In this document: positions 1 through 64,000 of the stretch, in pieces
Layout of the letters: each line of letters begins with the position of its first letter
Numbering within the stretch: the stretch's first letter is position 1
NCBI GenBank assembly: GCA_021464245.1
Contig: JADCRB010000019.1
Coordinates: 3,701,130-3,765,129 of the forward strand
DNA: 64,000 nt
Origin: Carallia brachiata
Taxonomy: Eukaryota > Streptophyta > Magnoliopsida > Malpighiales > Rhizophoraceae
Direction: 5' to 3'
The notes under the pieces: model-generated
What the model saw: only the letters and a program-made list of their open reading frames with translations
Databases searched by the model: none
What the model was told of the DNA's origin: nothing
Made by a program: the position numbers and the translations under genes

Positions 1-1300
1 TTGCTAACTATTATTAATTCATTCATTGTTAACCATCGTGTCATACATGACATAGAGAAAAAAGTTATAGAATTTCTTTTTATGCCCTCAAGAACCTTTA
101 TGTCTTTTACATGTAGGGTAATATATTGGAGACTCTTACACACTTCCACACCAAAATGAGACTGCAATGTTCACATGATCACAATGACTTGGATGGTTAC
201 AGATATAACTGAAGTTGTATAATATAATAAGGTAATATTCCATAATGAAATAATTATTATTTTCAAAACACAATATTTTTTCAGCCATTATTTTTTACTT
301 TCATTTATATTACAAATTTTGTCTGTCATAAAATTTAAAAATAAATATCGTAATGTATTTCAAAGAGTCATAAATTGTAGTTGAAGGTATCATACAAATC
401 AATTATAAGTTCCATATAAGTGTTGCAATCTTTTAGACTCATATGAAATAAAGAGTAATTGTAGTTAACTGCAAAATAAGATTCATTTTGATTTCAACAA
501 GCACTTACAAACTTCCTTTTATAATATATGAGAACAAGAAATTTTATGATGGATTTCTAAATATACTATTATTTTTGTCGAAAATTATACATTATTTAAT
601 ATGACATAATCTTTATTTATTATTTCATGGTTTTATCATTGATCAATACTAGTGAAATTTATTAGGTGAGAGAAAAATGTATTTAACTAATATGCTGTTA
701 GACTTTTTAAATAGAACTATATAACTATTTATTACAATTTATTTGTTGTCATCTACCGTTACTCGATTAATTTATCATCATTTAGTGTTCTTTTGCCATA
801 TATGAACAATTTCTTATTTACTAAAATATAAAAAAATATATTAGATCTATATATGGATGGGTAAGGCACCTTTATTTTTTTATCCATCTTTAATTTTCAA
901 TCTTACCCTCAAACTAATTGAAAAAATCAAATAAATTTTTTAGTGGCTAGTAAAGGGGACACGTTACGTGTGCCCAGTTTGGTCCCTTTAAGAGTTAAGC
1001 CACTTAATATTTCTCATTTAAAAGTATCTATTTTAATTAATTTCTTCTAAGAAGTAAGAACATGTATACAATTCTCAAAAATTTTTGATCAATTTCTTAC
1101 TTGAATACAACAAGCCTTTAATTTTTTATAAATACAGTAATACTTTCTACAATAAAAAAAATAAATTATATTTTTTATTACAATAAATATAACTATTATT
1201 AAAAAATATTAAAGACTTGTTATATTAAAAAAAATCGAAAAAAAAAGTTGTGACCGTGGACCTTTTCCCTTCTTCTAAACACTTCCTCTTGGTACAATGG
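1..1300. other. AT-rich intergenic DNA
   Basis: No credible ORF, RNA gene or bounded repeat was found. The stretch is AT-rich with many short A and T runs. Its last part is the presumptive promoter side of the small ORF at 1687. Confidence 0.5.
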
Positions 1301-1308
1301 ACGAGACT

Positions 1309-1372
1309 TTGACCAAGCTTCCTTTCCCAAATTGGCATGCAAATGAGTCAAAAGACAAAGCAATTCCACGTG
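1309..1372 (+). promoter_or_regulatory. Possible stress-type promoter motifs (W-box, GCN4-like, G-box)
   Basis: TTGACC (W-box core) lies at 1309-1314, TGAGTCA at 1344-1350 and the palindrome CACGTG (G-box) at 1367-1372. In plants these are sites for WRKY and bZIP/bHLH factors. The cluster is 0.3-0.4 kb upstream of the small ORF at 1687. The motifs are short and can arise by chance, so regulation of that ORF is inference. Confidence 0.3.
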
Positions 1373-1686
1373 TACACGTCTCTCCTTAAAGCGCCTGAAA
1401 ATTCGTGGTTCCTACTAAGAGTCGTTTTTGGCACAACTGGTTAGTTGCCTTGAGACCTGTTCAACTCGAGCTCCTGAATTGCACCGCCACACAAATCCTT
1501 ATTTACAGTAATCAGCCTCTCTCGCTTCTCTTACATCATAAACTGCTTTGAATTCCATTACCCATCACAGCTTTTTTCAACCCATCGCAAGGAAAAGAGT
1601 CTAGTTTGACAAATTTCAAATTTTTTCTTTTTTTGTTCTTCCTTTTCTTGTTTTCACTTCAAGGGACAACGGCAATATCTAGATGG

Positions 1687-1914
1687 ATGCTTCTTTCATG
1701 CCTCGTCTCGCTTCTGGTTTGCTCTTTGTTGATCGCCGTCACGAATGCTGATGATTGTGGAGAAAACGCAATTCAAGGTGATCCACAGAGATGCAGAGCG
1801 GAGGAACATCCTGCAGATGATGATGATGATTTCGACGAACGACGATACATACAAAGTTGCCAAAAAAATGCCCACCAAGACGCAAATCAATGCTCGTTTG
1901 TTGTCATCCGCTGA
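1687..1914 (+). CDS. Putative small secreted peptide precursor (75 aa), family not recognised
   Basis: The ORF opens with MLLSCLVSLLVCSLLIAVTNA, a good signal-peptide profile: short n-region, a leucine-rich core of about 14 residues and a TNA site followed by DD. The mature part of about 54 residues holds an acidic run of five Asp (around residues 46-50), a dibasic RR (about 54-55) and four cysteines. Signal peptide, acidic spacer and dibasic site is the general layout of plant peptide-hormone precursors such as RALF, but no conserved RALF, PSK, RGF or CLE core is visible. I chose ATG 1687 because it begins the hydrophobic core; an ATG at 1683 in another frame gives only a short peptide. The gene could be spliced, decayed or not real. 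Confidence 0.35.
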   Translation: MLLSCLVSLLVCSLLIAVTNADDCGENAIQGDPQRCRAEEHPADDDDDFDERRYIQSCQKNAHQDANQCSFVVIR

Positions 1915-2996
1915 AGCAGGCTTGTTTCCTGATACCATGACCATGACAGTGATGATGAGCTATAGCCTGAAAATGAAGATATAGAGACGGAGATAACAGT
2001 GCTGGGACATTGAGCTGCTGACGGTCCTCCCACAACCTTCTCCCCAATTTCAGGGCCCAAGGGCTAGTGATTTTCACTGTTTTTGTGGAGGATTTGCTGT
2101 TGCTTTTGCTTCATTTGCTCTCTTGTTCTTACGCCTAACCTTTTCCTTTTCCTTTTGAATCGAGTATGGTTTTTTACAATTAAGTTTATGTGGACAAAGG
2201 AATGAATTCTAAAGAAATCGTGAAAAATTTCTTCCGAGTCCATATAAACTCAAAAAGCTCTTCACCATCTGATGGCCCTTCTACAAAAATACCAAACCAT
2301 TTTGCTGCTTCCCGATTAACTTGGCGGAAAGCGAAAAAGCAGGACATGTCACAAATTATAATTTGGGGCTAAATTTTGAGATTACTAGCAATTGTAGCCG
2401 TGACCTGTTCAACCGGCTCAAATTCGCAAAATACATGGTTTGTCTTCTTATGTCTAGAGAAGAGTGAAAATATGCAGATTATAATGTAATCTCATAAATT
2501 GTTCGAAGGCAATCCGCAAGCCAAAGAAATTGGTTGGATTGATCCTCCTATAAAAATTCAAATGCGTTTAGCCTTGGTTGGAAGTCAACCATCAACAACA
2601 GTCTTACAAATGTTTGGTAAATTTTTTAATTGTACTCTTAGATTTATCTTTATTTTTATATATGACTATTTATTTAAATTGTTTTTTTTGAATATTTTTC
2701 ACTTTTTAGGGTCAATTATATTTTGTATAGACTAAACTATTCTTAAAAAATATTTATACTATTTTTTTAATAGTCACATTGGTTAGACTTGTATTTCTAT
2801 TTTACGAATATTTATATAAATAAAACAAATTGCTTTTTTTTTTGAACAAATCTTAAATAATATTTTTTTTTCAATTCAAATATTTATTGATATTAAATAT
2901 TATATTTTTTATTATCTTCAGGACATTAATAAGTTTTTTTAAGTTTAAAATTAAGTAAAAAAGTTCTCCATATTATTTATAAAATATTTATTTAAA
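1915..2996. other. Intergenic; no supported gene
   Basis: The first part could be the 3' side of the small ORF. Two further ORFs here, at 2190-2372 and 2499-2735, begin at non-ATG codons and resemble no family I know. From about 2700 the DNA becomes T/A-rich low-complexity sequence leading into the SINE. Confidence 0.4.
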
Positions 2997-3012
2997 ATTA
3001 TTATAATATATT

Positions 3013-3149
3013 TTTTTTGTTTTTTTTGGTCTATAAGAAGCCCCTATTGGGCATTTGGAGAGGGGGAAGGGAGATTTGGTGAGATTTGAACCCCCTACCT
3101 ACTGGTTGAGAGACAACTCTCTCAACCAGTTGAGCAAATGTTTAATCTC
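3013..3149 (-). mobile_element. tRNA-derived SINE (137 bp) with 16-bp target-site duplication
   Basis: Read on the minus strand, the element starts with an A-box-like CTCAACTGGTTGAGAG, has a B-box-like GGGTTCAAATC about 45 bp later, and ends in an A-rich tail (the T run at 3013-3031 on the plus strand). It is flanked by a perfect 16-bp direct repeat, ATTATTATAATATATT, at 2997-3012 and 3150-3165. Internal RNA polymerase III boxes, an A-rich tail and a TSD together define a tRNA-derived SINE. The perfect TSD suggests a fairly recent insertion. Confidence 0.8.
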
Positions 3150-3165
3150 ATTATTATAATATATT

Positions 3166-3926
3166 AATTATAAAAGAAAGATCAAAGTCACGAGCTTTTG
3201 ACTTGAAGAAGAACCAAGAGACGACTAAGCCCGAGATAGCGAGGGTGCTCCACAGCTGGACCTATGAAAAATAGCCTCCTCTTAATTGGATCCAATCTCG
3301 ATGGATCTGATTTCCAATAGTAATCTGCCCATTAAGAAACAACTCACAAAACAACTCAATTGGGCTTTGGTCTAAAAGCATCGAATAAAACCGCAGTCCA
3401 CAACTCAATTCCATTGAGTTAAGAGTCCCAAGATTATTAATTGATTTTCTTAGAAGATAAAGTTATCTGTGCTTTTCTACACAATGTAGCGACACGGCTC
3501 TCAAAATGATAAATATTAAAAGGTAAATGCAATTGTACATAATTAATAATATGACACAAATATAGTTATGATACTCTAAAAATTGAGTTAATGTAGAGTA
3601 AGATAAAAAAATATTATTTTATTTATTGTGTTTATTGGTACGTGTATCACCTTTTTTTTTTATAATAATATCTCTATTATCTTATCAATCATGTCACATC
3701 TTTGTCCAATAATAAATTTTATACTCTTTGCCATTCGATTGTTGGTTCTTGTACTCGACAACAAAATTGAAATAAATTTACTGTATGCAAATTTAGGTTT
3801 TACTACACTTCATTTATTAGCAGTTATATAGAGTGTAGTTAACACAAATATTCGAACCTGAGTCATAAAGAAAGAGAACTAATAATCTATTTAATTTAAT
3901 AATATGTATATCCTCCAAGATAAATA
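3166..3926. other. Intergenic, 3' side of the F-box gene
   Basis: No supported gene. About 3190-3440 loosely resembles the LTR-like block near 20.4-21.1 kb (shared ATGGATCT and GCCCATTA words) and may be an old retrotransposon remnant. The remainder is AT-rich and probably holds the 3'UTR of the minus-strand F-box gene. Confidence 0.35.
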
Positions 3927-5084
3927 TCACAACCCTAACTTACCAAATTTCTTAATATCATTGTCGCTAGCATAATTTACCAATCTCCTCAAGGTAACAA
4001 AGCTCTTGGTATAAGAAGTCGCATGTAAACACTTCACCGATTTTGTGTTCAAAAATTTCTTTAAGGTCTTCGATTGCAGATGATACCGAAATAATCCTTT
4101 GTAAGCCCAAAACAGCACCAGTTCGGCATTTTCAACAATCACCACCTTTATATCATTTATTTCGTTGCCGGGAGTAAATGGATAGCGCTTTAAATCCCAT
4201 TCAAGACAGATCCGATATTTGTTAACCCAAACCCAATTGGCATAATCATGCAGGACCCACACGCCAATCTTTCCGCAACAAAACATACATAATGCCAATT
4301 GGCTTCCTATTTGCAAAAGTTGCATGCCAGGCGTTGGACGAGAGTGGCACATACTTCCTGGACAAGGACTGACATTAAATTCTTCGGTTTCGAAGGTAAA
4401 AGTCATGATAAGTGGCTTATCTTTGACCATCCAGTGCATAAGCCCTGCGATACATATAGGAGCCACTCCTACCTGAGGCCAGTAAACAAAAGAGCAAAGT
4501 CTTCTCCACCGCAAAGTACGCAAACTGAAAACTAAATACTCCCTATCATTGTTGATTTCAGTTGCATAAAGTATCCTATAATCTCTTATCAAAGGGTAGA
4601 AATAAATTCCACACAAATAACCTACTCTGTCAGGTCCTTTTAGTAGGAATCGTCCTGGCTTAAAGGGGTTCAACACATAGAAAAAATCGCTACCACCTGA
4701 CAATGGAGCAAACAAAAGCAACCCATGGCAGCAACCAAGGAGGAGTAACTCTCCTATTGGGGGCATAATTGACGAAAAATGGACTTTCTCAATCATCTTT
4801 TTCTTCTTAGCTTTTGTATCAAGAAAGGAAAATTGCTGCTCCCGCCCAGCAAGATAATGCAGAAAAGTAATTGAAGGAGCATTTATGGCATGCAAAAGAG
4901 TAAAATGAGGAGTTAAGGTCAGAGCTTCCCATCTCTTGGACACTTTACGACATCTGAGAACCAAATGAGCAGGAAGCCTACTGAGGATTTTAACAATGAG
5001 ATCGTTGGGAAGTGGACTAACTTCCTTTCTATTGATTAAGTGTTTGAAAATGCGTATCAACCGTATAAAGTTGCCAAATGCCAT
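3927..5084 (-). CDS. F-box protein with F-box-associated C-terminal region (385 aa)
   Basis: Residues about 21-60 form an F-box (SPLPNDLIVKILSRLPAHLV, then CRKVSKRW), the Skp1-binding module of SCF ubiquitin ligases. Residues about 90-330 resemble the plant F-box-associated substrate-binding region, with GCCHGLLLF followed by a VLNP-type motif and alternating aromatic and Trp-rich strands. By family knowledge the product would be a substrate adaptor in the nucleus or cytosol; the substrate is unknown. The reading frame stays open upstream to 5366, but the start is placed at 5084 because the bases just before this ATG form a good 3' splice site (pyrimidine-rich tract, GACAG, then GATGG), so the upstream part is probably 5'UTR intron. 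The length is usual for the family and no internal stop is seen. It is the only intact non-transposon gene in the first 58 kb. Confidence 0.85.
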   Translation of the reverse strand: MAFGNFIRLIRIFKHLINRKEVSPLPNDLIVKILSRLPAHLVLRCRKVSKRWEALTLTPHFTLLHAINAPSITFLHYLAGREQQFSFLDTKAKKKKMIEKVHFSSIMPPIGELLLLGCCHGLLLFAPLSGGSDFFYVLNPFKPGRFLLKGPDRVGYLCGIYFYPLIRDYRILYATEINNDREYLVFSLRTLRWRRLCSFVYWPQVGVAPICIAGLMHWMVKDKPLIMTFTFETEEFNVSPCPGSMCHSRPTPGMQLLQIGSQLALCMFCCGKIGVWVLHDYANWVWVNKYRICLEWDLKRYPFTPGNEINDIKVVIVENAELVLFWAYKGLFRYHLQSKTLKKFLNTKSVKCLHATSYTKSFVTLRRLVNYASDNDIKKFGKLGL

Positions 5085-5810
5085 CCTGTCAAAAAGACAA
5101 ACAAAATATGTTAGGAATTGGAATTCTATCTTGCATGTAAGCATTCGCTGTGAAGAATCTTTTTCCTTTGAGTGTCTGAAGATCATTTTATCCAACGTAT
5201 ATTTTATTAGCTCTACCATGCTTTCTATCAAAAACTGAGGCAAAAGAGAAGGACACTTACATACTGAATTACTAATCAAAATAATCAAATTATAAAGTTT
5301 ATTTTCATACAGAGAAAAGAGATGTACTAGAAAACTAAATATGGCTAGTCCACACTTGGGGTGCAAGCCATCTGGATAGTTAATTTGTTATGCCTCAGTT
5401 GCTCCTCTAGGGAAGGAAGCAGAATTTTGATTGCAACTGGGAACCTAAAGAGTATGTTGAGCCCTGGGGCTGTTCAATTCTAAATTTCTAATCCACAAAG
5501 TGACTGAAAACCATCATATATTCCGTCATAAACTTCCAAAGCCAGTTAATTGAGCTGATAGCAGATGAAGAAGAAGAAGAAGAAGAAGAAGAGAAGTACC
5601 TGCTAGTAGATGACAATGAGTTCTCTTATTCGAGTTCAGAAGCTGGGTTGCAAATTCTGTAAAACCAAACTGTTATACCTGCCACCCGGAAAGGGCAAGA
5701 GCGAGAAGGCTGGATTTGTTGCTATTGCTGGTCGCTCCACACAAATGGAGAGACGGGAAGATCGCTGCTACTGCTACTAAGAATCAATATATATTCACTC
5801 TAAAAGCAAT
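5085..5810 (-). other. 5' leader of the F-box gene with probable UTR intron and (GAA)n tract
   Basis: On the minus strand an acceptor (GACAG) sits immediately before the F-box start codon. A matching donor, CTAGCAG/GTACTT, lies at about 5600 and is followed by a CTT/GAA microsatellite (5566-5593). A non-coding first exon at about 5600-5800 with a 0.5-kb UTR intron is the simplest reading. Exon limits need transcript evidence. Confidence 0.45.
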
Positions 5811-6280
5811 TGGGTTGGATAACCTCAGTCTACAGTATTTTGTCTGCCTTGCTCTGTTGCTTGTTATTTTGACCGTGTTCACCTGAAACTAATGTGTTAG
5901 ATTAGACGGTAAAAAATCACCGGGATGAAATAAGAGCAGGCATGAAATAAAGAACGAACAATAACACAATGTTGGGCAATCAAACAAAATACATAAAGTA
6001 CTCCAAAGGTGCATGTTATTATTGCCCTGAAACCCAAGCAGAAAGGAGCATAGAAAGTTTACAGAGCTATGCATGATGCCGAACTCAAGGGATGTCGTTC
6101 CTATACTAATCATTGGCGGAAAAAAAAAAAAAGAAGGAAAACCAAGTTAATTCCAGCAATATCACTAATTCCCATAACTGAAAATTTGTTCACCTCAATT
6201 TTGTGGAGCGATTGAAATTGAATTTAGGATGAAAATCGAGATTTAAAATAAGGTGATTGATTAGATAAAAATAAATATTT
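5811..6280. other. Intergenic, presumptive F-box promoter
   Basis: No supported gene. A 74-codon minus-strand ORF at 5889-6113 has no recognisable features. An A run at 6120-6132 could be a retroposon tail, but no body or TSD was identified. Confidence 0.4.
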
Positions 6281-6770
6281 CAAATTGTGATTTTGGGATA
6301 ATAACAATCTATAAGTGTTTGGTTTAATTTCTAATAATGTTTAAGAGTTGTATTTGTGACGGAGTTCTATTTATACTAGGAAACATGACACGTAAAATCT
6401 GATTACATGAATTCCTAACTGATTTCTTGCAACAAACCCCCTTGTCCTTTCGATGCAATTGCAAACAACTCAAACTCTTTGACTATTTCTATCTTTGTTT
6501 TGGCGGGACGCGTATGAGTGAAAAAGTAATGAGATTTGTCCCAGCTTGACGAAAGCCCCGTTTTTGGCCAAGTAAGAAGGGCCGCTCCATTTGATCGCAA
6601 GCGAGGACGGCGACCACGGCGTCGCCAAATCCCAAAGGAGTATTCTATTTTCAAGTAGAGTTAAAGAATCCTTATCCCGAGTAAGATTTGAATTTCTTTT
6701 CGATAAAAAATAATAACAATAAAGAACCCGTTGGAGATTCTTTTACGAGCGTTTGGAATGGTTTAAATAA
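6281..6770. repeat. Dispersed repeat R1, copy 1 (unknown class, GC-rich core)
   Basis: The segment matches 23339-24215 over its whole length. Shared landmarks in the same order include GGAGTTCTATTTATA, CTGATTTCTTGCAA, TTTCGATGCAATTGCAAAC, a GC-rich core with GGCGACCACGGCGTCGCC (itself largely self-complementary) and GTTGGAGA near the end. Copy 2 is split by an insert; this copy is not. No terminal inverted repeat or TSD was identified and the short ORFs do not resemble known proteins. Confidence 0.6.
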
Positions 6771-6825
6771 TCGGTTTTATGTTTTTTTTTTTAATTAAAA
6801 AATAAAAAAACTTGTTTGGAATAAT

Positions 6826-7315
6826 GTTGTTAAAATCGGCTCAGACCGACCGGTTTAACCAGTGACTGACCAAAGGTCTGGGCCGGTTCATGGTAACTGT
6901 TGCCCCTTAACTCGGACCGATCAAAACCGGTATGAACCGGTGAAAACCGACAAAAATCGGTGAAAAAATCGGACCTGATTCAACCGGTTCAAACCGGTAT
7001 GAAAGTTTTATAAATTATAATTTGATTCCAATGTTTATTTAAATTATAATTTGAGTTTTAAAGTTAATTAAAATTTTTAATTTAGTCCTAAATTTATGAA
7101 AACTTTTAATTTAATTTTAAATTTATCAAAACTTTCAATTTAATTCTTAAAAATAAAAAAGTAATATTTAATAATTATTTATAAGTATTATTTTTTTAAA
7201 TTATTTTTATACATATATATATTAATAAATATCAGTTTAAATACTGGTTCGACCGGTTAAACTGGTTGAATCTTGATTCACTAATATTTCTGAATCGATG
7301 ACCGATTCTGACAAC
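6826..7315. mobile_element. MITE of a CCGGTT-rich family, copy 1 (about 490 bp)
   Basis: The ends form an imperfect terminal inverted repeat: GTTGTTAAAATCGG on the left and, read inward from the right, GTTGTCAGAATCGG. The outer parts are rich in CCGGTT/AACCGG words and the middle is AT-rich. Related copies are at 14867-15290 and 32304-32718. No coding capacity is seen. The superfamily is not certain because no clean TSD is visible. Confidence 0.6.
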
Positions 7316-7468
7316 TTTGGTTTGGAAAGAATTATACGTTTTTGTTTTCCAATTTAAAACATAAAGCACTTTCTTTTTTAAGAAACAAGTTTTGAACCAC
7401 AGGAAAAACGGGCTTTCCTTTTCTGATTTCTTTTTTTTTTTTTTTGAGAAAAGATATTTTGCATTACA

Positions 7469-10400
7469 TTAAACTGAAATGTTCAAAGCATCCATAAATA
7501 TTACATGAAAAACAGTAGGAAAAGCATTAGCATCCCAAATAACAGCCCCAGGAACTAGTAATGCCTTCTTAGCTAACAAATGTGCAACTTCATTTCCTTC
7601 CCGAGGCACATGAGAAACAGAAACTGCCTGAAATTCATGTATGAGCGCCCCAATATCCGCATTAATCAATCCAAGTGAAGAAATTGCAGAGGAATTATTG
7701 AGGCAAAAATTCACAGCTTCAAGACTATCAGATTCCAAGCACACCTGAAGAAAACCCAATTCCTTAGCTTTAGAAGGCCCAAACGAATGGCCATCAGCTC
7801 CAAACAGTAGGAGAGAATGACCCCGGAATTTGTTGAGAAAAAACCAGTAGAGGTTCTCCCCATTCTCCCCTTATCACTACCCCGATACCCCCACAGGTTG
7901 CACCAATTGCAGCATCAGAGTTTATCTTGATTCTGCCAGGAGCTGGTGGTCGCCAAGACACCCGCAATTGGTCATGTGGCGGATTAACACTGCTAGATTC
8001 ATGGGTCACTATGAACTCCCCATAAAGCTTCAGCGCCATATGAGTAGTTTGAGAGGGGTCCACAAATTTGTGCTCCATCAACAGCAAGTTCCTTGCTCTC
8101 CATATTGCCCAAGACACCATAAAAAATATTTCCAAATGCTCAGCCACTCCCGAATTTATAATAAAATGCAGCCAATCCCACAAGTCAAATGAGGATGGTC
8201 TCGAACACGCAAAGCTAGAGGAGACAAAAACCACACACTAGAAACCCATGGACACTGAAAGAAGACATGGTCAATTGACTCTACTGCCAAACCACATCTT
8301 GAACAAAACTCATCTACCATCATGCCCCTTTTTGCCAAAGCAACATTTGTAGGGAGGAAATTTTTACAAATGCGCCAGGCAAAATGCCTAACTTTGCCAG
8401 GTATCTTCAAGTGCCAGATTAGCTTCCAAATTGAGTTGTCACAGTTTGAACTAGAGGCCAAACAACCATTAGCTTGTAAGCCTCCCCATTGTTGGGCCAT
8501 ATAATAACCCGATCGTACAGAATATATTCCGTCCCTAGTAGAATGCCAGATTAACTGATCCTGAATAGCACGAAGACTCAAAGGGATAGACAAAATCAAA
8601 GGCCATTCTGATGGCATAAATAGATTTTCAATCAAAGGCCTCTTCCACTGTCTTAAATCATGATCAATCAGAGAAGATACCTGCATTGGCGCATCAGCAG
8701 AAGGGATTGAAAGCACCTTAAATCCATTTTGTCCCTGAAGCCATGGATCTCTCCATATATTAATAGATTCCCCATTTCCAACAACCCAAACAAGACCTTT
8801 CTTAAGTAACGGTCTGGCAGCACAGATACTACGCCACACATAGCTAGGGGACGAGGAAAGTGGAGCATCTAAAAAATTGGAATTTGAAAAATAGCGAGCC
8901 TTGAAGAGTTGAGAGAGCAGAGAAGACTCATTTGTAGAAGCCTCCATCCCTGTTTCCCAAGCATGGCTAGATTAAAATTATGAAAATCTCGGAATCCCAA
9001 ACCTCCTGTAGCCTTAGACTGAGTAAGCTTAGCCCAAGTAGACCAATGTATTTTCTTCCTGTCATCCGAACTCCCCCACCAGAATCGATTAACCAAATTA
9101 GCGAGCTCTTCACATAAATTAAGAGGCAAGAGAAACAACTCATGACATAAGTAGGTATGGCTTGGACCTGCTTTCACAAGGACTTCTTTCCCAGCGCGAG
9201 ACAGAAGTTGTTCTTTCCACCCTTGAATTCTGCGTCGAACTCTATCCAAAATCATGGAAAAAGCTCGTTTTTTAGAGTAACTAATAAACATGGGCATCCC
9301 AAGATAATCTGATGTCTGTCCACAATCTTGACAGCCAAGCATTGCTGAATTCCTCTCGGATAGAAGCCTTAACATTGGGAGTAAAAGAAATTTCTGTCTT
9401 TTCAAAATTGACTACTTGACCAGACGCTTTCTCATATGACTTCAACAGCTCCTTGAGATGGCAGCAATCTGAGATCGAAGCTCGAGAAAAAATTAAGCTA
9501 TCATCAGCAAAAAAGAGGTGGGTAATTGTTGGAGCACGCCGACAAATACGAACACCTTGAAACTCCCCTGGTTTGCCGCAGATGAAAGTAAAGAAGATAG
9601 GCCATCTGCACACAAAAGGAATAAATATGGGGAAAGTGGATCCCCTTGTCGAAGACCTCTTGAAGGCTGAAAAATATCACGAGGAGAGGAATTAACAATA
9701 ACAGAATATGATACCGAAGTAACACATCGCATCACTGTACCACCCAGCCTTTATCAAATCCCATTCTAAGCATGATCCCCTCAAGAAAAAGACCATTCAA
9801 CTCGATCATAGGCCTTACTCATATCTAATTTTAAGGCAAAATAGCCAGACTTCCCTTGATGCTTGTGATTCAGAAAATGAAATATCTCATATGCAATTAA
9901 AGCATTATCTGTAATAAGTCGACCAGGGACAAAGGCACTCTGATTTGAGATATAATTTGAGAAAGAATCGATTTGAGTCTTAGCGATCACCTTCGTAATA
10001 ATCTTCATCATCACATTACACAAAGAGATCGGCCGGAAATCCTTGCAAGAAACAGGACTGGACACTTTGGGAACGAGACAAATATTTGTATGATTAATAG
10101 GACGAGGATCACCACCATTATTAAGCACATCAAGAGCCACTGCCACTACTCTATCCCCCACAACATGCCAAAAATGCTGATAGAAAAGAGCAGGCAAACC
10201 ATCAGGACCTGGAGCCTTAGAAGGATGCATCTGTTTAAGAGCCTGATATATTTCATCTGCTGTGTATCGGTGACAAAGGAAAGCATTCATTGAAGTTGTA
10301 ACTCGACAAGAAATTGTGTCTAACACCGACTCCATATCTGTGGGACCTTGCGATCGAAATAAGTCTTGGAAATAGGAAGTGACCGCCGTTGCTATTGAGG

Positions 10401-11589
10401 AGTCCGTAGCACATAGACGTCCTTGATTATCCACGAGTTTGAAAATACGGTTTCGTCTACGGCGTTGTGAGGCAATAGCATGAAAATACTTAGTGTTTTG
10501 ATCACCCTCACGCAGCCAAGATGCACGAGACCGTTGAGCCCACATAGACTCCTCCCGTTTCAGCAACTCATCAACAGTATTCTGGATAGAGTGGAGTTCT
10601 GCAAGGTTATCTGCTGTCGGGCTACATTGCTCCAAATAGGCTTGGCGTTGACGAAAGCCACGCAATTGATTATTCACGGAGCCAAAATTGCATTGTTCCC
10701 AATCTCTTAAAGCAACAGCACAACCGTTCACCATAGAAGAAAATTCAGTTATTGATGGACAAACATGGCATCCATCCCAAAAAGAAGAGACGGTCTGCTC
10801 ACACGTAGGGTCCCTAAGCCACATACTTTCGAAACGGAAAAATTTTCTGTTAGCAGCAAAGGCATGACCTTGAGTAGAAAAAATGGATACCTGGAGGGGA
10901 TTATGATCTGACCCAAACCGTGGCAGGACAGAGGCATGTGTGGCTGGGAAAAGATCAAGAAACTCCTGTGTTGCTACAGCACGATCCAAACGCTCTTGAA
11001 CATTATGCAAGCCCCCCCTTCCATTTGTCCATGTGAATAGAGGGCCACTTGTGGTTAAACCTTGCAATTGACAATTCATCAATGAGCCTTGGAAGCTTGA
11101 CATAAAGCTGGTTGGGCGAGGGCGACCACCTCGTTTTTCAGAAGAAAATAAAATCTCATTGAAGTCACCACAACAGAGCCATGGAAGAGAACTTTGACGC
11201 TTCAATGTTGAGAGTAAATTCCAAGTGAATTTTTTATCACAATTTTCAGGCCAACCATATATACCAGTAAATCGCCAATCTCGACCCAACCGAACGTCTG
11301 TAATATGAACATCAATGTGGTGTGAGGACATAGTCTGCAATGAAACCATAGAACTATCCCTCCATAATAAACCCAATCCCCCTCCTCGATGTCTACCAAC
11401 TCCATGGCAATCCACAAATAAACCATTAGCGAAACCAAGTTGTTGTCTGAGATGCTCGGTTTCATTAGCTTGAAGTCTTGTCTCCATAAGAAAGACCAGA
11501 CTAGGGACTTGAAGCGAAATTAGCTTCCTTAAGCGATTGACCGCACGTGGCGTCCCCAAACCACGGCAGTTCCAACTTAGAGCTTTCAT
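7469..11589 (-). pseudogene. LINE ORF2: endonuclease, reverse transcriptase, zf-RVT and RNase H (several frameshifts)
   Basis: ATG 11589 opens an apurinic-type endonuclease domain (MKALSWNCRGLG at the start, GDFNE in the middle, GSDHNPL near residue 230). The reverse transcriptase follows from about residue 470 (KAPGPDGLP, KDFRPISLCN, FALKLDMSKAYDRVEW). A frameshift stops this frame at 9781. Further fragments carry [13 protein letters not shown], the catalytic FADD box (about 9500), the thumb/connection region, the zf-RVT domain (IWRDPWL, then CSRCG...ESIDHVFFQCPW) and an RVT_3-type RNase H (INSDAA, ESDSLEAV, REGNEVAHLLAK). Frame changes occur near 9781, 9720, 9500-9610, 9280-9400, 8870-8950 and 7770-7810. 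The domain order is complete, but the protein cannot be made. Confidence 0.9.
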
Positions 11590-11629
11590 GGCGACCGGCA
11601 GGGCTGACTAGCAGCCTCTGCCGATATAG

Positions 11630-12827
11630 TTAATAGAGAGGAACTTGCAGACTGGGTATCGCCAAACTTGCTCCTCTTAGTATCTTTGTTTTCCATATTC
11701 TCTGAGAGTTTCCGTTTGTGTTGGTCGCCATTGAAAGATGAGATTGGCTGTCGCAAGTCCGCCTGCTTCGTTGCTTACGTGTAGTTGATATAATAGGAGA
11801 AACAACTGCATTTGTATTCTGAATTGGCTCTGAATAAGTGGATTGTTCTGGACCCTGCTGGGTAAGCTCACAGAGATGAAAGGCCGTAAGTTTACTAGAG
11901 ACACGTTCAGCAACCAAATGATCCAGGCGCGGGGTTGCAAAAAGAACATCATTAGAAGGCGTCAATACAGTTGGCCGAAGTGGCAATGGGCCATTGCAGA
12001 TTTTATTTGCCGAAGAGGAAGTTCGGCCACTGGAGGATGTTTCACCAAATATTAGTTTTGCAGCCTCTCTCACGCCTCTTTGTACCTGTTCTTCTGTTAA
12101 CTTCAGACTCACTTTTTTCATTGGAGAGGCACGCAAATGAGCCCCAAAACCTTTATCTGTGCCCAATTTGCTCACCACAGGCACATCTTCGTCAGGAGTC
12201 AACTCACAATCCTTATTAAGATGCCCCAGATTACCACAAACATAGCAAAAATTAGGCAGTTTTTCATATTTGAAAAAAACCCATACCTTATCTTCACTGT
12301 TGCATTTGATCCACGCCCCACGTACAAGAGTATTTCTAACATCAAAAAAGAACTCGGAAGCGTAAAAATCGACCATAATTGCACAGACTTTCTGTATCAA
12401 CTGTCTGGAAAGAACCAATTCGATCACCAAGTGCTCTTGCTGTGTTTTCAGTCATAACATTGAAAGGCAAATCATAGGCTCGAACCCAGAAAGGTACCCA
12501 AAAGAGATTAACCCGAGATGGTTGTTCTTGCCCTGATGCCAATTGTAAAATCAGCACTTGTCTGTCAAAGGACCAAGGGCCATTTTCTAAGACAAATTTC
12601 ATGTCTTTCTCGTTGGAGAAAGTGAAAGTAAACAAATTGGAATCAATCTCTTTTGCTTCAATACTCTTCTTCGGCTTCCAAGCAGATTTCATTGTGTTGA
12701 AAAATGCTCGGACATTAAAAGATTTCTCCGTCCAAAGAGTTCCCAAGAGGCAAAATGATGAAGTTTGGCGAACATTCTGTTCATCTCCACCAGGGTCAAG
12801 ACTGATCACAATATCATCCTCGTTCAT
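11630..12827 (-). pseudogene. LINE ORF1: DUF4283-type gag-like protein with CCHC zinc knuckle (frameshifted)
   Basis: Translation from ATG 12827 gives an N-terminal region typical of plant LINE ORF1 (DUF4283-like, with a conserved FVLENGPWSFDRQVLIL stretch). One frameshift near 12345-12430 interrupts it. In the next frame a zinc knuckle follows, Cys-X2-Cys-X4-His-X4-Cys (CYVC...GHLNKDC), then a basic, Ser-rich tail to 11630. ORF1 proteins bind the element RNA and form the ribonucleoprotein particle. The stop lies about 40 bp upstream of the ORF2 start, the usual plant LINE arrangement. Only the frameshift marks it as inactive. Confidence 0.85.
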
Positions 12828-13351
12828 TGGAAGAAGAATAAAAACGGAAATAAGATCACCACTCTAGAAACTATGTAATTGGAAACTGATGGAAGGGGTC
12901 CCAGAGAAAATAACGGCCAGAGAAATGGAATTGATAAAAATCGATTACAAAAAGACGAAGCACTACATTACAAACTCCAAAGATACAAAACAAGTGTGTC
13001 CGAATGCATGCTAAACCAAGAACAAAGATTGAATGAACACCCGAAGAACAGAGTTGTGAAGAAATCAACAAGAAAAGGACAATAGGAAAATACTCTCACA
13101 CATTAGAGCATGCGGAGAGGAATGGTTTTCTCATAACTGCTGCAGAGAAAAATAACTGCCAGTAACCGACTGGAACAACAAGGAAAATTACTTTCCTTTT
13201 CTGATTTCGCTTCTCTCTTAACGCACCCTGCTCCAGCCGCTTCTTCTCTGTCGTCTCGTCGACTTTCTTGTCTCACTCCACGCTTCCCCTTCCTCTGGCC
13301 CTCACTCTCTCTATTTCTCTTGTCATCTGTCATAAGGCCTTTTTACTCTGT

Positions 13352-14110
13352 TTTCTTTAATTGAAGGCACTACGCGAATTATTTTGTGGAATCTTGGTTG
13401 ATTTTTTAGAGAAAACCCTAGCCACCGTTCCAGCGAATCTTGGTTGATTCTTGAATAATGTTCTGTAAGTTCCCCAGAACTTTTCTAAAATTGATGCAAG
13501 ATTTTTTTCCCTTGTCAATGAAATTTTTTGTCATGTTTACCGCTTTGTTTGCTGAATGATTGCAGATAAAGAACAAAATTTGGTTTTATCGGGATTGTTG
13601 AAGGGAGGAGTTCTTGGAAACTAAGGATACTCAAACGCTTCTTTATTTTTTGTCTTTTTTTTTTGTTTCCCCCTTTTTTCTTTAGATTTTTTTTCCTTTT
13701 GATATGATGTCTTTAATATGTTTCCTTTAATCAAAGGCACTCTGTGAACTGCTTCGTCGAATCTTGGTTGACTCTTGACTGCCACTGTTCTGGCAAATTT
13801 TGGATTATTCTTGAATAATCATTGTAAATTCTCCTAAACTTTTCTGATTTTGATGCAAGATTTTTATTGTTGATTACTCGATTCTTTAGTTTTCCTAATC
13901 TGTTTGGTATGTGATATAATTTTGATGTTTTGTTCTTGTGAATGGAGTTTTTTTTTTTTTTTTTAGGTTTATGGCTTTCTTAATGATGGCAGAAGAAGAA
14001 CAAAAATTCAGTTTAGTTGAGACTGTAGAAGGGACGAATTCTTGTTGGGAACTAAGGATACTCAAATTAATCTCTAATCCTTCTTGGTCTTTTCCTCTTT
14101 TCTTTAAATT
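13352..14110 (+). repeat. Degenerate tandem duplication, two units of about 370-390 bp
   Basis: Unit 1 (about 13352-13720) and unit 2 (about 13725-14110) share ordered landmarks: AAGGCACT, GAATCTTGGTTGA, TTCTTGAATAAT, GATGCAAGATTTTT, GAAGGGA, then GGATACTCAAA. Divergence is clear, so the duplication is old. The LINE inserted just upstream at 13191. The GT...TTGCAG pattern in unit 1 (acceptor near 13565) hints at a former transcribed leader, but no coding sequence is recognisable. Confidence 0.6.
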
Positions 14111-14866
14111 TTTCCCTTGTGATATGATATCTTCCGACATTCTTTTTATTTTATTTTGTATATATTTTGAATTTGATGTAGGTGATGGCATCATGAATAC
14201 GATTACATTTGTGAATATTGGTGGGACAAGAAATTGAGAAATAAGTACGTTTGTAGAGTGGTTGTATTTTATTTGGCATACCGACACCGTTAGTCATCCT
14301 CCACAGTAAGTGAGTATTATCTTTGATGAAGGTCGCATAAAGTAATTACCTCATAGAAACCCAGGATCGTTTGCTTTGCACCAGTTGAATTACTTTGTCT
14401 CACTGACATGTTCAGTTTTAATATTTTGCATATCGCAGAAGATGCTACAAAATTTTGTGGTCCGGCTCAGTCTTTTACGATGTATTCTGTGTAACACATC
14501 ACCTTCCTTTGTTTTTGACAAGTTTATGATAATCTAAAGCTTGTAAATTAGGGAAGTTGATGCAATTGTTCTTCTTTTATAATAATCAGAGAAGGTAAGA
14601 ATCGAAAATTAATATTGTAAGGAGAGTTTTAAAAAATAGCAATAAACAGAAATTGACAATAAATATAAAAATTCAGCAAACAGTATAAATAAAAAATAAA
14701 AAAATAAAAAATAACAACAAAAAAATTGACATCATCTCCAAACAGGCTCTTAAAGTCTCTTTGGTTAAGAATTTCAAGTAGAGATAGGAATTCCCATGAC
14801 AAAAGAAAATGATTGGTTTTTCTTATAATAATCTTTTTTTTTTATCAAGAATCCATTAGAATCATA
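14111..14866. other. Intergenic AT-rich DNA
   Basis: Nothing supported. ORFs at 13895-14287 (minus) and 13938-14237 (plus) overlap each other in AT-rich DNA and have no recognisable features. Confidence 0.4.
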
Positions 14867-15290
14867 GTTATAACATTTAACCCAATCCGAAAGGTCAGAC
14901 TAGTGATTCGGTAATTCAACCACTAGACTGAATCAAGTTAATTAAAAACTCAGTTAAACAATTGACTCGAGAAAACTCAATCGACTCAACTGAATTTTTA
15001 AAATCCAGTAACCCAATGGCCTGATTGAAATAGAGTGAATTACTCTTTTAAGTAAAAAATTAAAAAAATAACGATTTTAGTACATTACAACATCCTAAAA
15101 AAGATTTTTTTTCTTTGGATTAAAAAAAATATTATAAGAACAATAACTTATCCTTACATATAAAAGAAAAAAATAAAAAATTATTTTAAACATTAATTCT
15201 GTCGAACTAATCATTCACCTATTGATTAAATTAATAAACCATCCACTTAATCCTCAGTTCGAGTCATTATTCAGACTAGGTTTAATAACT
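14867..15290. mobile_element. CCGGTT-family MITE, diverged copy
   Basis: Ends GTTATAACATTTAACCC and, inward from the right, GTTATTAAACCTAG form a degenerate terminal inverted repeat. The outer regions hold decayed versions of the AACCGGTT words seen at 6826-7315. The flanking DNA (TCAAGAATCCATT on the left, GGAGTATTGGAATATAAA on the right) joins into a sequence that appears uninterrupted near 27150, supporting insertion of a discrete element. Confidence 0.45.
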
Positions 15291-15348
15291 TTGGTTGGAG
15301 TATTGGAATATAAAAAATCAAAAGTATTAAATGTTGAGTTTATAGTCC

Positions 15349-15500
15349 TTAAATTATTTATTTATTTATTTATTTTATCTGCAAAGTCCAGATGGTTAGT
15401 AAAAACCCCCACTAAAAACATTTGATGGGGGCGGCGAGATAAGACGAATGGTCAAACCCCCACCTCCAATCAACTAGACTAATGTCCATCTTATAGCCTG
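15349..15500 (-). mobile_element. tRNA-derived SINE-like element
   Basis: On the minus strand an A-box-like TAGTCTAGTTGATTGG is followed by a B-box-like GGGTTTGACC and a pyrimidine/purine-rich body. It ends in a (TAAA)n tail, seen as (TTTA)n at 15356-15377 on the plus strand. The layout resembles the SINE at 3013-3149. I did not find a clear TSD. Confidence 0.45.
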
Positions 15501-17260
15501 AATTTGTTATTAGATACAACAAGTAGTTGGTCTGTACAGTGTGCGAGTTATGTAAAATAGTGTAATTTTTTTTATTTTATTGAAAAAATTTTAAAAATAA
15601 TTTTTGAGTATTAATTTTATTATTAAAAAAGGATATTAAGAAATAAATTTGAGAGTTTTTTCTTTTTTAAAAAGATAAAAGGAAAAAACAAAAAAAAATT
15701 ACATTAAGAATATTTTTAACTAACAATATTCAATCAGAACATCAAGAGATATTATATCCGGTGGGATTGAGAATTGAATTCGATTGAAGTAAGGAATATG
15801 GATGATACCAATAGTCTGATACTTTTTTGTCATTTATTTTTATAATTTATTTTATAATCTATATATTTATTTTCTAGTTTGTTTATTACCAATAAAGTTT
15901 CTATGACCTAATTTCTTCCATAATTAAGATTAAAGATTTATGCAAAAAAATTAATGCTACTCAATAATGTACATTGCTAGTTTGTAACTTGACAAACAAA
16001 TAAAAAAAATTAAGAATTAGTGTTAAAAAAATTATAATCAATGTTTAAGACTACTGTCAAGGCAAATGTCAACAACACATAGAAGTCAAGTAGATGTGAA
16101 ACCGAATTAATTAAAAAATAAATTTTTTAATTTAAAAAAAAAATAATTATTACTATTAAATTATACTTCTCGTAAGTCTCCACCTGTTCATCGAAGGAAA
16201 GCAAAAAGGATTATTGATCTTATATTTGTTTACACAAATTCCATCTCGGGTAACATTGAAAACGCTATAGTTCCCACCCAAAGAAACAAAGGTTGTAAAA
16301 GCTATTGAAATTAGCAAGATCTTCAATTTTTGTTAATAATATCCATAGCTAGTATTAGACCGCGCTATGCGTAAGTTTATTAATATTTTTTTTTACAATT
16401 TTATTTTTTGTGTTCGTTTTGAAATAGAAAAAATAATTAATTGTTGAGTATTATTTTAATTTTGAAGAAAAAAATAAGAAAATCTTTAAATATGACTTCA
16501 ACTAAATTTATTTTTATATATAATATAAAATGTTATTGATATAATATAAAATTTTTTGCATGTATTATAAAATTGTTTTACGTTTATTTGTGTTTACAAA
16601 ATTTTGATAATTGTAATGTAGAAAAAACTATTTCTTTATAAGGAATTGAAGAGGTCTTACTCTGTGTTAAAAGATCCATTAAAAAGAATTTCTTCGCAGC
16701 GTAGATTAATATTTGTGCCTCGTTCTATAAAGAAAGAAAATATCTAACTTAACAATCAGGTCAAATATAAGTCTAATTGTATATCAATAACATCTGACCA
16801 TTAATGAATTTTATCCCACCATTAAATTCAAACTAAGAAATTAAACCCCCAAATTGTAATGGGCTTCTCACGCTTATCCTCCCACATCAAATAAGCCTTA
16901 AAAAATAAATTACGTCAAATGGAGTTTACAAAGAAATTTCCAAGATCATATAGATTAGATCAAATGGAAAGATAAGCAAGATAAGCATGAAATCAAATAT
17001 TCCATAATCATGAATTTTTTTTAATTTGTAAGAATAGACAAAAATAAAGTAAGAATAGACAAAAATAAAAAATTCCAATTCATAAAAAAGATTGAAAAAA
17101 AAATTGGATCAAAGAAAAGAGAGAATTCAACTTATCCAAATAATTTGCACAAAAAAAAACTTATCAAAATAATTAAATATACACACTAACCTTCAAAAAA
17201 AGAGCTTCAGTGAGAAAAATAATATTTGAATTGAGAAATATAGATGAGAGAAAATGAAAA
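15501..17260. other. Gene-poor AT-rich DNA
   Basis: No ORF of interest, RNA gene or bounded element was recognised on either strand. Confidence 0.5.
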
Positions 17261-17884
17261 GAACAATAATGCAAGTAAAGAATAGTTATACTTTTATAAT
17301 GTGAAAAAGAAGATAACATATAATAAGAATCCTAAAATTTATTGAAATTAAAATTCTAATTTTAATAGAATACTAAGAAATATTATAATTATTGTAATCC
17401 TACATTAATTAAAATCATAAATTTATTATAATAGAATAATTGTTGAGAATACTAAAAAAGACTACAATTATTAAATTCTAATTCTATTCAAATACTAAAA
17501 AAATTATAATTGTTGAGATTTTATATGGTGAGAGAATTCATTGTCTTTTCTGCCATATTCTTCATCCCTACACGGCTGCACATTATATGATGAGTTCTTA
17601 TTCGGTGGAATTTTTGTTAATTTTGAGATTTTTAAAAAAATTTTAATTTAATAAATTTTCATTAATTTTAGTCTTTCTTCAAATAGAATTACAATTTCAA
17701 TACTTGTAAAATTTTAATAAGTGTAGTCTATGTTGATATTCTATTAAATTAATTTTATAATTTAATAAGTGGAATTTGTAATATTTATATTATAAATTGA
17801 ACTCAATTTAAATCATATTTAGAAAAAAAAATAATAAACATTTAATTTTTTTTTTTTTCTATTTCAAATAAAATATAAATACAA

Positions 17885-19740
17885 ATAAAGAATATTTCAA
17901 TGTTTATGTGGTAATTTCTGGTGCTAAAATTCTTAAAAGATCAATTTTTAGTTTTTAAAATTTTTAATTTAATAAAATCTCAACAATTGTAATCTTTTTT
18001 AATATTTTAATAGAATTAAAATTTTAATAATGATAGTCTTTTTTAGTATTCTATTAAAGTCTTTATTAGTATTTCAATTGTAGTCTTTTTCAGTATTCTA
18101 TTAAAATTAGAATTTTAGTTTCAATACTAATATCATTCAATTTTCTTTTTCACACTATAAAAAGGACATTAATATTCTTTATTTGTGTTATTAGTTACAA
18201 AATAATTATTGAAAGCATTTTAAGAACAGTAGAGCATCATTTATTTGTATTATTAATTGAGAATTTCACTTTATTTTGTGTTTTATTTAAAATAAAAATA
18301 TTTAAAATTTAAATATTATTTTTGTTTTAAAAATCTATTTTAAACTAAGTTTTTTTAATATTAATTTAGATTTAATTATAAAAATTTAATTAGAGACAAA
18401 GTAGGATTATATAAATTAATAAAATTATAAAATATTTATTCGATTACAATTTAAATTTATATTTAATATCTTTAATTTTTGAATTTATGAGAGATCGCTG
18501 CATATAAAATAACTAAAATTTTTTCTTAGTTTTAACTTTATATACTATATATATTGCATATAGAATACAAATATAGATATAGATATTGAAGGATTATTAA
18601 ATTCCTTAGAAATTTATAAAAGAAAAATCTGTCAAGTTTTTATAAAAAAAGTCAATGAAGGAGAAGAAAGAATAAAACATACCCGATTGTGGAAATTGGT
18701 GGGATCAATCTTGACCAATGAATCAACCTAGTATTGCTCGAATTATTACACAATATTGAAAGTTGGATGAACCACTGTTACCTAGTTCAATCGAGAGCTG
18801 CCAATTTAGTCCACAAATTTACATCAAAGGCTAATTTTCGGCCAAGATTTTGAATTAAAATTCAAAACTTAATTTCAAAGAAAAAAGCTTAAAAAATTTG
18901 ACCTTGCATCCGACCAGACCATAATGAAATATTAGTGCGAACCGACCAACTGTTCTTCGTGTATTTCGCAATTCCTACAGTACAAATAAGCTTAAAAAAA
19001 CATTAATTTACATGGATATTAACAATAAACTTGAGGAAAGAAAAAAAAAAGGAAATTAATTTTTTCAATTGAGAATAAAGCAAAGTACATGTGTAGGGAT
19101 TAGAGATGGCAAGAAACATGAGGAAAGAAGAGAAGCAAATTAAACAGAAAGTCATCTTCATAAAAGAGAAACACAATGTACATAGTTGATGAAATATTTA
19201 CATTTGGAAAAGGCCTAAACATTTAATTATGAATAGATTTGCGGAAATATCATCCTTTGTAGTGCAAATTGAAGAATTAGACGAAGAGAAAACTACAATA
19301 CAAGTTATTTGCAACTTAAAGATCCAATATGTTTACCAAAAAATAGATCCAATGAGAAACCGTGGATTTTTTTGAGTGCAAAGCTAAATAGTATGAATAA
19401 CAAAATGCTTCTAATAATTATTTTGCAACTAATAATACAAATAAAAAATATTAATGCTCTTTTTAGTGTGAAAAAGAAAATTGAATGATGTTGGTATTTG
19501 AAACTAAATTTCTAATTTTAATAGAATATTAAAAAAACTATAATTAAAACACTAAGAAAGACTTTAATAAATATTAAAAAGACTATTATTATTAAAATTT
19601 TAATTTTATTAGAATACTGAAAAAGATTATAATTGTTGAGATTTTATTAAATTAAAAAATTAAAAAATTAAAAAATTAATTTTTTAAAAATTTCAATACC
19701 AAAAATATCACGTAAACATATGAATATTCCAAAAATTTCT
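17885..19740. repeat. Long inverted repeat (arms about 350 bp), possible MULE-like element
   Basis: 17885-18240 is matched in inverted orientation by about 19390-19740. Shared words, read inward, include GAATATT, ATGTTTA(T/C)GTG, AATTTAATAAAATCTCAACAATT, TCTATTAAAATTAGAAATTT-like sequence and TTTTTCACACTA, then TTTGTATTATTAGTTGCAAAATAATTAT-like sequence. The roughly 1.15-kb interior has no ORF. Long arms with no coding interior are typical of non-autonomous Mutator-like elements, but no TSD was fixed. Related single arms appear at 17262-17535 and about 17600-17720, so the locus is a cluster. Confidence 0.55.
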
Positions 19741-20399
19741 GTTATTATATTATATATAACATCAATAAAATATTACCCAAGTGCAATAAGAACAACATGT
19801 ATTTTGGGCTATAAAATTTCCGGTTGAGTCCCACGCTGACCCACCCTTATGTAAATTGAGTGGGCTCAGACAATAGTTCTTCTACTTCCAGCCTAGTCCA
19901 AACATAACCACTTTTAAACCCTATTGGACCCAAGATATTAGTTAAAAAAGTTGAATCAGTGAAATGGGTTTGGGTTTCTTGGGCAAATATCCCACTTTGG
20001 CCCAACTTGTGGGCTGTTTTGCCTAACAGGTGCCTCTATCCCATATGGTTTCTAGGTGGTTTTTCGTCTTTTGTCCCCTTCATTTAGTTTCTACATGTCA
20101 TCGTGGTATGTCAGTTAGCTTAATGGAGTCCATCAATATAAACCAACAGTAAGATAGTTTTATTACTAAATATTTTTATGATTTTTAAATTATTACTTTT
20201 TAAAGGTGAAGATAAATTTGTCACGTCTCACAAAGTTATAGATTAGTTTATATAATAACCTTTAATTAAAAATAGTCACACGCTAGTTATTAAAATTGAT
20301 AAATAAAACAATAATTAAAAGAATAAAATAGCAAAAGAGAGTTAAGCACCCAAAGTTGATTATGGGTGCTCCTACATCACCTGAATTTTTCTCTTTGTT
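19741..20399. other. Intergenic AT-rich DNA
   Basis: Nothing supported beyond scattered A/T runs. Confidence 0.4.
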
Positions 20400-21135
20400 T
20401 TTTGGTCTGAGCGGAAGGCATAGTCTTTTTTTAGTCCGCCAAGAGTCTCAACCTCTCCACCTGGAGACCAGGGAGGGAGAGCATTGCCCAGTCGATAAAA
20501 ATAGGCTCAAGAGAGATTAATATCCCAGTGTGGTCCTCCTCTTTATGGGCCCAAGGAGACCATAGGAGATAAAGGAAGGACCCAATATTAATGGATCTAA
20601 CTCACAAGAGCAATCGGCCCATTACGACAAATACACAGAAACAAGGCTTACAAGAAACGGCCTTAAACACAACTCAAATTGGGATTCGTACAAAACACAA
20701 TGATTAACAATGCTAACCCATAACACAAACAGGAAGCCTACAGCTAAACTTCATAAAGTTTGAGTATTCCTAAAGCATAAATGAGAGGCAAAGAGATGGA
20801 GGAGGAGATTTAAGAAGAATAGAGCACGAGAATTAGGGAAGGAGATAAGAGAAACAAAGTTTGATTGATAGAATTGGATGGAGAGAGAAGAGATATAGAC
20901 TTGCATTTAGCTGCAATTTGCATGACTAACTACTATTCACCTACCCGGCAATTTTCATAACTCAGTACTATTCACCTATCCCTCACTATGTACCACCCAA
21001 TAGAAGCTTCAGGAATGCTGACAGCTATTACCGAAAGTGAACATGAAAATGTCGTGAAGACTGCCTCCCCATCGGCTTCCACTAATTGGGCTTAACACTT
21101 GGGCTTCTCTTTCATGGACGGGTCCTAACACTATG
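20400..21135 (-). repeat. LTR-retrotransposon-like block (possible solo LTR)
   Basis: Read on the minus strand, the block begins TGTTAGGACCCGTCCATG at about 21132 and continues as moderately GC-rich sequence unlike its AT-rich surroundings. It contains a pyrimidine-rich leader and ATCAATCAAACTTTG. A TGTTAGGAC start is common in plant LTRs, and no gag or pol lies nearby, which suggests a solo LTR. The other end (expected ...CA) and the TSD were not found, so this is tentative. Confidence 0.35.
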
Positions 21136-22500
21136 GCAAAGCAACTCTGTCACAAACTTCATTAACATCTCATTCCACTGAAAAAAGGATCCTTGGAGCA
21201 CCCGACATAGTCTGCGTTGTTGACGACTTGTGTCTCAATCATTCGTCAGACTTAACGTTTACCTTTCTTTTTATTTATTGTTGGACTATCAATTTTGATG
21301 GATAAAAAAAATAATTAATTTGTTGAGGACCAAATAAAAAAATAATTAATTTATTTAATTTTTTTCCATAACAAACAACTTTTGCAATATCAGTTCAAGA
21401 ATTGAAAAGAGAGTGAAGGTAAAAAGAACAGGAATCAACTGATTTGCAGCAGTTGAGATAACGATTCCCTAGATTTCAAACCAATTTTGTATTACTATGA
21501 GCATATTTTGAGTTAAAATTAATCATGCTAAATCTGTCCTGTCAAATTTTTAAATCGGGCCTTAAGTAAATCTTTAAAATGAACTTATATCAATTCATTT
21601 AGCAAATGAGAAAATGTTGGTGTATTGAATTTTGGTGTTTTAATTGATTTCTGAATGAAAATAAGATTAATAATTTTAAAAGAACTGATAATTTTTTAAT
21701 AAAAATTAAAATTATTATTTTTTATTATAAAAATTATCAATGTTGTTTTAAAATTATTAATTTTATTTTTATTTGAAACATAGACACATCCAAATTCAGT
21801 ATATATGTATTTGCGCTCTAAGCAAATATACGCATAACCAAGTCTTCAGTGATTCATGAACAATATCTTCTTACATAAGTTCAACTTGATTATCAAAGAA
21901 AGTTTCAAAATTAAACAATTTTTAAAAGTTATCTCCTGAATTTAAACGAACTTTTATAGAGCCACCGACTTTCGTGAGCGTATCTCTCCGTCTGCACTTT
22001 GCACCCGTAATTAGGGATTTTATCCTGTGGGTTTCCATGCCTGCTTCATGAGCCTTTCATAATGTTTGCTTATACCCGCCTTAATTCACAGCCAAGAATT
22101 CGCGATTTTCCGATAGTTTGTGGAAGTCCCACTTGCCGGGGTCAAACCAACTCAGGTCCCACACCTTACTTCACGCAGCCATATACAGCTAAAATTTTGC
22201 AGCTGTGAAGTTGCTGACTGTTATATATATATATTATTCTAACTCCATTTTATCTTAACAAAAGATTGGTTAAATGTCAGTGTCCACTGTCTAATTATTG
22301 AGCGTCCCAAAAGATTGTTTATTGCTGTTTTATCAACACCTCTCGTATGGCTGAGAAGACAATGTAAGAAGTGATTGCTGTTTAGCTTAGCATGCTAATG
22401 ATGCCTGCTAGTGTTTCTTTCATTGACATTCAGGCTATTGTGTCTGTGAAGACTAAGATTGGCAATTGTTGGGTGAATTAGATCATTTTGGCATGCCACA
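21136..22500. other. Intergenic DNA, partly of gene-flank composition
   Basis: No CDS could be supported. About 21960-22200 is less AT-rich and looks like unique gene-flank DNA. A (TA)n tract lies at about 22220-22235. Confidence 0.4.
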
Positions 22501-22521
22501 TGGATGTCGCTGCAAAAATGT

Positions 22522-22896
22522 TCAAAAATTAATTTGATGGCAAACTATCTGGATCTTATCTGTACCTTTTAGGCAAACTTGTTTTGCTCCTCTCTCTAAG
22601 ACAATTATAGACGAGCAATTGGATGTTATATTGTTTCTGTGTGGCAATGTTCTATATTTTCCTACCTCACTCCACATCAAATATGGAAGAGCAGACCCCT
22701 CCCGGATAGATAATATAAAACTGACTCCTAAAGAAAGGGAAAAGCATGCAGTGAGTCCAGAACAGTTATTTGCAAGTACCACGCGCTGCTTCCAAACAAA
22801 CTCCAACAGTCTGTTTTCTTCACTGTTGAGACTAAAACCGGCCTCGACAGGTCCAGATTCTTCCGCTGAAACCTTTAAACTCCCTATTTCACGCAA
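22522..22896 (-). CDS. Unrecognised ORF, possible exon (124 codons)
   Basis: The frame is open for 124 codons on the minus strand. Just upstream of it is a convincing 3' splice site (long T/A tract, CCTTTACAG, then GATTGCG), so it may be a terminal exon. The translation is of balanced composition (SLKVSAEESGPVEAGFSLN..., LEFVWKQR...) but I recognise no domain. An overlapping plus-strand ORF (22619-22975) is a competing reading. Base composition is higher in GC than the flanks. It may also be a gene relic. Confidence 0.25.
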   Translation of the reverse strand: MREIGSLKVSAEESGPVEAGFSLNSEENRLLEFVWKQRVVLANNCSGLTACFSLSLGVSFILSIREGSALPYLMWSEVGKYRTLPHRNNITSNCSSIIVLERGAKQVCLKGTDKIQIVCHQINF

Positions 22897-23338
22897 TCCT
22901 GTAAAGGTTTTTTTTTTTTTTTGGAGATTTAAGCTTCCTGGATGCCCGACGAAGGTAGTCTCTCTTCATTTTTAGAATTATGAGCATCCACTATATGATT
23001 TCCGTTGATTTTCCTGGCGGATTATTGGCACTTAAGCTTGCCTTAATTAAATAGTATGAATTCTGATGGTTCTTGCAGAAAGTTGGCATTCCAACCATAT
23101 TTTCTTCTACACTAAGAACTTGGCCCCGAAGGAATTTCTCTCAATCACGTTAATTCCAAAGCGTAACTCTTGCCCTTTTTGGCGCATGATCCAGGCTTCT
23201 TGTGGCTTGCCAAGTCATCACTTGAAGCCTGCATGGCCTAGCAGTCTTTGCATAGTAGGTGCAAGCAAGAGGACGATAAAAATTTGGGAACGAACTGTGT
23301 GCCTGTGCAAATATTTTAGTGTTTATACTTCAACATAT

Positions 23339-24215
23339 GCAAATTGTGATATCGGAAAATAATAATCTTTCTAATTAGTAGGTGTTTAGTTTAGTTTTTA
23401 ATAATTTCTAAAAGTCTTATTTGTAGTGGAGTTCTATTTATAGTAGGAAACATGAAAAGTAAATCTGAATACATGAAATCCCAACTGATTTCTTGCAAGA
23501 AACCCTCTTGTCCTTCCTTTCGATGCAATTGCAAACAACTTGAGGCCTTCGACAATTTTTATCTTCTGAAAAACTAGATAACTGCACACTACTCCACGCG
23601 GGGGCAGACAGACAGCTATTGATTGGTTGGTCATACTGTTACAACATAACACTTTTTGGTTGTAACAAATTCTGCTTACAACTACAACATAGCAATTTTT
23701 TTTCTGCAACAAGGTCAGTGTAGGACTGTAACATAAGGGTCATTCATTAGCAAGAAAAAAAAATTAAAAAAAAAATTTTAACGTAACACTGAATATATTG
23801 AGTATAACACTAAATATATTTTAAGATTTTTTTTGAAAAATAAACTTTATAATAATATTAAATATATTTTAAAATAATAATAAATACGTTTAAAATTTTT
23901 TTTAAAAAAATACAAAATTAAAAAAAAAAGAAGAAGTAATAGCAACGTGCGAGCTTGTAATCAAACTCTTCTATCTTTGTCTGGCGGGAATGAATGAAAA
24001 AGTAACGGGATTGATCCAGCTGGATGGAAGCCTCCTCTTTGGCCAGGTAAGGGCCACTCCATTTGATCGCCGACGCGAGCAAGGACGGCGACCACGGCGT
24101 CGCCCAATCCCAAAGGACTATTCCATTTCCAAGTAGACTTAGGAATGGCTATCCCGAGCAGAGGATTTGGATATCTTTTGTTTAAGAAAAAAAAAAGAGA
24201 ATCTGTTGGAGACTG
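23339..24215. repeat. Dispersed repeat R1, copy 2, interrupted by a 396-bp insert
   Basis: Homologous to 6281-6770 in the same orientation. Continuity breaks at 23575 and resumes at 23972. The six bases TATCTT occur on both sides (23570-23575 and 23972-23977), which looks like a short TSD around an insert at 23576-23971. The insert has a GC-richer left part and an A/T homopolymer-rich right part and is of unknown class. Confidence 0.6.
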
Positions 24216-24255
24216 TTTTAGAATTTCACTCTCCTTAGAAAATGGCAAAATTATT

Positions 24256-27077
24256 GGGATAAGTTTACAATCATATTCCTAACTATTATCTTTAATTAAA
24301 TAAGGTCAATAAAAAAAATTATCCAAATAGAGTCAGAACATTTACAAATCATCTAAATTTAGATTTTATCAAACATTAATTCTAAATATGTCAAGCGTTG
24401 TAGACGCTGACGTGTCATTGACCAAAACATTGTCAGTATTTAATGCTAACATAGAAAAATGATGACATGATGACTTAAAAGTGAGTCATTAACTTTTAAC
24501 TCTCCAAAAAATTGAAAATTTGAAAAATAAATATGAAAAAAATTTAAAAATTCTAAAATAAGTTTAAGAACTTAAACTTTTATAACTCACATAATTCAAC
24601 ACAAAATTTTAGAAAATTCTATAAAAAACTGAAATTTTAAAATAAAATCTGAAAATTCAATATAAAATTTTGAAAAATATAAAATTTTAAAAAAACATTC
24701 AAAACATTTTAAAAATTTTTGAAAATTCAAAAAAATTTTAAGAATTTTGAAAATATGAAAATTCTGAAAATTAATTTTTGTTAAAAAATTTAAATTTCCA
24801 AAGAATTCCAAAAAGTAAAAAAAAACCAATATTGTTAAAAATCAAAAAATATAAAAAAACAACAAAAATAAAAAAAATCCTCTCTGCCCCGCAATTCCGC
24901 AATGCAAGCATCATCGCCGCACTTTACAGTCTTCTCAATCATCAACAGAATAACAACCTCCGTCAACACCACAACTACAACAACAGGAAGTTCCACCATC
25001 ATTCTAACAACATGCTTCCGCCTTCACTCCTCCGGCTTCAGCTTGGCAGAGTTGTTGAATAGTAAGGATAAATGACATAACAACAAAAAGGGGAAATTTT
25101 GGCTGATTTTTCAGGTCTATTATAGAAGACACATTATTTCTTTAATAGGAAATTTAACAGTTCGATTAAAAACTAATTCGTCTCTACTAAGGTTTCCAAT
25201 TCCTCAAAATTAGCCACAAAGCAATCCGAACACAAAAAATCAATAAGCTATAGGATTCAGAGTCTTTACCAGTTTCCAAATTACTGCTTCAGTAAGATGC
25301 CGACGATGCCTCCAAATTTCCAAGGTGGGTGGTCGATGGCAAGAGGAAGGACCAGTTATGACAGGGGCGACCGGTTGCTGATGATCTCAGCGGCAGCGAC
25401 GTCATGTGAAGGGCGCCGAAGAGGTTTCTAGTAGATCACACTGCAGATTCTGTCCTGTGGGCTGAGCAATAGGATTTTTTGGGATGCTGCTCTTGTGGGT
25501 TTGTTGAGTTTGGTAAAGTAGTGATGGAGATGCCTCTAGGCTATCTTCTTTATTGGAAGATCGTGTGAAGTGGCGATGGTGACAGTGCCGGCGGTAGAGT
25601 GGCAATGGTAACAGTGCCGACAGAGGAAATGGGTTAGAGGGGTACGGGTTTGCTGGTCCATCTAGATTCGCTTTTTTTTTTTTTGAATTTGTGAATTTTT
25701 TGAACTTTTACATTTTTTTGATAATAAATTTTTTATATTTTTAATTTTTAATAAAATTTTTAATTTTTTAGATTATATAATTCTTTGAAATTATATTTTT
25801 TAAAAACAAAAATTTATACTTTTTAATATATTGAGATTTCTTTATATTTTTAGAAGTTTTTATATTTTCAAAATTATTTCAATTATTTTTTAATTTTAAG
25901 AAATTTTAAAATATTTTGCATTTTCTTGTAAATTTTTATATTGTTTAAACTACTAGTGGATTACCTTAAAATTTTGAAATTTATGATTTATATATGCTTT
26001 AAATTTATTTATGATATTTTAAAATTTTTGAATAACTTTTTACAAATTTTGAATTTACTTTTTTGAAAGATGCTAGCCTAATTATGAATCGCCGCACTGG
26101 GACTAGGCTGCAAACAAACCGATACGTTCGTTAAAAGTTTGGTGGTCAGCTCGATAAGGGCTCGGCTCAGACTCGTTCATTTAGCTAAACGAGCGATACG
26201 CGAGCCTAAAAATAAAGCTCGTTTAATAAACGAGCCGAGCCTGAACATGGGTAGGCTTGACTCGGTTCAGGCTCATGAACAGTTCGTTTAAATATCGTTT
26301 ATAGTTCGACAAATATATTATTAATAATTCATTTAATATGTATTGTTATAAACTCATTTAATATATTAAAAATACTTAATTATATCATTTTATTTTTAAT
26401 ATAAATAGTTACCAATTTAGGGTTATGTTTTTTATTTTATATACGTATTTAGACAAAACTTATATGTGATCAGGCTACAAGTAAATTAATACGTTCGTTA
26501 AAAATTAGGTAATTTGGTTCGGTAATAATATGACTTGAGTTTATTCGTTTAACTAAATAAGTGATAAATGAGTTTAAATCTAAAGTTCGTTTAAACAAAT
26601 AGTTTTTAACCTTTCATTTTATCTATAATAATAAAATTTTTTAATTTCAATTGTTTGATTAGTATTATAAAATTAAATGATACAGTTCGTTAAAAGCTCG
26701 GAAACTCGGCTCGATAACAGCAGGCTCGGCTCGAGTTCGGCTCGTTCGTAAACGATACTAATACCGAGCTTCATTTTTAGGCTCCTTTAATAAACCAGCC
26801 GACACCCGAGCTAGGCAAAGCTCGACTCGGCTCGACTCGTTTACAGCCCTAACTGGGACTACACACGTGGCGATTAATTGTTGATGAGATAGTTCCATTC
26901 AACAAATTAGTCATCACGTCAGATGACATGTCAGCAAATAATAGTAAAAGAGATGGAAGACTTAAATTTGAACGTCTTCAAATTATTCTAACTTTATTTA
27001 AACAAATTTGTTTTACTAATTTTATTTGATCAAAATCTATAATTACTAATTTAATTGTGAACTTGTCTTTGTCTCCG
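24256..27077. mobile_element. Long-inverted-repeat DNA transposon, MULE-like, with GC-richer core
   Basis: A left arm (24256 to about 24870, A-rich) and a right arm (about 25670-27077, T-rich) are inverted relatives: TAAGTTTACAATCATATT near the left edge matches CAAGTTCACAATTAAATT read in from the right. After removing the nested 756-bp hAT insertion the right arm is about 650 bp, close to the left arm. AAATTATT at 24248-24255 and 27078-27085 looks like an 8-bp TSD. The 0.8-kb interior is clearly richer in GC and includes short ORFs (25402-25605 minus; up to 25062 plus) that I cannot assign. Long terminal arms around a host-like core recall Pack-MULEs. Confidence 0.6.
26104..26851. mobile_element. 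Non-autonomous hAT element (748 bp) with 8-bp TSD, nested
   Basis: Flanked by ACTGGGAC at 26096-26103 and 26852-26859. Ends are TAGGCTGCAAAC on the left and TAGGGCTGTAAAC read inward from the right. Sub-terminal DNA is rich in GCTCG/CGAGC words. An 8-bp TSD with a TAGGG-like terminus is diagnostic of hAT. There is no transposase. It lies inside the right arm of the 24256-27077 element, so it is younger than that element. Confidence 0.85.
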
Positions 27078-27085
27078 AAATTATT

Positions 27086-28900
27086 AAGAATCATTGTTCG
27101 GAGAGATACTCCAAGTTGAGATTTTTTTAGATTTTTTTTTTCAAGAATCCGTTGGAGTATAAAAAATCCAAAGCATTAAATTTTGAATTTATAGTCATTA
27201 AATTATTTATTTTTAACATAAAATTTAATTTTACCCACAATGTTTTAATATTTATTATATTTTATTCATAACATTTTTTTAAAATTGCTCTCTAACGTTA
27301 TGCTCGTTAAATTAATTTGGTCCATCTATCAAGGACGATGTTAGATTTACTGATGTGTTATAACAATGCATGATACATCTCAGCCTACCATGTCAATTGG
27401 TCTCTAACTTTACGTCAGCCTACTATGTCACTATCAACCTTCTGACATGACATTTTTTTAAAATTGTGGGTAATTTGTTTTAAAAAATAAAACTTTTATT
27501 TCATCATTTTGTCAGTTTTTCAAAAATAAATAAATAAAAAAATGTTACCCCACCACCACCAATTGTCCCCTCTTAGTCCTACCACCCCACCGACCCTCGT
27601 CCTCCTTCTCTCTGAACAAACTTTAACTTACTTTTCTGCCTCCTCTCTCCTCTCCACCCAACTAAAACTCTTTATTCCCCAACACAAAAGAAGACGGCAA
27701 AGAAATAAGAACTAGAGTCAATTGGCGTTCAATACTCAATACAGAAAAGTTTTGTATGCACACGCTATGCACCAAGAGATCAACACATATGACGTGGACT
27801 CATTTAAAATGATATCTGTGTGGCATAAAGAAATTAAAAAAGGGGAATACGTGGCGAAGGCAGTCTTTATCTCTTTTAATCATTATATGGCCAAAGTCCT
27901 AGGAAAAAAAATACCGCTCTGCAGTCAATCTTAGCGTTGTAGATAGAAGGACCAAAGAAGTTATTTTTTGCAGGAAAATGACATTGTTGATGGTCGGCGT
28001 TGTTCCCATGATGAAGATCTTGACAATTTGAGGATAAAGGAAGGAAGTTGATATGGCCGAGTAGAAGAGGGTAGGAGAGAGAGTTGGTTCAGTTGTTAGT
28101 AGATCAGTTGGCATAATGTTGATGATCTGATCTATAGCCAGAACTGAAGAACATTGCAAAGGATAGCAAATTAATTACCCTTGCTGGCAGAAATCTTGGG
28201 CGAGCCAGTGAATCGAATGCAAGATTGCAAACTAATTACCTCCTACAAGCATAAATTCCAATCCTAAAGGTAAAGACTGTCTTCTACCAACCACCTTCAA
28301 TGGAGAACTCTAGTTTTATATGCACTTATTACTGTTCAGGCTCTACTATGGGACTCACAACATTTTTACACGTTGAATAGATGATTCAAGTTTTTCAATT
28401 CGATGTGTCATTAATAACTGGCCTCCCATGTCACTCGATATACCCTTCAGTGTAAAACTGTAGTTGAACCCTACTCAATAACACCTGTGAGGACCAACCA
28501 ATAGTATAAAAATGGCACGGACTTAAACATATATCGTGCACAAAAAAAACCTAAAATGCGAATTTAATTTTAAAATTCCACCGCAGACTGATCAACACTA
28601 TTCATTTATATAAAGCCTCTTTCGTCCATTTTTGAACTCCCTATTTTCTTCTTCCCTATCGAATTGAAAGGAGCCCTAAAGCTAGCAGCCCTTCTTTCTC
28701 CAATCTCTCGAACATCAAATCGATCAGAGGAAGGGATTATGATCTCTCAATATTTTGTAGACATATATTTGAAGGTGGGCTAGAGAGGAAAGTATGGTAA
28801 AAAGATTGAAGCTTTGTTCACTGCTGGTGGTGGTGGTGGTGGTGGGGGGAGGAGGAGGGAGAAATGGTGGTAGCGGCTCTAATGTAAAGTAAATAAGAGA
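27086..28900. other. Intergenic; possible decayed transcription unit near 28.6 kb
   Basis: About 27120-27220 is an uninterrupted relative of the DNA flanking the MITE at 14867-15290. ORFs at 27722-27934 and 27899-28159 overlap on opposite strands and are not recognised. Near 28608 a TATATAAAG box precedes a C/T-rich, leader-like stretch, but only a few codons follow. No gene is claimed. Confidence 0.35.
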
Positions 28901-29934
28901 TATTAAACGGGTTATCAGGTTGGGTCACTTTGAGTGCGGGTCATTTAGGGTCAAGTTACCTTCGAGTTATTTCGGGTTAAATCGCTTTGGGTTTGGGTTG
29001 GGTTAGGGTTGACCCATGGATTGACACATTTTTTTGGAAAAAAAAAATCAAAATTAAGATTCATTTTTCTAACCAAGTTGCTTTACATTCTAGAGTGTAC
29101 ACATTTAGTTTTTGAGTAATTAACTTTTGTTGCTTGTATTAAAGAAATATGAAAATACTCATATTTCGTAAACTTCGGTAAGTTTATAAGTCATCAAAAA
29201 AAAAAAAAAGTATAATATGTATTTTTGGCACTCAAATGTTCTCATCTAGCTCTAGGCAATAAAAAAACATGTAATTGCACGATCACTTATCACTCCGAAT
29301 GAGTTGAATTTCCAAAATAACTATGGAAATGATATAAACATCGTTACTACTTTGTAATTGCACAGCAAGAAAAAGAGAAAAAAAAGCTTCAACATAAAAC
29401 AATGGTTTTGCTATAAGCTACTTTAAACCATTCCAACTATAGCTAGAGACATCTCATAGGCCTGACACAAAGTATTTTTAGATGTAACACTCTTGTATAG
29501 AGAAATGAGTGATAACTACTTTAAAAAAGAAGCTTAAGGCTTTAAAGGAAGTAAAACGGCCAACGATTTAATAATCACAGTAAAAGACAACAAAAAGATT
29601 GTCTAAAAGCTAGTTACATATAGTCAGTAGTCACACAATCAACAAAAAAATGCATAAAATCTTATTGACACTAATATCTCCGCCAAAGACAATCTCGCTG
29701 CTAAAACCAATATCCACATTCTCAATGTCTCTATTTTCCTTATCCGAACTCACACAATTTGAAGCTATCAAAGATGAATCTCCCACGACATTCAATTTTG
29801 AAAATTAAATGTCTAGTCCAACAACTTCTTAGTCATTGTCCTCATCAACAACTACATTGATTTTAATTATAAAATGTAAATTAAAAACTATAGACAAAGA
29901 ATTGGAAACTTAAATATAAGGAGAAAATGATATT
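28901..29934. other. Repeat-like GGGTT-rich patch and AT-rich DNA
   Basis: 28900-29020 is full of GGGT(T/C) words, like the sub-terminal part of a hAT MITE, but no paired end or TSD was identified. The rest holds no supported gene. Confidence 0.3.
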
Positions 29935-31873
29935 ACCATTATAACCATAAAACCAATTGCGTGTTGTGATCAAAACTTGAGCAGTTTCTGGTAAAAGGGA
30001 AGCTCTCCATTTGGATATAACTCTACCCCCATGCTAAAAGTGGACTCTGAAGCAACCGTTGTGATTGGTATGCTTAATATGTCTCTAGCCATGAGAGAGA
30101 GAATTAGAAATCTATTTTGACACGATTTCCACCAAGAAAGAACATCCAAATGAGATTGATGAGCTTATTTAGTCTTTTTTAAGTATAAATCTAATTCTCT
30201 CTGCTCTAATTCTTATGTATTGCCTCAAAAAAATCAAATTCCTGCAAAAACAATCAATTAGTAATCATTAATCAAGACAATATTAAAATTTAAAAATTTA
30301 TCAAAAATCATTTACAAAAAATAAACTTACTGCAAAGTCATCTTCTGGAGCTGAGTTAGAATTTGAGTTGCCACGTCGAGTGAGAAAAGATGATGATGGA
30401 GGGTTCTTACTTGCATATTCTTTGAACAATCACACAAGCTGAGCATGAACCTTATCAACCTTTTCTTTTATAGTTGAAGAATCCAACTTATTAAAGCAAA
30501 ATTTTACAAATTCCAACTTATAACGAGGATCACAAATCATAGCAAAAGAAAGTACCATTCTATAGCAACTCCAAAACTTATAAACTTTATCTTCATCTCC
30601 CTTGACATTTCACTTATTTGAGAATCAGGATGTTCCATACCTTCAAACAAGCGAATCTCAATCTTACAAATATGTAGAAAATATAAATTGGCTGTTAGAT
30701 ATTCACTCTCAGAAAATATTTTAGTAATTTCATCAAAGGGTTTCAAAAGATGAAAACTTTTCTCAATTTTAATCCACTCTTCATCTGTTGGATACCAAAC
30801 AAAATTACTATCAACTAATTTCAAACAAGTAAAGGCATCACGATAAATAAGTGCCCTCATAAGCATCTCATATGTTGAATTCCATCTTGTGACACAATCT
30901 AACCATAATGCCTTAGTACAATTAGCACACTTCTCAAATTTCAATTTTCTTGCTTCTGAACCCTCCACATATTTAATCCCATCTCTAATGTTCTTAATAG
31001 CACCACTAATCATCTTTAATTCATCTTGCACTATCAAATTTAATATGTGTGCATAACAACAAATATGAAAAATTCACCATCACAAAGTAACCAATCTTGA
31101 AGTTTCAAGTGATTGAGTAACAAATCTTACATATCATTACATCTTGCATTATCCAAAGTAACAGAGAAAATTTTTTTTAATTCCCCACTCATTCAAAATG
31201 TCAAAAACTTTACTATACAAAACAATAGCAGTATGTGGAAGAGGGACATGACAAAAACTCAAAATTTTGCTATTCAACCTCCAATGTTCATCCACAAAAT
31301 ATACAGTAAGACAAAGATATCCTTGAGACAAAGTAGAGGTCCATATGTCACATGTCAAACAGATTTTGCTAGGGATCTTCTCCAAAACATTTTTCAATCT
31401 TCTTTCTCTCTTTTGTGCACCTTAACACAATATGCTTTTGCAGTGTTCCTAATTATAAACTTGACATCTCCATTCAAATATTTATGTAAATCTCTATTTT
31501 TCTCATGTTCAACAAGGGTGAATGGATATGCATGTCTAATAATAGCAATAGTAATTTTCTCTTGATACACTTTCTACTCAATTTTTCTTGCTTTTTTTTT
31601 TTTGCTCTACATCTTTCTCAATTTCTCATGACATACTAAAAGATGACAATGCATATTTGAAGTTCCAAATGAGGATTTAGCTAGATATAACCTACCACAA
31701 TACTTGCACTTTGCTCTCAACTTTCCACCTGGATTCTCTTCTTTGGGAACCACCATAAATTCTTCCTAAACAGTGGCGACAAGCTTCCTTTTTTTTGTGA
31801 CTGTTGAGTTTGAAGAGCCACCCTCGACAATATTGCAATCATCACTAGCATCTGTTGAAATTCTCAAAGACAT
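29935..31873 (-). pseudogene. Decayed hAT transposase (RICESLEEPER/BED type)
   Basis: Fragments on the minus strand follow the family order. ATG 31873 opens a Ser/Lys-rich leader; a BED zinc finger (CKYC...MHCHL) lies at about 31640-31715. A catalytic-region piece with LTCDIWTSTLSQGYLCLT is at 31149-31397, then a long piece with LWLDCVTRWNSTYEML (30537-31037). A DUF4413-like CDPRYKLEFVKFC is near 30500. The hAT dimerisation region (LSLMARDILSIPITTVASES) is at about 30050-30115, ending with a WFYGYNG-like motif near 29940. Stops and frame changes separate all pieces. Transposases of this family excise and insert hAT elements with 8-bp TSDs. The element's own termini were not identified; the nearby CACTA element begins only 60 bp beyond its start. 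Confidence 0.85.
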
Positions 31874-32303
31874 GGCTACAAAATATAAAAGACAAACTAT
31901 TAAAAAAAGAGCAAATTCTTGAAATAAAACTACACTACAACAAAACAGATTTATACCAACGATTTTAAAACTGTTGTTTAAAAGATATAATGCATCGTTT
32001 TTATACTACGGATTTTGAAACCACTGCATATAGCATTTTATGCAGCAATTATATTCTGGCGATTAGAAACTGTTGCAACGAATATGTTTATGTAGTAGTT
32101 TTAAGTGGCGGTTTTAAACCGCTGCTCTAATGGGCAGTGGTTTTATTAATATATTGCAATGGTTCATTAAAAAATAATAAAATAATTTGAAACTTTACTT
32201 TTCTTTCGTCAAACACATTCAAATTTATAAAAGCAGAAATTCTCTTAAATCAAAAAGAAATCCTCCTAAATCAAGACAGGTCATCTTCCCCCATTATTAT
32301 TAG

Positions 32304-32718
32304 TGTTTTCAAATCCGGACCGAATTGGTTGGTCAGACCGGTTCAACCGGTGACCGATCGGGGGTTCGGCCTGGTTTGGGAAAAATTTTGACAATGACTC
32401 GGATAAAAAAAAAATGGTTAAAATCGGTAAAAATCGGACCGGTTGAACTAGTTTAATAAAATTGAAAATTTTATAAATTATAATTTAACTCTAAATGTTA
32501 TTTAAATTATAATTTAATTATTAAATTTAATTAAAAAATTTAATTTAGTCTTAAATCTATTTAAAAATTTAAATTTCATCTTTAAAATTAAAAAAATTAA
32601 TATTTAATTAATATTTAGAATTATTATTTTTTAATTACTTATATATATATATTATTAAATATCATTTCAATTAACTCACTAATCTTTTCAGTTCAATAAC
32701 CAGTTTAATTTTGACAAT
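32304..32718. mobile_element. CCGGTT-family MITE inside the CACTA element
   Basis: It shares the CCGGACCGAATTGG / GACCGGTTCAACCGGTGACC outer region and the AT-rich middle of the copy at 6826-7315. Ends are GTTTTCAAATCCGG and, inward from the right, ATTGTCAAAATTAAACTGG. It sits just left of the captured calmodulin leader. Confidence 0.55.
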
Positions 32719-32806
32719 AATAATTATTATTATTGAAAGAATCATTTTCCTTAGTCATATTCTTTCGATTTTTATTTTTCTTACTCTCTAAACAGCCAAA
32801 GAGAAA

Positions 32807-32881
32807 ATGGCCGATCAACCAACCGACGACCGAATCTTTGAGTTCAAGGAGGTTTTCAGCCTTTTCGAAGTGGAAGCGATG
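32807..32881 (+). pseudogene. Captured calmodulin exon 1 with leader and start of intron
   Basis: The 25 codons beginning MADQPTDDRIFEFKEVFSLF match the start of plant calmodulin (which begins MADQLT and continues through the first helix of EF-hand 1). The next bases are GATG/GTATTTTCTC, the conserved intron position in plant calmodulin genes inside the Gly-26 codon. The exon is one base shorter than expected before the donor, so the EF-hand loop residues are out of frame (FEVEAM). A leader (about 32735-32806) and C/T-rich intron sequence come with it. The second exon, with the other EF-hands, is absent. It cannot make calmodulin, but it could supply a start codon and leader to a chimeric transcript. 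Confidence 0.8.
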
Positions 32882-33301
32882 GTATTTTCTCTCAGATCTC
32901 TCTCTCTTCTTTATTCTTTTTCTCCCCTTTATGATCGCTTCTTCTCTACTATTTCTTATTTCTTAGATTTAACTATCTGTTTTGTTTGTTATGGATCTGC
33001 CGTTAGTTTTGCCTGTATCTCTAGCCGGAAAACACATCTTCGAACAGGTTCGTTGGAGGCAACACTCCTCTACGATTGGTGAATTGAATGGTAAAATTTC
33101 ATATTTTATGGCTTAGAATGCTAGTTTGAGGCAGCAACTGGGCGGGCCGCCAAATGGGATGTGCCCGCCCGCTACCCCTATATATCTGGGAATGGCGCCT
33201 ATGGCTTATCCATGGGTCTCATGTGCCCTTTGCGTTGTTAAGACAAATGGTCCTAGGTGCCCTTGGTTCCAATCCCCAGATTGAAACCCCAGTAGCCTGT
33301 T

Positions 33302-33962
33302 CCAGCAGCAAAAGCCAGAAAGGTGGATGGTAAGAAAGCTGAGGGCAAAACTAAGAAGGTTGCTAGCATTAGTTTTCTGGGTTTGTTGTTTTTCATTTTG
33401 CTGTTTGGTGGGTTGGTGGCGTTAGTGGATGCTAATTTTGGAGGGTAGGACTAACAGTGTTCGCCAGGTGAGTTTTGTTGATGAAAGGTCCAACAATCAG
33501 CATAGAGGGATAATTTTGATAGTCGGAGAAGACAACATGAGAATGGTGGGAATGGATGCTCGGAGCATCATGTTGAAACTAATTTAGGCAAATCTGGTAG
33601 TCCCAGTAATTCTAGTGAACCACTCGTTGCATCTTTATATGTGCCAAGGAATGATCAACTTGTGAAGATAGATGGCAACTTGATAATTCATTCTATTGTG
33701 GCAAGTGAGAAAACTATGGCACCCCTCAAGACTCCTGAAAGTAAAAATAGTCAGACAGGTTTGGCTGTCCTTAGAGCTCTGTCTCTGGCACTGGCTATTC
33801 CAGATGTTGGAAGAAATGGAGGTAAACATTCTCAGCCTCATCAAGGTCTGACGAAAGGGCAAAAGGCCATTACTTCTAGGTCTGCTGACACTTTGAAGGA
33901 CCATTTGAAGTTTTCTGCTGCCGACGGTAAGCTACAGCAATGGTTCTATAAAGGCCTTGCAG
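33302..33962 (+). pseudogene. Captured fragment of a membrane-bound bZIP17/28-type transcription factor
   Basis: 33305-33430 encodes a Lys-rich linker and then a transmembrane segment (VASISFLGLLFFILLFGGLV). Further pieces correspond to the lumenal part. From 33641 an open stretch encodes VPRNDQLVKIDGNLIIHSIV, then SRSADTLKDHLKFSAADGKL and QQWFYKGLAG, ending at a GT donor (33963). By family knowledge, bZIP17/28/49 are ER-anchored stress factors cut by site-1 protease. The N-terminal activation and bZIP domains are missing. Stops after the membrane segment (VDANFGG then stop) and around 33580 break the frame. It lies in the same orientation as the calmodulin and flotillin pieces. Confidence 0.8.
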
Positions 33963-34681
33963 GTACTTGACTTTCTATTTATTTATTTATTTGTTTGATC
34001 ACTTGGTGCTTTCAAGTAAAGAAAGCAGTCGTACGCAGCTTTAAGAAAGCTTTTTATTCATTTGACAACATCCTAATCCACTTTTGAATTAATTCATCAT
34101 ATTAGTTATATTTGCTGCCGCACAACTTTAGATTTTCTACAAGATAATTGGTAGAGAATAACTCTATATATATATATATAGAGTTAATAGCCAGTAGAAT
34201 TTATTTCATTGCATGCTTTCCAAAAATTATTAACTGTGAGTTCAATTTGTGTATGGGAAGCTTGATTTATACTGAGAATGAGTCTCGTTTTTTTTTGCTT
34301 GTGAGCTGGCTTGACTTCTTTATGGAAATGTAAAACAAAGTCTTAATGGGAATGGTTCAGGTTTACTAAGATTTGTTTTGTTAATGAAGTTGTTTATTAT
34401 TGGCAGATGGGCCTCATGGAATACTGTATTTGGTGTCTGGTTCCTGCACAAGGATATGTGCATGCATGTGACATGTGACCTGCTCATGCTACTTGCAGAT
34501 GTTTTTGTATGTAATTTGGAAAATTTTTTTACCCATGTTCTTGAATACTTTTGATGTGTGCAACCTGTGTGGCACATCCATTGCTATACATCATTGGCTG
34601 TTGTACTCATTACGATGACTCTATTCATCTTGTTGTGTTCTGTTCTAGATGCATGTGTCGACTGGCTACAACAGATGGTTT

Positions 34682-34898
34682 TTGGCAATTTGAAATAGCA
34701 CAGGCCAATGTTGAGCTAGCATCCAAGAAGGCAAGGTGGCAGCAGGCAGCTAAGGTTGGAGAAGTGGAAGCTGCCAAAGTTGTGGCAAATATAGAGGCAG
34801 TCCTGTTGTCTGAGGCGAAAAGGATGATTGCAGAGACATAGACAAAGAAGCTCAAGGCTGAGTTGCTAACTACGACCAAAGTGGACTATGACATAAAG
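34682..34898 (+). pseudogene. Captured flotillin-like exon fragment
   Basis: The frame encodes AQANVELASKKARWQQAAKV, then EVEAAKVV, an Ala/Glu-rich coiled-coil run, and KRMIAET, stop, TKKLKAELLTTTKVDYDIK before a GT donor at 34899. This matches the C-terminal flotillin domain of plant FLOT proteins, where repeated Ala-Glu heptads are followed by an EKLKAE...YETKV block. One stop interrupts it. Flotillins are membrane microdomain scaffold proteins; the N-terminal SPFH domain is absent here. Identification rests on the heptad pattern plus the following block. Confidence 0.7.
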
Positions 34899-35456
34899 GT
34901 TGGTGAACCCTTTAATTCCCTTGTTCCAATAGTATGGTATATATGTGGAGCTTTTTCTACTGTCTATTTGCTGTTCTCCATTCAAAATCTTAGCTGAGTT
35001 TTTGGTCGTTGGTCAAGTTGGGAGTTAAAGCAAGACATTATTTCATAAGTTGAATATATCGAGATTTGGAAGAAAACTCTCATCATTTTTATTTGAGAAC
35101 TATTGATTATTAATGAGGTCTATGAAAATAATTATTTTCTCAAATTACATTTACACGAGTACTTTTGCTAAAATATATAAATAATTTGAATAATGATATT
35201 AGTCTAACTTGGTACCTGAAGAGAATTACACAAATAGATTTTTAAGTGATGTGAATATATCTAATTTAATAAAATAAAAATATTAAAAGAAAAAAAATGC
35301 CTAGTGTAACTCTGTTGTCTTCATTTTAATGCATTCATGTAGCCTGGTTAAGAATTGAAGTCATATTTCATCAAACACATTAAAATGTTGGAGAAATAAA
35401 AGAAAAGGATAAAAGAAAGGAACTTTGGCAACTGCCATGAATTTTATGTTTCAATT

Positions 35457-35800
35457 GTGGACATTTGTTGCCGATGTAGAATATTTTGCATGGAAGCTAA
35501 TGATAAAAAACTTAAGCAAACACTTCCCTACTTGTTTGTTTGTTGCTTTTTTGAGGATACATCCAAAGATGGAATACCAGTAGTCATCTTAACAGCTGAT
35601 GGTAAAAGTGATGAAAAATTGGTAGGTATATTCATGTCGTGATTGTGCTATTGTTTATAAGTATGCCGCATTTATATGATTAATTTACAAATACGTTTTT
35701 GATTTATCAATTGCAGGAGCATCATGTGTGGAGGTTGCATTGCTTAGGAGAACATCCTTTTGACTTGAAGGATTATAATGCTCTTATGTATACCTCATGA
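35457..35800 (+). other. Two unassigned exon-like stretches inside the CACTA element
   Basis: 35457-35642 is open, encoding EDTSKDGIPVVILTADGKSD and ending at a possible donor (TTG/GTAGGT). After an AT-rich gap, a good acceptor (TTATCAATTGCAG, about 35717) is followed by EHHVWRLHCLGEHPFDLKDY up to a stop near 35800. The exon-intron-exon form suggests a fourth captured host fragment. I cannot name the gene. Confidence 0.35.
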
Positions 35801-35989
35801 AAGCTTTACACATTATTATAAAAATACCAATTATGGATTATTAATGACTTGTAGTTTGGATGTTCGAACTCATTTATTCTTATATTGCACAAGTTAAATG
35901 TTATATGACAATTTATTTGTGTTTGAATGTTTGAAAATTTGTCTTAGTAAGTAATATTTTAAAAATTATATGCAAATTGTGTCAAATTA

Positions 35990-36420
35990 GTGAAAATTGT
36001 TACCTTAGCCTCTTAAAATTACTGCCTTTTCTAATTCAAACTATTGCTCTTTCAATTGAAAACCGCTGCCTAAGTTTTTCAAAACCGTTGCCTTATCTAT
36101 TCTAAACTATTGCATATGTTATTGAAAACCGTTGCCTTAGCCACCTAAAAACCACTGTATTTTCTTATCAAAACTGTAGCTTTTTCATTTGAAAATAGCC
36201 GCATAATACCGTTGTGATTGATAAGGAGAAAGGCTGTAAAAAATCTTTATATAACAGTTTTGATTAACGTTGCAATAGTGTTGAAAGCCGTTGCATAAAG
36301 GTTATTGTTGCGTTATCATAATGCAACGGTTAAAAAACCTTAGCCTTAAATAATAGGCAGCAGTTTTAGGCCTTTAGGTTGCGTTATTTAACCGCTGCTA
36401 AAAGGCCTTTTATGGCATAG
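35990..36420. repeat. Right sub-terminal repeat region of the CACTA element
   Basis: Repeated variants of AAAACCGYTGC occur in direct orientation (for example near 36060, 36080, 36125, 36280) and inverted orientation (TGCAACGGTTAAA near 36325, GGCAGCAGTTTTA near 36357), with further copies at the left end. Such clusters are transposase-accessory binding sites in known CACTA elements. Confidence 0.7.
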
Positions 36421-36626
36421 TGATATAAAAATATATAATCCTTCTTAAAAAAAAAAGAAATGAAAATACAGAATATTGGGACGACTCCACTTAAATTACT
36501 TATTCTAATTTGCTTAGTCTAATTGGTGGACTGATGGTTGTTATGACCCTTAACTTCCATCAAATAGAAGTTCAAACTCCATAAAAGCTTATTCGAAAGT
36601 AGACAAAACAAAAGTAGCAATCTTAA

Positions 36627-37560
36627 GGGGCCGTTTGGAGTGGTTTAAGTTTTCTGTTTTCTGTTTATTTTTTACAAAAAAAAACAGGAAACATGTTTGT
36701 TATTTATTCTATTTTCTGTTTTTTTTGAAAAGTTAAAAGTGTTTTTCAAAGAAAAAAAACAGATTGGGAAAACAATAAAAATAGCTTTCCGATTTTGTTT
36801 TTCACTTTTTTTTCTATACTTTCTCTCACAACTTTTTCTCTTTCTATCCACCCTCTTATCATATCTCTCTTTACTCATCCTCTCTCTATCCCTCTATATT
36901 TTTTCTCTCACTACTCTTTCTCTCTTACCCATTCTCTCTCTACCCTCTCTCTCCTTTTCTATCTCTACCATTCTCTCTCTACCCTCTCTCCCCTTTTTCT
37001 ATCTCATCATTCTCTCTTTACCCTCTTTTCCCCTTTTTCTATCTACCATTCTCTCTCTCTCTCTCTCTACTCATTCTTCTCTACCCTCTTTCTCTTTTTC
37101 TCTTTCTACCATTATCTCTACCAATTCTCCCTCTACCCACTCTCTCTTTCCTTTTTCTCCCTCAACCATTCTCTCTACTCATTCTCTCTGTGCTCCCTCT
37201 CTCTCTCTCTCATTTTTCTCTCTCCACCATTCTTTCTTCTTTTTCTTACTCTATCATTCTCTCTACTCATTCTCTCTTTGCCTTCTCTCTCTCTTTCTTT
37301 TCTCTCTACCATTCTCTGTCTACCCATATTCTCTCTCCTTTTTCTTACTCTACTATTATCTCTCTACTCTCTCTTTCTCCTTTTTCTCTCTCTACTCATT
37401 CTCTCTCTATCTAGATTCTCTCTCTTTTTTCTTGTTTTACCATTCTCTCTCTACGTTCTCTCTCTTATTTTTCTTTTTTTATCATTATCTGTACTCGTTC
37501 TTTCTATACTCTCTCTCTCTTTTGTCTCTCTGTCATTTTCTCTACTCATTCTCTCTCTTA
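36627..37560 (+). repeat. Pyrimidine-rich minisatellite in a Harbinger/Tourist-like element, copy 1
   Basis: It begins GGGGCCGTTTGGAG after a TTA, then about 0.75 kb of CT-rich repeats built from CTCTCTACCATT and CTCTACTCATTCTCTC units. The same structure lies inverted at 52704-53961. GGGCCGTTTGG with TTA is typical of Tourist-type MITEs. The right end here is replaced by the GC-rich repeat at 37559. Long ORFs through the tract (up to 320 codons of Leu/Ser/Phe) come from stop-free CT composition and are not genes. Confidence 0.6.
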
Positions 37561-37740
37561 GGATTGGCAATGGGGTCGGGGGTGGGGATGACCCCCCCGT
37601 TCCCCATACCCGTTTATTACTCTCATCCCCATCCTCGTCCCAGTCCCCGTCGGGTATGAAATTTTAATCCACGTCCCCATCCCCGTCGGGAAACGACGTC
37701 GGGGAACGAGGATCCCCGTCCCCGCCCTATACCCTTCCAA
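37559..37740. repeat. GC-rich end of a dispersed element (partial)
   Basis: TAGGATTGGCAATGGGGTCGG followed by stacked GGGGA/TCCCC words (for example CGTCCCCATCCCCGTCGGG) resembles the end of a common plant hAT-type repeat with a TAGGGATGGCAATGGGGCGGG-like terminus. No partner end was found to the right, so the copy is probably truncated. Confidence 0.4.
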
Positions 37741-39788
37741 AAGAAAATTTAAAAAGTCATATATTTTCACAATTCAAATTACTTGATACTCGTGGTTAAT
37801 GACAAACCAGTTATTTATATTACAAATCTCATGTGATTTAAAAATATAATAAATAGGTGATCTAAATATTGAAGTTTAAATGCACGAGTTTTTTTGTTAA
37901 GGTAATGCGATATATCGAACTTAGAAGGCGAACTCCATGTAATTAAGTAATCGATTGAAGCAATTAGATCATGTCATGCGTATTAATTAACACAAGTGTT
38001 AATTAGTAAACATAACTTATTAATACCCTTACATTTCTCCCATCAAAGCTAATGGAAAGTAATAATTAATAAGGAGCTTGAACAAAGAATTTTTGTTTGA
38101 GTCAAGCACAAGGGCATCTCTAATGGCACTTTAAGGTTGAAAAATATGGGAATGAAGTTGGGAAATTGGAAAATTGTGCTTTCTTATATGTACATGAAAT
38201 GAGAGAGAAGCAACATCGCCCCAAAGAATGGCTATGTCCTGTACTTGGTCTGTGCCAGAAAAATTCCAATGTTATGTGGTAAACACTTTTTATAGTAATT
38301 TTATGTATATTTATTTTTTCAATTTTTTCATCTGCAAAATTCAATATTTCTTTTTCCAATAATTATGTCATTTCTCATTTATTAAAGGTTAAAAAAAAGT
38401 CTTTCTCATCACAAAACAAAGCTAGCATAAAAAATTCATGACATGCAAAAATATGCTTTTTGTTGCAAAATCCTTCCGTCATAACCAAGTTTGAGTGGTG
38501 ACTACTGTGGAAAACAAAAGTTTGAATAGTTGAGGAATATCCCAAATTTACAATCCCAAGAATATGATGCGCACCTTTTTTTTAACCTAACATTAAGAGT
38601 TCATGCAACTAATTGTTAGGGCATATTTATAATGTATAGGTGATATTTTTTAGGTAGAGTTGGTTAGTATAATTGGGGGAGGGGGAAGTTGTTATAGGAG
38701 TGCTGCTTGGTGTATATCATGAATAAAACAATGCTAACCGTTCAAAAAAAAAAAAAAAATGGTTCAAGTAACTCTACTATTGCAGTTTTGCTATAACTAG
38801 TGGAGGATGTACATATTTTGATATCTTTTGAGAATTTACACCACGAGAGCGAGTTACAGGCCTCGGACGCAAGCCTCTGGGCCTGTACTTTTTGGGCTAA
38901 TCATATCTAGGATCATTCTACACCCCAACCTGACAAGTAAAATTGTCTCACCCTGGTGCATGATTAGATCCGTCCAACATCATTAACTACTCCTTGAAGT
39001 AATAATAAGATTAGTCAAATTATTGGTACTTGATTCCTACCTTACCATTGGTATTATTAGTGAGCACATTTAGTGTGAATGCCCATTACATTGTATTTGA
39101 AATCCATTAACGAGGAGTCAGCTTAATCATATAAAAAATTCACGATCACCATAGACATAAAGTACGTCACTTTCTTTTTCCTTATTTTCTTTTCTTACCA
39201 ATATCATTACTTACTTAGACATCAAATGCCACGAATAACAACCTGATGCTCCTTAGACTTATCTATTTTAGAGACGTTCAACTCATCCACTTTGAAATAA
39301 AAATTTTTAGTTTTAATTGATAAATAAAAGTCTAAAAGTATTCTTTACCGTACCATCCTATAAACAAGGGAAGTCCTCCAATTATTAATTATAATTACGG
39401 AAGAGTGAGAAAAACACTTGATAAACAATAACCAACGAAAGCAAAGAGCCTTCAATTGCTAGGCCGTTGTCAAATACATATCAACATTAATGACCTCTCA
39501 AGAGCACGAGATAACAAGCGATAAAAGCCACGGCCACGATGGTACTTCCTATGTTGAGTCTCGACATGTTCGGGATTTTGCCTTTTCACTTAGAATGAAC
39601 GAAAAACCAAAAAAAAAAAAAAAAGGGAGATTGCATACCATACGTATGCATGTATGTAATTACTTCCGAGAGATATCACAGTGTTGACATGTGCACTGAT
39701 TTGTCATAATAACGTATTGAAACATAATGGATTATCATTTATCAATTTCATATAATCACATTAATATTTTATATGACAATAAAATGAA

Positions 39789-39833
<45 letters not shown>

Positions 39834-40766
39834 ATATTATATTTTATTAATATAATTATATAAAATTAAGAATTCGTTATACTCTAATATATTAATATGG
39901 ACACATCTGCTGGAAAAATTCATCTGCTACCAACCAGAATCTAGATATCATTTGGTCACCAACATAAAGGAGAGGTACGGTTAACATTTTAAAGCTGGCA
40001 CGGCAGCTCGGTGGAGAATAGCCCGTTGGTCTTATCGCATTGTTGATTTTTTGACTACTACTTTGTACACCGTAATAAACGACTTTGTTACTGCATTTTA
40101 ATAGGCACGCAACCATATTTACTTAACACTGTTCTTTCAAAGACAGAGAGGCAGCCAAGATGTGCGATGTATGTACGCAATTAATGTACTCGTTGGCCAC
40201 CCGCTGATAATTTGGTGCAAGACTTATTATTACGTCATCCATTTGGTTTGAACAAGAAATTATGCTTATTGTGTTTAGTGTACCATTATATAGTAATATA
40301 ACATGTAATATATATAAGATATATAATTAATTTAATAATTTATTTATTTTTTAAAAATTTAATATATTTTTAAATATTTAAAAATTTAAATCTCTATATA
40401 TTAAATTTTTACTTATCGTTATATGCCAACATATCTTTTCTTTTATGTTTATACGATGGTTCACACGGATCCCATTAAAATTTATGCTATAGCCTATAGC
40501 TCCCACGTAATTATTCTGGTGCCAACACACTATAATTATTGATGGGCATTATGGGGAGCAATTATTGTTGCACAACTTCTTACACCAGATAGCTCGTCTA
40601 TTCAATCAAGTCAACTAGAGTACTTGTTGGCTAATGTTAAATGTTCTGCTGCTACTTTTCATTTGAGATACCGAAAAAGGACCACCGACAAGTTGTGCCC
40701 AGGTCGGCAGAGAACGATGTCGAAAATAATCCGACTCTTTGTTGGGTGGTCTTAAAATTTACATGC
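37741..40766. other. Intergenic AT-rich DNA with a retroposon tail
   Basis: No supported gene. About 38600-38760 looks like the 3' end of a LINE-type retroposon on the plus strand: ATGAATAAAACAATGCTAACCG followed by an A run at 38743-38759. ORFs at 38120, 39490 and 39892 are short and unrecognised. Confidence 0.35.
39793..39828. repeat. (AT)n microsatellite
   Basis: An uninterrupted run of about 18 AT dinucleotides in AT-rich intergenic DNA, likely polymorphic in length. Confidence 0.9.
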
Positions 40767-40774
40767 CTTATAGC

Positions 40775-41819
40775 TAAGCATGTCAAATGATCGTGCCGTG
40801 CTATGCACTGTTTAATTTTTCTGAAATTTACGTATTTCGTGTCGCACTTTAGTACGATTCATTTGTTTATCGTGTTGTATTGTGTCATATTTAAAAATTT
40901 AGATAATGAATTTGACATGACCGATAAGGTCAAATATTATGAGTTCGTGTCATATCGTACTTGAGTCATTCACCGTGCCGTGTCTAGGTTACTTATCGTG
41001 CCGTATTTGGGCCGCCTACTTTATCGTGTTTAAGCTATTTATTACGCCTAAATTGTTATATACCTAAATGATTGACATGATTAAATCGTGTAGCACTTAT
41101 ATTATTCACCTTTTTAAAATAATATCATCTATTTTTATAAATAAATAAATATAAAATTTAAGTGAAAATCAAAAAAGTATTATTTAATATTTAAACTTAA
41201 GATTTAAAATAATCAATTACAAAAGTGAAATATTAAATTTTAATAAAAAAATACAAACAAAATATTACATCACATATAATTTTTTATTAAAATTTAAATA
41301 AATTTATCATATAAATATTGTCTCTAACTTTTGTCATTCATAATTTATTAAAAAAATAAATAAAAAATTTTATAAAATAATGATATATTCTGTTCTGTTA
41401 AATAAAAAATAAAAATAAAGAAAATATATAAACTAATACACTTAACTTGGTAGAAGATATTGGTACTTTTATTCTCTTGAATTATAGTTCAAAACTTGTT
41501 ATCTACACTTCTCATTTTGATTTTAAACTCATTTTTAAAAGAATTTATATTGGAGTCATTTACGGCTGGAGTTTAGGTCAAGTTTGAATTGTGTCTGGAC
41601 TTGGGTCATGTTTGGGCTCGGGTCGTGCCTGAACCCGGGCCCATCATGGCCGTGCCTGGCCCGCCATATGAGTTTAAAAATGTAAGCCCAACCCAGACCC
41701 TAATATTAATCGTGTCTAACCCAAACCCAACACTATATAATGCAGACTGTATTTAGTATGGCCTATGTCAGGCTGAGTCGAGCCTGTCCACGGACTGTTC
41801 AGCCCAATTGACATGTCTA
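40775..41819. mobile_element. Non-autonomous hAT element (1045 bp) with 8-bp TSD
   Basis: CTTATAGC occurs at 40767-40774 and 41820-41827. Ends are TAAGCATGTCAA on the left and TAGACATGTCAA read inward from the right. Sub-terminal regions carry repeated TCGTGCCGTG and GGGCTCGGGTC-like words. The interior is AT-rich with no transposase. The 8-bp TSD with TAG-type ends assigns it to hAT. Confidence 0.8.
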
Positions 41820-43029
41820 CTTATAGCTGTTTAAAAAAAATGCTCGACTTATATGCGTTCTTCCGTTTCCGATTACTCTTTGAAAAGATATTTTGCTTTG
41901 TATTTTGCGCAACTTCCTCGTTGTGATGCTTTCATTATAGCCCCGCCCCTCGGGCCCGTTTTTTTTTTTTTTCTTTCTTGTCGAAGCTCAAGTGAAAGTG
42001 CCATTCTTCCTCGTTTTCTCTAGGGGTGAAGCACTTGTGGGTGACACATGATTTATAATATAAATGCAACAGACATGACACTAACAACAAACAAAGATAA
42101 AATTTTGGAGATAAAGTTTTATTATTTAACATAATTTTAAGTAATAATGAAGTAATCATGCATTTTATCAAATAGTATTTAATAATTTATATTTTTAAAA
42201 ATTTTAATTATTTAACATTTAATATTACTTTATTGTTATTTTATTAATAAAAAATATTTTTACCTAATGTTTCTCTTAAAGATATTGACTTTTGCTAATT
42301 ATTTAAAATTTAAAATTATAGATTTTACATTTGAATTTAGGAAAATAAACAAATTTTTTGGGTGGCCTATAATTCAATGAGCTGTCTTTTTTTTTTTTTT
42401 TTTTACAAAAAAAGCATAATGGCTGACAAATTAAAATTTTTGATCGAGAACTTTTGAATAATTGACGAGACCTTATTTCAAAGTTTTCAACAGTTGTCCT
42501 TGAGACTCTATCAATAACTGCAGGTATGGAGGTTTGGATAGAAAATAAAGAATATTGACTCCCACCATATACAATGTAATTTAGTAAAAAAGATTTTATA
42601 AACATTTTAATTTGGCAACAAATTTTATGTTAAAGAGTACAAAATACTATGTAGTAAAATATAAAGATCTGACATAATTTATAATACTGTTAAATTTTTC
42701 ATACTACTAACTGAAACTTTTTGGTAAATTTGAGGTCCTAAGAAATTTGTTTGACATGGTATTAGAGGTTTGTTTATCCTTTTGTCTGTATTGACAGTTT
42801 GACCCTTTACACACGGACTTAGCCTGTTTCAAGTTAGTTCTTGTATCACATGCTAATCAGATCTAGCACATGTTAAGAGAGAGTATGCTAAGAGAGAGTA
42901 TTAAAGAGTATCAAATCTCATATTCATTAGAGATAAAATTTGATATGTCTTATAATATTTTGAATTTTTCCTCTTATTAACTTCAATTTTTAGATGAATA
43001 TAAAATTTTAAGACTTTGCTTAACAGCAG

Positions 43030-44050
43030 GGCTCTTAAAACTAAAGCATCTCTCTCTCCCTCCCTCTGAAAACTAAGGAAAGCATTGCTGGCCTTCTGGT
43101 CGGTGGTGGCTGGTGATCAACCATCATTGTAGGCCGCTTCCTTTCCCTCCAACTCTTCTCCTCCGCCATCTCTGCTTTTTTTCCTCTTCTTTCTCCCTTC
43201 CTCTTTTTCTTTCTCTTTCCCTCTCATTACATTTCTCCATTATTGCACCTCTCTTCTCCCCATTTCCCTATACTTTTCTTTAGATCTACGTATGTAGAAT
43301 CCACTCATAGCTTCCCCAACACTGGATCTGGTCTCATCTCCGACCCATCATCCTTTTTGCCATCTTAGCCGCCTCCATCACTGTCAGATCTGCCATCTCT
43401 GTTGCCGCATGCGGCTGCTCTTTTGCCACCTCTGCCATCCTGGACACCACCAAAACTGCCCTCGAAACCCTTCAACCCACCTTTGATGCCGACTTTGTTG
43501 TAGCCAGATCTGTCATTGTTGGATCTGTCTCTTCCGTCGGTACCGATTTGTTGCCTCCCACATCGACTCTGTCATCGCTGCTCAGGTCGTCACTGGCGTC
43601 AGTGCCGCCATGAGCTCTGCCTTCCCTTGTTACTTTTGTATCCTCTGGTTCCAGTTAGGGAGGTTTTTGTTGTATTTAGTACATATGGGTATTGTGTAGC
43701 CGCTTTTACGTAGATTGTAGATTACTATTTTGGAAAATCAATCATAAATCAGATAAAATACGGTGTGTATTACTATATATAGTTTTATCCCAGTTGAATT
43801 AGATCTAATTAACATTTTAAATTAAATAAATTTAGTTGCAGTCTAGTTTGTTTCCTCTTTTGAAGATGTTGTCTTAGTGGGCTTTGTGCTTAACCTATAA
43901 ATGGTTGGTTTGACTATGTCTTATAAGTTATTTTTGCAATGTATTTTTTTGTGCATACAAGTTTTCGTGACGCCTTTGTATCAGTCTTATATGAAATTTT
44001 CAATGATCATTAATAAAACGATTTCCCTTTGATTGAAAAAAAAAAAAAAA
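43030..44050 (+). mobile_element. Retroposon insertion with poly(A) tail, in copy A only
   Basis: Copy B lacks about 1.4 kb found here. The right part ends TCATTAATAAAACGATTTCC followed by an A run (44036-44050), the form of a plant LINE 3' end on the plus strand. The left part is C/T-rich and repeats CATCTCTG / GCCACCTCTGCC-like words, recalling a LINE leader or low-complexity coding DNA. No reverse transcriptase motif is visible, so it may be internally deleted or a SINE-like derivative. Confidence 0.45.
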
Positions 44051-45340
44051 TTTTACTTAACAACTGTAACTTTTATAAATAAAGAATGTAAATGCAACAT
44101 TAACCCGATTAGATTACTGTAGACTTTTTGACAAAAAAAAAAAAATTACTATAGACTAAGCACCGGCAAATAAATGCTATACCCTGGGATCCCAGACTCA
44201 ATTTATTTTTAATACAATTAATATTACTCCTATACTTTTTGTCGGTGCACCCAAAGTCAGATCCATATTCGCGGGAATTTGAGGAACTGAAATTTGGACA
44301 TTCAAACCACCCCTCCCCCAAGAACTTTGTTTTAATACGCCACCAGACCAGGTTTCAAGCTTCGGTTCTATTAAATATTAAGATGTCCCTCCATCCATTT
44401 AAAAATTTTTTATATTTTAACTACGCATGCCCCCTCGTATTTTATCCCATTTGTCTATAAAACGGGCAAACATTATTTCACTTCCACACAACATAATGGG
44501 GTGAGCTGCAAACTAAACTTACCCACAGAACAAACTCTACCATATCCAATCACTTGCATAATTGTGTATACTTAATACGTATGTTTAAACTTACCAAACA
44601 TTTTGTAGGATAGTTAAACACTTGACCTTACATGTAATGATCGACTTTTCTTATTACTAGACAATAATGTTGGGTGATTTTTTTAAGGATTATGCATATA
44701 TATTTTTGGTAATGGGTTAAATGGAAGTTTGGTGACTCATTTTTTTTTTTTTTTTTTGTTAGTTGGGAATAAAATCTCATATTTGTGAAAATCATTGATA
44801 TTGCTATCATTAGTCGTACTGACAGCAGACAAACAACAACAATTTTATTTAATAGTTCTTTTTTTCTTGTCCATCATTTATTACTGGATTTTGACGGAAC
44901 TGGAACAGCTCCGTTGGTAAATTTAATTGCCTTCAATGACTCTTAAATTTATTGCTCCACTTTGCGCGCCAACATTAGGAGCAACTTGTTTGGAATTTGA
45001 TATGGCTCGTGTGCTAAATGATCCTGAAATTTTTGCTCTTTCATTCTCTCAACTCCATATCTTAAATTCTTACTTCAACCATCACTACATATAAATTAAA
45101 TGACCGAGAATATTAATTCAAATAATTGGAGTTTAGTTTTGCAAAACAGACCAAAAAAAATTGAATGTTCAGTTAAACAACCAAATACTCTCAAGAAGAC
45201 AGAAGTAGTGTGGAAGAGTGAAACTCGTGTGTGTATATTTCTATCTATCTATCTTTGATTAGCTTCATTTATTGGGTTTCACATTTATTCAGTAGCCTAG
45301 TCTTACACATTGCTATACGTTTGAGACTTTTTTTTCTTAA

Positions 45341-45391
45341 CAATTGCTCAGAGACTTAGCGTACTTTAATTATTAGGCCTCTGAGCAATTG
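45341..45391. repeat. Perfect 13-bp inverted repeat (hairpin) in copy A
   Basis: CAATTGCTCAGAG at 45341-45353 and CTCTGAGCAATTG at 45379-45391 are exact inverse complements with a 25-bp loop. The equivalent site in copy B (near 54910-54960) keeps only part of the left arm. It may be a remnant of a small inverted-repeat element. Confidence 0.6.
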
Positions 45392-45801
45392 CTCATAAGT
45401 CATCATCCTTCTTTTATATGTTAGTAACGTACATTTTTTCATATATCACAAACTGTTTTAAGAAGGAAGAAAATAACCTGGGAACTGAGTCCCACATTCT
45501 CGCGGACATTCCTGTGCCACAAGCATCATATGTGTTTAGGGCCCAGTTCAAAATTTTATTTTTTGAGGACAAAATTCAATAACTATTTGACAAAAAAAGG
45601 GCCAAAAAAATAGCCACGCTTTTGGTACAACTTCGTGGCCCATGTCGAGAAAAAACCTCTTGCACCTACATGACCTAATAAAGGTGAAGAATATGGTAAT
45701 TTGCATGGAAACCATTTAACACGTTTGAGAAATTCTTTTCATAGATAGACAGCGAACAATTTCAAGTAATTTTCATGAAAATAAATTTAACACATTTATG
45801 T

Positions 45802-46092
45802 TTTTTTTTTTATAAGTTTGGTGTGTATGTAAATTATTCCAATCAAAATTTCATGTACAAGAAAAGCCCCCAAAGAAATGAGAGATTGGAGTACCATAAT
45901 CCAAAACACTAGATTAAAAGAAGACAAAAGAAAAGACTACATAACAACAAAATATTATTGTTGAGCTATTTATCCTAATTGCAAAGCATCTACTAAAAGT
46001 AAAACTTGTTGAGCTTGGAAAGAAAGATTGTCATTTACTGCTTTCAGCCAAGAATAAACTTTGCCAAGAATCACATCTTTGAGAGCACCCCA
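45802..46092 (-). mobile_element. 5'-truncated LINE tail inserted upstream of the patatin pseudogene
   Basis: Copy B lacks this segment. It starts with a T run on the plus strand (a poly(A) tail on the minus strand) and is flanked by ATTTATGT at 45794-45801 and 46093-46100. On the minus strand it is open for about 60 codons and then reads as non-coding 3' sequence, in keeping with a LINE ORF2 end plus 3'UTR. It lies about 0.3 kb upstream of the pseudogene's start codon, within the likely promoter. Confidence 0.6.
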
Positions 46093-46254
46093 ATTTATGT
46101 GTCCATCTGCCATCCGTAAATAATTGAAATATTCAGTTTGAAAATTCGGTGAAAGCATTTAGTATAAATGATGAATGATCATAATTCACTACAAAACAAG
46201 CGAATGGGGGACCTCTAACCCTAATCCATGTAAATGGGTTCTTCCAATTTTGTG

Positions 46255-46262
46255 TATAAATA
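46255..46262 (+). promoter_or_regulatory. TATA box of patatin pseudogene (copy A)
   Basis: TATAAATA lies 134 bp upstream of the ATG, in a context (TTTTGTGTATAAATAGCCTC) kept almost unchanged in copy B. Confidence 0.6.
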
Positions 46263-46861
46263 GCCTCTAAGGCACTTGGGTGGTCACCAAACTTAAAACT
46301 CTCACATACGAGTATTTTACCAGCCTTGCGACTTTCAAACAACTTCTCTACGCCCTCTCTTGGAAAATCTCGGTTTTCTTCTCAACTGTTTCTCTATGGC
46401 CCAAACTGCAAATACAACTCTGCATCCTCCAACTTACGGAAACCTAATCACTGTTCCTAGTATCGATGGAGGTGGAATTAGAGGAATCATGCCAGCAACC
46501 ATCCTTAGCTTTTTAGAGTCCGAGCTTCAGGTAGAAAGGAGCCCTTTTTTTTTTTTTTTTTTAACGCCCACTGGATTCATGTTCTCAAAATTATCATTGA
46601 TTTTCATTGATGAATAGAATAAAGCAAATGTTAAGCAAATACTTTCATGCTTGCATTCGTGCATAGGGGGATACTTCATTAATTGTAACATTTCTCATGT
46701 CATCCAAGCTGCGTAGTTTAGTGGTAGAGCTAGATTCTGATTTTTAAACTCTACTTCCAATGATTATAAAAAGATTGTAAAATTGCCACTGCTAGTTATA
46801 TAGATGGAACCAAAGCTTAAATCCCAAAAGAATTTACCAAGAAAATAATTGTTTGGTACTT

Positions 46862-47035
46862 ACTAATTTTACTCTCTTTTTCAATAAGTAAAATTCACTT
46901 ATAATTTAACACAACACAAATTTATTTTTTCATTTTAAGTATCTCTACTTACTATGTGTTGTAAAATTATAAATAAATTATAATAATAAAAAAAATGAGT
47001 TAAATTAAAAATTCGTTATTATTATTTTTTTAACT
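46862..47035. mobile_element. Small AT-rich MITE in intron 1 of the patatin pseudogene
   Basis: The segment is absent from intron 1 of the intact gene. It contains AAGTAAAATTCACTTATAATTT and AAATTATAAATAAATTATA words shared with segments at about 51365-51515, 54140-54305 and 58310-58475. These also sit at sites empty in the other duplicate copy. A family of about 160-bp MITEs is the simplest reading. Confidence 0.45.
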
Positions 47036-48829
47036 AGTGAAGCACATGTTGATGCCACTTTTCACCCCAAGAGGTGGAACACTATCCATAGTGCCTTTTG
47101 TTTAAAGAAAAATTAAGCAGTTATTTTGTTTGTTACATACTTGCAGAAGCTGGATGGCAAAGGCGCAAGAATTGCAGACTATTTTGATGTGATTGCAGGG
47201 ACAAGACCTTGATGCTAACAACCCCAAATGATAAAAATCGCCCCTTGTTTGCTGCTAATAAAATCAATTACTTTTATCTTGAAAACTGCCCCAAAATCTT
47301 TCCCCAAGACAAGTATTTTCATGAATTCTAAAGGACACCCAACTTGAAACATTAAAATTGCCACAAGGTTGCTAATGGAATCCCTTTCGCCACAGTTTTC
47401 TCCTGGGAATGGCTGCTGCAACTCTCGGAAATTTTATAGCAGGACCTAAATATGATGGCGAGTATTTGCATAAGACAGTCAAGGAAAAACTGGGAGACAA
47501 ACGGTTGAACCAGACATTGACAAATGTTGTGATCCCAACATTTGACATAAAGCAACTCCAGCCTACAATCTTCTCCAGCTATGAGGTAAAAAATTACCAA
47601 TGCTAGTAGCAACTTTGTCTAAACCACTAGTTATATCTGTGCTTCCTTTTCTAAATATTGGATATGAGAACTAGTTATATATTAGTGTCCACATCTGACA
47701 CGTCTTGACTGTCCACACTCTTGATCAGGTGAAGAATGACTCGAGCTTGGATGCCCCATTTTCTGATATAGCATTGGAACTTCAGCTGCCCTAACTTATC
47801 TCCCATCCCATTATTTTCAAACCAAAACTTCAACAGGAAAAGTGAGATCATTCAATCTTGTTGATGGCGGTTTGGCTGCAAAGAATCCGGTATTTCTATT
47901 ATATATTAATTGCTTATCAACCTCATTCCATGTTGTGCGGAAAGTAATACACAAGTTTTATGTGATTCATTAACATTAAAAAATTTTCAGGCATTTATTG
48001 CTATAAATGATGTGATGAAAGAAATGAAACGTGGGAACAACCAATTCAGGGGCATCCAGCCAACTGAGTACACGTGATTTCTTGTTCTATCCTTAGGAAC
48101 TGGTGAAGCTAAGAATGAGGGAAAATACTCTGCAAAAGAAGCCGCTGGGTGGGGCATATTGGGATGGTTAAGCAGTGACAATGGCAATCCTTTGATAGAT
48201 AGCTACATGCAAGCTAGTACTGACATGGTTGATATTCATATGACCAGCCTTTATCCGGCCCTCGGCTGCGAGGACGGCTACATCCGAATTCAGGTATTAT
48301 ATGATGTCTCGCACTGTGATATATAGATGGTAATTAACATCATCACATAAAAAAAACTGAAGGAAAGAAAATAAGAAACAAGTGTCTATCTCTGCAAATA
48401 TTGGAAACGAACAATAACTAATGAATTAAGTTGGGTACGCCACAATGGGCTCAATTTTGTACTCTTTATTAATTAGTGAATTTTTCTTGCTTTTCTAAAA
48501 AAAACACCATCCTCTTCATCAAAATTAGATATCCAAAAACAATAGGAATTTCTCTGCATCTATCTAACTATAAATGTAATCTATTACGAAAAACAGGATG
48601 ACACACTTACTGGAACATTGACAGCGATGGATGTAGCCACCAAAGAAAACTTGCAGAATCTCATTACAGTGGGTCAAAAGTTGTTGAAGAAACCACTATC
48701 AAAGGTGAATCTGAGTACTGGATGCTTTGAGCCTGTTGGTAAGGGTACAAATGAAGACACACTAATAAGGTAACACATCTATGTATGATTAGTGTCACTA
48801 CTTAAGGCATTTGTGAACATATTAGTTTG

Positions 48830-48970
48830 TTTTCTTTCGGTCTTGGAAAGAGGGGTCAGAACCCTACGGGGGAGGGGAAAGTGAGGAGGGATAGAGTTCA
48901 AACCTCTACCACTACAAAAAACAACACGTCTTTTGGTCAATTGGTTTACACCTAGTTCTCTTCGCATATT
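48830..48970 (-). mobile_element. SINE-like element in the last intron (copy A)
   Basis: On the minus strand it has a B-box-like GGTTTGAACTC and a C-rich body ending in AGACCGAAAGAAAACAAAC. The same element is in the last intron of the intact gene (61005-61145), so it inserted before the duplication. Confidence 0.45.
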
Positions 48971-49502
48971 TGCATTGGATTACATAATGTAATACATAAT
49001 GCCAATTTTTACTTTTGAGATTTTGACCATGTATTGGTTTATTTGAAATGTTTACATTTGAATTTTGCAGGTTGGCTAAAGCACTCTCAGATGAAAGGAA
49101 GTGTGGTGCATCTCGAGTTGCATCCAACTGAATAATGATACATGCCATCATTCAGCTGCTACATAAGATATGTAAGTAAGTGTATATGAATAATGATCAT
49201 GCTCGTATTTCATTTCGTAGCTATATTTGTACGCGCAATATGTAATCTTTGAATGATGATGTACCCGTGGAACATCTCAATAAACAGGTCAAGTCCAAAA
49301 CTTCAATTTTGGGCTCGGACTCATATTCTATTAAAACGTACAATCATGTGATAGTCATCTACAAGTATATCATCAAATCAAAGTTCTGACGAGAGCTTTA
49401 GTCCTTTTCCGCAGTTGGACTGCCATCCATTAAGAACATTGCTTCACTTATATGAAAAACAAGTCTAAAATTGAAATTTCAATTTGAATTACATTATCAC
49501 TG

Positions 49503-50680
49503 TTTTTTTTTTTTTTTTTTCCTCCGGATTGCTAGGCACCAGAAATTGAAAAACTAAGATAGCAAGCGAAGCCACTGCACCCCTGCCTAAAGCCCGACAA
49601 ACCCAAATTTGCAAAGAGTCGAACTATGAAGACAGAAGAAATAGGTATAGACTAATGCTAACATTGAGTTTTACCTCTATTAAATAATTATTTATTTATT
49701 TTTTTTACAAAATTAAGTTCTAAATATATTTAGTGTTATCTTAAATATACTTATTACTTTAAGTCTTGCTAAAAAAAATTTTTCTGCTACCTATTTCTAT
49801 TATACGGCTATTTTCTATAACAACCTGCAGGTTTTTCTCAAATGCAAATTAAAATATTTTTGACCAAATGAAAAAGCGGGCCATTTGAGCTAAACAATCC
49901 AACTACTTCCAAAGCAAAGGAGATAAATTACAAGCCCGCAAAGGAGATAAATTACAAGCCCACAATAGATGCATGATAGTTTTAGCTTGGCGGTTGCAAA
50001 GAGGGCAGAGATTAGACCGGGAAGCCCCGTACGCTAGCGTTCATAATTAGTCAGAATTCTCTATGCGCTATATGCCAAAGGAAACAATGCAATTTTTTAG
50101 GACAACTCAGTTTCCAAAGTTTCATGAAACACGACTACCAGCAGTTGCACTCTACAGGTGTTAGAATGGAATGATACGCAATTTTACACGAAAAACTGCC
50201 ATCGGAGGAAGCAGCTCATGCTAGGACATTCAAGGAAATCATCCTGATGAGAGCGTAACACAATAGGTGCAAGACAGCGAATAATCTCCGGAGGTAAGAG
50301 TGGATGGAGTTTTTGCTAGATCCAACTAACATCAGAGTCTCAAAAATCAGCAACTTTCAGCTGATTTTCTTCTAGTAGGAGGTGATGGGTTACAAACTGT
50401 TCAAGGGAGTCATTGCCACATCAAGAATCAACCCAAATGTTTACCGGCCTACCATGACCCAGCCGCCATTTAATCCCACGGTTCAAAACATATTGCACTC
50501 GCGCCATACTACGCCAACTGTGAGAAGCAACCCATTTATATTGGACTAAAGCGTTCCCTCTCGACAATACTTCCCCTTTGATAACTGAACCCATAAACTG
50601 TCATGCTCTGTTACGACATGCCAATTAAGCTCGGCCAAAAGCACTTGGTTTGCTATATGAGATGGAAAAAAAAGTAGAGT
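49503..50680 (-). mobile_element. 5'-truncated LINE remnant (zf-RVT region)
   Basis: A T run at 49503-49520 is the poly(A) tail of a minus-strand element. Between about 49900 and 50660 the minus strand encodes, with stops and frame changes, pieces typical of the LINE ORF2 C-terminus: KLHPLLPPEIIR, a KLWKLSCPKKLHCFLWHIAH-like stretch and a zf-RVT SLPSLQPP...HLLWA-type region. It fills the spacer between duplicate copies A and B. Confidence 0.65.
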
Positions 50681-51234
50681 TCCAAAAAATTTTTTATGCA
50701 ATTTTTTTGCCTGAATTATATCAGGTTTTCTATTTTTTACAATAAAAATGTTATTTTTTGTAATAAAAAATTATAAAAATTATTTTTATAAATAGAATTA
50801 AATTATAAAAAATGCTTACTTTAATAAAATTAACTATTAAAAAATAAAAATTCATTTTAATGTATAATTGTAAATATAATAGAACATCTCAATATACAAG
50901 ATATCCATATTTACAGTATTTATGAAGGGTAAACGTGCTAATTTTCATTATTATTCTTGTAGCAATGTTATTTCATGACTTAAATAAACTTTCAAATATA
51001 TTCTAATGACATACTATATAAAATTGTAAATAAAATTTAGATGACTACTAAATTATTTTTAAATAAGTTATTCACAAGTTTTATCGAGCCGAACCTATCT
51101 TTACTTAAACTTAATTTATTTATTAAATCAGCTTTATTATAAAGTTTTGAATGAACTTTTACCGAGTCAAGTTACTGAAATTTTTAATAAATGTATTAAT
51201 CCGTTAACACCCCTATATATGTTCTTCTATATCC
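50681..51234. other. AT-rich spacer between duplicate copies
   Basis: No supported feature; very AT-rich. Confidence 0.4.
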
Positions 51235-52703
51235 TTTTGCTTTTTGAAAAGATATTTTGCTCTATATTTTGCACAACTTCCTCGTTGTGATGCTTTCATT
51301 ATGCTTTTTTTTTTCTCCCCATGTTGAAGCTCAAGTCAAAGTGCCAATGTGTCCCCGAAAATTCTAATTTAACTCATATTTTTTATAAATATAACTTATT
51401 CATAATTTTTATATATAAGTGAAATCTATTTAAAATAAAAAAATAAAAAAAAACATATTTATATAATGTAAAATCATAAGTGTGCTTTACTCATTAAAAA
51501 AAAAAGAAGTAAATAAGCAAGCATCCATTGTTCCTCATTTTGTCAAGGGGTGAAGCACTCGGGGGTGACATGTGATTTATAAGATACATATGCGGACGTG
51601 ACACTAACAACAAATAACGGTAAAATTTTAGAGAGATCAACTTTGATTAATTAGTTAAAATTTCAAATTATAGATTTCGGATTTGAATCTAGGAAATACA
51701 AATAAAATTAATAATAATATTATTGTTACTATTTTGATATTAATAATAATATTATTTATAACTTAATGGTTTACAAACTAAAATTTTTGACCCAGAACTT
51801 TTTAACAAGTGACGAGACCTTAGTTCTTAATTTTCAAGTAGCTATTGTCCCAGGAACTCCATCCAAAGCTCTTGGGAGTGGAGATTTTGAAAGAAAATTA
51901 AGAATTATTGACCCCACCATGTACCATGTAATTTGGTAAAATTTTTTTAGTAAAAGTTTAATTGGAAAAGAGATTTTACTGTAAATTTTATGAATAATCT
52001 AAATGCAACATACATCTAATCAGATTATAATAGTCTAATTTATGTCTACAGGCACGGGCTGAACTAGACTATTTTTTTTTTTAAATACAATAATTATTAC
52101 CCGAATACGTTTCTTGGTGCACCCAAAATACAATCCATATTTGAGGGAATTTGAGGAACTGAAATTTGGACATCCGATACCCTCCCCAAGAACTTTGCTT
52201 TTATGGGCTACCACACCAGGTTTCAAGTTTCGGTTCTTTAAGGTATTAGGATGTCTCCATCCCTTTCAAAAATTTTAATATTATATGTTAACATAACGTT
52301 TAAAAAATTCTAAATTAGAGTAGTTAACATGATTGATTAAATAACAAATATTTATTACCCCAAGATGGTGTATAATTTTTAAAAAAATTTTGAAATTAAT
52401 TTTATGTGTCCAATATATATATGACATAGTAATGATAAAAAAAATATCAAATACATATGTTTATCCAACACAACTATAAAATGTGCATTATATGTGGATC
52501 AAAAGTGTATAATATGTCTGTCTAAATTTTTTTATTTTAATTTTTTATTATACATTTTTAAAGTATCTGATATATGTTTGATAAGTGTCAAATATATGTC
52601 GTATTTAACACATATATCAAATATAAATACACATCATTTCAAAAATATCCGTATATTATATCTTGATAGCGATGGAACTGAAATGGATTCCTTGGTAAAT
52701 TTA

Positions 52704-53961
52704 GGAGCCGTTTGTAGACGCTATTAATTTTTTGTTGCTGTTTCTTATTTTTTATTTTTTTGTTTTTGTTGTTTGTTTAATTTTTGTGTTTATTGTTGTC
52801 ATTTTTTTTACAAGAATAAAAAAGTAGATAGAGAAAGGATAGCGAGAGATATGGTAAAAAAAAGTATGAATACAGAGAGAAAAAGAGACGAGAGAGAGAG
52901 AGAGAGTAGAGAAAGAATGATTAGAGAGAGAAAAAGGAGAGAGAAATAGGGTAGAGAGAACATGAGTAGAGAGAATGGAAGAGAGAGAAAAGAGAGAGGG
53001 TAGAGAAAGAATGAGTAAAGAAAATGGTAGAGAGAGAAAAATAAGAGAGAGAGAGAGGGTAGAGAGAGAATGAGTAGAGATACTGGTAAAGCGAGAAAAA
53101 AGAGAGAGAATGTGGCTAGAGGGAGCATGAGTAGAGAGAATGGTTAAGCGTGAAAAAAGGAGACAAAGTGTGGGTAGAGAGAGAAAAAGAAGAGAGAGAG
53201 ATAATAGAGAGAGAATGAGTAGAGAGAATGATAGAGCGAGAAAAAAGAGATAGTGTGAGTAGAGAGAGAATGGTAGAGAGAGAAAAAGGGAGAGACAGGG
53301 TAGAGAGAGAATCAGAAAAGAGAATGGTAGAGTAAGAAAAAGGAGAGAGAGTGAGGGTAGACAGTGAACGGTAGAGAGAGACAAAATGAGAGAGAGAGGG
53401 TATAGAGAGAATGAGCCGAAAGAATGGTAGAGTGAGAAAAAATAGAGTATGGGTAGAGAGAAAATTGTGGAGATGAAAAAGAAGAGAGAGAGGGTAGAGA
53501 GAGAATGAGTAGACAGAATGATTGAGGGAGAAAAAGGAAAGAGCGAGTGGGTAGAGAGAGAATGAGTAGAGAGAGAAGAATGAGAGAAAGAGAGTGAGAC
53601 TAGAGAAAGAATGAGTAGAGAGAATAGTAGAGATAGAACAAGGAGAGAGAGAGGGTAGAGAGAGAAAGCATAGAGAGAGAAATAGTAGAGACAGAAAAAA
53701 TAGAGAGGGATAGAGAGAGGATGAATAGAGAGAGATATAGTGAAGAAGGTTGATAGAGAGAGAAAAAGTAATGAGAGAAAGTATAGAAAGGAAAGTGAAA
53801 AATAAAATAGAAAAATATCTTTTATTATTTTTTTATTCTGTTTTTTTCTTTGAAAAATTTTCATATTTCAAAAAAAAATGAAAACAAAAACGATAACAAA
53901 CATGTTTTAATTTTTTTTATATAAAAAATAAACAGAAAATAAAAAAAAATCATACTGAACC
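52704..53961 (-). mobile_element. Purine-rich minisatellite in a Harbinger/Tourist-like element, copy 2
   Basis: The left end is GGAGCCGTTTGTAG after TTA (52701-52703). The right end, read inward, is GGTTCAGTATGATTTT, and TTA follows at 53962-53964. Copy A has the uninterrupted site (TTGGTAAATTTA joined to a CCTTCAATGAC-type sequence), so this is a discrete insertion with a 3-bp TTA duplication. The interior is about 0.95 kb of GAGAGAATGAGTAGAGAGA and GGTAGAGAGAGAAAAAG units, the inverse of 36627-37560. The 370-codon minus-strand ORF is a low-complexity artefact. Confidence 0.7.
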
Positions 53962-54452
53962 TTACTTGACTCCAATGACTTTTAAATTAATTCCTCGACT
54001 TTGCGTGCCAACTTTTCAGGCAATTTGCGTGGAATTTGATGTGACTTGCTTGCTAATCATCCTGAAATTTGACTGTGTCATTCTCTATATCTTGAATCCA
54101 TACTTCAATTAACACTTACATATAAATTAAATTAAACAAAAAAAAGTTTAATTTGATTTATTTTTTTAATAAATATAATTTATTCAGAATCTTATATAAT
54201 ATAATAAGTAAAATTTATTTAAAATAAAAAATAAAAAAATAAATTTATATACTATAAAATTATTAATAAATTATACTAAAAAAATAAAATTAATAAACAT
54301 TATATTCAAATCATTGAAATTTAATTACACAAAATAGACAAAAAATTGAAGTTGTAGTTATAAGAAACATATGGCCTGCGGTAAAGACTATAGAGTTATA
54401 CTAGTCCGTTTTCTTCTATATTTACAGGAGTCTTTTAAACATGTATAAGCTT

Positions 54453-54778
54453 CTTTTTTTTTTTTTAACATAAAAAAAATTTATTGCAAGTATATCAGTT
54501 ATCAGATTTCTGAGTTGAGACTAGCTTTGGACTATCAGAATACCTCATTCAACTGTCTGTAAAGGGACAAACTTAATACTTGAACACTATTAAGTTTGAA
54601 TGTGACTCCCTCAAACCGATAATGATGTTAACGAGTTGTGAACCAGTACAGTGCCGCAAGAGATGAAGGTAGGGAGGCTGGTGTTGCCTCAAATGTTGAC
54701 ATCAAGACTCGAATCTAAATTAGACGTGAAGAAAGTACGTCGAATTGTTATTAGACTACCACATCGAGTAATAGCTTG
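54453..54778 (-). mobile_element. tRNA-derived SINE (326 bp) with 15-bp TSD
   Basis: Perfect direct repeats AACATGTATAAGCTT flank it at 54438-54452 and 54779-54793. On the minus strand an A-box-like TGTGGTAGTCTAATAAC and B-box-like GATTCGAGTC lie near the 5' end. The body ends CTGATAACTGATATACTTGC, followed by a T-rich then A-rich tail. It is the same family as 57769-58087. It is absent from copy A. Confidence 0.85.
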
Positions 54779-54994
54779 AACATGTATAAGCTTAAACAAC
54801 CAAATATTTTATCTATCTTGGATTAGCTTTATTTGTTGGGTTTCACATTTATTGCACTAGCCTAGTGTTACACATTGTTGGACCTTTGAGCATTTTTTTT
54901 TTTAACGATTGCTCGTAAGCTTAGTGTACATTAATTATTAGGCCTTTGAGCAATTGCTCATAAGTCATCATCCTTTTTTATATTTTAGTAACTT

Positions 54995-57310
54995 TTTCTT
55001 TTTTCCGAATTTTAACATTATTCATAACATCCATATAATCACAAGGATATCCGTTGAATAAAAACAGGCTGACAAACCGTAACCAAACACGCTCATAGGG
55101 TTTAAAAAGAACTACAGTAATCTCCTAAATGTCACAGGTATTCAGCTCGCAAGCTAAAAAATTAAAGCTGACCCCGCTAGACAAAGCAAAAAAAACCCAA
55201 ATTAAGCATTACACCATCGTGAAGAGGCCATCTAAATGACAAACGTTCCCACTTGTTTCCCAACTCAGAACCACTCGTGCTACAACTATCTGCAAGGACC
55301 ACCATAACCACTAGGAGTAAGACTAAACAGCCTTGCCAATTCCACTGGGAGTAAGACTAAAGAGCCTTGCCAATCACTACAAGGATAATTGCAACAAGAA
55401 CTCAGCCCTACTGTGCATACCAGGAAGAACGCTAATTAGCAGTACCATCAAGTCACCACAAGAAACCCACTCCCAATCATGCACTACAACATAGGACCCA
55501 GGAGCAATAATTCCCCAAACCATCCCACCAGCACCCATCATCCCAAGAAGCCAAACCCAGTGCATATCCACCTTTCCTATACTCAACTATCGACCACATA
55601 GTCTGCTACTAGCATCCATCTTCCCTTTCAAGCTCACCTACCACCCATTCCCATCAATCAGACTCATACAAAGGCACACCAAAATCACCATGCTTTAGAG
55701 AAAAACAAAAAGACTCCACTGTAAATCCCGGCAGCCCGGCTAGTACAACATCATTTAAGCCAACAAGGCAAATGGACCACGCAATTGTGATCGTATAGAA
55801 TATAGCTCATATCCTAGCCGACCACTCCTCACAACTCTTCATTTATCTCTTTTTCTAGCCCATTAATTAATGACAAGAAAATAATACCCCAGCACTCTGA
55901 GCTATGTCCGAAAAAAGTGATCGTACCCCTTGTTGCACTTCCTTTTCAATTACCATGTCTACCATTCTAGCAATAGTGGCGTCCTCATTCCCTACTGTCA
56001 TCAAACCCATCAATTTCCCCACTTCCGAAATAGCTTTTGCTTCTTTTCTTGCAATCAGATTGCAACATCGAATGTGCGAACCCGATATTTCAATACCCCC
56101 TAACGTTATCTCCCTTTGTTTCTCCATTATTGTAGCTATAGACTTCCTCCCTTTTCCCTTCTTTCTTACTTTGGTTTTCAGTTGTATCCTTTTTACTATT
56201 TTTTCGTCTTAAAATTTTCCCTATTTTCTGTAACCATAATCTCAGATATTGAAGTTGAATCTTGAGACTCTTTTTCTCATCTGAATTCAATACACCAAAC
56301 TTCACAAGTTCCATACATATAACACCACTGGAGGCAGAATTAGTAAGTGATATCCGAAAAATCTCCCAATAATCAAGCAGAATAACAAGGAACCACAACT
56401 CGAGAACTTCATCATCAAACTTAATGCCATACCTGATAATTCATCAATAAGTCTTTAAAATTCATTTAAGTGATCAGCAACTAAACTTAATTTTTCGTGT
56501 CTCAATTGCATCATTTTCTTCAACAAGAACTTCTTGTAATCAGACTTTGAAGTATACAATGTCCCAAGATTGGTCCACAAAGCTCGTGATGTTTCTCACT
56601 ATAAATGTGATTATAAAAAATATTGTTCATGCTCAAATTCTTATTTCTCATCTGTCTTCAACTCAGGTTTAGTAGAGCAAACACGGACAAATACAACTTC
56701 TTCATCAATAAGAAAATTTTCATTTTACTCCTCTAAATATCATAAGTGGTATCATTCAGAAAAATTATTCTATTCACAGTGGCATCCATTAATCAAACAA
56801 GCCAAATACATTACTCAAAGTTTTGATACTAATTTTTTTTTGAACGGCAATGATAATATTATTCATAGCATCCTCATAAAACCAGGATACTCTTGCAAAA
56901 TTTAAACCGACTGCATCCTCATATTACTCGTTGAGAGAAACGTGAGAGTTCAAAATTGAGAGAAATCTGAACAGAATTTAAATAAACGACTGATTCACAA
57001 ACTTGAAAATGCATCTTAATTTAAAATCTTAGAGCATTGCGTTTGTTGGTCTTTTTTTATTTGTCTATTACTTTCTTCTTGTTCTCACTGACAATGCGAG
57101 ATTTTTTAATTATTTAGCCCACACTTAAAATTCCAATATTTCCCACGAGTACACTATCAATAAACCTAGCACACTCCTCTTCAATAAGACAATTACTAAT
57201 TCCGTCGGTCCCATCCACCAACGGTTCCCAAAGGTAAAGTCCACTTTACCACGCCTTCTTCCACATCCGAGCTGTCATGCACACTTACATATTTTCATCT
57301 CTCAAAAACT
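54995..57310 (-). mobile_element. Composite insertion: LINE tails and copia gag remnant
   Basis: It is absent from copy A. About 55000-55870 on the minus strand is a LINE 3' region ending GATTATATGGATGTTATGAA plus an A-rich tail; it contains a tandem pair of 34-bp units (55308-55341, 55342-55375). About 55880-56830 on the minus strand is a decayed Ty1/copia gag: pieces such as GTLYTSKSDYKKFLLKKMMQ, DHLNEF and LIDELSGMA follow the UBN2-type gag order, with many stops. A second LINE-like tail lies at about 56830-56905. No integrase, reverse transcriptase or LTR pair was recognised. Confidence 0.55.
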
Positions 57311-57768
57311 ATTGTAATACGATGACAATGACATGGCAACAAGCCCCACATTCTCGCGGACACGCCTGATGCGTCAAGCATCATATGGGTTTACGGCCTA
57401 GGCCAAAAATTTGTCTTTGAACGACGAAATTTCATTGACTATTTGACAACAAAAGGAAAGAAAGTAGGCCACTAAAAAATTGTCCAAAATTTTGTCCTAC
57501 TGCGAAGAAGCGTCGAATTTTTGCAATTATCATTAAGCCTTTTTCAACAAAAAAAAAAGGAATATATTTTATTATTTTTTTATTATAAAAAATATCACAA
57601 TAGTGGGTAGATACCGAAAATCGAAAAAATTGCAAAAATTTCAAACAAAAAAAACTTCTAGTTGTATTGGGACTCCAAAAGAAAGGCCACAAAAAACAGC
57701 CATGCTTTTGGTTCGACTACCTGGCCTATGTCGAGAGTAAACCTCTCTTACCTACGTGACCTAATAAT

Positions 57769-58087
57769 TGTTTTTTTATCATACAAAAAAATTCATCACA
57801 AGTACATCAGTCATCAGATCTGATAGTTTGGATCGAAGTAACCCTTATTTATCTGCTCTATTCAATCCAATCTATAAAAAAGATTTACCACACAAATACT
57901 GTTAGATCTAAACCCTCCCGCAAGCTGATAAAATAATGTTAACGAGTCTATAATTAAGGCCGTGTGCTTATGGTCAGTCCAGATAATTTCCAAAGTCAAA
58001 GCCTCCAAGTGCTATTTATAGAACTCGAAACCAAGTCAGACGTATGAAAAACACGTCGAGTTACCATAACGTGAATACGGTGGTACA
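57769..58087 (-). mobile_element. tRNA-derived SINE (319 bp) with 12-bp TSD
   Basis: TGACCTAATAAT occurs at 57757-57768 and 58088-58099, and copy A has one uninterrupted version of the site. The minus strand carries a B-box-like GGTTTCGAGTTC and ends CTGATGACTGATGTACTTG followed by a T-rich then A-rich tail, matching the SINE at 54453-54778. Confidence 0.85.
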
Positions 58088-58538
58088 TGACCTAATAATA
58101 GAGCTAAAGAATACGGTAATTTGCATTTAAACCATTTAGCATGTTTGAAGAAATTCCTTTTATAGATAGTCAACGAATAATCTCAGTTAATTTTCATGGA
58201 AATTATTTAACACGTTTATGCGTCCATTTGCCTTTGGTCAATAATTGAAATATTCTGTTTAAAAATTAGATGTAAGCATTTAGCGTTGGTTCTTACTAAT
58301 TATAATCATTTTTTGAGTGAGTAACATTTATTTGTGATTTAACACAATCCTAAAATTTTTTTATTTTTTTATTGGAAATAAATCTCACTTATTGTGTGAT
58401 ATAATATTACAATTAAATTATATTTATTAAAAAATATAAATTAAATTAAATTATTTATTTATTTTTTTGATTGACTACAAACAAGGGATGGACGACTTCT
58501 TAGCCTATTCCACGTAAGTGTGTTCATCTAATTTTGTG

Positions 58539-58546
58539 TATAAATA
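58539..58546 (+). promoter_or_regulatory. TATA box of the intact patatin-like gene
   Basis: TATAAATA lies 140 bp upstream of the ATG at 58686, in the same context as in copy A. A copy-specific AT-rich MITE lies just upstream (about 58310-58475). Confidence 0.6.
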
Positions 58547-58685
58547 GCCTCTAAGGCGCTTGGGAGATTACCAAACTTAAAACTCTCACATTCGAGTGTT
58601 CCAGCGGCGCACTTGATAGACTTTCAAACAACTTCTCTACGCCCTCTCTTGAAAAATTTCAGCTTGCTTTCTCAACTTTTTCTAC

Positions 58686-61307
58686 ATGGCCCAAAATGCA
58701 AAAACACCTCTGCATCCTCCAACTTATGGAAAGCTAATCACCGTTCTTAGTATTGATGGCGGTGGAATTAGAGGGATCATACCAGCAACCCTCCTCAGCA
58801 TTTTAGAGTCCGAGCTTCAGGTAGAAATAGGGGGCCTTTTTTAAAGGCCCACTGCTTGCATGTTCTCGAAACTTTGATAGTATCCTTGGTGACTAGAAGA
58901 AAGCAAATGTCATGAATCTGGGAAGCTGGAATTACATCATTAAATACATTCATGCATGCATTCGTGCAAAAGGGGAATACTTAATTAATTGTAACATTTC
59001 TCTTGTCATCCTAGCTGCGTAGTTCAGCGGTACAGCTACATTATGATTTTAATCTGTACATCCAATGATTATAAAAAGTACAGTAAAATTACTCTTGCTA
59101 GTTATATGGATGGGACTAAAGCTTAAATCCCAAAGGAAAATACCAAGAGAATCATTGTTTAAGCTGGCGGCGGCACAAGTTGATGCCATTTGCACCCCAA
59201 GAAATGAAACACAAAAAAAGTCTCATCTCCTTATTCTCTACATCTCAAAATGCTAATTAACCAGTTGTTTTGGCTCTTCCACATGTACAGAAACTGGACG
59301 GTAAAGACGCAAGGATTGCAGACTATTTTGATGTGATTGCAGGGACTAGCACTGGCGGCCTCATGACCTTGATGCTAACAACCCCAAATGATAAAAATCG
59401 CCCCTTGTTTGCTGCTAATGAAATCACTGATTTCTATCTCGAAAACTGCCCCAAAATCTTTCCCCAACAAAGGTATTTTCATGAATCCTCAAGGATGCCC
59501 CAAATTGAATATTATTAACTTTAAAATTCCCATCACGATGCTAATGGAATCTCTTTCACCATAGTTTTCTCGTGGCAACAGTCGAAAATTTCTTAGCAGG
59601 ACCTAAATATGATGGCAAGCACTTGCATAAGACTGTCAGGGAAAAACTGGGAGACAAACGGTTGCACGAGACATTGACAAATGTTGTGATCCCAACATTT
59701 GACATAAAGCAACTCCAGCCTACAATCTTCTCCAGCTATGAGGTACAAAAGTATCCAGTACTGGTAGCAAAGTTGCGTAAACTCGTTATGTTTGTGCTCC
59801 TTTTCTATTTATTGCATGGGAGAACTTATTATATATTGGCGTCCACATTTGACTCGTCTTGACTGTCCACACTCCTGATCAGGTGAAGAATGACCCGAGC
59901 TTGGATGCCCCATTATCTGATATATGCATTGGAACTTCAGCTGCCCCAACTTATCTTCCATCCCATTATTTTGAAACCAAAAGTTCAACAGGAAAAGTGA
60001 GAGAATTCAATCTTGTTGATGGCGGTCTGGCTGCAAACAATCCGGTATATCTATTATCTATTAATTGGTTATCAACCTCATTCCATGTTGTGCGGAAAGT
60101 TATCCACAGTTTTTATGTGATTCATTAACATTCAAAAATTTTTAGGCATTTATTGCTATAAATGAAGTGATGAAAGAAATCAAACGCGGGAACAAGCAAT
60201 TCGGAGGCATCCAGACAACTGAGTACACACGATTTCTTGTTCTATCCTTAGGAACTGGGGAAGCTAAGAATGAGGGAAAATACTCTGCCAAAGAAGCTGC
60301 CCAGTGGGGCATATTGGAATGGTTAAGCAGCAACAACGGCAGTCCTTTGATTGATAGCTACATGCAAGCTAGTGCTGACATGGTTGATATTCATATGACC
60401 AGCCTTTATCAGGCCCTCGGCTGCGACGAGAGCTACATCCGAATTCAGGTATTATATCACAGTGTGAAAAATGTAGACGCTAACATCATCACATAAGAAA
60501 AAAGAGAAGGAACGACTACAAGAAAACAAGTCTCTAGGTCTGCAAATATTAGAGACGAACGATAACTAATAAATCAAGTTGGGTATACATGCCACGATGG
60601 GCTCAATTTTGGACTCTTTATTCATTAATGAATTTTTCTGGCTTTTAGAAAAAAAAAAAAAAGGAACAAAAAAATAAAAAAACACCAACCTCGTCGTCAA
60701 AGTTAGATAGTCAAAAGCAATAGTAATTTCTCTGCCGCTATCTAACTAAAAATGGAATCTACGACGAAAAACAGGATGATACACTTACCGGAACAATGAC
60801 AGCGATGGATATTGCCACCGAAGAAAACTTGCAGAATCTTATTACAGTGGCTCAGAAGCTACTCAAGAAACCACTATCAAAGGTGAATTTGAGCACGGGC
60901 TGCTTTGAGCCTGTTGGTAAGGGTACAAATGAAGAGGCACTAATAAGGTAATACATTTACATATGATTAATGTCACTCCCTAAGGAATTTGTTGGCATAT
61001 GAGCAATTTTTTTTTCTATCTTGGAAGAGGGGTCAAAGCCCCACAGAGTAGGAGGCTAGTGAGGAAAGATGGAGTTCGAATCCCGCGACTGCAAGAAATA
61101 ACACGTTTCTTTGCACTCGATTTACACCGACTCCTCTTAGCATATTTGCATTGGATTACACAATGTTATGCATAACTCCCATTTTGACTTTCGAGTTTTT
61201 TACCATGTATTGGTTTATTTGAGAGGGTTCCATTTGAATTCTGTAGGTTGGCTAAAGCACTCTCAGATGAAAAGAAGTGTCGTCTATCTCAAGTTGCATC
61301 CAACTGA
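58686..61307 (+). CDS. Patatin-like phospholipase A (lipid acyl hydrolase), intact, 397 aa, seven exons
   Basis: Exons 58686-58820, 59291-59472, 59565-59742, 59883-60044, 60146-60448, 60775-60947 and 61247-61307 join in frame (1194 nt), all with GT-AG introns. Oxyanion-hole motif DGGGIRG is at residues 24-30. The nucleophile elbow GTSTGG is at 63-68 (Ser65) and DGG at 211-213 (Asp211), giving the Ser-Asp dyad of plant patatins. APTYLP and the C-terminal half (SLGTGEAK, then [10 protein letters not shown]) also fit plant PLP2-type enzymes, which are about 400 aa. No signal peptide, so cytosolic or peripheral-membrane action is expected, releasing fatty acids from phospho- and galactolipids, often in defence or wound signalling. 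It is the only intact member of the local cluster. AATAAA lies at 61451-61456. Exon 3 is slightly shorter at its start than in typical members. Confidence 0.93.
61005..61145 (-). mobile_element. SINE-like element in the last intron (copy B)
   Basis: Counterpart of 48830-48970, with B-box-like GATTCGAACTCC-type sequence on the minus strand and a T run at 61007-61016 on the plus strand as tail. Shared position in both copies shows insertion before the duplication. Confidence 0.45.
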
Positions 61308-61814
61308 ATAATGATAAATGCCATCATTCAGCTGCTACATAGGATGTTCAAATAAATGTACATGGATAATGATAATGCTAATATTTCATTTCATAGCCAT
61401 GTACTCCCAATATGTAATCTTTGAATAATGATGTACCGGTGGAACACCTCAATAAACAGATCGAGTCCAGGACTTGCAATTTATTAAAGTTCTAACAAGG
61501 GCTTCAATCCTTTTCTGTAATTTGACTAGCATCCAATAATAACATTGCTTGACCTGTATGCCCAAAAAAAAAAAAAACATTGCTTCACCTATACGAAAAA
61601 CAGATCCGAAATTGAAAGTTTTAATTTGAATTACTTTATCAATTCTACTGTAAGAGTTAGACCCAGTTTCCAATTTCACATTGTTTTAGTTCGGTGAAAT
61701 TGAATCAGAGAAATCACTGCTGGTCATTGTGACATGCATTTTCGAGTTATAAAGAAAAATTAGGTTGCAAGCAGAAATTGTTTTGTTATGTTTTCCATTG
61801 TTTACATTTTTTAG

Positions 61815-63520
61815 ACATTTTTTGCAATGAATGAAGCAATAAAAGAGATCCATAGGGGCAGCGAGGATTTGAATAGCATCAAGCCAGCCGAGTACGATTT
61901 ATGGTTCAATCCTTAGGAGCTGGTCAATCGAAAAGCGAATTGAAAAGTATGCTGCACAAGAAGCAGCTAACTGGGGACATTAAGCAGTGACAGGTCCAAT
62001 TCATGGATTGACATTTCATGCAAGCTGGTGCTGACATGGATTATATTCACATGACTAGCCGTGGTTCTGGCATCGGTGGGATTATACAAGGTATGCCAAG
62101 TTGCAATTCACACAAAAAACCAAAAAAACAAAAAACAAAAAAAAAAGGAAGAGGAAGAAGATTTTTAGGTATTTAGATGACTAAATAATCTTTTTCAAGC
62201 CCTTCACTCGAGATATAGGTACATTCGTATTCGGGTACTAAAAGTCTATCAAATCTAGATTAGACATTTATTTGTTATAAAATTACCTAAGATGCAAATA
62301 ATAATGTTTGATTGAGATTTACATCTAAACAAGATATTTGTGTCGGAAATCTCTAAATAAAAAAGTTATATGGTGGAAATGTAATTAAGCAAGTAACCCA
62401 AGAAAACCAAAGCAATCAAAGCAGTTTAAAGGAAACATTCTCAAACATAATCCCTCACTCACTTTTTCCCAAAACTCGCCTTTCTTTAAATCTAACAATC
62501 TAAAACATACAAACAAACAATATCAAGAGTACTTCCCAAATTAAACACAACATATAAGCTTAAAGTTAAGTCCTAGAAATGGATCTTATGTCAAATTATA
62601 ATTAGCTACTTCTCTGACGTTGGACTAAAAGCCTAACTAAAACTCTCCCGTGCAAGTCTGTTGGACTAAAACTGTGAATAAAACACATGCTCACCTTACG
62701 ATAGTTTTTGAACTTTAGAGCTCTTAATCATAAGGAGTGTGATGCTATGTAAAGTAAGCATGCAGCCCAAAAATTTAATGGTGAGTTTAGGAATAGATTA
62801 CATTCGAACACCATGAAGAAACCGAACGAACAGGAAGAGGAACTGGTCAGACTACAGTAAAAAAAAAATAGCGACAATATTTTATGGTTTTCGGAGATTT
62901 AATTTGAGCCACTATATCTCGGAATGTATGGTACATTCAGAATAATAGTGCAATCAACATGCTTTTAGTCCCCACCAAGTTTATAATAGGATTATTATCT
63001 AAACACTTTTCTCGCGTTGTAAATCCTTTCACCTGTTGGATGAAGGCCAATGCCAAGAGATTGCTCCCTATCTAGGGATTATTGGTTGTTTTCCCATTTG
63101 CATACAAAACCTCAATGTACGCGGAAAATGGCCGCAATTGTGTCAGACGTTGTAAAAGCTTGATTGTCGTTGTAGCCATAGATTATTATGTCAGTGCCAA
63201 TTGTGGAATAGCTCATGATGTTGAGTTTATTTCTTGTTAAGCACATTCATAGTTTTGCCTTAACAATATTCACCCCCCACTAGTTAAAAAAATTATAATA
63301 CTATGAGATCGTCGTCAGCCAAAACTGCTAGGCGTACGGTTCACTTAATAGAATGTTGACAGCTATGAATGCTGCCCCCGAAGAAAACTACCAAAATTTT
63401 GTAACTGTGGATCGGAAGTTGGTGAGGAAAAGAAACCATAGTCAAAGCTGAATCTAAGCAGTGGCTCCCTTGAGCTCGTAGTCAGGGTATCAATAATACG
63501 AATAAAAACAATGATATGTT
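61815..63520 (+). pseudogene. Third patatin-like gene remnant (exons 5 and 6 only)
   Basis: A 3' splice site (TTTTTTAG) at 61814 is followed by an exon-5-like stretch to 62090: FFAMNEAIKEIHRGSEDLNS and KPAEY match the intact gene's [16 protein letters not shown]...TTEYT, then stops and indels follow before a GT donor. An exon-6-like stretch starts near 63352 (LTAMNAAPEENYQNFVTVDRKL) and decays by 63520. Exons 1-4, with the catalytic Ser and Asp, are not found between here and the intact gene. Divergence is much greater than between copies A and B, so this is an older paralogue. Confidence 0.75.
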
Positions 63521-64000
63521 TTAATTAAAGATATGGTTTGTGGTTTTCTTTCACGTCAAACTGAAGATTGTAGTTTGATAGTGATCTAACGTGTTGTTAC
63601 TACTATTAATTTAAATTTGAATTCTCTCAGTAACACTTTCTTCCGAATAAAAAAAGAATTTACATGTGAGCACAATATTGTATTTTAAATTCGTTAAAAC
63701 TGTGGTCGGAATTAGAGAAACTCGTTTAACCCCATCAATACTCCGGTCGTAAGTCTTCCTTATAGGGAAAGTTGAATGAGGATATCAATAGGTGACACTC
63801 AATTTCAGCTTGTGAGTGCAATGACCAATATACTTGCGATAAACTTCTTTTTTATGATAAAAAAAATAAGAATGGTTTTTTTTGTTTTTTTGACTTGGTA
63901 TAGATGAATATGTAATTTTGGCTATTTTTGGGAGTTGTTTGCTTTTTTGGGTGTTCTTGTCTCTTGTCTCTGTAAGGATGTTCTGAATAAAAGTATTTTA
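63521..64000. other. Intergenic to window end
   Basis: No gene supported. The last 100 bases are T-rich and end GTTCTGAATAAAAGTATTTTA, which resembles the 3' end of a retroposon or transcript, but the window stops there. Confidence 0.3.

Follow-up and report, generated by a model that had tools for sequence, protein, structure and literature searches.

A very probable Pack-CACTA transposon, decayed and carrying pieces of three unrelated host genes, in Carallia brachiata

One of the best comparisons for a CACTA transposon with host DNA inside it is Tgm-Express1 of soybean, a 5.7-kb element that holds five unrelated gene pieces and for which 12 or more different transcripts are reported, captured exons being present in 11 (PMC1947982). 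Another is the Tpn1 family of Ipomoea nil, where 339 elements are described and host genic regions have been captured (PMC5105172). In maize, Pack-TYPE elements often hold more than one locus, Pack-CACTA elements most of all (PMC8903248). Pack-TYPE elements are proposed to take up host DNA when adjacent insertions move together (PMC8903248; reviewed in PMC13317346). A count of CACTA capture events on chromosome 3B of wheat came to 140 (PMC4290129).

The DNA analysed here is a single 64-kb stretch of the Carallia brachiata genome (the window), dicot DNA of the nucleus. A CACTA-type element occupies positions 31933-36422 (4,490 bp). We regard it, with high confidence, as a non-autonomous, decayed Pack-CACTA transposon with fragments of three host genes, unrelated to one another, inside it. 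An earlier note on this DNA had proposed an element of this type, and its ends, its sub-terminal repeats and three homologies support that proposal. The three pieces, from calmodulin, bZIP17-type and flotillin genes, all lie on the plus strand, as the note had also said; because three pieces share an orientation by chance in one case out of four, this needs no special explanation.

The left terminus, CACTACAACAAAAC, starts at 31933 and the right terminus, ...GGCATAGTG (CATAGTG), closes at 36422. The CACTA and TAGTG termini at these two positions are paired in inverse orientation, just as had been claimed. Beyond CACTA the inverted repeat is degenerate, with agreement at 12 of 20 positions anchored at the ends, and the best local match between the 400-bp ends was equalled in 17 of 300 shuffles. 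The inverted repeat past CACTA/TAGTG is weak, with no clear advantage over shuffled sequence. The flanking triplets, CTA at 31930-31932 and ATA at 36423-36425, form a candidate 3-bp target-site duplication; the two triplets agree at two bases and differ at the other. Within the window no second copy of the element was found, the matches being two of 24-25 bp.

The case for a CACTA transposon is best made by the sub-terminal repeats. Matches to AAACCGYTGC were counted on both strands, the end zones being 31933-32250 and 36000-36422 (741 bp of the 64 kb). All four exact matches in the window fall inside these zones. Allowing one mismatch or none, 11 of 13 matches are in the end zones, against 0.02 expected from the rate elsewhere, and allowing up to two mismatches 22 of 74, against 0.6 expected; since the motif was derived from these same ends, the magnitude of this excess is overstated, and the confinement of the motif to the ends is unaffected by its origin. 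The motif is found in both ends and on both strands, and the dense repeats described in the earlier note are there.

The left end (31933-32165, plus strand, probably 5') consists of the CACTACAACAAAAC terminus and nine AAACCGYTGC-like units; these differ from the motif at no more than two bases each, occur on both strands and in some cases are spaced 49 bp. Inward of it, A+T-rich DNA with short degenerate repeats covers 32300-32735 and has ACCGGTT motifs at 32337-32351 and 32438-32444. The right end (36016-36422, plus strand, probably 3') combines sub-terminal repeats with the ...CATAGTG terminus. From 36016 to about 36171 its units are spaced in a 22-bp register that slips by one base near 36148. 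This longer right sub-terminal zone resembles the 3' end of En/Spm; on this likeness the left end is probably the 5' end, and the captured genes therefore probably lie in sense orientation.

Coding exon 1 of calmodulin (MADQPTDDRIFEFKEVFSLFEVEAM) is found at 32807-32881 on the plus strand. Of its 24 residues, 22 align with calmodulins, and the best structural chain is 4aqr, named calmodulin-7 (E 1.9e-4). A GT follows at 32882, which we take to be the site of the first intron in plant calmodulin genes; the exon and its donor site had been recognised correctly. Compared with calmodulin genes, the piece appears to lack one base close to the 3' end.

The bZIP17-type piece (33030-33962, plus strand) starts in the leucine zipper, crosses the membrane segment and reaches a lumenal GLAG. 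Its alignment starts in the leucine-zipper region at KHIFEQV (KHYVEEL in P0001, a protein of Erythroxylum), passes the membrane segment KKVASISFLGLLFFILLFGGL and ends at GLAG, where the DNA reads GCAG/GTAC, with the GT at 33963. The membrane segment and lumenal part of a bZIP17/28-type factor had been seen before, and to these the leucine-zipper start further upstream must be added. Up to the donor, 190 of 300 aligned residues are identical to P0001; when the alignment is prolonged past it, 192 of 304 are identical and a third stop appears there, beyond the donor. The joined query that holds the piece matches P0001 with E 6.3e-82, and its top match among the best 120 of 453 comes from Erythroxylum novogranatense. 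In a common alignment the piece is 60.3% identical to the Erythroxylum sequence versus 60.8% to that of Populus.

Two stops and three frameshifts within 33030-33962 are better evidence of decay than the changed columns are. Judged from the alignment, constraint on the piece looks lost, on a thinner case than is implied by its 11 changed columns out of 76. These 76 are the columns that at least 95% of 120 homologues share; among the homologues themselves the changed fraction is 1.4% at the median and 6.2% at most. Five of these 11 columns are in the first eight residues and one is beside a frameshift. Without the first 12 residues and the neighbours of frameshifts, 5 of 66 columns (7.6%) are changed; the highest trimmed count in the homologues is 4 of 63, so the piece lies above all 120.

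The flotillin piece (34692-34898, plus strand) covers part of the coiled coil, residues 241-309 of plant flotillins, with one stop and a GT at 34899. Codons past this GT still match, by chance or otherwise. Between 35 and 42 of 70 residues are identical to flotillins of Medicago, Euphorbia, Salix, Jatropha and Ricinus (five of 119 listed), with scores of 159-192 versus at most 73 in 500 shuffles each, far enough apart to bear out the flotillin-like coiled coil reported earlier. These named plant flotillins were retrieved with a query that itself contained flotillin letters. The 49-residue open part of the piece had no match among solved structures, and the 70-residue region found nothing at E 0.1 in a large sequence database; the assignment therefore rests on the direct comparison with the named proteins.

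Overlapping the element are 27 ORFs with a length of at least 50 aa; not one of them attains the cut-off of any Pfam family, so no transposase domain is seen. A missing TnpA/TnpD transposase is expected of a non-autonomous CACTA member. Weak Pfam matches inside the element (e.g., a nairovirus model, E 0.008) are all below cut-offs and are taken as chance. A plus-strand reading like two small exons (35562-35800, with GT at 35622, exon 2 from 35717 and a stop at 35798-35800) may be a further captured fragment, the fourth, or else the remains of a gene belonging to the element itself. A transposase of the element itself was considered for this reading and set aside, a Pfam search at E 10 being empty. 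Rfam at gathering thresholds gave nothing across the 64-kb window.

A broken hAT transposase gene occupies 29881-31873 on the minus strand (Dimer_Tnp_hAT 2.4e-17, hAT-like_RNase-H 1.6e-7), with a BED zinc finger slightly below its cut-off; the CACTA element begins upstream of this gene, 59 bp from the presumed start codon. An intact hAT element around the insertion was sought and rejected, as no end pair was outstanding (145 candidates versus 264 in a control pairing). A remnant of a non-LTR (LINE-like) retrotransposon with endonuclease, reverse transcriptase and zf-RVT domains lies at 8156-11607 (minus strand). Long CT/GA-rich simple-repeat arrays at 36650-37558 and 53002-53946 are in opposite orientation and about 76% alike over 975 aligned bases; their long Leu/Ser-rich ORFs are probably not genes. 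An F-box ORF with an F-box-associated domain is found at 3927-5387 (minus strand). Its closest match among the best 120 of 247 comes from Rhizophora mucronata (61% over 56% of a joined query) and is the single F-box protein in that list. Rhizophora mucronata and Erythroxylum novogranatense both belong to Malpighiales. Since the bZIP piece is as near to Populus as to Erythroxylum, it is the F-box match alone that indicates a family.

How did three gene pieces come to lie together between such ends? They might be ordinary neighbouring pseudogenes, with CACTA-like ends that arose by chance or from unrelated insertions, and the weak inverted repeat past CACTA and the weak target duplication would fit such an origin. 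However, the genes are unrelated, a short part of each is present, the three parts sit together within 2.1 kb, and the sub-terminal repeats that flank them are nearly missing from the remaining window; we hold this origin to be very improbable. For a Pack-CACTA element, the source of the cargo has also to be considered. Each homology stops at, or a few codons from, a GT donor. The earlier note had placed intron-like DNA beside each piece, which is found on the 3' side and is unsupported on the 5' side, and had argued for genomic rather than retro capture, a view that these donors favour. Capture from cDNA is very improbable: the flotillin and bZIP alignments do continue a few codons beyond GT, and the intron argument comes from the element itself, but each of the three homologies has, at its 3' end or close to it, a GT donor followed by A+T-rich, non-homologous DNA.

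The captured pieces are dead as coding sequence; since they no longer code, any effect would act through RNA. Continued expression of the element as a spliced chimeric RNA, acting for example via small RNAs against the parent genes, appears unlikely. The single-strand order of the pieces, their GT donors and the calmodulin leader are in keeping with such an RNA, as is the splicing of Tgm-Express1 pieces into chimeric RNAs (PMC1947982). Against it are the coding decay and the bZIP piece, whose protein-level identity to the database homologues compared is at most 61%. A protein from the putative chimeric transcript would be broken by stops and frameshifts. A transcript that starts in the captured calmodulin leader, crosses the three pieces on one strand and yields a spliced non-coding chimera or small RNAs seems extremely doubtful; if it did occur, such RNA would touch calcium, ER-stress and membrane-domain genes together.

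We therefore prefer a decayed Pack-CACTA element with genomic cargo. We infer that it was mobile and that its three host-gene pieces, in whichever order they were captured, would have been acquired before its last insertion. Acquisition would most plausibly have followed the published route, the joint re-mobilisation of adjacent insertions. A transposase made by another element would have acted on the CACTA ends and sub-terminal repeats.

The literature search for work joining CACTA elements with calmodulin, flotillin or bZIP17 gave one paper, off the subject judging by its title. Rhizophora is unmentioned among the 12 matches listed out of 80, which include a transposon paper on flax (Linum), itself a member of Malpighiales. 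What is added here is one more multi-gene Pack-CACTA element, from the order Malpighiales; it is not put forward as the first in that order. The combination of genes had been called unusual; this is not upheld, as Tgm-Express1 has five unrelated pieces and maize Pack-CACTAs are often multi-locus. With such precedents published, the element is real but ordinary, and the picture of how such elements work is unchanged.

Tgm-Express1 resembles the Carallia element in its CACTA ends, its similar size (5.7 kb vs 4.5 kb here) and its parts of several unrelated host genes (PMC1947982). Its pieces are described as exon and intron parts with canonical splice sites. It differs in having five pieces, from other genes, in having inserted into a known gene, within an intron, and in being transcribed, and one chimeric ORF is described in its (-) frames (PMC1947982). 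The Carallia element is decayed. Tpn1 elements are likewise non-autonomous, with the interior replaced by host sequence and the TIRs and sub-terminal repeats kept (PMC5105172). A 3-bp target duplication is reported in all but one of the 339, 14 of them with a mismatch. Unlike the 22-bp units found here, the transposase-bearing members of Tpn1 show 122- and 104-bp tandem repeats, and the copy number of Tpn1 is known (PMC5105172). While published Pack-CACTAs were annotated genome-wide from TIR pairs and ours is the one copy seen in a 64-kb window, with degenerate TIRs, it shares with those of Arabidopsis, rice and maize the combination of CACTA ends and captured coding DNA, which in maize often comes from several loci (PMC8903248).
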